DNA from: Piper betle
Taxonomy: Eukaryota; Streptophyta; Magnoliopsida; Piperales; Piperaceae
DNA: 64,000 nucleotides
Assembly: GCA_033002965.1 (NCBI GenBank)
Contig: JAURVB010001883.1
Location: 29,138 to 93,137, forward strand
Direction of reading: 5' to 3'
Shown here: piece by piece, positions 1-64,000 of the stretch
How positions within the stretch are numbered: the stretch's first letter is position 1
Layout of the letters: each line of letters starts with the position of its first letter
The notes under the pieces: model-generated
Told to the model about the DNA's origin: nothing
Seen by the model: the letters and a program-made list of their open reading frames with translations, nothing else
The model's database searches: none
Program-made: the position numbers and the translations under genes

Positions 1-162
1 CAAATTAAGGTAATTACACAGACACAATATTTACTTTATATCTACAGAGGAATCCTTGTGTCTCAATCGTCTTATCTAGGCTATATATATGTGTGTTGAA
101 TAGTTTAGAAAGGGCTTATATTATACAATATTATGATCCTTGTGTTTGTAAGAAATAAAAAT

Positions 163-480
163 CACTACAAAAAAATTCCCCGTTTACCCGCATCAAGATG
201 TGTGGAGTATTTTTAAAGTTATTGTTGGCTATACTGTCGTAGGGAAAATATGGTCACGAAAAATTTTAAAAACCATGGAAAAACATCTATAAAGTATATA
301 TACTCCACAACTGTATAATTCGTAAACTATAATAATGTGGAAATATATACATTTAAGATATTATTCAATGGTTTTAGAAGTATACTGTGGACATTATTTT
401 CCCCCACGTTAGTATAACCAGCACCAACCTTATATATTCTCCATAGTTTATCACGGGCAAAAGCGATATTTTTTGTAGCT
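163..480. mobile_element. CACTA-type MITE
   Basis: The left end begins CACTACAAAAAAATTCCCC and the right end, read on the opposite strand, begins AGCTACAAAAAATATCGC. Both arms continue to a shared CCCG about 25 bases in. The element is flanked on both sides by AAT (160-162 and 481-483), the 3-bp target duplication expected of CACTA elements. At 318 bp it has no coding capacity, so it is a non-autonomous copy. The first two bases of the right arm differ from CACTA, so the end is slightly decayed. Confidence 0.7.
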
Positions 481-1895
481 AATGTGATTACCATACAGCA
501 TCATAATATTAATAGAATATTTAGGGAAACATATATATTACTTGTATATATATATATATATATATCAATTCACAATTGAAATTGAATAGACAAACCAAGA
601 TTGTGGCAAAGAGCATAAATCAATTAGTAATGCAAGCTGTAAACAATATTCGAGACAAAGTCAATGTTGTTTATAATAATTAATTGATAATTCAGGAGTG
701 CAAAATAAGAAAAACATATATGAATCGTTGACTAAACTTTAAGGAATAGATAAGCATCAAATTGTTTGTTAATTAAACATAATTTAGACGTAGTTAGCAT
801 ACTATAATCCATGTTTTCATGTTCATCACTTTCATTGACATCATCATCACCAGTATCATATATATTATATATTTCGGATAGGACGGTTACTATATCATGC
901 ATTGACCAAGTTTATTAAATATTAGAACAATTGTATTCATGCAAAAAATATATATGTCATGCATGCATGGAATCAGTTGAATAGGTATATATATGTATAA
1001 AAAAACTTGGAGTAAATATGACATAAAGATTAATTAAAGAAAGATAAATACGTGAAGAAAGTGTGCAAATTATTGATTGCATTTTTTTGCAAACTCGAAA
1101 GCAAAACATGCTAGTAAAAAATATATATATTGAAAATGCTATTTGCTTTTAAAATAAGGAGATTAATCTGTAGGTGGTCGCCATGTATTCGTGCACGTAA
1201 TAGCTCACACTACATTTTCCATGCAAGTTACCAAATTTCGTCCACTAAATTAGATGACTTTATTTTAAAATATCAATTACGGTGGAAAATACAATTAATT
1301 TTACTTGGGTAACTATGGATAATTTGAACTGAAGTGGAACATCTAATTTTGTAGTTAAAAAGAGAATTTTAATTAACATGATATATTAAGCTAACTTTTA
1401 TTCATGCATAACACCACTACTGTATTGGTTTATACATATAATTGCCTTCCTAATGTATAATTGATTCGGTACAACAGAAGTATAATATATACATATATAT
1501 ATACAATTGTGGGTAGACGAAGAACAGTTTTATATAAAAGTTGCATTCAATTATTGATCAAGCTAAGTGAGATATGTATGTGCTAATCAAAGACAACAGG
1601 GCTCTCCCTTGTGTCCCACACAAAACCTTAATATAAGCTTGACGTCTCGCCATGCATGGAACCATCTCCACGCGATCAGACTATTCATTATATAATTTCT
1701 TCAATCTTGAATTTGATGGCAGCCTAACTAATCTGATCAGCTCCATTTGTCTCCTACCCATTAAAACAGAAGACAATCAACAAACATCTCACATGGTAGT
1801 AGATAGGAAGAATCAAAAACTATTTTGTTTCAAAAAAAGAAAAAAAATATTTTGTTTCAAATTGGAGGGAAATGAGTAATCCACCTGCTACATCC
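481..1895. other. AT-rich intergenic region upstream of peroxidase
   Basis: No supported gene is visible. The stretch is strongly AT-rich with short (TA)n runs near 546-565 and 1490-1505. Short open frames at 1130-1312 and 1652-1879 have no recognisable domain or codon character. It probably holds the upstream regulatory DNA of the peroxidase. Confidence 0.6.
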
Positions 1896-1903
1896 TATAT
1901 AAA
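1896..1903 (+). promoter_or_regulatory. TATA box of peroxidase gene
   Basis: TATATAAA lies 67 bases upstream of the peroxidase ATG at 1970, in a C/T-rich leader context. Spacing and sequence fit a plant Pol II core promoter. Confidence 0.6.
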
Positions 1904-1969
1904 CCTCCTCTTGCTCTTTGTTTTTCCAAGCAGTTAAAACACAGTTGAAACCTGCAATTGGTGTCAAAG

Positions 1970-3228
<1,259 letters not shown>

Positions 3229-3640
3229 GATTACCATCTGTTAATTGTGCTCTTTTCATGTTTGATGTTCATTCTTCAATTTGTAATCCTCTGTTATTTT
3301 TCATCATTGTTTGCTTCTTCATTGTAGTGCTAAAAATGGTGAAAAGTGAGCCATGAATCAACATATCAGAGTTTTACACCTCTTCTATATCACTTCGAGT
3401 TTGAGAATGCTCCAATTACAATAATTTTTATTAATCAATACACATGTCGAAGATTAAACACATTTAATCTAAACCCAGAAACTAGAAGTAATGCATAAAT
3501 TATTATCTTATAGATTAGTTCGAAGAATTAAGTGAAATTACAAATTGAAAATTACCACTATCCACATGCTGTAATTCTCAAATTAATTTGTGTTTTGCAC
3601 ACAGTAGGGAAATTTTTTGGAAACGCTTGCTTCAGATGCT
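3229..3640. other. Peroxidase 3' flank, no gene seen
   Basis: AT-rich sequence following the peroxidase stop, presumably holding the 3' UTR and polyadenylation region. I see no coding sequence or clear repeat boundary here. Confidence 0.5.
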
Positions 3641-3960
3641 GCATGGCGTCCGCGGCCTGCCAGGTGGGGAGGGGGACGTCCACGGCCTGCTGGGCGCAGG
3701 AGGGGGTGTCCACGGCTGCACCAGGGTTGAGGGAGGCGGGGCTGCGGATCCTGCTGCCGCAGCGCTCCTCCCCGCCGCGGATGCCCCCCCTCCCTGCCCG
3801 GCCGGCCAGGCTTGAACCTGGAGCGGGCGGCGACGGCGGCGGCAACCTCCTCCCAGTGAATCTGGGCCGTCTTTGTAATCGGACAGCCTAGATAAAAGTT
3901 TGAGACGGGAAACTTTTCCAGCCCCTAGCACACGAAATATATATATGAGAAGCATTAGGC
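3640..3960. repeat. GC-rich module with a hairpin element end
   Basis: A sharp switch to GC-rich, CpG-rich sequence (about 3640-3860) precedes a hairpin at 3859-3894 whose arm AATCTGGGCCGT pairs imperfectly with ACAGCCTAGAT. The same hairpin recurs inverted at about 3992-4036 and again at about 4630-4670. Open frames exist in several phases only because stops are rare at this base composition. I regard it as an element end, not a gene. Confidence 0.5.
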
Positions 3961-3971
3961 TGAGCCAGAGG

Positions 3972-4696
3972 CAGAGAAGCTTTTCTGCGCCACAGATTAA
4001 TCTGGGCCGTCCGATTACAAGGACTGCCCAGATAAATTGTTTAAAAAATAATAATTTTTTTTCACGGGCGCCGCCTCCGGCCAAGGGCAGCCATCTCTCG
4101 CCACCCCCAACCAAATCCGGCCGCTGGACGGCCCGACATGGCCGGCTGCAGTCGGATCAAGTCGTGTGGCCACATCTGTGGCCGCGTGACCTTATAGGCG
4201 GCGCGGCCCGATCTAGCCGCCACAGGCCAGGTCCGGCCGCCGCATGCCGGACCCGTCCCCGACCAAATCTAGTTGGGGGACGGCTAGGTACGGCACGCGT
4301 CGGCCGGATCTGGCCTGTAGAGGCCAAATCTGGCCACGCAGCGGCGTCCCCACCTGATAAGGCCGTGCAGCCACATCTGTGACCGCGTGGCCCGATCCGA
4401 CCACGGGGAGAGGAGCGGTGGTGGCGGGGGTAGGGCGACCGGCTACTGGTACTGGGTGGAAGCGGTGGCAGAGGTCAACCGGCAGGGAGAGGAGCAGCGG
4501 CGACGGGGGTAGGGCGACCGGCTGCTAGTACCGGGTGGAAGAGGTGGCAGAGGTCGGCCAGGAGGGAGAGGAGCAGCGGCGGCGGCGCAGGAGAGGAGAT
4601 GGTGATATTTTTTTATTTTAATAATGAGAAAAGATCTAGGCCGTCTTTGTAATCGGACGGCCCAGATTAAAAGTGGGCGCAAAAATCTTTTCCTCG
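3972..4696. mobile_element. Long-TIR non-autonomous DNA element with GC-rich centre
   Basis: The ends are inverted copies about 90 bp long. The left end reads CTTTTCTGCGCCAC then ATTAATCTGGGCCGTCCG. The right end, reverse-complemented, reads AAAAGATTTTTGCGCCCAC then TTTAATCTGGGCCGTCCG. Each arm also contains a smaller hairpin built on ATCTGGGCCGTC and GAC(G/T)GCCCAGAT. The interior (4060-4590) is GC-rich and carries imperfect repeats of CATCTGTGGCCGCGTG and of GGGTAGGGCGACCGGCT. Long TIRs around a GC-rich core are typical of MULE-like elements. I could not define a target duplication, so the exact limits are approximate. Confidence 0.5.
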
Positions 4697-4710
4697 TAAA
4701 CATTTTACCT

Positions 4711-4737
4711 TTTATATATATATATATATATATATAT
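4711..4737. repeat. (TA)n microsatellite
   Basis: A run of alternating TA of about 25 bases separates two repeat elements. An equivalent run occurs at 6336-6352 at the other end of the next element. Confidence 0.85.
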
Positions 4738-6336
4738 GCTATTGTGCGCTGTGGGCTGCCATATCCAGATCCGGCAGCTCACAACCCCTCTCACCGCCCC
4801 CAGCCCCCACGCCCTACCTCGCCTCCCGCAATATCCCGCCTTGCCCTAGCTCGCAGCCATGGCGCCCCCCTGGGCCACCACCTTCCACCCCGCCCTCGCT
4901 CGCTCAACCTCCCCCCACCCCCGCCCCAGGTGAGCCGCGGCCCCCCCTACCCCTGCCCACATCGCAACCCCCCCCTTCACCGCAGCCCACCCCCTCACGG
5001 GCGAGCGGCGGCGAGGTCGCCGGCAAGTGGGGCGGCGCAGCAACACAAGGGAGGGGGGGACGAGGCACGGGTAATTTCGTAATAAAAATTTGATTCGATA
5101 CCGATTCGAGTCAAATTTTTATTACAAATAAATATTAAAAAAATAAAAATAATTTCGTAATAAAAACATAACTCACTCTTGACTTGAGTCAATATTTTGA
5201 AATAATTTTTTTAAGAAAATAAAATATTTTTGTAATATTGACTCGAGTCGGGACAGAGTCAAGTTTTTATTAAGAAATAAATTTTTAAAAGAATAAAATA
5301 ATTTTTATAATAAACACTTAACACGATTCCGTGTGACTCGAATCAATATTATAAAATAAATTTTAAAAAAAACTAATTTTGCAATAAAAACTTGATACGA
5401 TCCCACGCCGATTTCTACCAATAATCGAGTCAAGTTTTTAGTACAAAATTAGTTTATTTTTAAAATTGATTTTGTAATATTGACTCGAGTGCGGATCGAG
5501 TCAAAAATTTTTACTAAATTATTTTATTTTTAAAAAAATTATTTCATAATAAAAACTTTGCCTGCAGGGCCTGGGGGCTTGGGACCGAGTCAAGTTTTTT
5601 AATAAAAACTTGACTCGATCCCTATTCGAGTCAAATTTTTATTACACAATAAATATTAAAAAATAAAATAATTTTATAATTAAAATTTGACTCGATCCCC
5701 ACTCGAGTCAATATTACGAAATAAATTTTAAAAAAATTAATTAATTTTGTAATAAAAACTTGACTCGATTATTGGTAGAAATCCGTACGTGATCAAGTCA
5801 AGTTTTTTATTACAAAATTATTTTATTTTTTAAATTTATTTTATAATATTGACTCGAGTTGCATAGGATCGAGTCAAGTTGACTCGACGGCCCACAATCA
5901 AACCACCCCCACCCACTGTTGGACCGAGCCCGCCAGACCCGCCCGACCCACCCCTCCCGCCCCGCGACCGCCTCGCCGCACCGCGCACCGCCCGCCGCCA
6001 CGCCGCCCCTCCCCGCCAGCGGGCGCCCGACCCCGCCGGCGGCCTCGCCCCTGCCGGCGGCCCGCCCCTCCACCCCCTCCGCCTCGCCCCTGCCAGGCGG
6101 GCGGAGGGTTGAGGGCGGGGCCGCCGGCGAGGCGGGCTGCGGCCGCAGCAAGAGGTGGCGCGGTCACGGGCGGGAGGACCGGTTCGGGCGGGTCAGGCGG
6201 GTCGGGCGGGCAATCGGGTCCCAAAGCTGAAAAAAACAGGATGAACGAGAGCTGCTGGATTTTGATCTAACGGCTCTCGTTCAGCGGCGTATGGTGCGCT
6301 GCAAAAAACTTGCAGCGCACCGTAGTATTTTTGATA
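4736..6336. mobile_element. Probable foldback or TIR element with GACTCGAGTC array
   Basis: The left end reads ATGCTATTGTGCGCTG. The right end, reverse-complemented, reads ATACTACGGTGCGCTG. Both ends abut (TA)n tracts, so this may be one element inserted in a TA repeat. Inside are two GC-rich modules (about 4750-5060 and 5885-6220) joined by an AT-rich array (5070-5885) of GACTCGA/TCGAGTC hairpins. No transposase is visible. The boundaries are inferred from the inverted ends alone. Confidence 0.4.
5071..5890. repeat. GACTCGAGTC palindrome array, first block
   Basis: About a dozen variants of TTGACTCGA and TCGAGTCAA occur at intervals of roughly 40-100 bases, for example near 5090-5115, 5240, 5420, 5475, 5590-5635, 5690-5710, 5760-5800 and 5855-5885. 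They are separated by AT spacers such as TTTTTATTACAAAATAA and its complement. Half-sites alternate in orientation, so long stretches can fold back. No protein-coding sequence is supported. Confidence 0.75.
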
Positions 6337-6432
6337 TATATATATATATATAGGAAAATATTACTATGCGCTGCCTTATTTGGCAGCGCATAGTAATGGT
6401 GGCCGTTGGATCGAAATCCAACGGCCACCATT
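6243..6432. repeat. Four mirrored hairpins around a (TA)n centre
   Basis: Two perfect palindromic arms lie on the right: 6361-6375 pairs with 6382-6396 (15 bp), and 6395-6411 pairs with 6416-6432 (17 bp, loop CGAA). On the left, GGTGCGCTGCA at 6293-6303 pairs with 6311-6321, and an imperfect hairpin from about 6243 (AACGAGAGC) pairs with GCTCTCGTT near 6273-6281. The outer pair on each side shares a variant of GTTGGAT and AACGG; the inner pair shares GCGCTGC. This looks like two element ends facing each other across (TA)n. Confidence 0.75.
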
Positions 6433-8060
6433 CTTTCCTTCAAAATACCTCCCCCACTGCCCCACGCCGCCGCCGCCGCCCCGCCCGCCGCCGCGCCCCC
6501 GCCCGCAGCCCTCCCCACCTGTACTGCTTCCCCCGCCCCGTCCGCCGCCGCGTCCCCCTGCTCTGTTTCCCCTGCCCCCTCCGCCGCCTCGCCCCCGCCC
6601 GCCCCTGCCCGCAGCCCTCCCCCACCGCCCCTGTTTCCCCTGCCCCCTCCGCCGCCTCGCCCCCGCCCGCCCCCTGCCCGGTTCCCCGCCCCCGCCGCCT
6701 GTTTCGCCCCACCCCCGCCGCGGCCCCGCCCGCCCCTGCCCTGTTTTCGCCACCCTCTCCGGACGCCCGTTTCGCCCCCACCCCTGCCGCCGCCCCGCCC
6801 GTCGACCAAGCTCCTCCCCGCCGTCTGCTGCACTGGCCACCTCCACGCCGGCGTCACCTGCTTCACCGCCGGCGGTGGCGCGACAAAACACCGGGAAAGA
6901 AGGAGCGATGGCATTTTCGTAATAAAAATTTGACTCGCTCCTGACTCGAGTCAAATTTACGAAATAAATTTTAAAAATAAAATATAATAAAATAAAAACT
7001 TGACTTGCTCCTGACTCAAGTCAATTTTATAAAATAAAATTTTAAAATAAAATAATATAAAATAAAAATTTGATTCGCTCCCTGCTGACGCCGCTGCTTG
7101 CCGACCACCTCCCTGCCGCCACCCACACCCTGCCCCCCACCAACCCAGGCCCCGCCTCTTGCCGCCCCCTGACCCCCTCTCGCCGCCCCCTGCCCCCCCC
7201 CCCGCCCCGCGCCGTCTCCCCCTGCCCCCCCTCGCGTCGTCTCCCCGATCTCGACTGAAGTCAAATTAAAAAATATTATTTTATATTTTTAATTTATTTC
7301 ACAATAATTTTAAATTTTTTTAAAAAATACAAAACCATAAAATAAAATATTATAAAATAAAAACTTGACTCGATCCCGATCTCGACTGGAGTCAAATTAA
7401 TATTATTGAATAATTTTTTTAAAAAATAATTTCGTAATAAAAACTTAACTCGAGTCGGGATCAAGTCAATAATATGAAATAAATTTAAAAAATATAAGAT
7501 AATTTTGTAATAAAAACCTGACTCGATCATGTGCGGGACCGAGTCAAGTTTTTATTACAAAATAACTTTATTACTGAATAAATTTTTATTACAAAATAAA
7601 TTTAAAAAAATAAAATAATTCCTAATAAATTATTTTAACTCGAGTCCGATTAAGTAAAATTTTTATTACCAAAATACTCTCCCCTATTTCTTCCTCATTT
7701 GTTTTGGCGCGCCACCCCCTGCCGGCGACCTTGCGGCCGGCAGCCTGCTGGCCAACAATGTCACCGCCTCAGGGCTGGATGGGCCTGGTGGGAAATGTGC
7801 GGCGCCGGTCTCGTGTGGGACGGAATAAAGTTTTTATTACAAAATTATTTTATTTTTTAAAATTTATTTCGTAATATTGACTCGATCTCGTGCGAGATCG
7901 AATCAAGTATTTATTATAAAAATTTTTTATTTTTTTAATTTATTTCGTAATATTGGCTCGATCTCGTGCGAGATCAAATCAAGTATTTATTAAAAAAAAT
8001 TTATTTTTTAAATTTATTTCGTAATATTAACTCGAGTCAGGGACCGAGTAAAGTTTTTAT
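6433..8060. repeat. GC-rich modules alternating with GACTCGAGTC arrays
   Basis: GC-rich blocks with almost no A or T lie at about 6450-6890, 7080-7250 and 7695-7800. AT-rich blocks with GACTCGAGTC-type half-sites lie at 6925-7075, 7255-7680 and 7810-8060. Two successive units near 7875-7990 share ATCTCGTGCGAGATC and flanks, a local tandem duplication. Many overlapping open frames occur in the GC blocks on both strands with proline- and arginine-rich translations, as expected from composition, and none matches a known family. Confidence 0.7.
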
Positions 8061-8560
8061 TACGTTTTTACCCTCCTCTTCCCCGCTCTCTCTCGCCGCG
8101 CCACCCCACCACCTATGACCTCGCCGCCAGCCACCCGCAGGGGGCGAGGCGGCTGAGCGGCTGCAGCGACCGCCGAGCAGCGCGGCCAGCGCGGGCGGCG
8201 GCAGGGCGGCGCAACGGCGGGGCAGGGGCGGCCTGCGTGGCGTGGGCAGGGGCGGGGCGGGCAGGGGCGGGGCGGCGGGGCGCTGGCGGGTCGGGTCGGG
8301 GGCGGACTAGGGGCGAGCACGAGGCTGGGCGGCCGGTGGAGCGCGGGCAGGAGCCGGTTGGGCAGCGCAGCAGCGGGCGAGGGCGGGCGGCCCGCGGGCG
8401 GGGCGGGTCGGGGCGGCCAACCGGCGGGGCAGGGGCGGAGGCCGGCGGGGGCAGGGCGGTGGCGGCGGCGGCGGGCAGGGGTGGCCGGCGGGATGGGGGC
8501 ATGAAATTTCTCGACCATTTTATCATTACCACACCATTTACCGCTTTTTCCCATCTATCA
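8060..8560. repeat. GC-rich module closing the repeat nest
   Basis: Sequence rich in GGGCGGGG and GGCGGC runs, open in several frames on both strands because of composition. It joins the preceding array through a reversed copy of the shared junction (TTTTTATTACGTTTTTACCC at about 8054-8073). I do not support a gene here. Confidence 0.6.
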
Positions 8561-9122
8561 TTACAACTTTCTTACTCTCTTGACCGTCGGTAAATCATTA
8601 ACAATCGGCAAAATTTTGATTTGAGATCATAACTCTTTGACAAAATAAAATTCATGTCAAGATCAGAAATTAGGTACCATTTACTTATGTTAAATCAAAA
8701 TTTAAAAGATATAATAATGTAAAATTTTAATCAAACATATTAACAATAATATTTTTTATTTATACAAGCCGATAACACTAAATTTATACTACCAAAAATA
8801 AAGAATCACATTCAATAAAGAGGTTAATTGGTAAAAATGGTAGCGGTAGATACTTGTGCCATTATCGTTTTAAAATTAAAGTATTGTACATTAATCTAAA
8901 TAATAAAAAAAATTACTTAGTCATTTTATATTATTTTAATTTGAGATGGTGGATAAAACGGTAAATCGAGACTTGCAGAGTGACACACTTACCAGTTTTG
9001 TATTGGTTGCGCAATGAAGAAGAAAGCATCTTATTTCTCTTCTTCGCTCAAGTAAAGAATTTCAACGTAGAATACATACAATTGTTGAAAACCAGATCAC
9101 AAAACATTAATGGAATTGTTCG
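8561..9122. other. AT-rich flank upstream of NHL gene
   Basis: Low-GC sequence without a recognisable gene or element. It must contain the promoter and leader of the NHL gene that follows, but I could not pick a convincing TATA box. Confidence 0.4.
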
Positions 9123-9700
9123 ATGCCGACAATGTCCGAGCTCAAATATCAGAGCTTCTCCTTGTGGTTGCTTCAATTCGTCTTCTTCCTCGGCCTCCTC
9201 GTCCTCCTCCTATGGCTCTCCCTCCGACCCAAGAAGCCATACTACACCATCGTCGCATTCGACGTATCCTCGGCGAACGCCACCACCATCACCTTCCGCA
9301 TGGAGATATCCAACCCCAACAAGAGGGCCGGCGTCTACTACGACGACATGAACGTCACCGTCATCTTCTCCGACGTCGACTACTACACCGCCGGCGGCTC
9401 CACCACCATCGACGGCTTCTACCAGGGCCACCACAAGACGGCAACGAGAGGGAAAAGCTTGCAGATTGACGACGAGCGCGCGTGGGGGCGGTCATGGCGG
9501 CGGTGAGGAATGGGACGGCCAAGTTTCGGGTGGTGGTGACGACGAAGGTGAGGTACAAGGTGGCTGGAGTGAAGAGCCGGCGGCGGGCAGTGGGGGTGGA
9601 GGGGGTGGCGGTTGGGTTGGATGGGAGGATGTCGGGGAAGAGGAAGAGGGTAAAGCTTCGTCATGGGCGTACGAGGTGGAGATCAAACATAGCTGGTTAG
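9123..9700 (+). CDS. NHL: NDR1/HIN1-like (NHL, LEA_2) protein, frameshifted
   Basis: An intronless reading frame. It starts at 9123 (or the second ATG at 9132) with a short cytosolic N-terminus, one membrane segment (LWLLQFVFFLGLLVLLLWL, residues about 14-32) and LRPKKP. A LEA_2 domain follows, with the family signature RMEISNPNKRAGVYYDD, then YQGHHKTATRG. After residue about 122 the frame is lost. One extra G in the G5 run at 9484-9488 would continue it into AVMAAVRNGTAKFRVVVTT and KVRYKVAG, typical NHL sequence, to the stop at 9700. NHL proteins are plasma-membrane proteins often linked to pathogen response. The single-base break at a homopolymer may be an assembly error rather than a true pseudogene. 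Confidence 0.8.
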
Positions 9701-9783
9701 TCTTTCCATGCATGCATGGCGGCCAATCCTATATTCATGGGAAGATTATATATATATATATACGATTATATCATGAACATATG

Positions 9784-9822
<39 letters not shown>

Positions 9823-10420
9823 TGAATAGATATATGGTTGATAGTATTTAAGTTTTTTTGGATTTTATATGTAAATTTTTTTTTTGGGAGCATATTAAAT
9901 ATAGTTTCCTATTAATTTTATTAGGAAATTAATAATTTTTGGTGCCTCTTAACTTTCTCCTGTAATTATTCCTGCTATATCTCCACTTAAATTATATTAT
10001 ATGGGGTATTTAGTTGCACTGTTAAGAGCTTTTTTGTTGAAAAAATATAAACTTATAACAATGAAGAATTAAAAATAATTTGGCTAAATGATGGTAAAAT
10101 ATAAAGTCATGATAGTGTCCCTGTTCACTAAATATTGTCATAAAATATTACAAAATAAAATTAGAGGCTAACCTCATTTTGTTTTTTTCAAACACGGGAA
10201 TAAAGATGTGCCATAATTGTAAACTTGTCACATTTCACGTTATATAAGCGAATAAAAATAAATATGTGACAGAATTTCCTATTTTGATTTCTGTTTTTTT
10301 TACATTTTTGACATTAATTGGTATTTTTGTAGTTTCTATATTCTTTTATTCATCAATGCCACAATTAGGCCGTCAGAAAAGGATTGAAATAAGAATGCAT
10401 TAGGTAAAGGTTTTGGGTAG
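9701..10420. other. AT-rich intergenic region with (TA)n tract
   Basis: Contains a long TA microsatellite at about 9788-9820. No gene, RNA or clear transposon boundary is visible otherwise. Confidence 0.5.
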
Positions 10421-10424
10421 GAAA

Positions 10425-10540
10425 TATGGGCTTCTATAAAGCCCAATGGACTCTGAATATGGGCCTATACACTATAGATAAGGCCCAGGTAGTAGCCAGC
10501 CACAAACCCTAAAACTAGAGAGCCCCTCTATATAACCCCT
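10425..10540 (+). promoter_or_regulatory. Telo-box, site II and TATA promoter of a snoRNA unit
   Basis: Site II type boxes occur at 10460-10465 (TGGGCC) and 10481-10487 (AGGCCCA). A telo-box AAACCCTAAA follows at 10504-10513 and a TATA box TATATAA at 10529-10535. This combination is known from plant ribosomal-protein and snoRNA genes. The C/D snoRNA at 10625 begins about 90 bases downstream of the TATA box, so this is probably its promoter. Confidence 0.7.
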
Positions 10541-10624
10541 ACCTGACTCTTATCTAATCTTGTTCCTAATTATTTTCCTACTTTCATGGTTTTGTGAATC
10601 TTTTATGTTATATAATACTCAGGG

Positions 10625-10694
10625 GAGTGCTGTGATGAGGCTATTTGTGTCACTACCAGTAGTTGAAGACAAACCCTTGGCTGTCTGAGCACTC
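10625..10694 (+). ncRNA. C/D-box snoRNA, predicted 25S rRNA methylation guide
   Basis: Box C GTGATGA is at 10632-10638 and box D CTGA at 10685-10688. They are closed by a perfect 6-bp terminal stem, GAGTGC (10625-10630) with GCACTC (10689-10694). The guide directly upstream of box D, CCCTTGGCTGT (10674-10684), is complementary to ACAGCCAAGGG, which I recall from the conserved core of 25S rRNA (before GGAACGGGC). By the D+5 rule the methylated base would be the C in ACAGC. A weak C' box (GTTGAAG) lies near 10662. The size (70 nt) and the telo-box promoter fit a plant snoRNA. The rRNA match is from memory. Confidence 0.82.
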
Positions 10695-10699
10695 TTTCA

Positions 10700-11419
10700 A
10701 TTCATACCAACTCTGTATTCCACCTTGTCCTGATGGCTTATCATTGATGTTTGAGCGGTTTGTGATGATGGGTAAGAGAATAATTCAACTGAAAATGCGC
10801 CCATTGCCAATTCTGGGAGGTGTGAATTTGGGCTCCTCTTGGTGTATAATGGCATTCACCGTGGCCGACCTGGTCCTTGGCTTGCTCTCTGTGTCATGTG
10901 CCCCCCGGAAAAGTTCCATGTTCCCATTACACACGCAGGGTGATTTGATGGTTTGATTCAGCATCATCGTAATCAAATCGAATTTTAGACCCACAAGTTT
11001 TGTATCTGATTCCAGACCAGAAAGTTTTGTTCTGGGCTTTTTTATTCTTTCATTAGGATTCGGAAAGAGCTGTGTCTTATCTACTTTCTCTCCCCAAGAA
11101 GTAGATCCAAGGCAAGGAAAACTGCCTGCTCATCTTGTGGAACCAAGATTTATGGATTGCCCTGTACCTGTTCATTACACTTGTTAATCACCAATCTTTG
11201 CTGGTAGCTAAGAAAGAATAATTTTGCTAAATTGATTTTAAATCGCCTATATTGAATTTATTTAAAATAGTGTATGTGCCTACAAAATAGTGTATGTGGC
11301 AACTCTCACATCTTTCACTTGATTTAGAGAAGGTATTGACCATTGAGGTTGTGGATCCTAATTTATGATCCATCTAACAATTAACAATTATTGTGAAAAA
11401 TTGCTAGGATCTATTAACA
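10700..11419. other. Possible continuation of the snoRNA transcript
   Basis: A second box-C-like motif TGTGATGATG lies at 10761-10770 with CTGA at 10789, but no closing stem or proper box D was found. The frame at 10663-10956 runs through the snoRNA and is coincidental. Plant snoRNA genes are often polycistronic, so further non-coding RNAs are possible here, but none is supported. Confidence 0.3.
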
Positions 11420-12245
11420 TTAACTTATATTGACCAGGAAAAAGAACAGACTTGTATCGACGAGAGTGGAGAAAATCACCGTGAATTCTTTTGGGGCAGT
11501 TTCTCTGCTCATTTCAAGCATGTCCAATGCTGTGAAGCCATCCTTGTTTGTAGCACCCAGGTCCAAGCAGCAGCTGCTCTCTAGCAGACGCCTAACTATG
11601 GTGTAGTTCTTCTTAGTAGCCAAGTGGAGAGGAGTGTTACCTGCTTCATCAACTTCGCTTGCAAGTTCGCGGAGTTCGTCTCTTCGGAGCAGGCATCTGG
11701 CGCTGTTTTCTCCACTGCAATGCGGATTACATTTTGCCCAGATGGATTGTTCAGTTGGGATAGGATAGTTCCTACTCCATGTAAATTGTCATTCATGGCG
11801 GCGAGAAGGGGTGAGAGACCATCTTTGTCTTCAATGCATGCACATGAAAAATGAGTAGATAGAAGCCAATGTAGTGCAACTTCATTCCCTTTCCTGAGAT
11901 TCATGGAAGGCAATATTGTTCTCACAATTCCTCATCCTCCATGCAGGAATCAACTCCTCCCGATCCGCCTGAGCTAGTAATTCCGAGTTGGTTGAACAAG
12001 CCGAGCTTGAAGTGCCCAGCTCTTGCAGCAAGGTGAAGTCAGCAGTCCCCATTGTTGGGCATGTAACAAATTTAGGGGAGGCAAAATCTAGGTGGCCAAG
12101 ATTTTCAGCAAGGTAAAGAAGAGCTGTGTTCTTCAAAGGGGTGGAAGATTGAAATACCTCTTCTGATTTGCTATCTGATGCAAGATGAGATAGAAGGTTG
12201 ACATCTCCCTCTATGGCCGCACCGTGCAACCTTGAATCCATTGAT
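11420..12245 (-). pseudogene. Ankyrin-repeat protein (ACD6-type) 5' fragment, frameshifted
   Basis: On the minus strand a start MDSRLHGAAIEGDVNLLSHL (ATG near 12244) opens successive ankyrin repeats. Recognisable pieces are TALLYLAENLGHLDFA, CIEDKDGLSPLLAAM, NTPLHLATKKNYTIVRRLLE and TNKDGFTALDML. The frame slips twice: near 11895-11900, where a missing TC in a TC repeat would restore it, and at 11706-11709, where an A4 run would need five. The C-terminal PGG membrane domain expected of ACD6-like proteins is absent; sequence character ends near 11440. It is either a truncated pseudogene or a first exon with consensus errors. Confidence 0.65.
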
Positions 12246-12259
12246 CCATTGTCTACCAA

Positions 12260-12888
12260 GGTGGACTAGGTGGACAATGAATTATTATTAATTCACCCTT
12301 GATAACGAAAGGGCAATCTTTTCACAAAAAATGTTCAGTCTATTACAACAGCAATTTTTCTCATTATCTGGAAAGATGTGTGCTTCTTTTGTGACCATTG
12401 CACAAAAGGGTAGACGACGAAATCTTTAGCAGAATTGGAAGCAGCATCAGAAAGATAAAACTCTTCATTGAAAAAAGCATAGAAGAGACAAGCTAAAAAT
12501 GAAGAACCATGGCTAGAGATGAAGCTGCCAGTTTTTTCATGAATAGATAGATACCTGAAGTTTCTTAATTCAATCATTCTTATAGAAAGCATATTTCACC
12601 CTTCCATCAGAAGAACAGAGCGACCATTGTGTCATCTTCCTCAAAGTCAGCCCAGAACCTATAAATAACATTTTAGAATATTCATGATCACATAGATTCT
12701 ACCACACCCACTCCATGCTTCAATTGGGGCAATATAACATGAAAACAATTGAAGGCCCACTCTGTAAAGCTAATTACAAAAGCTTTGAAAGTGTCCTGGA
12801 ACTGATTTACTCCATTTAATAAAGTATTAAACCAGAAATACCGTTTGAACACCGTAAATGTTATAGATTATTGACAAAATAAAAAATT
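12260..12888. other. Gap between ankyrin fragment and CCCH gene
   Basis: Lies upstream of the ankyrin start and downstream of the CCCH stop, both on the minus strand. It should contain the CCCH 3' UTR. No coding pattern or repeat was recognised; the open frame at 12335-12592 has no family resemblance. Confidence 0.4.
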
Positions 12889-15800
12889 TCACAGCAAAAC
12901 ATTCTCCAGTTCTGCCTCTATTCGGCCTTGATTAAGGTCCATATCTAGTCCATCCACATCTACCTCTTCATCTTCTTCATACTGCAGAAAGGCATTTTTC
13001 ATTAGCTAGCATCAAAATGACATGCAAAAACAGATAGTTATGGTGCTCATGTGTCAGTAACTTAAGTACCTAAAAGGCAAGTACATCTCGTCGCAGAATT
13101 AATTTAAGAACCCACAATGTTTGCATGTAAAACCCAAATTCCAACTCAAGTCTTTACCCTTGAACTTTCAATCAGTTAATATTGCAGCCAAACTGAGTGA
13201 TTATTGCCTCAACGCCTTACTCCTGGTAACGGCATTATGGCCACATAAGTTTTATCTCACTGCTTATCTGCTTACGCAAAAGTCAAATTGAACTACCAGT
13301 TGCTCTGGGTGCTCCCAAAAACCACTATATTGTTGCTCTAATTTTTTCTCTATTAACTCGTTTTGCATACACTTTTTATTGCACAAGTGTGCCGTGTGAA
13401 TTTCTTCATGAATATAAATAATTCTGCAAAGTATTTTTCTAAAAGCATGAAAATAATTTGGAGAGAGAATCATGTGATAATTATACTGCAGTTTGAGCAC
13501 AATGCATAGCGAAGAACTCCAGGCTAGAACATAAAATGGAAACACCATAAGTACCTTAGTAAATAAGGAATTTTTGGCGAAGCAATTCTTCCACGCATCT
13601 GGTTATTCTTTCTCTCCTGCACACGAAGACTGATCTCCCCAGCCAAAGCCGGGGTCAAGGCTGATCCATTGCCCACATTTGCTTGATACGATGCTTCATC
13701 TAGCTGAGTAAGCTTCTCTAACCTAGTTCCACTCATTGACATATCTCTTTTCTTTGTTATACCTGCATTAATTAAATTTGTTATTTCACTTCCTACGTTG
13801 ATGGCTAGCAACAAGTTCATAATGAAAAGCTTAGATTAATACGATCAATCAACAGGAATCAACTGCTCAATATAAGCTGACTGATTGGAGTGATCATAAT
13901 GGTGTAAGTATGTGAGACAAAGGGGACATCTCCATCACTAAGTAGTTCTTAAATAGTTTTGTCCGTGAAAAACTTCAAACTGGAAACCAACAATAACTCT
14001 GTTTGTAATCCAAAGTACGGGTTTGGTTCACCTGCTTTTCCTTCTCCAAAAGCACCAGAATGAAGTTGAAGTGCTCGTTTAGAGGAAGAAGCCAAATTTG
14101 AAGGGTCTCTCTGTGGGCTCAAAACATCGCCACCATTAGGCTCTCCATCGCTAACAATATTAACACTTGAATCTTCATTTCCACCATGCCGTGGCATGTC
14201 TGAACTAAGCTGATCTCCCAGTTTCTGAAGCCGAACTTGAGATCTGCATGTTTGCAGTAAAAATTCTTAACTATTAAATCATCATGATTGGACTTGGGTG
14301 GTGCAAAAGACCTCTCAATAGTTGTCAACGCCTATATGCAAAGATACCATCCAAGAAACACTATGTCCTAACAATTTTTGTTAATAAAGAAAGAATGGAA
14401 ACCCATCAAAACAAAAAAATCAAACAGAAACCTTCTCAGATCTTCTTGTGCACGCTGACGACGATGATGTATCTTAACAAACTTAGTAAGTTTTGACTTT
14501 ATTCTGCAAATAAAAAAACTAAACAAATGAGAAACCACAAGCTTATCAAATGTCATATCAGCTCTATTTCAACATATATGAGAAAAAGTGTAAATAAATT
14601 ACCTTTTCGAATCTTCTCGCTCTTTACCAAGTTGAACTTCAAGGTCCCTAATTCTAGAAGCAAGACTTTCAGTTTCTTGCTCTCTTTCCTCCAAAATGAC
14701 CTAATTTTAACATCAAGATAAAGGAGCATCATATTAAACCAAGCCAAGAAAAATCTAGTTAAACACTAACAATCAAAAAAGAGAATGTTATGAAAAGCAC
14801 TATTATCTTCTCTCATGCCTATGACCATAAAAAAGATATTATTGACTTATTTAACTATCACATTGGTAAGCTACATAACCCAATTTGAGCATGCCTTATT
14901 AGTTCAAAAAACCTCTCTTATTCTATGTGTCTCCCTCACATTGACAAGATCAAAGCATAGATCTAACAACATAAGTCTAGCTACTTTCTTATGTCAGCCA
15001 CCTCAAACTCTTAAAATTTGTCCTTAAAAGCTAATAGCAAGTCTCTTTATTGGGCCTCCACCTTCTAGCTCCCCAAATGTGTTTTTATACTCATGGTTAA
15101 CTTGTTTTCATCTTTCTTAAGAAAAGGGAACTATGATACTAGCATTTTTCACAATGCAAGTTGAATCGTATTTGCAAGCCATTCTCGATAGGCAGTCTCA
15201 GTCTTCATGATATTCTGAGGTTAACGATGTGGCATGGCTTAAGTGTTTTGGCATGTAATGTCAAATAAAAATATTTTATAGGTGAAGTGGATTCATGGGG
15301 TTTAAATCCAGATAAAAATATTTTATAGGTGAAGTGGATTCATGGGGTTTAAATCCACGGAGGATCATATGGGTAGTGCGTACAAGCGGTAAATCTCGTG
15401 CTTGGAATACCATCAATCCCTTGGAGAAAAGCTTTGTCTACGGGTGTTTCTATAGAATTGGCAATAAAAAGAACACACTCACTTGTGTTGACCATTGGCT
15501 TAACTATTGCCTCTTCGTCCAAAGGTTCAATAATAGAATGATTGCTTATCTCGGCAAAAAACGTTTCTCATTCTATCATACAAGCAAATAATGATGGTTA
15601 GCACTAAAGAAGTTCTAAATATTTTAAATGAGAATATCCCCTCCTTATCAAACATGGATGATGGTGTCAGTTTGTTATCCCTTAGGGGTAAATTTCCCTT
15701 CAAGAGTTGTTAGAACTTCTTGCGGCACCCATCTTCAAGTATGCTATGGCGCCCTCTCATCTAGTTGAAACATCAAATAAATTGTCATGCTTTTATTGTT

Positions 15801-18800
15801 TGATCGGTCAATGTCTAATGGGGTCTTAACATTGGATAACCTCCAAAAAGAGGTATATACCATGCAAACAATTTCACTCTTGTGAGGTTAGCCTTCGGCC
15901 TAGAGACCATTTATTCTTTCAAGTACTCTTAACGCAAACATGTTTGGCTACTTATTTTCCAAATATTTCAAATGCTCCATCAAATCAACTCCTTTGATGA
16001 AGAGATTAGATGGCTTCCTACAATTTGATAATCTCCACCTAAAGCCTCTTTTTGTGACTTCTCCATTTGGTATAAGCGCAACAATAGGACATTAAATGAA
16101 CTCAAAATGCATCAATATTCATTGGCGTCCTCCATTATCTCACAAGTGCAACTTGTCTAAAAAATCCTTAATGTTAAGGACATAATCATCAATCGTTGTC
16201 CTTCTATTTGATGCTTTTGAATGTAAGAGCTCGAGCACTCACCCAGAGTTCGAGTTCTGCCTTTATTTTTTATTCTGTCTTTATCTTTGTATCTTGTTTC
16301 CAATTTGGAAGCTTGAAATAAAAATTTTACCCCATAAAAAAAAATAAATTAATGAACTTCAATTATAAATCCTTGAAGTCATATGGATGAAGTCAATAAG
16401 AGAAAGAGAGAACCTTGGGTGAATATAGACACAAAGCCAGTAAATCGACAGAAAATTTTCTTAAAAATTGCACCCTATAAGATTCATGGTTGGGAGCATG
16501 AAATCAACCTAAAAAATGAAGCAAACACCTTTTCGGAAAATATTTTCCACTGGGAATCCTCCATTAATTGGGTAACAATAGTAGATGAAGAGTGACCCAA
16601 AATATCAAAGCCAAATAAATTGTGTTGACTACTGTGTCTCTCAGTCTCTTTTAAAACAGTCTTGTTTAGATGCCCACTGAGATAAGCATTGTTAACCACA
16701 AATAAAAAATATAAAAGAAAGAACAATTTAAACAAAGACCCACCTCCAGTTGGTGTTTAAGATCGTCAAGCATCTTCATATCCATCTGAACTTCTTTTAA
16801 CTGTGTACAAGGTTGAACAAAAACAATTGAAGTAAAATATGCAACAAATTATGGGAAAAAACCTTAATACTCCTAAAATAGCTGCAATATATTCAACAAT
16901 CCAAACAAAACTATAAAACCTGCTCTGCAACTCTATCCTTGCCATCATAAGATGAGGCCTTCCCATCGCGATAGTCAGACTCATCTGAAACCCTCTGGTC
17001 TCCAGAAACATCATTTTCACCCTCTAAACGTTGCCTCTTCCCACCTTGCCTATCACTGAAATACAAGTCATATGTAAAAGGTTCATCAGGTATAATATAT
17101 TAAAGAGCTGTCATTCATGAATTTTAGCTTTATCTATAGTTCTGATTCGGCTGGCTCTGGCTCAGGCTATTACCAAAATTAATTAATCATTGCCGAAGAA
17201 AGATATAGAAAAAAAATAACTGCAAACACTGACCACGTACGTGAGATCTAAAGAACAAATATACTTCAACAAAAAAAAATGCAATGAAGGGGATGAAATG
17301 ATGACAGAAATTGATCTTTTACATCAAAATATTTTACAATTCAATAATTCAATCTCTTATCTAATTGAAAAGTTATAATGAAGATCTCTGAAATCAAATT
17401 TACCAGATACAATTTCACAACCTACCAATTGATTTATTCAAAGAAAAACTTGATAAAGATTTAACACAGATATAGAAACTATAGTTAAGACAAATAGATA
17501 AATTTCATATTTATCAATAAAACCATTTATGGCATAAAGTAAAACAAGATTCAAAGTTAAAAAACAACACGGAAAGCAAAAAAATTCCCCATTTTTTTGT
17601 CATGACCCAACTGACAACTTCTTAGACCTAAATATTCAGCATCTTCTCTTTTTCCATAGGCAAATATTTTGCTTTCTAGAAAGAAAATTTAAAAAAATAA
17701 ATAAATATCATAAAAATAGCAAAGTAAATTTTACCTTCTGATCCTTGGAGACCTTGACCGGTTAAAACCTGAAGAAAGCATTGCAAAAAGAAAACGTACC
17801 ATCAATTTAATAAAATATGAATTAAAAATATCCCCATGTCCAGGAGAAAGACATCAAAATAATTTTATAAAGCTTATTCACAATATTTTAAAAAAAAAGA
17901 ATATAAGAAACAATTAATGACACACCACCATGGAACGGACGCCGGTGCCTCCTGTCAAATCCAGGAGACCGTCTTCTACGTGGAGAATGCCTTCTGTCAA
18001 GCCTATCCCTCAAATCACCACCACCATGATGGTCAAATCTACCTGCACCTTCAGTCAGAAAAATTAGCAATGCAATACTAATCATGCTTATAATTTTTTA
18101 ATGACAGAATCTCCAATCCACACAGAATTACATGCCTTACCATAACCAGGATAATTGGATAAAATAAATATGGAATAAAATATTTCCTCCTCCTCAGTTT
18201 GTAAAAGGATACCAAGTAAAATAAAGTCCTCAGAATTACAAGTCTAAAAAATGACTCTAGCCATGTCTGAGATTATACCACCAAGAACACCCTCTAAATA
18301 GAAGAAGCAACTTAATGATAGTAATTGATTGATTGCCCTCTCCAGTAATAAAATAACCAGAACCTTGATAGGTGATCCAGAAATACTTTATACCATTCCA
18401 AGCACATACACCGCATTTGGAGACCATATAATCCTGTATAGGCAACATCGGCTCCCATCTTTGTAACCCTTTGCTAGAATAACAAGATAGAAGAGAATTC
18501 CACATAGCCCAAAAATAACCAAATAGTCAATGCACACACGTGGAACAATAGCGCAGTTGATCGTAGTCCACTTATAATTAATGGCCGCGAAGCAGAGAGC
18601 CATCAAGGCGCAAACACGAAATTTGATTATGAAATTAAAGATGTCGAGATAGCAGGTGCCAATTGAGGGCTCTTAATAACATAGCTACATCCCTTCCGAA
18701 AATGCACTATTATGCAATTCAAGAATATAAATTTGATCAGGAAGCAGTCTGAATCGAAACCCATCAACCTCCTACAGAATTGGAACTGCCTGTACCATAA

Positions 18801-19136
18801 CTACATCATCACAAGGCAAACAAATAAACAGTAAGAACATCGTTTCCAATCAGCACAATTTCCCCATCTGCACTCATCGTCGCATCACATAACACAAGTT
18901 ACCAATCAAGCAAAAATAAAAAACCAAACAAATAGCAAACAGTGAATGCAATGCAGAGCCCACAGGTAGAAACAACAACATAAAACTTCAACAAACAGAG
19001 AATCACCGTTCGGGGGACCGGAAAAGCGCCGGAGCTCGGCTTCGCCGTGGGCGAAGGAACAGCTTTGGCGGTGGCAGTTGCCCCTCCGATAGAGAACACA
19101 GATCTTGGTCTTGTACAGCTTCCTCTCCATCCCCAA
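12889..19136 (-). CDS. CCCH zinc-finger protein with RS-rich and coiled-coil regions
   Basis: Ten exons on the minus strand: 19007-19136, 17926-18042, 17735-17768, 16920-17055, 16744-16800, 14603-14700, 14432-14503, 14032-14243, 13555-13762 and 12889-12981. The N-terminus MERKLYKTKIC leads into one CCCH finger (Cys-x7-Cys-x4-Cys-x3-His) ending SFAHGEAELRRF. It is followed by an Arg/Ser-rich stretch with DRRHSPRRRRSPGFDRRH, predicted coiled coil (LKEVQMDMKMLDDLKHQLE; LASRIRDLEVQLGKERED), a serine-rich linker and an acidic C-terminus (EEDEEVDVDGLDMD). The layout fits the plant CCCH protein 13-type group; RNA binding is inferred from the finger. Phases agree through exon 9, but exon 9 ends in phase 2 while exon 10 reads openly only in phase 0. 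One more G at the exon 9 donor (13554-13555) would fix it; a microexon is the alternative. Intron 5 holds repeats. Confidence 0.82.
15265..15357. repeat. 47-bp tandem duplication in CCCH intron
   Basis: Two near-identical copies, 15265-15310 and 15312-15357, each containing TTTTATAGGTGAAGTGG and ATTCATGGGGTTTAAATCC. They lie inside the 2-kb intron 5 of the CCCH gene, in sequence that otherwise looks like old transposon debris. Confidence 0.85.
15990..16240 (-). mobile_element. Copia gag fragment in CCCH intron
   Basis: On the minus strand, 16141-16208 translates to RRTTIDDYVLNIKDFLDKL, which resembles the central gag (UBN2) region of Ty1/copia elements where a dimerising helix carries similar spacing. 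Stops surround it. It is a short, non-functional remnant; the call rests on this one stretch. Confidence 0.35.
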
Positions 19137-19199
19137 CCTTCACCGACACTACACCCCACAACACGCGAGATACCGGATCGATTGATACCACCGATCGAT

Positions 19200-20216
19200 G
19201 GTTATGGCCGTCAACACTTCGCCGGAGTTCGCCGGCGTCGGAAAAAAGGAAGGAGCCTCGAAGCGCGGGAAATGCGGAAACCCTAATCCCCTTCTTCGTC
19301 CTTGGATTTCGGACGATGGGGAATCATGGGCCGCCAAAAACATGGGCCTTATCCATTTCCAGATGGGCTCTATTCAAAATGGGCCCGTTGGTTTAATCAA
19401 TTTTGTGTTAATTTAAAGAGTTGAACAAATCAGCCAATTAACCACCAACTAACCCAGTACTTTGGATTAAGTGCACTAAATCATAATTTTTGCTATAATC
19501 ATTTTTATTGTCAAAAAATAGAAATAATTTTCATTCTATTTGAGTATGTGTATACTTACTTTACTAGCTTAATCACTTAATCATCATAACCTCTTCGCTT
19601 AAACCTCGCTTGGTTCGGTAAGTAAGGACATCATTTTTTTATAATTAAATGAATAGTATAAACATGAATTTACGTGCTGCATCAAACTATAAATAGATAT
19701 AGTTTATTTCATATTCAACAAAAAATTAAAAGCCTCTCAATTGTGCTAGAAGAAAAAGACTTAAAATTGTTAAATATTTTATTATTTTTATTGTGTTTGG
19801 TTTTAGTCGTTTTTGACCTGACAACATATTTAGACATGGCAAATAAATACAAAAATTCAAGGTTTATTATTGGATTAGAAATTTTAAGCACACCCAGTTG
19901 AATATTATAAATTACTAAAATTATTGCGAACTCGGAGTAAGACTTTTCCTTTACAATACCGCCCTTGAGCTAATTAAAAAAATAATTATACAAAATTTAT
20001 CCTAAGTGTTAATTTATTTGAATTTGAGTTAAATTTTAATTTAAATAAAAATAAAAATTAATAGGACTTTATTTTTGTTTAAATTTAATTAATTGAGCTA
20101 ATACTCCAATTATTGGATTAGATTAGATTAGGTTAAATTAAATTGAATTAAATAGTTATTATGAGTAAAGAGAGGGAGTGGGGAGGGAGAGCAGGTCGAC
20201 GTCGGCGCCGGCGACG
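19200..20216. promoter_or_regulatory. Divergent promoter region of CCCH gene and FIE
   Basis: The CCCH gene (ATG 19136, minus) and FIE (ATG 20217, plus) are head to head with about 1.08 kb between start codons. Close to the CCCH side are a telo-box AAACCCTAAT near 19280 and four TGGGC(C/T) site II type boxes at about 19327-19390, elements linked to genes expressed in dividing cells. Near FIE the sequence is very AT-rich (repeated GGATTAGATTAG near 20110). Whether the boxes act on both genes is inference. Confidence 0.5.
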
Positions 20217-23200
20217 ATGGCGAGGACGGCGTTGGGGTGCGAGCCGGCGGTGGGATCGTTGACGGCGACGAGGAAGAAGGAGTACAAGGTGACGAACAGG
20301 CTGCAGGAGGGGAAGCGGCCCATCTATGCCATCGCCTTCAACTTCGTCGACGCCTGCTTCTACTCCGTCTTCGCCACCGCCGGCGGCAATCGCCTCACCG
20401 TCTACCACTGCCTCGAGTCCGGTGTCATCGCCGTCCTCCAGGCCTACATCGACGACGACAAGGACGAGTCCTTCTACACCCTCAGCTGGGCCTGCGACGA
20501 CGACGGCAGGACCCTCTTGGCCGCCGGCGGCATGAACGGTGTCATCCGTCTCATAGATGCAAGCAACGAGAAGATTCACAAGGTATTTACTCTTCTTTTT
20601 TTGAGTTTTAATGGGTGGAAGAGTAGAAAGTGTTGGGCTTAATTTTTAACTAGTAGATCGGTGAAACTAGTGGGAAAAATTGCAACTTGATGGTGAAACT
20701 TATGCTAGCTTTTGGATGATTGATCAGCTGACTCTCCTTGTCTTTGAATATGTTAGTAGAAGGAAATGTCTTATGTTCAATTGAATTGTTTGGGAAGGAA
20801 TATGTATGGAAGGGTATAGCCACAAATACATGTATTGGATATTTGCAGGGATTACCAGCTTACAGAGAAGATCAGTGGAGAAAATGTGGTCCATTTCCTA
20901 CTAGGAAGGAGGACAGGAGATCATTTAGCATTTAAATTTAATCTTTTGCTCACTATAACAAAGTGACAATTGTTTGTTGGACATTTTTTCAAATAAGGGA
21001 CTTATTCTTTGAAGCACTTTAAATCTAACAGGATTCAATCACGAGCTGAGTGGCTTCATGTTTTGTCAATTTTTTATGATTTATTAACCACTTTGCCTAA
21101 AAGCTCACGCAATCCGCACCGAGGAACAAATTATTATTTACTTTTAAGAAGAAACCTATTTGGGGAATGCAATAGCCATGTGACTCAGGGCCACCGGCTC
21201 AACACATTACAGCTCGTCTCTTCTTAGTGTTTGATTTGGATATGGGTATAAAAGATGCCAACTTTGAGAAAGCTGATCTTTTCTTTAATGTGTTTCATCT
21301 ATTGCAATATACAGAGTTTTGTTGGGCATGGAGAGTCAATAAATGAAATCAGAACACAGGCCTTGAAACCTTCTCTTATTGTCTCTGCTAGTAAGGTGTG
21401 TTCAGCATTCTTCACCACGGGTTTCATCTACTTATTTTGGGGCTTTAATAATATATTTTGGTTGATGATTCATAGCTCACTTTTGTGCGTCTGTGAACAG
21501 GACGAATCTGTTCGACTATGGAATGTGCATACGGGGGTGTGCATTCTGATATTTGCTGGAGCAGGTGGTCATAGAAATGAAGTTTTAAGTGTAGTGAGTG
21601 AAATTTAAGTTTTTCATATTTGTTCTAAGTTTTAAGTGAGTGTAGACAAAGATGTTTTTCAGCAAGGAAAAAATAAAGATTGATGACTGAGCTGATATAT
21701 TTCAGTTGCATCCCCCCACAGGACTTTCATCCATCTGACATATACCAAATTGCTAGCTGTGGAATGGATAATACTGTCAAGATTTGGTCCATGAAAGGTA
21801 TGGAAAAGTAGATTTGTCTGCTTCTTTTAGTCTTGGGAAGGATGATTTTGAGGTTTATTGATGGTTGCTCATGTTCTAGTTATGAATTATATTTCACATT
21901 TAAAACTAAACCTATCACAGCAAATCTTACAGTTACTGATGGCAATGCAATTTGTGCCCTAATAACTTGCAGAATTCTGGAAATATGTTGAAAAATCTTT
22001 CACTTGGTCGGACATTCCATCCAAATTCCCAACAAAATATGTTCAATTTCCTGTGAGTGTCAGTTAAGCTTGATATATATGTGCCATGTTTTAGAACATG
22101 CTATTTTGTGATTGTACTATGTTTCCTTTTCACATCAGGTTTTCATAGCATCCGTGCACACAAATTATGTTGATTGCAACAGATGGCTCGGGGACTTCAT
22201 TCTGTCAAAGGTAAATTTATACTGGACTTTCTTAATGCACTTTGGCATTTTGACATGAAGGGGAGTTAGGTCAAATGGTTCATACCAACAGTTGGTAAGC
22301 AACAAGAAATACCAACAGTTTTGCTTCATTCACGTTTTACTTTCATTTGAGTCGTAAGCAACAAGAAATACCAACAGTTGGTAGTGACTTGAAATGGACA
22401 TACCTTTATTGGCTTTGTTGCACAACAGAGTGTTGATAATGAAATTGTATTGTGGGAGCCAAAAATCAAAGAGCAGAGTCCTGGAGAGGTGCGAATTTCC
22501 CGTCGTACATTCTTAAAAGAGTAGATATGACCTCCGAAACTATTTTTGTTTCCATATATGTTTATAATTCCTCGCATAAAACGAATGGTTTTCTATGTAG
22601 GGTGTTGTTGATGTCCTTCAAAAATACCCAGTTCCAGAATGTGATATTTGGTTCATCAAATTTTCCTGTGATTTCCATTACAATGCAGCGGCCATTGGTA
22701 AAGCATTGTTTCAGCTTATACCATCTTCTTGACTTTGTAAGCCAAGTTCTGATTCTAAATGTTGGACACGTTACAGGAAATAGGGAAGGAAAAATATACG
22801 TCTGGGAACTGCAATCCAGCCCGCCTGTATTGATTGCCAGGTACGCCTAGCACACATTTAGTACCTATATCATTATTTTTTTCTTCAATTGTGATCTCTA
22901 GTTCGCTTTTATGTCAGGTTGTTAATGCAAATTTCTTTTTTCCATTTGATTATTTTTCTAAATTCAGACTGTCAAATCCCCAATGCAAATCTCCAATCAG
23001 GCAGACAGCAATGTCTTTTGATGGAAGGTATATTGTCAATGAACAAGTACGCTTGCTTCGAATGATATTGTTCAATCAATTTGCGAACATTAATTATTAT
23101 AATTTTAGACAGTGGTGATTTGATTTTTAATATACGAACAAAATGTTGTTGCAATCTAACGCATGGATCTTTTGCAGCACTATTCTTAGCTGTTGTGAAG

Positions 23201-23235
23201 ATGGATCCATCTGGAGATGGGATGTAACTTCTTGA
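20217..23235 (+). CDS. FIE: FIE, WD40 subunit of Polycomb PRC2 (ESC/EED homologue)
   Basis: Eleven exons: 20217-20582, 21315-21395, 21501-21593, 21722-21797, 21973-22052, 22139-22210, 22429-22488, 22601-22697, 22777-22840, 22968-23027 and 23178-23235. All join in phase to give 368 residues, the length of plant FIE. Diagnostic segments are LGCEPAVGSLTATRKKEYKV, NRLQEGKRPIYAIAFNF, a WD40 DESVRLWNVHTG, the FAGAGGHRNEVLSV block, WTYVEKSFTW-like sequence in exon 5, NYVDCNRWLGDFILSKSVDN and the C-terminal EDGSIWRWDV. FIE/EED reads H3K27me3 and holds together PRC2 with the SET-domain, VEFS and MSI1 subunits, repressing seed and floral programmes. The start follows a GC-rich leader; exon 1 is markedly GC-rich and later exons AT-rich. 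No break was found, in contrast to several neighbours. Confidence 0.97.
22297..22372. repeat. 24-bp direct repeat in FIE intron 6
   Basis: Two copies of a stretch containing AAGCAACAAGAAATACCAAC, at about 22297-22320 and 22349-22372, lie 52 bases apart in the intron before exon 7. It is intronic and does not disturb splicing signals. Confidence 0.75.
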
Positions 23236-23809
23236 GGCCACTGTGCTTTGCGGTGCCCAAGAAATCATGTATTCGTTTGATGCTTTTTTAGTACATCAAT
23301 ATCAAGGCCTTGTATGTAGTGTGAAGTACATTCCCTGCCAATACATATCCTGTTTTTCATCCCTAGATAATCCTCATAATTGTCTGTAATTTTGATAACA
23401 GGCGCTTCATCCGTTGAATTTATAGCAGACTCTTAGGATGTTCTTGTGAATGGCTCAGATCCTTGAGAAAATCAAAAGACGTAGGAAAGCTACATATGTT
23501 CTTGTTGGTTTAGTCTGTTGCCATGGTGCCAAGAAACCCAATAATGGGAACGATATTATCTTGGGCAAGCAATGTAAAAACACTTATTGCCTTCAAAGGC
23601 TCAATTTTACATGTAAATGTCATTGATCTTACTACTTGGAAAAACAACTGATACAACTCACAAGAAAACGGAACACAAAAATTGATGTAAGACCCTGTTC
23701 CTCACAGATAAAATTTCTCTCTTGGTTTCTATATCCTTGTACTATATGTACAAAAGAATGAGGTAAAATCACATAAAAAGTATCCTTTTCTGTTGCAATT
23801 GCTAGAAAA
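23236..23809. other. Convergent 3' ends of FIE and the chorein-N gene
   Basis: 574 bases separate the FIE stop (plus) from the stop of the minus-strand lipid-transfer gene. The stretch must hold both 3' UTRs; no other feature was recognised. Confidence 0.6.
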
Positions 23810-26800
23810 CTATACTTGAGTTCGTAATTTCATAAGAAGATCGTGCATGCTTTCTATCCTTTGTATGAGTTCGTCGACACCTAAAACACTTTCTTCGATA
23901 CCGTCAAGTTGAGATGTAAGTGCTAAACACTTGGCTTGTGAATCTGAAACGGCAGCTTCAAGCAACTTAATGGTTTCTTCCAACCCCTCTCTAGGTTTTA
24001 ATGCTGGAGTGTACCCTGTACTGCTTACGCTACTTCGCCGACTGAGTTTCTCAGGTGTGAAAATCTTATCCATGCCATCATTTCCTGCATAAAAAAATGA
24101 AGGGACTATATGAATAAATACTGATTTCAAGCTACTGGCATATATTTAGGTGAAGCATCAATCAAAAAATGTACCACTGCCATAAAGAAAGGTTCACGAG
24201 TAGAATCAAATCATGTTACAGAGGATAAAATCTCAACAAACAACAAGCAAGAGAAGTACAAACATCCTCAATATGGTTTAATTACAGAAAAAATGAAAAG
24301 GTTCACCTTAGGCATGGACACCACATTTCATTAATCCACTGTGCTTTCTTAGTAATTTTAGCTGAGATGAGAGACAGCTCAGGTGATAATAATTTTTCTT
24401 ATATTTTTCTTCCTCACAATAATATCACAGCTAAGTATCCTAATCACGCTACATTTACCAAAAATTTCCTTTAGCAATTCAAAATCACATTTGTAAGTCG
24501 AGTTCTTCCCACAGAAGGTTGTATTATTCACAAAATTGAAGGTAAATGAAGCACTTTACATGCACCTGGACAATCAATGAGATGAACAATACATGAATTG
24601 GATACAAGGGATGAGAAAGTATCCCAATGTGTGAGGGGACTGATCAAAATTAAAAAAACAAACATGACCACATTTGAAAGAGATGTTTAATTCTCAACCT
24701 TGTATCTTCATCAAGGAGATTATAATTATTGGTGCTTCTTTAAACGACAACTTGTAAGAAAAACAATGCTGGATGATCCATCTTTGATCAATTCACATGC
24801 TTACTCCTTTAAAGAAACTTTTGTAAGAAATGGCTTAGTTAAACACAATAGCCATGCTAAAGTTAAGACTCCGTGACCCTACCAAGACTGCTGAGCTGAT
24901 CCAAAGCAGCCTGTCCAATTGATTTATCAAGATCAAGTATCCGAATAATTCCAGCAGCTATTCTACCCATTGATTCAATCTCAGACCTACATAAAACAGC
25001 AAGGTGTTGTATTTCGTCCTTTGTGGCTACTGCTTCTATCTGCAAAAAAAAATCAACAAAATGAGCACCTTTGAGGTCCAGATTATGAATCAAAGTTCAA
25101 GCAAAAAGTTACTTACAGGCTGTTTGACCGAGAACTTTATCTTTTCTACCACCCACTGAGAAATTTCCTGGTTCTCATCTTGACCAGTTAGTACATGAGC
25201 TTCAAGATTCACTCCTCCACAAAAATCAGTAACTCCATTCAAATTTTTGGATTTAAAATCATTTTGAAAAATATCACTCATATTTCGAGGCTTGAAGGCT
25301 TGCAATCCCTCCACGCTAACCTGCCAGCACCAGAAAAACACAGCCACATTACTTGTGAGCTAACAGTAGAATTAGCAACATGCATGACAATAATTGAATA
25401 GCATCCAACGTACACTTAAAATAAACAATCTACAATGCAGATTGTTGTTGGTATAAACACCATCATCAAATGAGAATCTAACTGTAGAAAAGTTGGAAAT
25501 GTTTCTGCCATATAGCAGGAAAATATTGAACTTAATTTCTCCCAATTACTATCAAAATTAAAAATTAGAAAATTTTGGCCTTTTCAATTACATAGGCTAG
25601 TGGAACACAATAGGAGTTGACATTCCAAATTTTAAGGCCAGTAATAGTACATTTTTACTCCATAGCTGTATTTGGGTCCAAAGGCATGATATAATAATAA
25701 TGATCATAAGATAGACTGTTGAAATACATGCTAAGCTAAGCATGATAACGAGCAGAAGACTAGACTACTCAAAGGTACTGCACAACAAACAGGAATACAC
25801 ATCCAAGATGAGAAACCAATATGTTGATGTAAATGGTAACAGAAAAAGAGTAGAACCTCACCGTTACTAACTCTACTGGGTATTTTTTATCATGCAAAGA
25901 ATTACGTGAACTCAAGTTTGTTTCAATTGGATTGCTTTTTGCTTTTATTTGCAAACTATGAAATGTCGTATGCCAACTTTTTTCTTCCCTATCAACTTGC
26001 TTTCTGTTGGAAGCCAAATAGCCATCCATCTCATTGACCCCTTCTAATGCAAATGACCAGTCTCTGAGTTCAACACCGATGTCCACATCATCTGGCTTTC
26101 CTAATTCCAAATGAGGATGTTGTTCCCCATTTCTTAAACTATCACCTGTAAGAACAATGATTGAATCATCATAAATTTACTGAAACTTCTCAATAACAAG
26201 GGAGAAAAGGAACAAAAAGAAAAAGATAAGTCAACAAACTTTGCTGTTTAAAGGTTATAGGCGTACCCTCTCCTCCATCAATAGCAACAAGTGGGGAGGC
26301 TTTTAAAAATTTTGATAATGGGCCAGCAGATAAGCTTTTCAATCCTTTTGATAGTCCTTCCCCAGGACCACCATCTGGCCCTAGTATACCAAATCGATGA
26401 AGTAAAGCTTCTGTATAATTCATACCCCCACCCAGACGTACACCAGCTAACCTAGCTGACACAGGTTAAACTGTGGCATTCCACATCCTTTGCATGAGAT
26501 GGTATTACATGAACGGTGCTAATATCAAGAAAAGGAGTACTGCTGCCTCTATGATCAATCCAAAAAACAGCCCTCATATGGGGAAATCCATTTGGCATGT
26601 ACACCCATTATGTCATTCCCATTAGTAAACTCTGTAGTAACACAATCTACATGAACACTCTTCCAACACAAGCTGGATGAGACAGCAATTGCCCCACCAA
26701 GAGTCCTGTGAGTAACTTTGACAAATAGGTCCTCACCACCAAAATGGACTAAAGGTATTCCTTGAACATCAGCAGAAGACGACTCGATGAATTTTAACTG

Positions 26801-29800
26801 AAGATCACCTATGGCTAAGCTCACGGCTGTATCACTGGGAGCATTTTCCAAAAGGCCACTTTCAGGCGATCCCTCCAAAATGTTTATCTTGCTGCCCTTT
26901 CTAACTTTTCCTATCTTCTCACTAATTCTACCAAAATAAGCATATAAATCTAGAATGAAAAAAGCTGTTCGGTTGATGTATTGGACAAATATTGCTCACA
27001 AGCAAATCCAATCCGTACGATTCCTCCAGAGGGTGGTGTGGTAATGAGCGGGCTTCCATCATTAGTTAGCATAGCAGCCTCGAAACAACCTTCATGTAGT
27101 TCAACACAATGCCATGATCCCCGTGAGTCATTCAGAGATTCCTTTAAAATGCTAGATGTTTCTAGTGACAAACTGAGATATGATACTTGAGCTGCCCACT
27201 TTCGTTGGCTAGAGTCAACAGGCTGACCATCCCATAAACAGAAACAAGCAGGATCCTTTTCAAGGTTAAGTAATTGAAATTTAATGGCTGGTGTTTCTGA
27301 AATTAAAAATTCTCCACATGAAGCTTTGCCCCAGAAAAGGATCTAAAGCTATTTTGCTCTGGAAATGATAAAGGCACAATGAGATCAAATTCCTTCAAAG
27401 TGAATTTAAGTGAGTTGACCGAGAAGTCTGGAAGCACAACACCAGGGATAACAACTACTCCATCAGCTAAAAACGAAGTAATCCTCAAGCAGGATTCCTC
27501 TTGAAGATTAATCTGAGAAACAATCACAGAAGAAAAAAAATTAAAAGCTAATAAACTAAAAAGAGTTCAGTAAATATAAAGTATTGTCAGAAATGAAAAT
27601 AAATTAGTTCTAGATACATTTGTAGTCAGACATACCACAAGAGGCTGGCAAAAGATAACCGTTTCTGAAGCCAATAATGGAGGCTGGGGTGATGGTTTGA
27701 TTTGAAGCGTATAAAGGCAGATTAGTGGGACACCATCATCCAATTTCCTACCTTCGTCACCAAGAGGATATATTGGAGGGCAGAAATCCCTAACTACCAA
27801 AAATAAAATCAAGATTAACATCCATCTACTGTAGGCAAATCGTAAGAAAAATAATTGACCAATTTTTATAGAAAATTACCAAAGTTGGGAATTGTTGGAG
27901 ACTCTCCGGAAGAATCCTGCATTGACGGTTGCACCAGGGTGCAAGGAGGACGAGAAAAAGTATCTCTGCAAAGAAACATTTGACACCCACGTATTAGACA
28001 TGTTCACATGTCAAAGGATCGTCGTATTTGGCAGGTTCATCAGTGACACAATAGGCAATCACAAGTGCAAAAAGAGTTTCCAGGATATCTTTTAAAAAGG
28101 TAAAAACGGAATCATTTTCAAATTAAGAAATTGCATGTGCAATTCTATGAGCGTAGCAAATAGAAGGAAATACACATAATTGAAGGGTTGGCCCATCTAA
28201 TGCTGTGTCCACAATGTCGCTCATACTGATTGTTGCCATCACAACAATCAACATTTGGTGGCTGGAAAACATTTTGAGCCTATTAGTTGCCAACTGAACA
28301 TGCTGAACTTGCTCATCATTTTCTAAGTATTACCTCAAAAACATGCCGGTAATCGTGACATGTGTTAGATTTTTAGTACTTTCTCCATCTGATACGCTTG
28401 CCTGGAAAAGAATAGGACCAAGAGGAGCAAAGAGCCACATTGATAATTTTTAAGAGAAGTACAGAAAAATGATTAGATAAAAATTGAAACAGATACAGCT
28501 GTAAAGACAATGGACTATAATTTATTATTGTACCCGAGAAAAGAAGAGTGACTGCATCAATAGATCAAGCTGAAACTCTGAAAAAGGCATTTGAAGAGTT
28601 ACACTTTTTTTAAAAAAGCATAAGAAAGATCCAATCATAAGTGTCAAATTTCACTTGTTAATGGATGGCTGTGTATGTAAGGTATAAAAACGAACCTGAA
28701 TCCTTAATGCAAAGGAATATATGGTCAACCAAGATAGACACAAGAGATCTTCCAGCAGCCTCAGCAGATCCCTGTTAGAACAACCACAGCATAACCAACA
28801 TCAAAGATGTCAGATAGGCCAACAGGCTTACATAACAGAGGAAAATTACTGCACGACAATATTACAATGCTTATGTTGCAGGAATCAACTGGACATCTCC
28901 ACATAGAACTTCTCAAAAATTCATTTCCTTGGAACTTAAATCTAACTTCTTAAAAACCTCCACAGGAGAAATTACTCAAAGAATACAGAAAGTAGTATAG
29001 CCCACTGCCCATGAGTTTTATAGTAAAACACAAACATCATAATGGTTACCTGTTGGGCCGTTGGATCCACATCTCCTCTATTCAGACACACATATAGCCC
29101 TGTCATGAATCGGAGCAAAGCCCGCAAACCTGTTTCACAGTGTGCAATTCATGATTCTAGTAGATAAAATGGAAAAAATAATAATAATAATAACAAAAAT
29201 AAAATAAAAAGAAAGGAAAAAAAGATAAGATAAAAGATCAGTGCTTACCAGGTTCACTTAAAGCAGGACAGACAGCTTCAGTAACATGTAGCTGAACCTC
29301 AAGACCTAGAGGACTGTTTAATTCATCTCGTTGTACAGTAATCTGGTAAATTAAAATGATAGGAATATTGATAGGTTACCAAACGGTTCTATTTAGTAAC
29401 TGGCAACTAAAAAGGTAATAAACAACTACTTTTGATCACATAAAAACAAGATAATTTAAAAATTGAGAATTCACTTACATAAGCCTGCCCAGATATTCCT
29501 TCAAGGAACCGTTCACCACCAAAGAATACCCTTTTGGCACCATCATTGTCTCTCTTTTTATCCCCACTTGCTGAGAAAGCCCTATCCATTTCAGTGAACA
29601 TATCTGGATGAGGTAAGAGATCAACTGATAAAGATTCCCATTCCAGCTTCTGAGGACATAAAAGGAAACACAGATCATCGGATGCTATGGAGAAACATCA
29701 TAGAAGATTACAGTAGATATGGAACCATTCAACAATTACCTAAAAACTTTTGCCTCCAAAACCTAAAATTGCATCCCTCCCTCATTCAAACAGTAAAAAA

Positions 29801-31718
29801 ATAAACTAGGGTAAAATGATATTGCTACTTACTTTAAAGACATAAATGAACTTCTCCTCATTGGAAAAATCTCTTGCTTCTTTAAGGTTTACAACCTGAA
29901 ACAAAATTATAGTTAAAATACGAATGATGTCCCTATCCATAATCTGCAGGGCATCTACATGGATGAGGGGGCAAAATCAATTTTACCTGCCAATGTTCAT
30001 TGGTAGTATAAAGTAAAAGGTTACGAACGGTGAATGAAGCAAGAGGAGATGCCCTGCAACGAAACAACAAGCAAATAAGCAGAAGGGTACTTATGATATT
30101 GCTTCAGAAACCAATTGATCATTATCAAATTGAGTGTGATTGATGACACCATAATGCCGCAGAAGCTTACCAAGCTGCACCTCCTTGTCGAGAAGCTCCA
30201 CCCCTTGTTTCAAGCATAAGATTAACAGTTCCCACCTCTAAGGTCATCCCATCTGCAATCTACCATATGAATGCAACACAACACACCAATATTATTTCTA
30301 ATTACAGGAAACTAAATAGAACTCTGCAAATGTTCATGCCCTACGGCTTGATCTCCTGATAGCCTGGAGAAAAGAGAAAGGTTGATGCTAGAAAAAGACA
30401 TCAAAATGCCAAAACTTTCGTTGTTTTTATACTTATGGATTCTAGCTTGCTCACACAAGGCTGTTCACTGGAGGCGGCACACAATAATGCAACTAATTGT
30501 TGTGAAAGTACTCAAGGACAGGTTAAGATGTTTCCTATGAGCTATAATTCCAGTAAAGCTCGACTGTAATGTCAAATGACAAAGGGGTGTCTCGCATTGG
30601 TCTATGTCACGATGAAGTGATGAAAAATGTCCCATAACCCAAGACCAATTATTTAGGATCAGTTGGATGAGAAAGAAAACAGACTTGTTCTTCTTATTCT
30701 TCCTCCGGGTACCGTAAGGGTGTTCGGGACATGGACCCTAAATTACGATCCATGTGATTACAAATGGCAAATTTTCAGACTCGCTCTATTTAAATGTAAG
30801 CAAAATCATTCATTTGATAAACAAAGAAAAATTTAAAAGAAATATAGTTGATTGGAACAATCAGGGTGATCATTGTCTAATAGCCATCATAAGCTTATAC
30901 CAAAATCCACCTTATCAGCAAATCCATAGCCGCTCCCTTTTCCAGATCCAGTAGTTGAGGTTCCACTACCAGCAAAATAGAAAAAAAGAAAAAGAAAAAC
31001 GAAATTAAGACAGTGAAATTCAGCTGGAACAACTAGAAAAGCTATTATCAAGCTACTCTCGATGTCCCCCCTTGTAGAATACAATGTAGTCGGTCTAATA
31101 ATAGCCCAAACGAAGTAGTACTACCTGCTAGAGGTTCTATTGCTGTCCGGATCAGCGTTCTCTTCCAATACAAGATCAAGTTTATCAATTTGAACTACTA
31201 TGGGCTCAACTTGAACATTTGAAACGTAGGGAAGCTGAAAAACAATAACAAGCAAACATACACACATTTCATTCCTAAATCCCACTATCAACATCTGAAA
31301 CAAACTCTCATGACCTCAAATTCAGAGCTGTTGTCACCGCAACTTAGGCAGCACTTGATACAACAAAACCCAAAAGAATTAGGAAGCAAAACACATTACC
31401 TTGATCTCCAACTTCCCAATCTTGGCAGTGGCAACGTTTATAGCCGGCGGCAACCCAAGACTAGCATGCAAAACGTCACCATTGATATCTACAACGGCAA
31501 AAAACGAAACGAAATTTCCACTTCAGCTCAAAATCTGATCAAATGCATGCAAAATCAAAAAAATCATCAAAGACTTCAAATTTCTCTTCTTCTTTTTTCT
31601 AGATACCGAGATTGGAGAGCTGAACACTGCGGCCTTGGAGCTTGAACTGGTCTCGGGAGAAGGATTTGAGCCAGTACTTGAGGGTGTACTCCAACGCCCT
31701 CGCGAGGATCGACTCCAT
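23810..31718 (-). CDS. Chorein-N, BLTP3-like lipid-transfer protein (UHRF1BP1/SHIP164-like)
   Basis: Twenty exons on the minus strand: 31607-31718, 31400-31488, 31125-31234, 30911-30965, 30171-30259, 29987-30053, 29833-29895, 29479-29649, 29249-29342, 29050-29129, 28696-28771, 28534-28577, 28334-28401, 27880-27965, 27636-27793, 26267-27512, 25862-26145, 25117-25320, 24883-25039 and 23810-24084. About 1,176 residues. The start MESILARALEYTLKYWLKSF with FKLQGRSVQLSNL is a chorein-N module, then LPPAINVATAKIGKLEI. Later landmarks are RDFCPPIYPLGDE, LADGVVVIPGVVLPDFSVNS and RLGGGMNYTEALLHRFG, with a C-terminal helix EELIQRIESMHDLLM-like. Family members form hydrophobic grooves that move lipids at membrane contacts or endosomes. 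Exon 16 loses frame at 27305-27309, 26958-26963, 26562-26567 and about 26458-26463, all homopolymers or a GT repeat. The other exons are clean. Confidence 0.88.
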
Positions 31719-33160
31719 CACCCCCTCCCCTATCGCTTCTACAACACCAAGCTTGCTGCCGATCTGGGAGTGCTCCGGCGAGGGTAGCGGCGCCGGTGGA
31801 GGGAGCGGTTGGCGTGCACCGGTTGGAGGGGAACGCCGAATGGGTGCGCCAAGAAGAAGCAAGCCCGCACGTGCCAACCGGCGGATCTACCGACCCCGGT
31901 AAAGTAGTAATTTTCAGATTTTACTGATGGTGGCATTTTATTTACCTTACTTAAAAAAATTATTATGATGCTAATATTATTTAAAGGTTTATAAGGTGTT
32001 TGTTTAGGTTTTTTATTACTTTTTTAATAAAAAAATAAAATAAAATAAAAATAAGTATTTTTATTTTAGAATATAAAAAGAGACCGTATAAAGAAAACAA
32101 GAGAAAAAAACAGGGTTCTCTCAACTCAGTAAAAAATTGTGTTTAATATTTTTATGTCGATAAATTAACCTTTTAATCGATTACCAAGATGGTTGGATAA
32201 CGAAAGTCTTTTTATTCAATTTTTATATGATCTAAACAAAAAACAAGATAATTGTAATTAATACTAAATAACCCCAGAAATTAATAATAGCTTAAATATA
32301 TTATATTAATTTTTAAATCATTTGAATATATATATATATATATTATAGTTTATCTGTTATTTATTATTTTTCCTGGTCGGAATAAGCTTTTCAAAATTTC
32401 CTTCCTTAAATCAATAGATTTTTTGATTTTGTAGTGCTATTTCTACGTGTATAATAATTTTTGTAAATTTTATAGATATATAACTTACAAAAATGTTTCT
32501 TAACCTTCAAATGTGTGCACTGAATTATACTTCAGATATTGAAGATTTTGGATAAAAAATATTAATCACATTATCTTAAAATGGTTTTCTATAATTTTAG
32601 AGACTTTAGCTAATTATGTCATTATATATAATAGATAACTAATTTTAATTTATAATAAATACTACAAAATAATTAAAACTGTTGATTCACCAAAGTTCAC
32701 CTTCAATTAAGGTAGGTTGGAGAGCACTTTGCCTGAACTTGAAGTTGGGTTTTTGGATCTTGAGCTTTTCAGATCTGAAATATGAACAAAGAGGGAGAGG
32801 ACAGCTAACTGCTTCAGGCATTGTACAGAAAAACCAACTCACTCTTTTTTAATTGCACATAATCTACTGATCTCACTCACTAAACAAATGTTTAATGACA
32901 CTCAAACATTCCTTGCATGATAAAATACAAACAAGAGCTCAAGAGGTACAAAGTATAAACATTGAAAACATTGAATTTGGCAATTTGAGGATTTGGGTTG
33001 CATAGATATGCTTGTTTCTGTTACATGGTCAGGTTGGTCAGGTTGGTCAGGTTTCTGTTCTTTTTGTTCCAGGAAGCCACTTGCTTCTTTGCTCTTGTTG
33101 GGGGCAAGGCTAACTCTGTGACACTTTTCTTTTCTCATCGATCATTGTCATCACCACACT
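31719..33160. other. Upstream and intergenic AT-rich region
   Basis: The first 170 bases are GC-rich leader sequence of the chorein-N gene. After that AT-rich DNA with a (TA)n run at about 32325-32343 and an imperfect GTCAGGTTGGTCAGGTTG repeat near 33030. No gene supported. Confidence 0.5.
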
Positions 33161-33169
33161 AATCCAGTC

Positions 33170-33370
33170 AGCACATGTGGTTTAATAGGGTGCTGAAGGT
33201 GATTATTTGAAATTAGTTGACCTTCGTACTTAAGGTTAGGAAATATACGAAGAAAAGGAAAAAGTTTATGATATACTTGTAGTTTTAAGGGATAAAAAAA
33301 AGAGAAAATACTTAGAAAGGCCTCAGCAAATCAGTAAGTTGTTCAAGATACTACCCGTATGCAGCTTGGT
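33170..33370 (+). repeat. Fragment of the solo-LTR family
   Basis: Similar over about 200 bases to 39340-39545: shared stretches include CATGTGGTTTAA, AGTTGACCTT against AGTCGACCTT, AGAAAAGGAAA and GCAGCTTGG against GCAGTTGGG. It is a short degraded piece, in the same orientation as the 39-kb copy. Confidence 0.6.
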
Positions 33371-34802
33371 TTACAAGAATGTCTTTATCAATATGTCGGA
33401 TCTTAGACGATATTTATTGGCAGCTATACTAGTTTTGGTAGATTTCACAAGTTTTATGCAATCTTGGTGACAAGTTTTAGAAGAATGCAACTCATAATCA
33501 TGTTGATGTTTTGACTAGATTATTTGCAAGCTATCAACATTTAGGAGGCATATTATATGATGTATATATAATGCCTCATATAGAAAACAAGGTTCTAATG
33601 AGATTAGATAGACCATTTTTTTGAAAATGATCTTTCATATTTATGAAAATGATCTATTGAATTCGTAAATCTAATTGAAATTATCATCTCAATTATTAGA
33701 ATTAGCGAGTAATATAATTGGGAATAATCAAATGCACTTCAAAGCTTGCAGACATTTTTAGGAATATCTACTTCTAATAGAAACTACTAAAATAAATACA
33801 AAATTTTCATTTATCAATAATCTTCAATTATATATGTTGTAATCATATACCCAGAAACCCTAATAGACTCTGAATTACAAATGGGCATGATGGCTTCTCA
33901 ATATAATACTCAATACCTAACCACAATGAACTTATTTTCCCTTACCAATAACCTTAGCAGACCTTCACAAGAATACCCAACAAATTACCAAACACAAATT
34001 TGATTGTTAAAAATACTGATGATACATATGAAAATCAAAATCTGAGCAAAACACATTTCAATGTGGGAGAAAATGAATGTCCATGAAGAGCATGTAATTA
34101 TGTATCAACTTGGATAATTATTTGATGGAAATGAGAGGACAGATTCCCAGACATTCTATTAGCAGATTTGTTCTCAAAGTATATGCCAATTGCCAAAGAC
34201 CCAATCTCAAAGAACCAATAACATATCAATCAGATGATGTTAATTGATGCTGTATCTTTGTGTGGACTACAGACAGCATTGCACCCAAATCAGGTAGGTT
34301 GAATCCACCAAACAAATCTATTGAAAAAAGATGATTTTGTAGAAATATTTGAGCACAAGCCTCCATTTCAACCATCAACTAATTGATCCTAGTACAACCT
34401 GCAACTAATTGATCCTTGTAGAATCTGCAACTAATATATATATATATATATATGGGGAAAAAGAGAAATATTATGCTAATGGAGAAAGAGTGACACCATT
34501 TGAAGCTGTCATCCTTAGAGGTTTGGAAGGGAACGGGAGTGTCACTGTCCTTGGATAGGAGAGAAGATTTTTGTTTCATTTAGTTTAACAGCGGCTAATC
34601 GGTGAGAATTGACGCAGACTAGAGAATAAGCCAAAATTTTTTTACTCGTTATTTATGAACTCTGGAATTTTCTCTCTCACACACACTCTCTCTACAGAAT
34701 TTGTTATGAACATCATGCCCTTAGTATTGAAGTTTTTTTTTCATTCGTCCAGTCAAGGCCGATATTTTGATACCAACCCCGGCATCTGCTCTGCCCGTAA
34801 TT
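33371..34802. other. AT-rich region, no gene seen
   Basis: Low-complexity AT-rich sequence with a (TA)n tract at about 34436-34453. Nothing coding is supported. Confidence 0.5.
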
Positions 34803-37622
34803 TGTAACACCCCGTTTCGACTCACCCGTGAACCGACCCAGAAATGTCACCGGCGACCGAACCGTTCGCTAATCTACTAGATTCGGTTAAGCCGACCAGG
34901 ATCTACTCTCGGCGTTTCAAGATGGAGATGCAAATGTGAAATGCATGGATGGGATGCGTGGGTTCTAACGTAGTCCTACATGCATGCTATGATGTGCAAG
35001 CAAAACAAAACCATACAACGGCAAGAAATTTTTAATTAAAAATTATCCACAACAAGGGTATATAAATATTTTATCAAAATACGATAAAACATGATAATCT
35101 ACCGTAGCATTCATCAATATCTCTTTCGTTTCAATTGAACCGAGCCTGAACTCCAAACTCACTACTCATTCACATTTATCCATTCATTTCATATCAAGCA
35201 ATTTATCTAAACAAACACATCAAAATTATCATTCACGTAGCAATAACACACCGTCATTATAGATTACATGCGGCAGGTACATGTGTGCGCGGTTCCGTGC
35301 TGCTCCTCCGCAGTCCCGACAGCTTTCATCCCTCGTATTTCTCACCTACATATATATAGAAAAACCGTCAGTAACGAGTGTTACCGGCCTGGAAAATAAC
35401 TAATATCAATCTGGCACAGGAGAGCAAACTCTCCTGTTGAATGAAAACCATATACTTCCTCAAGAACTCTCATCAGGGCACATACGGGAGCCGTCGCCCT
35501 CGTGTCGACAGCGTCCCCCTATCTTTCACATTCTCATGCCTCGGCCATTTCTCTATTGCTTCTCGCGTCAAATCTCATTCCTTTCCGCCCTCTACACCTT
35601 CCATATTACTCCTGGCCTTGAGCACGAAGGCCGAGTACTCTGAGGCAGTCGCCTTCAGTACCCTTTGAAACCACAAGTCTAGACATGCGCTGCAATGCAG
35701 TACCCGTGAACCTCCACACTTCTCCGGATTTGAGGAACTCAAAGGTGGAGTTGTCAGGATCCCTCGGGAATGAAACGGCCTGCACACCATTCCAGAGCCC
35801 ACTGTCGACACACACGTGCCCGCTAGCGTAGCACGGTAGTCGGATTTCCCTCATTCAGTCTCTCACAAAAACACGAAAACTATACATATATATAGGTCTG
35901 GGTTGGGATTTATACAATAGGCCCGAAGGCAACGTGAGCTGGATCTGAAGTTCGAAAACAAACTCGAGGGTTATTAATCCGAAAAATCGTTGGCTAAATG
36001 GCCCGAGTTAAGTGGGATCCGATAAAATGCCACTTAACTCATCCTGTACATGATACATCAAATACACAATAGAGTAGCATAAAAACAGAGAACGAGTCCT
36101 AAACGGACCTGGTAGAAGCTCCAAACGGGTCCACGCGCCTAGGCGGCGAGCTCCTACACCGTACCTACACAATCAAGCTAAAAACTAACGCCCGTATGAT
36201 GAATCACACATCCTATAGCATGCATACACAATCAACACAATCACGCATTAATCAACACACATCAACCTATATCAATTCTAGCAAGTCTACTTAGGCTAGT
36301 TTGCATTAGATCATGATCATTACCTAGTTACCCTAATTAGTTTCTTAGCTTCCATTTTTAACACCACTCAATCAAACAAATTTCACATTTTTATCCTTAA
36401 TCAAATCTACATTTATATATATTATTATAACACACAATTCACCAATCCTAGCATGTAATTCTAATAATCAATACTTTAAAAAATTAAATTAAATTAAAAT
36501 AAAATATACCTCGCGTCGTCGAAATCGGCGACGGCTAGGGTTCCCGTTTCATGGCTCGAAACTCGAATTCGGCGCCTAGCGGCGTCCGAAGTCCGATCAG
36601 ATTGGACCGGGTGCGTTCGGCGGATGATCCGGCGAATTTCCCACGAATCCAATTTTCTGGCAGTTCCGGCGGATTCCGACGGTTTTCCGGCGATGATTCG
36701 AGACAGGGCAATCAGGAGGTCTATCGGCACCAGCTCGACGAGCTCGGTCCGATGGTGGTGTCAAACAGGGTAACCGAGGCGGCGATGGCCGTCGATGGCG
36801 GCGTCGAAAATGGGCAGCGGCGGCGGCGTGCTCCGATCGGGGCTCCGGCCTGCCTCGACGGCGCTCGGGATGGTGGGGGAAATGTCGGCGACGGCGACAG
36901 GGTGCTCGTCAGGGTCACAGCGGCGGCGGAGCGGCCCGGACGGCGGCGGAATCCGGCCCGAAGTGGCGATGGTCGAGGCGGGCTCGTGGAGTCGCGGCGG
37001 CGCGCAGGCAGGCGATCGCTGGCAGGGGTTGGTCGTGGCAGCACGGCGACGGCACGGCAAGGCGGGGCGGCGACGATCGGCGGCAGCACGGTGGCGGCGG
37101 CGGCAGCACACAATAGTGGCGGCGAGGGTTTGGGTGGAAGAAGGGTCGGGAGGGAGAAAAATACCCTCAATGGCAGTTTCGTAATTATGTATTGACTCGA
37201 TTCCTACGCGAGTCAAAATAATAACTAGTTTGTAATAAATTCTAAAAAAATCTAGAAAAATATGGAAAAATTCCATAAAATAAAACAAACACAACAACAT
37301 CCAAATGGCATGCTCTATAACTAATAACCCACCCGAATATAATCCAACACGTCCTAACGCGTTATTCGGCCTAAAACTATTTCTCTGATCAAACATATAA
37401 AAAGAAAAAAATACTGCATACTTTCATATATTCTGATAACTCATTTCTCACCATCTTCTTGACGTTATCATCATATATTCAGGTACACTTGACTCTCATC
37501 GCTTATAACTCACGGCTGGTTTCGACTCAGCACGCGGTTCATGAAACTGACTCGACTCGAACCAACGGTCGAACCGACCGGTTCGGTAACGTAAAACCTT
37601 GACTCGAGTCACGGGTTTTACA
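34803..37622. mobile_element. Solo LTR (2.8 kb) with 5-bp target duplication
   Basis: The element starts TGTAACACCCCG and ends CGGGTTTTACA, so the ends are TG...CA with a short inverted repeat. It is flanked by a perfect direct repeat TAATT at 34798-34802 and 37623-37627. No gag, pol, PBS or PPT lies inside, so it is best read as a solo LTR left by recombination. It contains a GC-rich module (36520-37160) that joins AT-rich sequence at 37172-37217 through the same GTTTCGTAATT...TTGACTCGA junction seen elsewhere in the window. Open frames at 35575-35854 and 36551-37396 have no recognised domain. Length and TG/CA ends suggest a long-LTR Ty3-type family, but this is inference. Confidence 0.8.
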
Positions 37623-37627
37623 TAATT

Positions 37628-38690
37628 GTTGGCGGCAATGTCATTGCTTCGCGGCGATTTCGTCGTTTTTTTGTCATTTTTCGGCCAACCGGTAGCCAAA
37701 CTTTGTCGATCGTCACCACAAAAACCTTCCCTATCCTCCTCTCTATTGATCGTGTCTTTATTGATCGTGACTGACAACCGCCTCTGCCACACTGCCATGC
37801 CATCGTAGGTGTTTTCCAACGCTTGTCATTGCTTGCACAGTCGGATATGATTGCCTGTGTTCGCGTTCGCTTGGCCAATCCTGTCACCTGCTCGCCAGCG
37901 CGTGCCTGGGTCTGTAAGTCCATACCTGTGTCTGCCTAGCTAACCCAACCCACCTTTTCAGCTAACTAGACCAATTTAACTCGACTTGACTCGGTTCAGT
38001 TCAGCCTATTTGATCCGGTTCAACTCATTTTCATCGCGTTTTCGATAGTTTTTGGTAATTGGAGACACCGTACATTATTTTAAATGCATATTCACATTAT
38101 TTAGAATGTTTGGATATTATGAATATTTATTTATTATTTATTATTCAGTTCTTGTTATTTGTATATTTATTGATTATAATACATGTTTATATAATTATTT
38201 ATTATTAGTAATGATATATTTACTTATTAGTATTAGCCTTATTTTTATTTGCTAAATTGTATTTATTTATTTATTTCTTTATCTATTTGTTTGCTCGCTT
38301 GTACGCTATTATTTATTTGTATTAATTACATATTACCGCATTAGATATCTATGACAATATTATTATTCATGATTAATTAATATTAAGTATTTATTTATTT
38401 ATTTATTGAATAATTATGTATGTATTTTTTAATTATTTATATATTTACCAAAACAAGGATATATGATATTTACTCATGTTCAGCCATGTATTTATATAAT
38501 ATAATTATATTATTATTTAATGATTAGAGTATTATTTATTTTAACGTATTTATTATTTATTTATATATCCATGAATGTCTTTATTTATTTATTAGTTTTT
38601 TCTTTATTATGTCTTGATTTACGTACCTAATGTTTAGTTGTAGGTTTATCTAGCATTATTTTTTTTATTAGTATGTATTAATTTATAAGC
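37628..38690. other. AT-rich region with TTTATT repeats
   Basis: After about 400 bases of mixed sequence (with an ACTCGACTTGACTCGG patch near 37980) the stretch 38080-38690 is dominated by TTTATTTATT-type simple sequence. No gene seen. Confidence 0.6.
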
Positions 38691-39740
38691 ACACACCATA
38701 AACATAAATCATATAAAGATATTAGTATTTTACTTAGTAGTGAGTTTCGATATAAGTTTTGAAGTCTAAACTCACCGTAAATGAGAAATCAGGTTTGGAG
38801 CTTGGACAACAGGTCTGTTAAGATTTTTCTCATCTTTATTGATTTAGTCTACTGTGTAAATAAGATATCATGTTTGGAGCTTGGACAACTTGTCTATTAA
38901 GATTTTTTAATCTTTATTGATTTAGTCTATCGTGAATTTAATTTCTAGATTGTAGGACATGTTAAGTGGTCATTTTATCGAACCCCACTTAACACAAGCT
39001 ATTTAGATATATTTTATTTATGGGATTAATAACCCTCGAGGATGATATCCTTCGAATTGTTTTGAAACTAAGATTCACTCCAAGTTAACTTTGGGCATAT
39101 TATATAAACCATTTTTCAAGCCTATATATAATTTTATAGAGTTTTTAGTGAGATGAGAGATAGTGAAATCGACTCGCATGTACCATAAGCAAGTGTACGT
39201 GTCACTCACAGTGGGATATAAATTAGTGAGAGGGTTATTTCATTCTCGAAGGATCTTGACAATTCTGCATTTTGAGTTTCCTCAAAACCTGATAAACATG
39301 GAGGTTTATGGGTACTATTTAGTACAACGCACGTCCAGACATGTGGTTTAAAAGGGTATTTAAGGTGACTGCCTGAGATTAGTCGACCTTACCTTTGTGC
39401 TTAAAATCAAGAAATATATAGAGAAAAGGAAAGAGCTTAGGATATACTGGTAGTCCTAATGGATTAAAAAAATAAGAAAATAACGAGAGAAGTATTAGCA
39501 AACAAGTTAATTCATGATGCTACTTGTTTGCAGTTGGGTGGCTTCACACTGTATACCCTTTGAGAGTTCCCATGGAAGATATGTATATTGTTTTCATTTC
39601 TCATAGAATACCATATTCTACTTGTCAATTTATACTAGTTATTTTTTGAACCAGTAACGCTCGTTAATGACGTTTTTCATGTTATATATAAGTGTTGTGA
39701 TCTTGAGTCGGGTTTGGTGGGATGGTAAATAAACGTTACA
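38690..39740 (+). mobile_element. Degraded inverted relative of the solo LTR
   Basis: Read on the plus strand, 38950-39410 matches the minus strand of 36060-35600 in the solo LTR. Shared stretches include GTTAAGTGG, CATTTTATCG, GGATTAATAACCCTCGAG, TTTCATTC and CATGTGGTTT against CTTGTGGTTT. It ends near AAACGTTACACA, corresponding to the GGTGTTACA end. An internal tandem duplication of about 79 bp (38791-38856 and 38870-38933, sharing GTTTGGAGCTTGGACAAC) lies at its start. It is too diverged to be recent. Confidence 0.65.
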
Positions 39741-40152
39741 CACACTTTAGCTTAGTCTAGTGATTTTCTTTCATATTTTTATTTAATTTAATGAGTTTAC
39801 ATGCATATTTAGTCATGTTTATTTTCGTGACACTAAGAGAGTTGTTTCGATTTGCTTTATTAATTAAGTATTACCGATTTGTTTCTCAATTATGATATTT
39901 CTGGTTCAGTTCTTAGGTAAATCAAAATCACGATATAATAATAATAATAATAATAATTTATTATTAAGAAAATATTAGATTATAAATTCACCTAAATTAA
40001 GAATTTTAAAATATTAATAAATTTCAATATATTTATAATTATATTATTAAATTAAAGTTTGTTCTTGAATAATATATACTTATTTTAGTTTATTACAGAT
40101 TATATATATTTATTTATTTACACTTTGTTATATATATTAAAAAGAATTTAAA

Positions 40153-40193
<41 letters not shown>

Positions 40194-40200
40194 GTAGTAA
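39741..40200. repeat. AT-rich DNA with ATA/AAT microsatellites
   Basis: (AAT)n-type runs at about 39935-39955 and 40157-40200. No gene. It abuts the 5' leader of the ATG18 gene. Confidence 0.7.
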
Positions 40201-40854
40201 TAGTAATAGTAGTTGGATTCATTATCACGACATATTATCTGTCGCCCTCCCAAACCTTCCTCATCATCACCTTCGTCATCATCCTCCTCCTCCTCCTCGT
40301 CGTTCTTCCTCCCCCGATCGACCACCCATGCTCTCTACGGCGTAAAGCTCGCCGCTTTATCACTACCCATCTCCGTCCCCGTCTTCTCCGACGTCGAATT
40401 CGAGCTTCCCCTATTCTGGGTCGATCGCTTCCCTCCTTTTTTTCGTCAACGCAAATGTCTCAGTTTCGCCTGATCCCGCTGGTTGGACTGGCGTAGCGGA
40501 ATCGGAGTGTGGGAGCGGTTTGTGTGTTTTTTATTTTGAAGCCTTTTGTTTTAGTTTTTGCCGATTTCGTTGGGATTGCTTGTGGTGGAGGGGAAGGTGT
40601 GGATTGTTAATTGTAGCTTTTTTATTCCGGTTTCTGCTTGCTCGAACAACAAGGAAGCGATCTTGTGGGATTTGGGCGATGGGGGAGCTGGTTACTTGAT
40701 ATGTGGATTGGGGCTGCTTCTAGTCTTGAGTGGAGATCAGAAGGAACAGCCCTGTGCTCGTGAGTGATCGGTTGGTTATAGAAAGTTTGAATCTTTTCGG
40801 CTTTTTGGATTGCTGGGTGGTCGATTGATTGCTGGGATTGTGGGGGACTGGGAT
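40201..40854 (+). other. ATG18: Probable 5' leader of the ATG18 gene
   Basis: A CT-rich stretch (TCC/TCA repeats, 40252-40300) opens the region, followed by unspliced sequence up to the ATG at 40855. Open frames at 40213-40473 and 40558-40767 could be upstream ORFs if the transcript begins here. The transcription start itself is not visible. Confidence 0.4.
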
Positions 40855-43800
40855 ATGTCGAACGATGGGCAGAGGAGACAGGGCGGCTACTCCAATACCC
40901 CGTCTTTCCTTCCTTCTTCGCCATCGTCTGCTGGTCGCAGCAACGGTTTCTTTCCGAGCTCCTTGCGTGCCATCTCTAGCTACTTGAAGATTGTTTCGTC
41001 GGGGGCGTCCACTGTTGCTTCCACCGTTCGGTCGGCATCGGCCAACGTTGCGTCCTCGGTTTCTGATCGGGAAAGGGATAGCAAGCGTGATCAAGTATTT
41101 ATTTTTTGCTTTTTTTGTTTAGTGTCTATTGGTTTGGTATATCTGCAAGTTTTGGTAACGATAAGAAGTGAAATTCTAGTTTGAGCTGTTGCTGCTGGCT
41201 GCTTGTCGTTGAGTTCCAGATTGCAATGTTTGAGGGTGACTACCTGTTAAGTCTGAAAATTCATTGCTCGTTTTTTTTTCTCAAACAAATAATTCATTGT
41301 TTATGGTCTAGATTGGAATCAATTCTATATTGAACCATTGCTGGCTGCTTATCATTGAGTTGGAGATTGCACTTTTGAGTGTGACCATTTGCCATGTCTG
41401 GAATTTTATTTAATATCTTTATTTGGCATCAATTGTTAAAATTCATTGCTTCTTGGTGTGGCCATCTGTCAATTTTGAGAAATATTATTACCACTCTTTG
41501 GTATTAACGTTTGCAATTCATTGTTTATTTGGCATAGTTCAAGTGCTGTATTTTTTTATTTGTCTGGAGTAGTTTCTACTCAGCTTCTGTTCTTTATTTG
41601 TAGATGTTTTTGGCGTTATCTTATTTTTTTTACTGGGAACTATATTGCTTAATTGTCTTTGTAAGCTCAATTGTTTTGTTGGTGATGTTTTATTTTCAGG
41701 TACAGTGGGCTGGATTTGATAAATTAGAATGTGAAGGGGTTGTTCGGCGGGTTCTTCTTCTATGTTACAGGTCTGGCTTTCAAGTATGGGATGTTGAGGA
41801 GGGTGATGATGTTCGGGAGCTTGTATCTAGGCATGATGGCCCTGTTTCGTTTTTGCAAGTGCAACCCAAATTAGGACAGTCAAAAAGGCTTGATGATAAG
41901 TTTTCTGATGTCCGCCCACTTTTGGTTGTGGCTGGGGACGGTGTTCTTTATAATAGCAACTCTGTTGAAGAGGTGTTTTATTCTACCTCCAATGAGAATG
42001 TGAACAATTCCCATGAAGTAGAAGATAGAAGTTTTGTTCCAACATTTGTTCGTTTTTATTCCTTGAAATCACATTCTTATGTGCATGTGCTGAAGTTCAG
42101 GACGGCCATTTGCTCAATAAGATGCAGCCCTCGAGTGGTGGCTATCTCGCAGCCTGCTCAGGTATGTATTCGCTGCTTAAGTTTTGGAGAATGATCCAGT
42201 GGGCGCTATTGCTCTCTCTTCTCTTATATAATAGCTGTATGCATACAAATGGGTGTAGGAATTCCGCAGAGTGAATTGATAAACCTCGGTCACCTAGCAA
42301 ACTGAAAAATAGTTGCTCTGATTGATTATTTCTTGCATATCCTCAGCAATAAGTTTTTAAGACACTAACCGAAAGAGATTGCAATACATGCAGATTCACT
42401 GTCTAAATGCTACCACATTGGAGAAAGAATTTACTATTCTTACCCATCCTATTGCATTGGGAATCCCTGGTTCTGTGGGGAGAGGCTATGGACCTCTAGC
42501 AGTGGGATCAAGATGGTTGGCTTATAGTGGAAGTCCCGTGGCAATCTTTGACAGTGGTCGTGTCAGCCCACAACAATTATCTCGTGCAACTACTTTTACT
42601 TCTTCTAATGGCAGTTCGGTTGCCCGTTATGCAAAAGAATCTAGTAAGCAGCTTGCTGCAGGTATAATAACACTTGGAGACATTGGATACAAAAAGCTAT
42701 CAAGATATTACTCAGAACTTTTACCAGACGGAAACCATGCGATGAAGGTTTCTAATTCTAATTTGAATGGAACTGTAAATGGACATTTGGCAGACTCAGA
42801 AACTGTTGGAACGGTAATTTTTTTTCTTAACATTTTTGTTTGTCAGGTTTAAACTTCTTGTAGCATATGTCATTTAAGTTGTGTTGTTATCATGTTTGAG
42901 CATCCATTGACTGAGTTTTATACTAAATATTTTTTGTTCTCATAATTGATTCATGTATTCATTATCTTGCTTCTCAACATTTATTTTTATGTAATATTTT
43001 GTCAGGTTATAGTCAGAGATGTTATAAGTAAATCCGTGGTTTCTCAGTTCAGGGCACACTCTAGTCCCATTTCTGCATTATGCTTTGACCCTAGTGGAAC
43101 TCTCTTGGTAACAGCCTCTATTCAGGGACATAATATAAATATTTTTCTTATAAAGCCCTTTCCAGTCAGCACATCATCCGAGTTTGATGTAAATAAATCT
43201 TACATGCATCTTTATAGGTTGCAGCGTGGTCTCACCAATGCGGTTGGTGCCTACATCTCCCTTTTCATTATAGTTAAGGGTGTAACACTCAATTTTAAGC
43301 TGTCTTCTTTTCTACTACCAGGTCATACAGGACATCAGCTTCAGTGATGATTCTCAATGGATAATGATCAGTTCTTGTAGAGGAACAAGTCACTTGTTTT
43401 CCTTATCTTCTGCAAGCTGTAATTTGAACAAGCCAAAGAATGGCTACGGCACCATAACTAGCAATAATGGATTAAACTATGTTAATAAGTCATCTGTTCA
43501 CTGGCTGCCCACCACAAATTTGTCAAAGGCAAATGGGATTAGAAATTCTGCGTCAGGCTTTCCTGTCACCTTATCTGTGGTTAGTAGGATAAAGAATGGA
43601 ACCAATGGCTGGCGAGGAACTGTTAGTGGTGCGGCTGCTGCTGCCACTGGCAGAATAGACCCAATATCTGGTGCAATTGCTTCAGCTTTCCATAACTGCA
43701 AGGGTAATGATGTGTACACTAATGGCATCCATTTGGGTACAAGACGCCACCTTCTAGTGTTTTCTCCTCTAGGATCTTTGATACAATATGTTTTAAATAT

Positions 43801-45049
43801 GTCCTCCGGAGCAGATGTTGAGAACATTGTTACCGGATTGAAGAATGCATCTTGTGCATCAACTCAAGAAAATGACATGAGACTAATTGTTGAGGCAATT
43901 CAGAAGTGGGATATTTGTCAAAGAAAGAATAGAAGAGAACGAGAAGATAATGCTGACATATATGGTGAAAATGGGAATGCTGACAATAGCGGTCCTTTTG
44001 TGAAAGGGTTGAAAAATGATCCTAGTGTTCAGCCCACAGATACTGATACCTTCCCTGATGTAAATCAAAGTATTGAAGAGAGGCAACAATTATATATTTC
44101 TGAGGTTGAACTTGAAATGTATCCTGCTCGAGTTCCACTGTGGGCTAGATCTGAGGTAATATTTTGCATTTATAGATCTCAAAGCAATTTTGTTTGTCTT
44201 TTATGGTGTTCATTTTCTTTGTATTTAAGTTATGATTTTGTATGGCAGATCTATTTTCAAAAGATGGTTATGGATGATTTCAACACTACTGAAGATGCTA
44301 GCCATGGAGAGATGGAAATAGAAAAGTTATCAACCCGTGCGGTTGAAGTGAGACCTACAGATTTGATGCCAGTCTCTGATGCTATCCCGAGCCCAAGGGT
44401 ACAGCATTTGAGGTAATTTCTCTCAACTTGTCTAAAAACATGGATTAAGAAACAAAGCTATTATTAATAGTGCCAAAAAAAAACTCCCACCCTTTTACTG
44501 TTTTTATTTTTTATTTTTATTTTGTAGAAATTGATGAATAGTCTTGACAGGTCATATTTACTTTGGCTGTTAAGGCATGCTTTTGAGAAGACCTGTTTGA
44601 GCTTTTCCTAATTACTGTAGTCTCACCTGCTTTGGCCTTTGGAACTTGTCAATTTGATCTGAACTGACAACAAGGGTCTTTTATTCAATAAGCTGCTTCT
44701 ACAGCTGTTTTCATTTTTAGACAACCACTCTCTAAATCATGTGTTCTTTTGCACGATGTCAATTTCGAACCTCAAGCTCTGAGACTATTTTGTAGCTATC
44801 ACTTTTTACATGCTTAAGGAGCTTTCTAGTGTACCTATTTGACATTTCAAGCTATTTTGTGTTTTGTGCAGTGTGGCTTCTGCTGATTGTAATGATATTG
44901 AGCCCATTTTGCGTCAGAGCTCTGGAGGTGAAGATGCCAAAAGTGTTCCTTGCGAAAGTACTTGTACATATGCCGATTTCGTATCTGGTGGAGCTTCTGT
45001 GGTTGATGAAATCCTGACTGATCTAACTGAAGGAAGGCACTGTAAATGA
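40855..45049 (+). CDS. ATG18: ATG18f/g/h-like autophagy protein (PROPPIN with BCAS3 domain)
   Basis: Seven exons: 40855-41094, 41700-42161, 42394-42813, 43006-43242, 43322-44155, 44249-44412 and 44872-45049, all in phase, 844 residues. The N-terminus has SLRAISSYLKIVSSGASTVA, typical of plant ATG18f/g. The WD40 propeller includes YRSGFQVWDVEEGDDVRELV, RHDGPVSFLQ, FRAHSSPISALCFDPSGTLL and LYRLQRGLTNAVIQDISFS. LQRG stands where yeast and animal PROPPINs have the phosphoinositide-binding FRRG. A BCAS3-type region follows (IYFQKMV and VPLWARSEI-like sequence). Such proteins bind PI3P on autophagic membranes. In the last exon, GAAGGAAGG at 45029-45037 leads to a stop at 45049, yet the adjacent frame stays open for about 48 codons with protein-like sequence (KFVNSKTSRKMESQLQFV) to 45194. 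A GAAG duplication or a consensus error may hide the true C-terminus. Confidence 0.92.
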
Positions 45050-45194
45050 CGCAAATGGCCTGAAGCTGACGACTGAAATCAAGTTTGTAAATAGCAAGAC
45101 CAGCCGTAAGATGGAGTCTCAACTCCAGTTTGTAAATAATAAAAACTGTCAAAAGATGGAAGTTCCGTTTCAGAATGGTCATCTGTCTGATTAA

Positions 45195-46287
45195 GGTACA
45201 ACTTCAACTAATTTTCCTTTCTACATTAGATTATTAACAACAGGAAGATGCATAAAGTTGAATCTCAATTGTTTTTACTAGATGTTGAGAGGTTTGTATT
45301 TTTAAAACAGGACATAAAATTATCTCCCATCTGTTATTGCTAATAACATGTAAACACCGTAGATTCTGGATTTGTCATGATATATGCTAGATAGCATGAT
45401 TCTATCACGTCTTGCTCATTTTGGTGGGCATATAACCTTAGAATGTCAATAGCTCATCTTTGTTAAGGATTTTAGTTGATATTGTTGAGAGTTCTGTTGG
45501 CTGATCTGAAAATGTCACATTATATTACTTTGTTGTGTGCAGCAGATGCAAGAACGACAATGTGGAATGTTGCCATTGGAGTCGGAGCATATTCTTTTAT
45601 TTTCCTTGTAAAGCTTTAGAAGTGAAATATCCGTATATATTGGTTACGAAAAATTGGTTGAGAGCATTTGATGATGAAGAGGAGAGATCAATGCCGTTTA
45701 ATTACTGGGTTTCTCTTTTTTTCAGCTTTTGCTGTACATAATAGATTCATGAATGTATCAAAACAATTGTTTGCTACTTGTAAATAAATTGAGAAACTGA
45801 TAATACTGTGATCAAATTCAATGAGAAGTATCTCTTGCTTGCAAAAAAAATCAGCTGTCTAAGCTCCTCTTTCTCTTATAGCTTTTCTCTTGCACAAACT
45901 ACTTTGAAGTTTCAATTTCTCTTGATCAAGCAGATTGTTATATAATGTGGACAAAGAGTCTAAGATTATAATGCTTACACGTCTATTATCAACGAAACCG
46001 AAAAAAACATAAAAAAACTGAACAACATTCACACAACCTCACCAAGTTAGTCTTATCAACACAATGCCGGTAAGAGCCGGCCATGAGAAGTCTGCTCAAA
46101 CTCCCATGTTTGAAACGTGATCCGACGAACTTCTTTCATACCTATGATTGATCATGGCCTCTATTAATGGCGGATGCAAATGCAAATTCATGGTCACATC
46201 GGAAAAACAGAGTACAGCATCAAATATTTCTCCATGCATGAAGCGAAATGAAATTATATCTTTTTTCTGATTTGAATCATACATGCA
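45195..46287. other. 3' flank of ATG18 and upstream of COL gene
   Basis: Contains the ATG18 3' UTR and the CONSTANS-like promoter. An open frame at 45535-45741 has no known domain. No repeat or RNA was recognised. Confidence 0.5.
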
Positions 46288-47681
46288 ATGGTGGATTCGA
46301 TGTGTGAAGTGTGCAGAGTGGTAGCAGCAGTCGTCTACTGCCGGTCGGACGACGCACGTCTCTGCATCGAATGCGACGCCGGCGTCCACTCTGCCAACCC
46401 CATCTCCGGCCGGCATCTGCGAGCCGTCCTCTGCGACAGGTGCCGGCGCCGGCCGGCCATACTCCTGTGCATCGACGACCAGCTCTCGCTGTGTCAGGGC
46501 TGTGACTGGGCGCACCATGGAAGCTCGCCGGCGCCGGGGACTGCCCATCGGCGGGAGCCATTGAAGTGCTACTCCGACGTTCGTCCGGCGTCGGAGCTGT
46601 TGAAAATGCGGAATTGTGGTTGAGGTTGGTGGATGTGAAGGAGGAGGCGATGGGGGCAAGTGGGCACCTTCACTTGAAGCTAACAAGAGCTTTCCAGTGA
46701 TCCATGTTGATCAACAAAAGATGAGCTATCAGAATGATGCCATGCTTGTTGAGGTGATTGGTTTGGTAATGACACTATAATAATGGTCTTCCTGGGAAGA
46801 TAACAAAATTTTCTTGGAATGGTTTTGATGGCAGCAACTTGATGAATATCAATTCCATGAGGAAGATCATCCAAGCAGCAACATGGATCAATTCAACAAC
46901 TGCTTTGAGAGTTGGAATGAGACAATTGGCAGTTCACATGCTCAACCAAGCAGTTTATATGAGATTGGTGGAATGGATGGAGTGTTCATGGGGAATTACA
47001 TGTCTTTAGCAAATTCAAGCTTGCCCAACGACATGAGTTTCGAGGTTGGACATCTAAATTTTAGCTGTGAAGTTCAATGTTTTTGCTTCTTCTCCGATCT
47101 GACTCCACCTGCAAACTTCCTGTATGTCACCGAATTTAATTGAGAAGGCTTATGATTTATTTCGGATAATTTGGTGTTTGTTATTGATCTCTTATCAACT
47201 AATTATTAAAACCATGTTTTTCATAGGTGATGTCATTGGTGCAACAGGAAAGCACATTAATCCAATCGTGGAACAATGGCGACAACTGCAGTAAGATCGA
47301 TCTGAGCAGCATCAGAGATTTTCTAGGCTGTGGAGTTTCACCTGCTCTGCCAGAACCAACATTGGAGGAGCAAGTTCTAGTGACCACACGCCCATCTAGA
47401 GACAGGGCAAAGATGAGATACCATGAGAAGAAGAAAACAAGAACGTGAGTAGTTTTTGGATGTATAGCAAACATTTACTTGGGATTCTATGAGACGGTCA
47501 GAATGAATGGTACATAAGTTAAGATTTTTTGGTGTGTGGCTATAGGTTTGAGAAACACGTCAGATATGCATCTCGGAAAGCAAGAGCTGATTCAAGAAAG
47601 AGGGAGAAAGGCAGGTTTGTGAAGGCTGGGGATGCATATGACTATGACCCTCTGGTGTCAAAAAATGTTGATGTAGCTTAA
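46288..47681 (+). CDS. COL: CONSTANS-like B-box and CCT protein (COL9-15 type), frameshifted exon 1
   Basis: Four exons: 46288-46753, 46835-47044, 47227-47444 and 47546-47681. The first B-box starts [20 protein letters not shown] with [20 protein letters not shown]. The second is [20 protein letters not shown] with CQGCDWAHH. The C-terminal CCT domain spans exons 3-4: [16 protein letters not shown] and [20 protein letters not shown], ending [15 protein letters not shown]. Exon 1 stops after 46620 as it stands. One extra A in A4 (46603-46606) and one extra G in G5 (46652-46656) would carry it through [13 protein letters not shown] and [12 protein letters not shown] into the donor at 46754, giving 343 residues. 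COL proteins regulate flowering and light signalling through the CCT/NF-Y interface. Two homopolymer slips in a gene with clean splice sites suggest consensus error. Confidence 0.85.
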
Positions 47682-48566
47682 CAGGGAGATTGTTGTAGGA
47701 AAGGATTTTGTGGTAGTAAACCTCCGCCTCATTCTAAATCAAAATGTAAAGATGGGTTTCTATCAGAAATATGTTGCACGCATTGTAATGGTTACACCAA
47801 ACCTTGCATTTAGTCGGTTCATATTATGAGCAAACTTGTCGACTCTGTTCTGAGATCAAGCTCTGAGATCTGCCATTTGACCTTGCCAAGCTCTCAGATT
47901 TTCATACACCTTTTCACCTTGCTCTTCTTCTCTTTACCCTTTTCTGCTATGCAACCTTTCCACCTGTCTCAATCATTCAAGTCCCATGTCTGTACTGCTG
48001 GTTCCCTTTACAAATCAGAAATTCCAGCCAGGTTGACAAGAACCAAAACAAAAAAACTTATGAACCCAATTTCGTTAAGCACAAGACCAAGCTGGCACTG
48101 CATCGTTGAGCAACGAGTTCACACTAACAAACGAGAAATTGTGTCGTTCAAGTTCTTGTTTGCCCCCACCTCAGGCCAATTTCGACAAAGTAGCTAGATC
48201 CAACATAAATGAAAATGAAACGCATCATCGATCTTGTCGCTAGCATCGACACTGTTCGATACCTGACCATCTCAACCGTCACCAACATGTACATAGGTGA
48301 ACAGAAAAGTAAAATGATTTAGGTGAGTACAAAAGCATACTGATCTATGACGGAATCCAATCCCAACTCTGCAAACCAATAAACCGGCCGACCAAATTTA
48401 CAGATTCCTGTTTTCCATACTCATTTCATGTCAAAACAGCCAAGCAATTTGGTTTTTTCTATTCACACTATCTCACAATCTGGGTCTCACTCACAAGACC
48501 CATAAATAAAATGCAAAGCAGGTAAACAAAGATTTACAAGAGGTGAAAAAAACCGTCGAAGTTCTT
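47682..48566. other. Region between COL and the small membrane-protein gene
   Basis: Holds the COL 3' UTR and the 3' UTR of the minus-strand gene. A 123-codon frame at 47826-48197 has no recognisable family and lacks the GC character of neighbouring genes, so I do not call it. Confidence 0.45.
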
Positions 48567-48956
48567 CTACCTAGTTGGCCGCCGGACCTGGAATAACGTG
48601 GCGGGTGGCGCTGGCGGTTGGTAGGGAGGCGGCGAGGCCTCCACCACCGGCGCCGGCGGCGCGTCTGGCGGCTTGTACGGCGGCGGCGAGGTCCCCACCG
48701 GCCTGTCACTATAAGGAGGCGGTGGTGCAGCTTCTACCAAAGGCGTCGGAGTAGCCGGCGGCGTTGGAGTGGTCGGCGGCGCTAATACCGTCGGAGCGGA
48801 AATGGGGTCGACGTAGTCCAGCGGGCCGCAGTCACGGCCGTCGCATTTGTGGGTCTTGCGGCGAAATACGGTGAAGCCCAAGACGAGGCCGAGCACGGCC
48901 AATAGCACTATGATGAATATGAAGATCTTGGTGGCCTTGCCCACATAGCACAACAT
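48567..48956 (-). CDS. Small proline-rich single-pass membrane protein, uncharacterised
   Basis: A single exon of 129 residues. The N-terminus MLCYVGKATKIFIFI leads into a strong membrane helix (IFIFIIVLLAVLGLVLGFTV, residues about 11-30), then a basic HKCDGRDCG segment with two cysteines. The C-terminal 80 residues are rich in PPPY and PPAP motifs (PPPYSDRPVG, PPPYKPPDAP, PPPYQPPAPP). Plants have short proteins of this layout annotated only as transmembrane proteins. The PPxY motifs could bind WW domains, but that is inference. GC-rich base use and the intact frame support a real gene. Confidence 0.65.
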   Translation of the reverse strand: MLCYVGKATKIFIFIIVLLAVLGLVLGFTVFRRKTHKCDGRDCGPLDYVDPISAPTVLAPPTTPTPPATPTPLVEAAPPPPYSDRPVGTSPPPYKPPDAPPAPVVEASPPPYQPPAPPATLFQVRRPTR

Positions 48957-49394
48957 CCGTGTGTTATGCTACCACCGCCTATGAACTTCGGCAGGACTAA
49001 AAGAGTGTAAGACGTAGAAGCACGAGAGAAAAGGTCAAGACAAGTGGCAAAGGGGAAGAGCAGCTTTTGTTAAAGCTTAGTTGTGACTTGTGAGGTGAAG
49101 ATGAGCACAAAGATGTAACAAACGGTGTTATATTGCAGCTTAGTTGTGGAATCTTGGAAGTCAAATTGGTGAAGGAGGTGAATAATTGAAGATAAGATTG
49201 ACAAAGATGGAGGAGGAATGGAGGGAGGGTAGGATAGAATTCATATGAGCATGTCTGCTACTTTTTCTAGTGTGGGGAGTGTCGAGTTTGGACCTGGTTG
49301 GAGACCTTGATTAGGGTTAATCCTGGTGAGTAAAGTAGAAATTAAGCATGGTTCATATGTATAATCTATGTGCTGGAGTATAAGTGTGTGTTAT
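48957..49394. other. Upstream of the small membrane-protein gene
   Basis: Presumably the promoter and 5' leader of the minus-strand gene. No element boundary recognised. Confidence 0.4.
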
Positions 49395-49770
49395 TGTTGG
49401 GTTTATCTGAATGATATTTGTAGGCAACTGATGATTTATATACAAATTAATATAAAAATTTTATTTCTTAAGCTAATTTTTAAATTAAGAGAAGCCCGTA
49501 AAACCTATTGCAAGTCTTATTTGATCGGTAGTGATATTATAATTTCCTAAAACTTCATTATAATATGTAGAATATGAATTTAACATATAGTGAGGGAGAG
49601 ATGATTAAGGTGATATGATGTATAAGGGGGAGAATTATTAGGTTTATCCCACATTATATTTGAAGATGATTGGTGATTTAGGTTGACGGGGAAAATCTTA
49701 TTCTTTAAATTAATTTTTTATATTAAAGGAGACTTGTGAAACCTTGCAAGTTCACCGGATGTTTTATGAG
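49395..49770 (+). mobile_element. Degraded TRIM retroelement, plus orientation
   Basis: TGTTGGGTTTATC at 49395 and the sequence to about 49510 (ACTGATGATTTATATACA; TTAAGAGAAGCCC) match the LTR of the intact TRIM at 50783-51376 read on the minus strand. A second LTR-like copy starts near 49636 (ATTAGGTTTATCCCACATTA), preceded by a purine tract AAGGGGGAGAAT at 49624-49635 that fits a polypurine tract. Ends are decayed and no clear PBS survives. Confidence 0.55.
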
Positions 49771-50480
49771 TTAATTAAATAGTTAGCACACTCTTTATAG
49801 GCTTTTACAAGGGTGGTATGGTTGAATTTGTTGGGTTCGAATTGGCCTTAATATTATTGTCTTGGAAATAACATTATAGATAATGGTAGTTCTCAAAAAG
49901 ATTATTGATTATTTTGAATATTTAATTCAGTTAGATTTATCCCATACGTAATGGTTATGATGCAAATTAACTATAAATCAAGGCTAAAAGACTCATTACA
50001 TTAAACAATGTCTTATGGTTGATTAAGGGCATTCATATTAAATCATTATATATGAAGGTTGACAATGAACCACTCTAGCTCAATGATACAGTTAATTCAT
50101 CTTTAGCTCATTTTAATCTTGGGCTTATAGCTCATCTTAATCGAATTAAGTAGCTAAAGTTGACATTTTCCCAACTCGGCTGGACTTAGTGCTGTTCTCA
50201 AACCAATAATTTTTTTTTTACCTTAATTTTTTGAAAACTATTAAGGATGATAGTGAAAAATTAAAATGATTTTATTTTATTTTATTAGCGGGTCTTGTTC
50301 AATTTTAGTAATTATACTCTCTCTGTCTCTCTTCAAAGATATGATTTACACCTTTGTATTATTTTATTAATATTTGATTTTTTAATATGAAATTTTTATT
50401 TTTTTATTGAAATTACTATAATTTACCCTCTATTTAATTATATATTGCATAAAATATATTAGCATTTTTGAAGGTTCAAT
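49771..50480. other. AT-rich region, no gene seen
   Basis: Low-GC sequence without recognisable genes. It may contain further TRIM debris. Confidence 0.4.
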
Positions 50481-50782
50481 TTTAAAAGATCATAGTAGTG
50501 AGTGGCGTTGATGGGCTTTCCACCACTACATTTGTGAAGAAGATGATCCGATCGAGTGCAGTATTACTACAAAGCTCGCCGACAACAATGGTTTCCACTG
50601 CCCCTCTCAACCACACCCTCCCCTTCCCACCCCACCTACTCCACCCCAAGACGTCCCCCTCGTCCTCCCTCTTTCTCATCCCCACCTCCACTTCACCATC
50701 CTCGACGGCGTCGCCGTTGACGAAATATTTCCCGACCTTGTCCACCTCCCTCACTAGTGCTCCAGATAGTCTCTGACCTGCC

Positions 50783-51376
50783 TGTTAGGCCCTTTGGGCC
50801 CCCACCCAAGCTCCAAAATTACTGTTGGGCCCTTTAGACCCTCAAAAAGGACTTTAAACAACTAAAAGAAACTCGCAATATGTGTCACGTACCTCTCTTA
50901 ATTTAAAAGCTAGCTCAAGAATTAAGACTTTTCCATTGCCCTATATACAAGTCACCAACAACCACTACGACCGATGTGGGATAAACCTAACAACTCCTCT
51001 TCACACATCGAGGCGTGACCCAAAACCATCATCGTTTGACACACTCCCCTTAAATTAGACAACACCCACTTGACAAATTCATCTTCAAATTATCAGGTGG
51101 AACCCATGAAGGAAATAATAACAATCGGCGTAGGCAAACCCGGCTCGAACTTGACTCTGATACTACTTGTTGGGCCCTTTAGGCCCCCACTCAAGCTCTG
51201 AAACCACTGTTGGGCCCTTCGGGCCCCAAAAGGGACTTTAAACCACCAAAAGAAACTCGCAATAGGTGTCATGAGCTTCTCTTAATCCAAAAGCTAACTC
51301 AAGAATTAAGACTTTCTCATTAGCCTATATACAAGTCACCAACAATTATTATGACTAATGTGGGACAAACCCAACA
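50783..51376 (-). mobile_element. TRIM retrotransposon with two LTRs and target duplication
   Basis: Direct LTRs lie at 50783-50992 (210 bp) and 51168-51376 (209 bp). On the minus strand each begins TGTT(A/G)GGTTT and ends GGGCC(C/T)AACA. The internal region is only 175 bp with no coding capacity. Next to the minus-strand 5' LTR is AGTAGTATCAGAGTC, a near match to the initiator Met-tRNA binding site (TGGTATCAGAGC). Next to the other LTR is a purine tract GAAGAGGAG. Flanks CTGCC (50778-50782) and TTGCC (51377-51381) form a 5-bp target duplication with one mismatch. These features define a terminal-repeat retrotransposon in miniature, dependent on other elements' enzymes. The LTR contains snRNA-type promoter motifs, listed separately. 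Confidence 0.88.
50942..50982 (-). promoter_or_regulatory. USE-like and TATA pair inside TRIM LTR
   Basis: On the minus strand, ATCCCACATCG at 50982-50972 matches the plant snRNA upstream sequence element (RTCCCACATCG), and TATATA lies at 50947-50942. The gap is 24 nt. The other LTR keeps the arrangement: GTCCCACATTA at 51366-51356 (9 of 11) and TATATA at 51331-51326, again 24 nt apart. Plant Pol III-type U-snRNA promoters (U6, U3) use 23-24 bp spacing, Pol II-type about 10 bp more. Confidence 0.6.
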
Positions 51377-51709
51377 TTGCCCGCCAAGCGTAACCCACCG
51401 CCCAAACTGCTCCTCCTATGGCCGACCCCCCAGCTAACATCCCTTGCCGGCTACGATTCTGACTCTGTTATCAACTCCAAGCTCGAGTCTTTGGGTGATC
51501 TCCGGCCGAGCCTGGCCGGTGTGGACGTGGTGGTCTTCTTCTCACTGGCGAGCTCTCAACTGGGTTCGATGAGGGAGATATGCAAAGCATTCCATCCAAA
51601 GCCGGCTAAGCTATGAGAAGGAGGGGGAGATGGCGGGTAGCTTCATGAGGTGGTCTACTCATTCATGGGTCTGGAGGTGACAGGGTTGTTGAGCAGGAAG
51701 AGGGGGTGC

Positions 51710-51786
51710 AAGGATGGTGGGCTTGGGGGAGGGGAAGGCAGGGAGATAAAGGATGGTGGGCTTGGGGGAGGGGAAGGCAGGGAGAT
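51710..51786. repeat. 38-bp tandem duplication, G-rich
   Basis: Two copies (51710-51747 and 51749-51786) share GGATGGTGGGCTTGGGGGAG and GGGGAAGGCAGGGAGAT. They follow the broken coding stretch and extend its open frame with a repeated GGLGGGEGRE peptide, which is probably not meaningful. Confidence 0.85.
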
Positions 51787-51901
51787 GATGGTGGAGGGGG
51801 AGGGCGGGAAGACAGAGCTTGTGACCAGAGGCGGAAACAAATATATCAAATTAATAGATATTGCTCTCTTTGATACTTAAAATTGATTAATATATGATTT
51901 A

Positions 51902-52090
51902 TGTAAAACTCGTGACTCGAGTTAGAATTTTACGTTACCGAACCAATCGGTTCAACTGTTGGTTTAAGTTAAATTAGTTTCATGAACCATGTGCTGAGTC
52001 GAAGCTAGTCGTGAGTTATGAGCGATGAGAGTTAGATGTACCTCAATACATGATGATAATGTCGAAAAGATGGTGAGGAATAAATTATTT
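51902..52090 (-). repeat. Terminal fragment of the solo-LTR family
   Basis: Starts TGTAAAACTCGTGACTCGAG and is the reverse complement of 37622-37440 in the solo LTR. Shared stretches include TTTTACGTTACCGAACC, GTTTCATGAACC, GTGCTGAGTCGAA and GTGAGTTAT(A/G)AGCGATGAGA. Similarity stops near 52090, so only the end of an LTR is present. Confidence 0.75.
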
Positions 52091-54190
52091 GAACTAAACT
52101 GAAGAAAGGAATTTGGATTAGTTTTGTTCATTTGATCCAAAAAAGAAAATTTCAACCTGGATGCAAAATTGTCATTGTGTTCTCATATTTTGGTTCAAGC
52201 TTGGCAAGAAGAAAAGGAGCACGCGTAGTGATCAAACCGGTAGAGTGTCTCCTTCCCCAAGCTCACCAAACAATAAGAATTACAACAACAGTGGCAAGTA
52301 GGTGGCACAGTTGCAGACTTGCAGTCCAGAGGCGGAAAGTAGAATCGAAGCAAGCTTCATCACAATCCATCAGAGGTCGAACTCCTGTCTTCTTTTGCTT
52401 TCATCACCTAATCATGATCACATCTCACCTCTGCACCTCTCACTCTACTAGTCTTGTGCTGCATGATCAAAGTTTTAAAGAACCCATGAATCTTCTCTTT
52501 CAATGAACACATTGCAAAGAGATGAGTAGTCTTCATTTTGAATGGTGGTGAGTCCACTACCTTCTAAAACCTTGTTCATGGCATTGCAGAGAGAATTGTG
52601 AAGTAAACCCAGAAGCAGAAAAAGATAACAACTCATGTGAAGTGTGAAGTAAAACAAAATCATGATATTCTCAGCACCATAATGTTGTATTTGCAGCTTG
52701 CTTCAAGCCACTGACCAGTGAAGTTTTTACTAGTTGTGACATGCTAAAATTAAATGGTCAATAATTTGGCAAAAAATTACTACATTCATATTGAAGAATG
52801 AAATAAATCAAGAATGTGTTTTTTAGTGAGTCATCACTTATTTATAGAGAAATTATTTAAAATAAACTCTCCATAATAATCTCAACAGATGAGATATATT
52901 AGAAGGAGATAATATAGCCATAAGGACCAAGTTTTTGGACTTATCATTTGCTACTTGTATGATTTTGTGAATATTAATATTAATTGTGGGCATACATAAA
53001 ATTAAAATGCCAACACATATCCAAATAAACTCAATTGATTAATGAAGAAAAAGGTCTTTTGTAATTGTTTCTCTATTTTACCAGTTAGTTACCCAATACT
53101 TACTTTGTTTAGTTTTTGTGATATAATTTGACAAATCTTCCCTTATTAATAAAAAGAATTAAAAGTCGCACTCTAATAAAAAGTAGGCGGTATGACAAAT
53201 TAGATACAACAAAACTAAAAAAATAAATCAAACTTATTATAGTTTACCTTATCATCTAATCAAACTCCACTTAGAGTACATATTTGATCAGTACAGTGTA
53301 TCTCATTGTTCAATCATAGTGTTGTATCTATCTTACACAATGTATATATAGATAATAAAACAAAAGAAGCTTAGATTTTATTTTATTTAGAGAGTTGGCA
53401 CTTATTTTGTAAGTTGCCCATGATAGAGAGGAGGCCCACCCAAATTCTATTTTTTGTCTATAAATTCTATTTACAAAAGAAAATTAATTTTATTTGCTCT
53501 TTTAAGTATAGAGAATATAAAGTTATTATATTTTTATATTTCTATTATATATGGACGAAATTGTTTCATTGATGAATTGTCTACACACAGGGGCCTTTGG
53601 TGGTCTTCTAATGACATCCATGTGAGACTGAAAATTTAAGTTCTCTTGGGAATTTTGAGAATTGGGTTTTGGAGTCTAGGTTGTGAATTTTTTACCTTAT
53701 GTGCTATTACCCAATTTAAAGCATATAAGTTTTTTTAATCAAATTTAGTGATTATATTTTAAACATTTATACAAAGTAATATTTTTTTATAAAAATATCA
53801 TTAAAAAGAATAATAATAATAATAATTTTTTACAGACAAACCCAACTTGAACGGGGGATTACTCTACTCTATTCTTTCTGTGGTATTATGACAAGGAGCT
53901 TTTATTGTTTTATATTATATTTTTTAAGAAAAAAATTCCTCTCAAAATTGATTTAGCGAAATTTGGACAATTTTGATGCGGTTAAACCCAAATAAAAAAG
54001 AACAATAGTATTTATTTCTCTAAAATAAAGCAACGATTTTAAGATTAATTTTTATATATTATTAAACCATAATTCATCTCCTACCTATTCCCTACCAAAT
54101 ATTATTGTCCACAATTGATATATGAAAAAATATATATATATATATGTTGCTTATTTAAAAAATTGAAATTCAAAAAATAATTAACGTTAT
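52091..54190. other. Intergenic region, no gene recognised
   Basis: A 124-codon frame at 52132-52506 and shorter frames do not resemble known proteins. From 52750 onwards the DNA is strongly AT-rich with a short AAT run near 53813 and (TA)n near 54130. Kinesin leader sequence begins about 54200. Confidence 0.5.
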
Positions 54191-54321
54191 TACCAGGGGC
54201 AATTGCGTATTTTCGTCCGGCAAATTGAAAATACTAAAAACAGACCGCTCGATCGCATTTCGTTTCAAAAAATTTGAAATCCCGATCTTCGTCCTCGGCC
54301 CCGTCACCGAATTTCCGGCCG

Positions 54322-57300
54322 ATGTCCTACCGGAATCCGACGAAGAGCTCGGCCAACGGCGCCCGGAGCCCCTCCAATGTAAGAACCGCCAAGCTTTCGC
54401 GCTTTCCGATTTCGTTTTTCCCTTGTAAAGTTCTGAGCTTTATGGGGTTTTGCTTTGTTTTGGCTCGGGGGTGATGGGGGGAGAAGAAGAAGGAGAACCA
54501 GGAGGACGCGCCGCTGGATAAGAGGAGGAGGATTGGCATGGGAAAGATGGCCGGAGCCCCGATCGCCGGCGCGCGGACGAGGGAGGCGTTCGCGGAGTTG
54601 AACGCCGGGCAGGAGGTGCGGGAGCCGGCGCCGGCCGAGCGTGAGGCCGGCGTCTGCGGGGCGGAGTTCACAAGGGAGGATGTGGATGCGCTCTTGGGCG
54701 AGAAGACTAAGGTTAAGAACAAATTCGATTACAAGGTAATGCCATGGGCTCCCTGCTTCTTGATTCGTCGTGAGTTGGTGGAAAAGATGGTTGTTTTCTT
54801 CACCCGAACCTTCTTGGTGGTTGCTTTGTTGTTGGAATGATAGGGCAAATGCGAGCAGATGGCCGACTACATCAAGAGGCTGAGGGCCTGCCTCAAATGG
54901 TACGCCGAGCTTGATTCAAGTAATCAAGTGGAGATGGAAAAGCTTCAAGCTTCCCTCGATTCGAGCGAGAAGAAGCTTGCCGAAATTGGTATTATGATTT
55001 CGTACACGTATTACTTTCAATCACTTGGTCTCGTTATGCATGCCGTGTAAAGTAGTTCACTTTTTTATCAATTTTTTGTACAAAGCCGTGTATTTGTGCA
55101 GGGTGAGACAAAATTACTGCTCATGATTTGGGCAACAAAAATAGAAGTCCGTTGAAGAAATTGTCAAAAAAATGATTATGCTGATATGAAACGCGTACTG
55201 CAATATGTTTGACATGCATGTAGATATGAGATGTGAGGTTATCTCAATATGCCGCTTTTTTAATCTTTGTTTTTAGAGGCTGTACTTAAAAGGAAAGAGG
55301 AAGAGCTCAATGCCGTCGTTTTTGAACTGAGGCAGAACTGTGCCACTTTACAGCAGCAACTAACAATTGAGAAGTCGATTAAACAGGTGATTCTTGGGGA
55401 AAAAAACCTTGATTGGTGTCAGGGAATCTACCTAGCTTTGTTTGTGAAAGGTGGCATCATGATGATGTTTTTGGCAAAATATGTGTGTAGTGGATGATTA
55501 TTGTGTTAACTTGTTGAGGTTTTGATTTTATTTTTGGGAAAACAGGATGCAATTGAATCCAGCCGAAGAGAGAGTGAAGCAAGAATATCAGCTGAAGCAG
55601 GGTTAGCATTGTCCAAAGAAGAACTGGAGAAGAAAAAGGAAGAAGTATGTAAACCTAAACAAGATTGTGAAAATTGTACCAGCGTTCTTAATATGTACTA
55701 CATGAGGCTACTTTTCTACCATGCATGTTATGTGCGAGTGAACTTTTTTTTAATGCTTATGTGCAGATGGCTTCTGTAGTTGAAAACCACAAAAGATTGC
55801 AGGACTACAACTTCAGCCTCCAGCAGTATAACAGTAAATTGCAAATAGAAGCATCTAATGATAGAGAGACTATATCAAGGTTGAGCACTGAAAAAATTGC
55901 AATAGTTGAGACCCTCAACAAGTTGCGAAGTCACAATGACTCGCTGCAGGAGCAACTGACAAATTCCAAAGTGAGATTAGATGGAAAGCTTTCGTGAATG
56001 ACTTATTTGAGTTCATATTTGAACTCCTGATAATTTACTCATGTATATCATACAATGAAGAGTTGGGTCTGGTAGTTTCTCTAGTAATGCACAGAAGTAA
56101 AGAAAAGAGTAAATACTATGTATGGAAAATGCAATAATGCTTATAGGAACGTGCACACTTGTTTCTTCTGTTGCTTACTTAAATTTCTTAAATATTTTGT
56201 TTGTGTATGCCATAGTGTGTTTAGTTGTCTATATGTATAAATTGTTCCTGGTGGTTATGGAATATGCTTTACAACATATGAGAGAAATTGGTTGGTCAAT
56301 GATCAGCTTGGCTTATTTGTTGCCACTATTAAAATTCAGGCATCACAACAAGAAGCTGTGAGGCAGAGAGAGGCATTGACAAACGAAGCCAATTTCCTAA
56401 GAGGAGAGTTGCAACAATTGCGTGAAGATCGGGATTCTTTAGTGGCTAGGTATCGGGCTTTGGTTGCAGAATTTGAAAATTACAAGAAATTGACCTCAAA
56501 AACTACGTCTGAACTCGATGGTCTAACAACGAAAGTGAATTTACTGGAGGTTAGCTGCTTACTAAATATTTATTTTCTATCATTTTTCTTTATCTTAAAT
56601 TTCAGCCTTTTGTGTAAGTTTTTAATTCACTTTTTGTAGGGCACCTGTTCTTCCCAAGAAAATGAATTAAAGCAGTTGCGGAATCAACTTAAATCTGCCA
56701 ATGATAAGTTGGAGGTACGGTATTGGATCCCATGTTTTGTATTGCATGATTTGTTTAATTCTTGCTAACTTGCATTACCTTGCTTTATTAGATGGCAGAT
56801 TTATCTGCTTATGAAAAGAATGTCGCTTGTCAAGACCAGGAGACAGTTATCAAGAATTTGAAGGAACAGTTAGCAGAAAGGGAGATTCGACTTAGAGAGG
56901 GAGAGGATCTTCGAAAGAAGTTGCATAACACGATCTTGGTGCTTTAACATTTTCCACTTTTATCTGTCCAAATGTTAGTATGGGCAAATTTCTCATAACT
57001 TCTTCTGGTTTCAGGAGCTCAAGGGCAATATCAGAGTTTTCTGCAGGGTTCGGCCATTGTTGCCTGACGATGAAAGTTCAGAAACATCTGTTTCTTATCC
57101 TACTTCTACAGATTTGCTTGGCCGTGGCATTGAATTGACATACAATGGTGTGTTTTGTTGCTGTGTAGTTATCATTTGTCTCTTTCCTAAAGGCCAAGGA
57201 AATACTCATGTTTTACTCTCTATGTATTTCATTCTGAAATTTTAAAATATTTCTCGTGAGTACATTTGATGTGATTGTATTCCAGGACAGCTGCATCCAT

Positions 57301-59311
57301 TTACATTTGACCAAGTTTTTGGTCATGATGCATCACAGCAGGATGTGTTTGTAGAGATTTCTCAGCTTGTTCAGAGTGCACTTGATGGTTATAAGGTATG
57401 AAGCCTTTTCTTGTCTATAACCTTTGTTGCTTGATGGGGAGGAGTTTCAGTTAGAAGTTTGGGGTCATTCATCTGATGTGTGGATTTTCATGTATAGTTT
57501 ATTTGTCCTGTTTTGCATCTGTATGAACTTGCTTTGCCTTTGATCATCTTTTTGTTTATTTAAAGATGAATGATCACTTATTTAGGAATATCTTCTTTTT
57601 GCTTCATATGTGGTTTGTTGTTGGCTTTTGCATCTGAATGAATTAGATTTACTATTTTTATAATTGTAGTCATGCATATTACAATTTGTTAATGATGCTG
57701 TGTTGTTTTTTAAATTTTTGGCCAATATGTTGTTGTGTGCCATTCAACTATTGACCTATTGGAAGGGGGCCTATACTCAGTACATTATGCTATAGATATT
57801 AGTTATGGTGAAAAATGAAATTTATAAGTTATACGGGGAAGATCATTTTTATCACCTCTGATATGGTTTCCAGAATTACAAATATCCCTGGCTGAGAAGG
57901 ATAAAGGCATTGAATAAGTTTTTTCTTTTTCAGGTCTGTGTGTTTGCATATGGACAAACGGGTTCCGGTAAAACATATACTATGATGGGCAAGCCAGATG
58001 TAGCTGATCAGAGAGGTTTAATACCACGTTCATTGGAGCAGGTGTTTCAAACTAGCCGGTCGAAGATTTCCCAGGGTTGGACATACACCATGCAGGTTAT
58101 TGATTAGTGGCATATTTCTAATAATGGAGCAGTGTTTTTACTGGAAAATGGTTTCTACTATCATATTTCTCAACTGCATTTCTCTGATGTCTTTGGGTTC
58201 ATCTTATTCATTTAGGCGTCCATGCTAGAAATTTACAATGAAACTATTCGTGATTTGTTATCTTCAAATCGCTCTTCTAATGGAAATGGCGTCAAGCAAC
58301 ATTTTATTAAGTTGGACGGAAATGGCTATATGTATGTTACTGATTTGACAATTGTTGATGTCTGTACCATCCAAGAGGTTTCCTCTCTTCTTCGCCGTGC
58401 TGCACAAAGCAGGTATTTGGTGTCTACGTCTTCTGATTGCTTTTAAATATGCTTTTTTATTTCATTGATTTTTTGATCTGTTGGTTAACAGGTCTGTGGG
58501 GAAGACCCAAATGAACGAGGAGTCTTCTAGGAGTCACTTTGTTTTTACTTTACGAGTTTCTGGAGTGAACAAGGTGTTCCATATTTGTAGAAAGTTCTTT
58601 TGCTTTACCGAACCAGTCTTACTAAGGCATCATTTAAAATATCATCTTATAATTGCTTTGTTTTTACTAGAGTACTGAGGAACAAGTGCAAGGCGTCCTC
58701 AATCTTATTGATCTTGCCGGCAGTGAGCGTGTCTCCAAGAGTGGCTCAGTCGGGGATCAGTTCGATGAGGCAAAAGTAGGGAATTTTTTTTTGTTGGTAT
58801 ATTGAATGATTTTTCATTCAAGTTTTATTGGAATGTTGCTCTAAAACTTAAGTTTTACTGTCAGGCCATTAACTTAAGCTTGTCAACTTTAAAGAAAGTA
58901 ATCTCTGCGCTCTCAAAAAAGCTTCTCATGTACCATTCAGGGAGTCCAAGCTTACTTATCTTTTACAGGTTTGTATCCGACCTATTTAACACCTTTTACT
59001 ATCTCAAATGGTGTTAAGAAACCAGAGTTTCATGGTCTCCTCTGATGCTAATATTTGCACTGATCATTGGAGTTTTCATGGTCTCCTCTGATGCTAATAT
59101 TTGCCCTTTCATTCTCCTGCAGCCTTGTCTAGGAGGAGATTCAAAGTTGCTTATGTTGCTTAATATTTCTCCATCACCATCATCTTCCAGTGAATCACTC
59201 GATTCTCTGCGATTTGCAAACATGGTGAACTCGTGTGAGATTGGTGTTCCTCGACGCCAGACACACATGCGAAATGCAGAATCTCGTTGGAGTTGTGGAC
59301 CTCAGGGTTGA
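54322..59311 (+). CDS. ATK1-like: Kinesin-14, C-terminal motor, ATK1-like
   Basis: Seventeen exons: 54322-54378, 54484-54735, 54844-54988, 55277-55386, 55546-55644, 55767-55970, 56340-56549, 56640-56714, 56792-56938, 57015-57147, 57286-57395, 57934-58095, 58216-58412, 58492-58573, 58671-58775, 58865-58968 and 59123-59311, about 793 residues, matching ATK1 length. A basic N-terminal tail is followed by a long coiled coil and then the C-terminal motor. The kinesin-14 neck is [17 protein letters not shown]. The P-loop is [16 protein letters not shown], switch I is [11 protein letters not shown] and switch II is [15 protein letters not shown] kinesins are minus-end-directed and focus spindle poles in mitosis and meiosis. 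Exon 16 is one base short: seven As instead of six at 58915-58920 would restore [14 protein letters not shown]. The segment [16 protein letters not shown] departs from the usual KE-Q-INKSLSAL. Early exons are GC-rich, later ones AT-rich. Confidence 0.93.
59026..59104. repeat. 33-bp duplication in kinesin intron 16
   Basis: Two copies, 59026-59058 and 59072-59104, share TTTCATGGTCTCCTCTGATG and CTAATATTTGC. The second ends 18 bases before the exon 17 acceptor, so the duplication sits in the branch-point region of the intron. Confidence 0.85.
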
Positions 59312-60060
59312 TTTTTTGGAGCTTGCTTTGACCAATTCACTGTTGTATTTTTATTTTTTCAAACTTTCTATATTGTTTTGAGTACGTTGATGATGAGTAC
59401 AGATTTCTCTGCTAGCTGTAACATGTAAATTGGCGTGTTGTTTTTGTTGATTTAGCATTTTACTAACTGTTACTAAGATAATTTTTTAACGCTGCTGAAG
59501 TTGATTTGGTTTGTGCTTGAAGTAGAATTTACAATCAGTTCATGTTGTGCGGATAATTATCATCTTGCTCTACGATAGGTTTCTCATCCTTCTGACGAAG
59601 GATATGATTTTTTTGTAATCTTCAACGATTGTCTTTGTATTGATTCCTTAGAATAATCTTGAAATGTTAGAGATTTTTGCCTCAAAAATTTCATGTTATA
59701 CTTGATTTTGACTTATAATAATTTAAGATATTTATTATTGATGGAAGAAATTTGAAGTATAATTTTTCAAAGTTATATTTAGTAATGTTTATATATATAT
59801 TTTTATCATATTGAACAAATTTGAAGCTTGTAATTTTGTAATACATACTAAATTTAGGAATTTTTCATATATTTTAATTTTATGTTTTTGCATAAGAAGC
59901 ATTCTTATCATATATTTCCTTTTTTTTTATAAAATGGATAAAGAAGAAAAATATATTAAAATTATGAGTTGAACCGAAAGGCATATCACACATTCTCAAT
60001 TAAATATATCGCCAACTTAAAAATTGTTTTAATAAGAACATGTATATACGTTTTTCCATT
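59312..60060. other. Kinesin 3' flank
   Basis: Holds the kinesin 3' UTR followed by AT-rich sequence. Nothing else recognised. Confidence 0.5.
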
Positions 60061-60385
60061 GGGCCATATGAGCACTAAAAAAGACTTGAAATAAGTTTTA
60101 TAAATTTCTTTTAATTTAAAAAGTTAGTATAATAAATAATATTTGTTAATTTAACTTATATACAAGTCATTAACACTATTTATATTTAATATAAAATTAA
60201 ATTAATAATTCTCACCCTCACACATGTTAGGTTTATTTATTATATTGAAATTTTTTATGAGTTAATCTTATATCAAGTATAAATAATATTGATGGCTTAT
60301 ATATAAATTAATAAGAAAATCTTATTTTTTAAATTAATTTTTATTTAAAATTAACGTAAAAATCATATTTTAAGTCGTTTTGGGG
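60060..60385. mobile_element. Degraded TRIM fragments in opposite orientations
   Basis: 60063-60190 resembles the TRIM LTR in plus-strand reading (GGGCC, AAAAAGACTTGAAA, ATTTAAAAAGTTAG, ATATACAAGTCATTAACA). 60228-60370 resembles it in the opposite sense (TGTTAGGTTTATT, TTGATGGCTTATATATAAAT). Both are heavily decayed. The head-to-head arrangement suggests two insertions or an inversion. Confidence 0.45.
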
Positions 60386-60539
60386 GCTATAGGGCTCAAC
60401 ACTTTCCCAGGTCTTTTGTATTTTGCAGTTGGGTTCTTCGTGGAGTTGTTTGAGAATTTAGTTTTACTTGAAAGATTCAGTTTCTTGACGCAGTATCACG
60501 GAAATTTGCGGATGTTTTAAAACTGACCAAGATACTTTG

Positions 60540-61321
60540 CACGCCACAAAGATCACTCTGTATCCTCACTAAGTCATCGAAATGGCCGATGGAACGAACT
60601 CACAGCTTGTTATCTCTATGTTTCATCCAGATGATGCAAAAGGGAAACTTTTCTGTTGAAAGGGCTTATAAGCATATTTCTGCTGTTGGGAATCATAGAC
60701 ATGACCTTCTCATCAACTGGTCTAAACGGTGGAGGCTTAAGATTCCTCCTCGGCTTCTTTTATTTTGGCTGGAAACTGGCTAGGAACTTGCTGCCTTCAC
60801 AGGAAAATTTGATGAGCCAAACAATTATTATTAAAGAATCCTCTTGTCTTCTCTTCTTCGAAGATAGGGAAGATGTGAATCACCTTCTTCTCTACTGCCC
60901 TGCTCTTAAAGCTCCTAGTTTTGCCACTTTGGGCCTTCACTCATCCCCTTCCTTTGTTACCACAGGATCTGCTTTGATTGATATTTGCATTACAATGCCA
61001 GAGCATTTGCCTTCGGCGCATGAGTTAGTTCTCAAGCTGCTTATAAACTTGGAAGAGCTGTGGAAAGCTGGGAATCAAAAACTGAGACTAAGAAATCAAG
61101 CATATAAATATCAATCGCCTTGTTCATTCTTTATGTTCACCATAAAGCATCTACTTACTCACTCTAAGCTTTTGAATCTCGAAGAAGAAAGACTAATCGG
61201 AAGACAACCCGCTAAATTATTTAACCGAGAGGTTACTTTTGGTCTAACCCCAAGCCCCAACAACAATACACAAAATAATGTAATAATAAACAACATTGCA
61301 TGCCAAATGACAAAGAATTAA
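60540..61321 (+). mobile_element. LINE reverse-transcriptase zinc-binding region remnant
   Basis: Translation gives KFSVERAYK-like sequence, then INWSKRWRLKIPPRLLLFW (about 60714-60772) and, after a +1 shift, LARNLLPSQENLMSQ and FEDREDVNHLLLYCPALKA. This is the order of the zf-RVT region at the C-terminus of plant L1-type elements: W-lKiPprv-lF-W, then C-x2-C and H-hl-CP. The first Cys pair is degenerate. The frame at 60656-61321 stays open past the domain. No endonuclease or catalytic RT is present, so it is a 5'-truncated, dead copy. Confidence 0.65.
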
Positions 61322-62435
61322 ACAACTAAAGAATTGCCATTTATTACCGATAATGTAATTATTCCTTGTACTAATCATGTCGAGAGTTAAACTAAATATG
61401 CCACAACAAATAAAATATTAAATTTCATCGAACAAACCGTAAATGACTATTAATAATATATAAAATCTAAAATCATCAACTAAGTCCAACTAAATAATTA
61501 TTAATAACCTAAAAGTTCTAGTTTATGTTTCTTAGCATTGTCTTTAAAAGTTCTAGTCACACTATTTTTAAATACCTATTTATGAAAAATTAGCTTCAAC
61601 TTCAAACAGAGTTTCCCTGCCGCTCACCAAAAACTTATTAACGACTCTAGATACATAATTCATGAACACGCTGTATCTAGGTCGTAATGGATGAGTTAGA
61701 ATCAGAAGATGGATGGGGTAATTGCATATTCGCTCACCTAAAGAGTCTGTACAAAGCAAGAAGAGGGTGTTTCAAGCATGCCTAACTCTTTTCTTCTTTA
61801 CCAGTTGATCTCCTCGCCTCTCTTCCCTCATCCCTATCCACGATGTTTTCCTCTTTTCCACACCTCTGTTCTTTCAGAACAATTTCTCAGGTAAGTCTCG
61901 TAAGTAGATCAAGGTTAATAATCAACTTAGAATAATTTAATAATTAGTTCATCCACAGATGACCCATGATCGTTTCATGTTGTTTATGCATTAATTTGTG
62001 ATCTTTTCATGAAATAGATGGTAGAATCGACCAGCTCCAGATATGCTCTTTGCGTCCATGAAAAACTTCGGAGAGGTATCAGGTGACAACTAGCTCTCTT
62101 CAATGTCAAGGTTTACCTAAATCAGAAATCAAGTTAAGTGAAGCTAACCATTCAATCGATGTTATACTAATTGCAATGCTTCTCCACTGAAAGCCGAATG
62201 CAGACATTATTGCAACTAGCCATTACTGCTATTGTTTACAATGTAGTTCGCTTTCCAAGCGTGATCAACTGATAATGAAGCTTATACTTTCAGAAAACGC
62301 TTGTGTCTGCCTACTTCATTCTAACACCAGAACTTCCGACTCTATATACAATCACTAATATGGTTTTAGCATAGTTTGTGTTGCTTGCTTATAGCTAGTT
62401 GGTAATTGTCACCTCATTGGTTACTTAGCCTTGAA
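61322..62435. other. Intergenic region with possible cryptic exons
   Basis: ATG at about 61843 opens MFSSFPHLCSFRTISQ before a GTAAGT at 61891, and an AG-preceded ATGGTAGAATCGACC near 62019 could be a second exon ending before GTATCAGG. The peptide is too short to assign and may be non-coding. No other feature recognised. Confidence 0.25.
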
Positions 62436-62439
62436 GCTC

Positions 62440-63300
62440 TGGTCACAGAAATCGGCCGATTTCGTGCAGAATCGGCCGATTTAAATCGGATCGGCATCGC
62501 GCCAGATCCGATTTCGGGGCCGACTCGGTCGGCCCCGAATCGGCTTCAGAATCGGTCGAGTTTGTCCGATTCCGACCGATTTAACTCTGAATCGGTTTTT
62601 ATGAAATTACTAAAATACCCTAGGTATGATTTTTATTAAATTATTTAAGCATGGATAAAATGATAATTTGGATTTTAAAAACCTAAAATCAAACCCGCTC
62701 CCCACACCGCTGCCGCTCGTCCACTCGCCACCGCCCCGTTTCCGCCCTCCGCCGTGCATCCCCTGACTCCGGGCTCGCCGCCGACCGGGCTGCCGACCTC
62801 GCCGCCGACCTCGCAACGTCGCCACCGACGTGTGGCCGGACTCGAATCGGACTGTAACGCACGAATCGCCGCCGACTCTGGGCGCCGGACTGTTCGGTCC
62901 GACCGAGCTGCCGCCATCCTCCGACATCGCCGCCGCGAGACTCGCTGCCGACCGGGCTGCCGCCGGCGGCGGGGTAAAGAGTGGAGGGTGGCATTCTCGT
63001 AATTAAAAGTTGAATCGAGTCTAACTCGAGTTAAAAATAATAATTAATTCTAAATAATTTTAAAAAAAATCTTAAAAAATATTTAAAAATATCATAAACT
63101 ATAATACACAGAATAATATCAAAATACATCAATACCTAATCTTAATATTTATATTATGAATTGTCAAATTATTATATATGACCGATTAAACTAATTTGGA
63201 CCGATTCAACTGAACCGATTCCTGGCCGATTTAGACCGATTCCAATTCCGATTCTGACTCCCTGAAAACCGATTCCGATTCCGATTCATACAACCATGCT
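62440..63300. repeat. ATCGGCCGAT and GATTCCG repeat element with GC-rich core
   Basis: The left part (62450-62605) is built of AATCGGCCGATTT, AATCGG and ACCGATT units in both orientations. The right part (63180-63292) carries ACCGATTCC and GATTCCGATTCCGATTC. Between them are a GC-rich block (62690-62990) and an AT-rich block. The GC/AT junction at 62990-63036 carries the signature GGCATTCTCGTAATTAAAA followed by TTGAATCGA and CTCGAGTTAA, the same junction as in the 5-8 kb nest and the solo LTR. No gene is supported despite open frames. Confidence 0.6.
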
Positions 63301-63761
63301 TTGAAGTACTGAGAACTTCATGAATCAGGTTATTTGTTTTACATAATGCAAATTAATCTTTATCACATGTTTATGTATTCTAATACTATATGAAGTAAAG
63401 CATCACAAAATTTTCAGAAAATAGTTGTGATATCTCTAATACTATAAAAAATTATCCGTCTCCCATTAAAAAAAATGAAATTAATTATATGACTTTTATT
63501 ATTAAGCTTGTAAGATGTTTGTTGGTTAGCGGCCAGAGTTTATAGTTTGGACTACATATGCAATCTATAAAAATATTGAGCAAAGAAAATTAAATTATTT
63601 ATTTATTTATAGTTAAATATTTTTTAGTAGGAGATAATTACTTTAACCAAATAATAAATATACACGAGTGGTTTCTTCCTTTATTTTTCGTTTTTTCGCT
63701 GAAATTGATAACAATTAATTACAGCCGTGGATGGCGGAAAAAACGAACGGCAGGTGATGAC

Positions 63762-63769
63762 GATCCGCG
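63762..63769 (+). promoter_or_regulatory. Histone octamer motif upstream of H2A
   Basis: GATCCGCG is the exact reverse complement of the plant histone octamer CGCGGATC, which drives S-phase expression of core histone genes. It is 132 bases upstream of the H2A ATG, with an inverted CCAAT box (ATTGG) at 63782-63786 and a TATA-like TATATG near 63809. Confidence 0.75.
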
Positions 63770-63900
63770 TACTCTTCTCCTATTGGCCAAAATTGACGAC
63801 TCGGTCAGTATATGTACACGTCCCAACACAGCGTTGCCCATCTCTACCGCCAACCCCATCTCGATCGTCGCCGGCGACCTCGCCGAGGCGCGCGCCGGAG

Positions 63901-64000
63901 ATGGCGGGCCGTGGGAAGTCCCTGGGATCTGGTGCGTCGAAGAAGGCCACCTCAGGAGCAGCAAGGCCGGCCTTCAATTCCCCGTCGGCCGCATCGCCCG
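63901..64000 (+). CDS. H2A: Histone H2A, 5' end only, frameshifted
   Basis: ATG at 63901 opens MAGRGKSLGSGASKKATS, the N-terminal tail of plant canonical H2A. The frame then drifts. One missing base at about 63952-63954 (CTCAGG where CTCCAGG is expected) would give RSSKAGLQFPVGRIA, the invariant start of the H2A fold. The gene runs off the window at 64000. The SGSGASKKA-type tail fits canonical H2A rather than H2A.Z or H2A.X. The octamer motif upstream supports a replication-dependent histone gene. Confidence 0.85.
   Translation, partial: MAGRGKSLGSGASKKATSGAARPAFNSPSAASP

What the first reader, a model, noticed from the sequence alone, without database searches (positions are those of the whole stretch)
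50783..51376. TRIM LTR carries a U-snRNA-type (Pol III spacing) promoter
Seen: in both LTRs, on the coding strand of the element, a USE-like box (ATCCCACATCG; GTCCCACATTA in the other copy) is followed by TATATA after exactly 24 nt (50982-50942 and 51366-51326). Known: in plants, USE plus TATA at 23-24 bp directs Pol III transcription of U6/U3, while about 10 bp more gives Pol II. Spacing is kept between LTRs although the sequence between differs. Inference: this non-autonomous retroelement may use an snRNA-like promoter, comparable in spirit to the 5S-derived Cassandra TRIM.
Basis: partly seen in the sequence, partly recalled or inferred. Interest (0 to 1): 0.75.

Follow-up and report, generated by a model that had tools for sequence, protein, structure and literature searches.

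The report
snRNA-type promoter in plant TRIM LTR
An old, tiny retrotransposon carries in each of its terminal repeats a motif pair that matches the promoter of plant small nuclear RNA genes, which suggests, but does not show, that some plant mobile elements are copied by the snRNA transcription machinery.

Summary
Minus-strand element 50783-51376 is a complete TRIM: 209/210-bp TG..CA LTRs, a 5-bp TSD with one mismatch, an initiator-Met-like PBS. USE-like boxes (11/11 and 9/11 to RTCCCACATCG) lie exactly 24 nt before TATATA in both LTRs; exact USE + TATA at 23-24 nt appeared in 0 of 300 shuffled windows. New: four decayed LTRs of the family in the window. In three, the USE differs only by C-to-T/G-to-A changes; the aligned gap is 24 letters in 6 of 6, but TATATA stands there in 4 of 6. 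Counting all differences, the USE is no better kept than the average LTR window. Primers printed in papers put an exact USE in an apple TRIM and probably an avocado LTR. Against full-length Pol III transcription: four T4 runs before the 3' LTR, the first 33 nt after TATATA. Verdict: plausible snRNA-type LTR promoter, polymerase unresolved; not Cassandra (no 5S) or Helenus (no tRNA). The genome search did not complete and there are no RNA data; a Pol II LTR whose box is not a USE is nearly as likely.

The parts
50783..51376 (-). complete TRIM (non-autonomous LTR element, 594 bp)
   Evidence: TG..CA ends, direct repeats, flanking CTGCC/TTGCC
51168..51376 (-). 5' LTR, 209 bp, TGTTGGG...CCCAACA
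50783..50992 (-). 3' LTR, 210 bp, TGTTAGG...CCTAACA
51356..51366 (-). USE-like box of 5' LTR, GTCCCACATTA (9 of 11 to RTCCCACATCG), LTR nt 11-21
51326..51331 (-). TATATA of 5' LTR, 24 nt after USE, LTR nt 46-51
50972..50982 (-). USE-like box of 3' LTR, ATCCCACATCG (11 of 11)
50942..50947 (-). TATATA of 3' LTR, 24 nt after USE
51289..51292 (-). T4 run (possible Pol III stop), 33 nt after TATATA; LTR nt 85-88
51151..51165 (-). primer-binding site TAGTATCAGAGTCAA, 2 nt inside the 5' LTR; resembles the initiator-Met tRNA type (motif recalled)
   Evidence: read
50994..51002 (-). purine stretch GAAGAGGAG just upstream of the 3' LTR (putative PPT)
   Evidence: read
49395..49541 (+). decayed LTR B5 of a second insertion; USE broken by a 1-nt deletion; a literal TATATA starts 2 nt before the aligned column
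   Evidence: nhmmer envelope
49636..49775 (+). decayed LTR B3; USE ATCCCACATTA at 49646-49656, TATA lost
60062..60204 (-). decayed LTR C; USE position reads ATTTTATATTA, TATATA kept at 24 nt
60238..60399 (+). decayed LTR D, inverted relative to C and nearly abutting; USE position ATCTTATATCA, TATATA kept at 24 nt
   Evidence: nhmmer envelope

Best explanation
The element is an old TRIM, presumably moved in trans by the enzymes of a full-length LTR retrotransposon. Its LTR most likely carries an snRNA-type core promoter: the USE at LTR nt 11-21 is recognised by the plant SNAP complex, TBP sits on the TATATA 24 nt downstream, and transcription starts some 25 nt further on, around LTR nt 75. The spacing is that of Pol III snRNA genes (U6, U3), so Pol III initiation is the first guess, as in the 5S-driven Cassandra TRIMs; Pol II initiation from the same SNAPc/TBP platform is not excluded. 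Shown: element anatomy, motif identity, 24-nt spacing, traces of the motif in other insertions, exact USE in printed primers for other plants' retroelements. Inferred: that the host is a plant (no call names it), binding by SNAPc, transcription start, which polymerase, use in transposition.
For: Exact USE and TATA at Pol III-like spacing, 0 of 300 shuffles. Published rule: USE one helical turn closer to TATA in Pol III than in Pol II snRNA genes, consensus RTCCCACATCG (PMC9845283 passages); barley U3 has USE 25 bp before TATA and TATA 23 bp before the start (PMC6181210 passages). Six LTRs of the family in the window: the stretch between the USE and TATA columns is 24 letters in 6 of 6. In B3, C and D 12 of 12 USE differences from A3 are C-to-T or G-to-A and 0 of 33 cells differ otherwise; of 120 windows of 11 nt the USE is the only one with none, site-resampling P 0.0019. 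Exact USE in the printed reverse primer for the apple TRIM AY603367, in avocado primer PaRBIP-6R, and in a Prunus mume small RNA that shares TGTAACATCCCACATCG with the apple primer. Of the 4 papers in the library that hold both 'CGATGTGGGA' and 'transpos', 3 are these and 1 is a mouse paper.
Against: Counting all differences, the USE window has 17 in B5, B3, C and D against a median of 16.5; 68 of 120 windows have as few or fewer. The favourable test sets deamination-type changes aside and leaves out B5, whose USE has a deletion; both choices were made after seeing the data. With B5 the USE window has 3 non-deamination differences, 21 of 120 windows are as low, P 0.058, and two other LTR blocks do as well or better. 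Only 8 indels occur in all copies, so an indel-free 24-nt gap is weak. TATATA has no C or G and so resists deamination; its survival is no proof of constraint; B5 reads TATACA and B3 has lost it. T4 runs at element nt 85, 126, 146 and 352 lie before the 3' LTR and would tend to stop Pol III. No transcript, binding or genome-wide family data. The Pol II-type gap and the exact 23-24 figure for Pol III are recalled.
Confidence: 0.42

Rival explanations
1. Ordinary Pol II LTR promoter: TATATA at LTR nt 46 is a normal TATA box, and the TCCCACATCG-like box is a general LTR-start motif bound by some other factor (for example a TCP-type GTGGG binder; recalled), not by SNAPc. The 24-nt gap is inherited from one master copy.
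For: Most LTR-element transcripts in plants are Pol II made (PMC12786077 passages). The box lies close to the LTR end (nt 11-21), where LTRs are conserved anyway: the windows over LTR nt 1-20 are also low in non-deamination differences. T4 runs along the element fit Pol II better than Pol III.
Against: An exact 11-letter match to the snRNA USE, its orientation and Pol III spacing are not predicted by it.
Confidence: 0.38
2. Pol III does start at the LTR but makes only short, prematurely ended RNA; genomic RNA for transposition comes from Pol II. Two RNA classes from one LTR would echo the dual-promoter BARE element.
For: T4 33 nt after TATATA in A5 and A3, and a T run of four or more at the same place in 6 of 6 aligned LTRs; BARE makes two RNA classes from two TATA boxes (PMC12786077 passage).
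Against: A stop about 10 nt after the start would give no stable RNA, and may not be read as a terminator so early; no data.
Confidence: 0.1
3. Chance resemblance in one old element, spread to its other copies by descent.
Against: 0 of 300 shuffles; an exact USE also in printed primers for an apple TRIM and probably an avocado LTR.
Confidence: 0.1

Closest known systems
[quoted passage not shown]
   Same: size, LTR pair, PBS, short TSD, no sizeable coding region
   Different: snRNA-type USE+TATA is not described in the main text of the plant TRIM survey PMC4717578 (0 uses of promoter, TATA or snRNA by word search; its supplements not seen)
Cassandra (5S-driven TRIM), Helenus, Ajax; together 'TRIMp3' (PMC10886601)
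   Same: TRIM with a Pol III-type promoter inside the LTR, in spirit
   Different: those carry 5S- or tRNA-derived promoters; here an upstream (type 3) pattern; no 5S or tRNA match in the element; a word search of that paper finds neither snRNA nor type 3
Plant U6/U3 snRNA and telomerase RNA genes (type 3 Pol III; PMC9845283, PMC12133305, passages)
   Same: USE RTCCCACATCG, TATA, short gap
   Different: no snRNA sequence follows (Rfam); T4 runs inside the would-be transcript
Trypanosomatid Pr77 retrotransposon promoter (PMC8190864, abstract read)
   Same: retrotransposon promoter reported to be bound by TBP and, weakly, SNAP50
   Different: non-LTR elements; no USE/TATA spacing code in the abstract
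Apple TRIM AY603367 (PMC3127826, passages)
   Same: exact ATCCCACATCG in a printed primer for it
   Different: neighbouring letters differ (TGTAAC before the USE); that this is its LTR start is my inference; its spacing to a TATA box was not seen

Membership tests
TRIM | short direct LTRs with TG..CA ends | tested here: met
   209 and 210 bp
TRIM | target-site duplication of 4-6 bp | tested here: met
   CTGCC/TTGCC, one transition
TRIM | PBS and PPT, no coding capacity, under 1 kb | tested here: met
   594 bp; PBS-like and purine stretches read; no ORF of 150 aa or more overlaps it (shorter ones not listed)
Cassandra | 5S rRNA sequence in LTR | tested here: not met
   no 5S match in 50700-51460 at E up to 10; the one match was a sub-threshold Histone3 stem-loop on the other strand; none at gathering score in the window
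Helenus | tRNA-like sequence in LTR | tested here: not met
   no tRNA match
TRIMp3 (Pol III-transcribed TRIM) | Pol III transcription | not testable with these tools
   needs RNA data
plant type 3 (snRNA) promoter | USE RTCCCACATCG | tested here: met
   11/11 and 9/11
plant type 3 (snRNA) promoter | TATA at Pol III spacing (about 23-25 nt) | tested here: met
   24 nt, both LTRs; barley U3 25 bp
plant type 3 (snRNA) promoter | transcript free of T4+ runs until its end | tested here: not met
   T4 at element nt 85, 126, 146, 352, before the 3' LTR
plant type 3 (snRNA) promoter | block conserved above flanks across family | tested here: inconclusive
   non-deamination differences: P 0.0019 without B5, 0.058 with it; all differences: average, 68 of 120 windows as low

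The most novel reading that the evidence does not exclude
Many unrelated plant LTR elements, TRIMs above all, begin with a true USE and are transcribed through SNAPc, and spacing to TATA decides between Pol III and Pol II in them as in snRNA genes: a type 3 'TRIMp3' class that has been overlooked.
Probability: 0.22. Interest if true: 0.85.

Novelty: new variant of a known kind. Interest (0 to 1): 0.56.

Why it matters
Cassandra is called the only validated Pol III-driven TRIM lineage (PMC10886601 passage). A USE/TATA LTR would be an snRNA-type retroelement promoter in plants, of which my searches (open-licence texts, partly capped lists) showed no report. It would link transposon output to the snRNA machinery and would explain why the same 11 letters turn up in retroelement primers from apple and avocado. 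It is directly testable by reporter assay and 5'-end mapping.

Tried and rejected
Whole-genome family census: the genome search on the window's own assembly was asked 15 times with the same request and never answered.

Rejected: that equal spacing in the two LTRs shows constraint (near-gapless duplicates); that surviving TATA in decayed copies shows constraint (no C or G to lose); Cassandra or Helenus membership.

Literature: searches listed no paper whose title or abstract links the snRNA USE to plant LTRs. Lists were capped for (20 of 340; 20 of 44; 20 of 54); only open-licence texts are held; most listed papers were not opened. Passages in three listed papers were unrelated primers, and one paper on snRNA promoters held nothing on plants. 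A wide occurrence of TCCCACATCG at plant LTR starts is also my recollection, which I could not test.

Full report
What is there. The finding's coordinates bound a complete TRIM on the minus strand, 594 bp: 5' LTR 51376-51168 and 3' LTR 50992-50783, TG..CA ends with TGTTGGG/CCCAACA-type inverted termini, a 5-bp target duplication with one transition (CTGCC/TTGCC), and, two bases inside the 5' LTR, TAGTATCAGAGTCAA, which resembles the initiator-Met PBS (recalled motif; read). The LTRs differ at 33 of 209 aligned positions, 29 of them transitions, with one gap column; K2P 0.186. The element is old and its changes look like decay of methylated DNA. No call names the host; that it is a plant is inferred from the TRIM and from the neighbouring genes.

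The promoter-like pair. In both LTRs a USE-like 11-mer at LTR nt 11-21 is followed by exactly 24 nt and TATATA. The match is 11/11 in the 3' LTR and 9/11 in the 5' LTR. Exact USE plus TATA[AT]A at 23-24 nt: 1 in the window, 0 in 300 shuffles; up to two mismatches: 3 (two LTRs and one TA microsatellite) against a mean of 0.023. The USE-like 11-mer alone at two mismatches is only weakly enriched, 25 against 17.2, 6 of 100 shuffles with as many. The two LTRs are copies of one site, so this is one event, not two, and their common spacing proves nothing.

A second look inside the window. BLAST and nhmmer found four more, decayed LTRs of the same family: B5 and B3 (plus strand, about 49.4-49.8 kb), C (minus) and D (plus) at about 60.1-60.4 kb; they stand for at least two further insertions. 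In the MAFFT alignment the stretch between the USE column and the TATA column is 24 letters in 6 of 6. That is weak by itself, since only 8 indels occur in the five copies compared with the 3' LTR (A5 0, B5 1, B3 3, C 2, D 2). TATATA stands at its column in 4 of 6; B5 reads TATACA there, with a literal TATATA two bases earlier, and B3 has lost it. The USE position reads ATCCCACATTA in B3, ATTTTATATTA in C and ATCTTATATCA in D: 12 of 12 differences from the 3' LTR of the main element are C-to-T or G-to-A. Of 120 windows of 11 nt the USE is the only one with no other kind of difference in these three copies, and drawing sites at random within C/G and A/T classes gives 6.8 expected and P 0.0019.

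Results against it. With B5, which has a deletion in the USE, there are 3 such differences, 21 of 120 windows are as low, and P is 0.058. Leaving B5 out, and setting deamination aside, were decided after seeing the data. Counting all differences in the four copies, the USE window has 17, the median is 16.5, and 68 of 120 windows have as few or fewer. With all four copies a second block around TTGGTGACTTRTATATA (window starts 34-38) and a third before and around the first T run (starts 72-86) are as well or better kept. So the family's founder very likely had the full USE, but constraint above the flanks is suggested, not shown.

Elsewhere. No plant genome could be searched, so I looked for retroelement sequence in print. 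The reverse primer for the apple TRIM AY603367 is, reversed, ATTGTAACATCCCACATCGC (PMC3127826, passages); its place in that TRIM is not stated in the passages, and that it is the LTR start is my inference. Avocado PaRBIP-6R is, reversed, GGAGTCCCACATCGACTATAGAG (PMC12692301, passages); each pair has one LTR primer and one locus primer, and that this is the LTR one is my inference from the sister R primers, two of which share a core. Both hold an exact USE. A Prunus mume small RNA listed as miR6282 is, reversed, TGTAACATCCCACATCGATCAAC (PMC3464595, passage). Only 4 papers in the library hold both CGATGTGGGA and 'transpos'; three are these, the fourth is a mouse paper. The distance from these USEs to a TATA box is not known to me from any call.

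Polymerase. The Pol III rule rests on PMC9845283 (passages: USE one helical turn closer to TATA than in Pol II snRNA genes) and PMC6181210 (passages: barley U3, 25 bp and 23 bp). By this rule the start would be near LTR nt 75. But T4 runs stand at element nt 85, 126, 146 and 352, all before the 3' LTR, and 6 of 6 LTRs have four or more T at the first place. A full-length Pol III RNA would have to pass four such runs. T4 may be a weak stop (recalled), and Cassandra also ends inside its 3' LTR with a terminal duplication of only 18 bp (PMC10886601, first of six parts read), so Pol III is not excluded.

Place among known things. It is a TRIM. It is not Cassandra or Helenus, since no 5S or tRNA match exists, and for the same reason not Ajax. 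A word search of Kojima's TRIMp3 paper finds neither snRNA nor type 3, and one of the TRIM survey PMC4717578 finds no promoter, TATA or snRNA in its main text. A SNAP50-linked retrotransposon promoter is reported in trypanosomatids (PMC8190864, abstract). Searches listed no plant report; one search showed 20 of 340.

Verdict. Real and better than chance; an snRNA-type LTR promoter is the leading reading at about 0.42, hardly ahead of a Pol II LTR whose box is not a USE (0.38).

Noticed in passing
49395-49775 (+) and 60062-60399: Further, strongly decayed LTRs of the same TRIM family; C and D lie almost abutting in inverted orientation, as if two insertions or a rearranged one.
   Followed up: partly
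PMC3464595, miR6282: A Japanese apricot 'miRNA', reversed, shares TGTAACATCCCACATCG with the apple TRIM primer, so it may be a TRIM-derived siRNA and not a miRNA.
   Followed up: no
20178-20642 (+): Exon of an EED/FIE-like Polycomb gene (matches EED chains; the plant name FIE is recalled; no Pfam match at 0.001).
   Followed up: partly
41604-44416 (+): Exons of a BCAS3-domain gene (Pfam BCAS3_WD40 and BCAS3; ATG18-like by recall).
   Followed up: partly
50588-50776 and 51378-51800: GC-rich flanks of the TRIM: a 62-aa ATG-initiated frame ends just before it, and the right flank has several stops in the one frame tried; perhaps an old gene fragment that the TRIM hit.
   Followed up: partly
60656-61321 (+): Fragment with a zf-RVT domain, as in LINE-type elements.
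   Followed up: no
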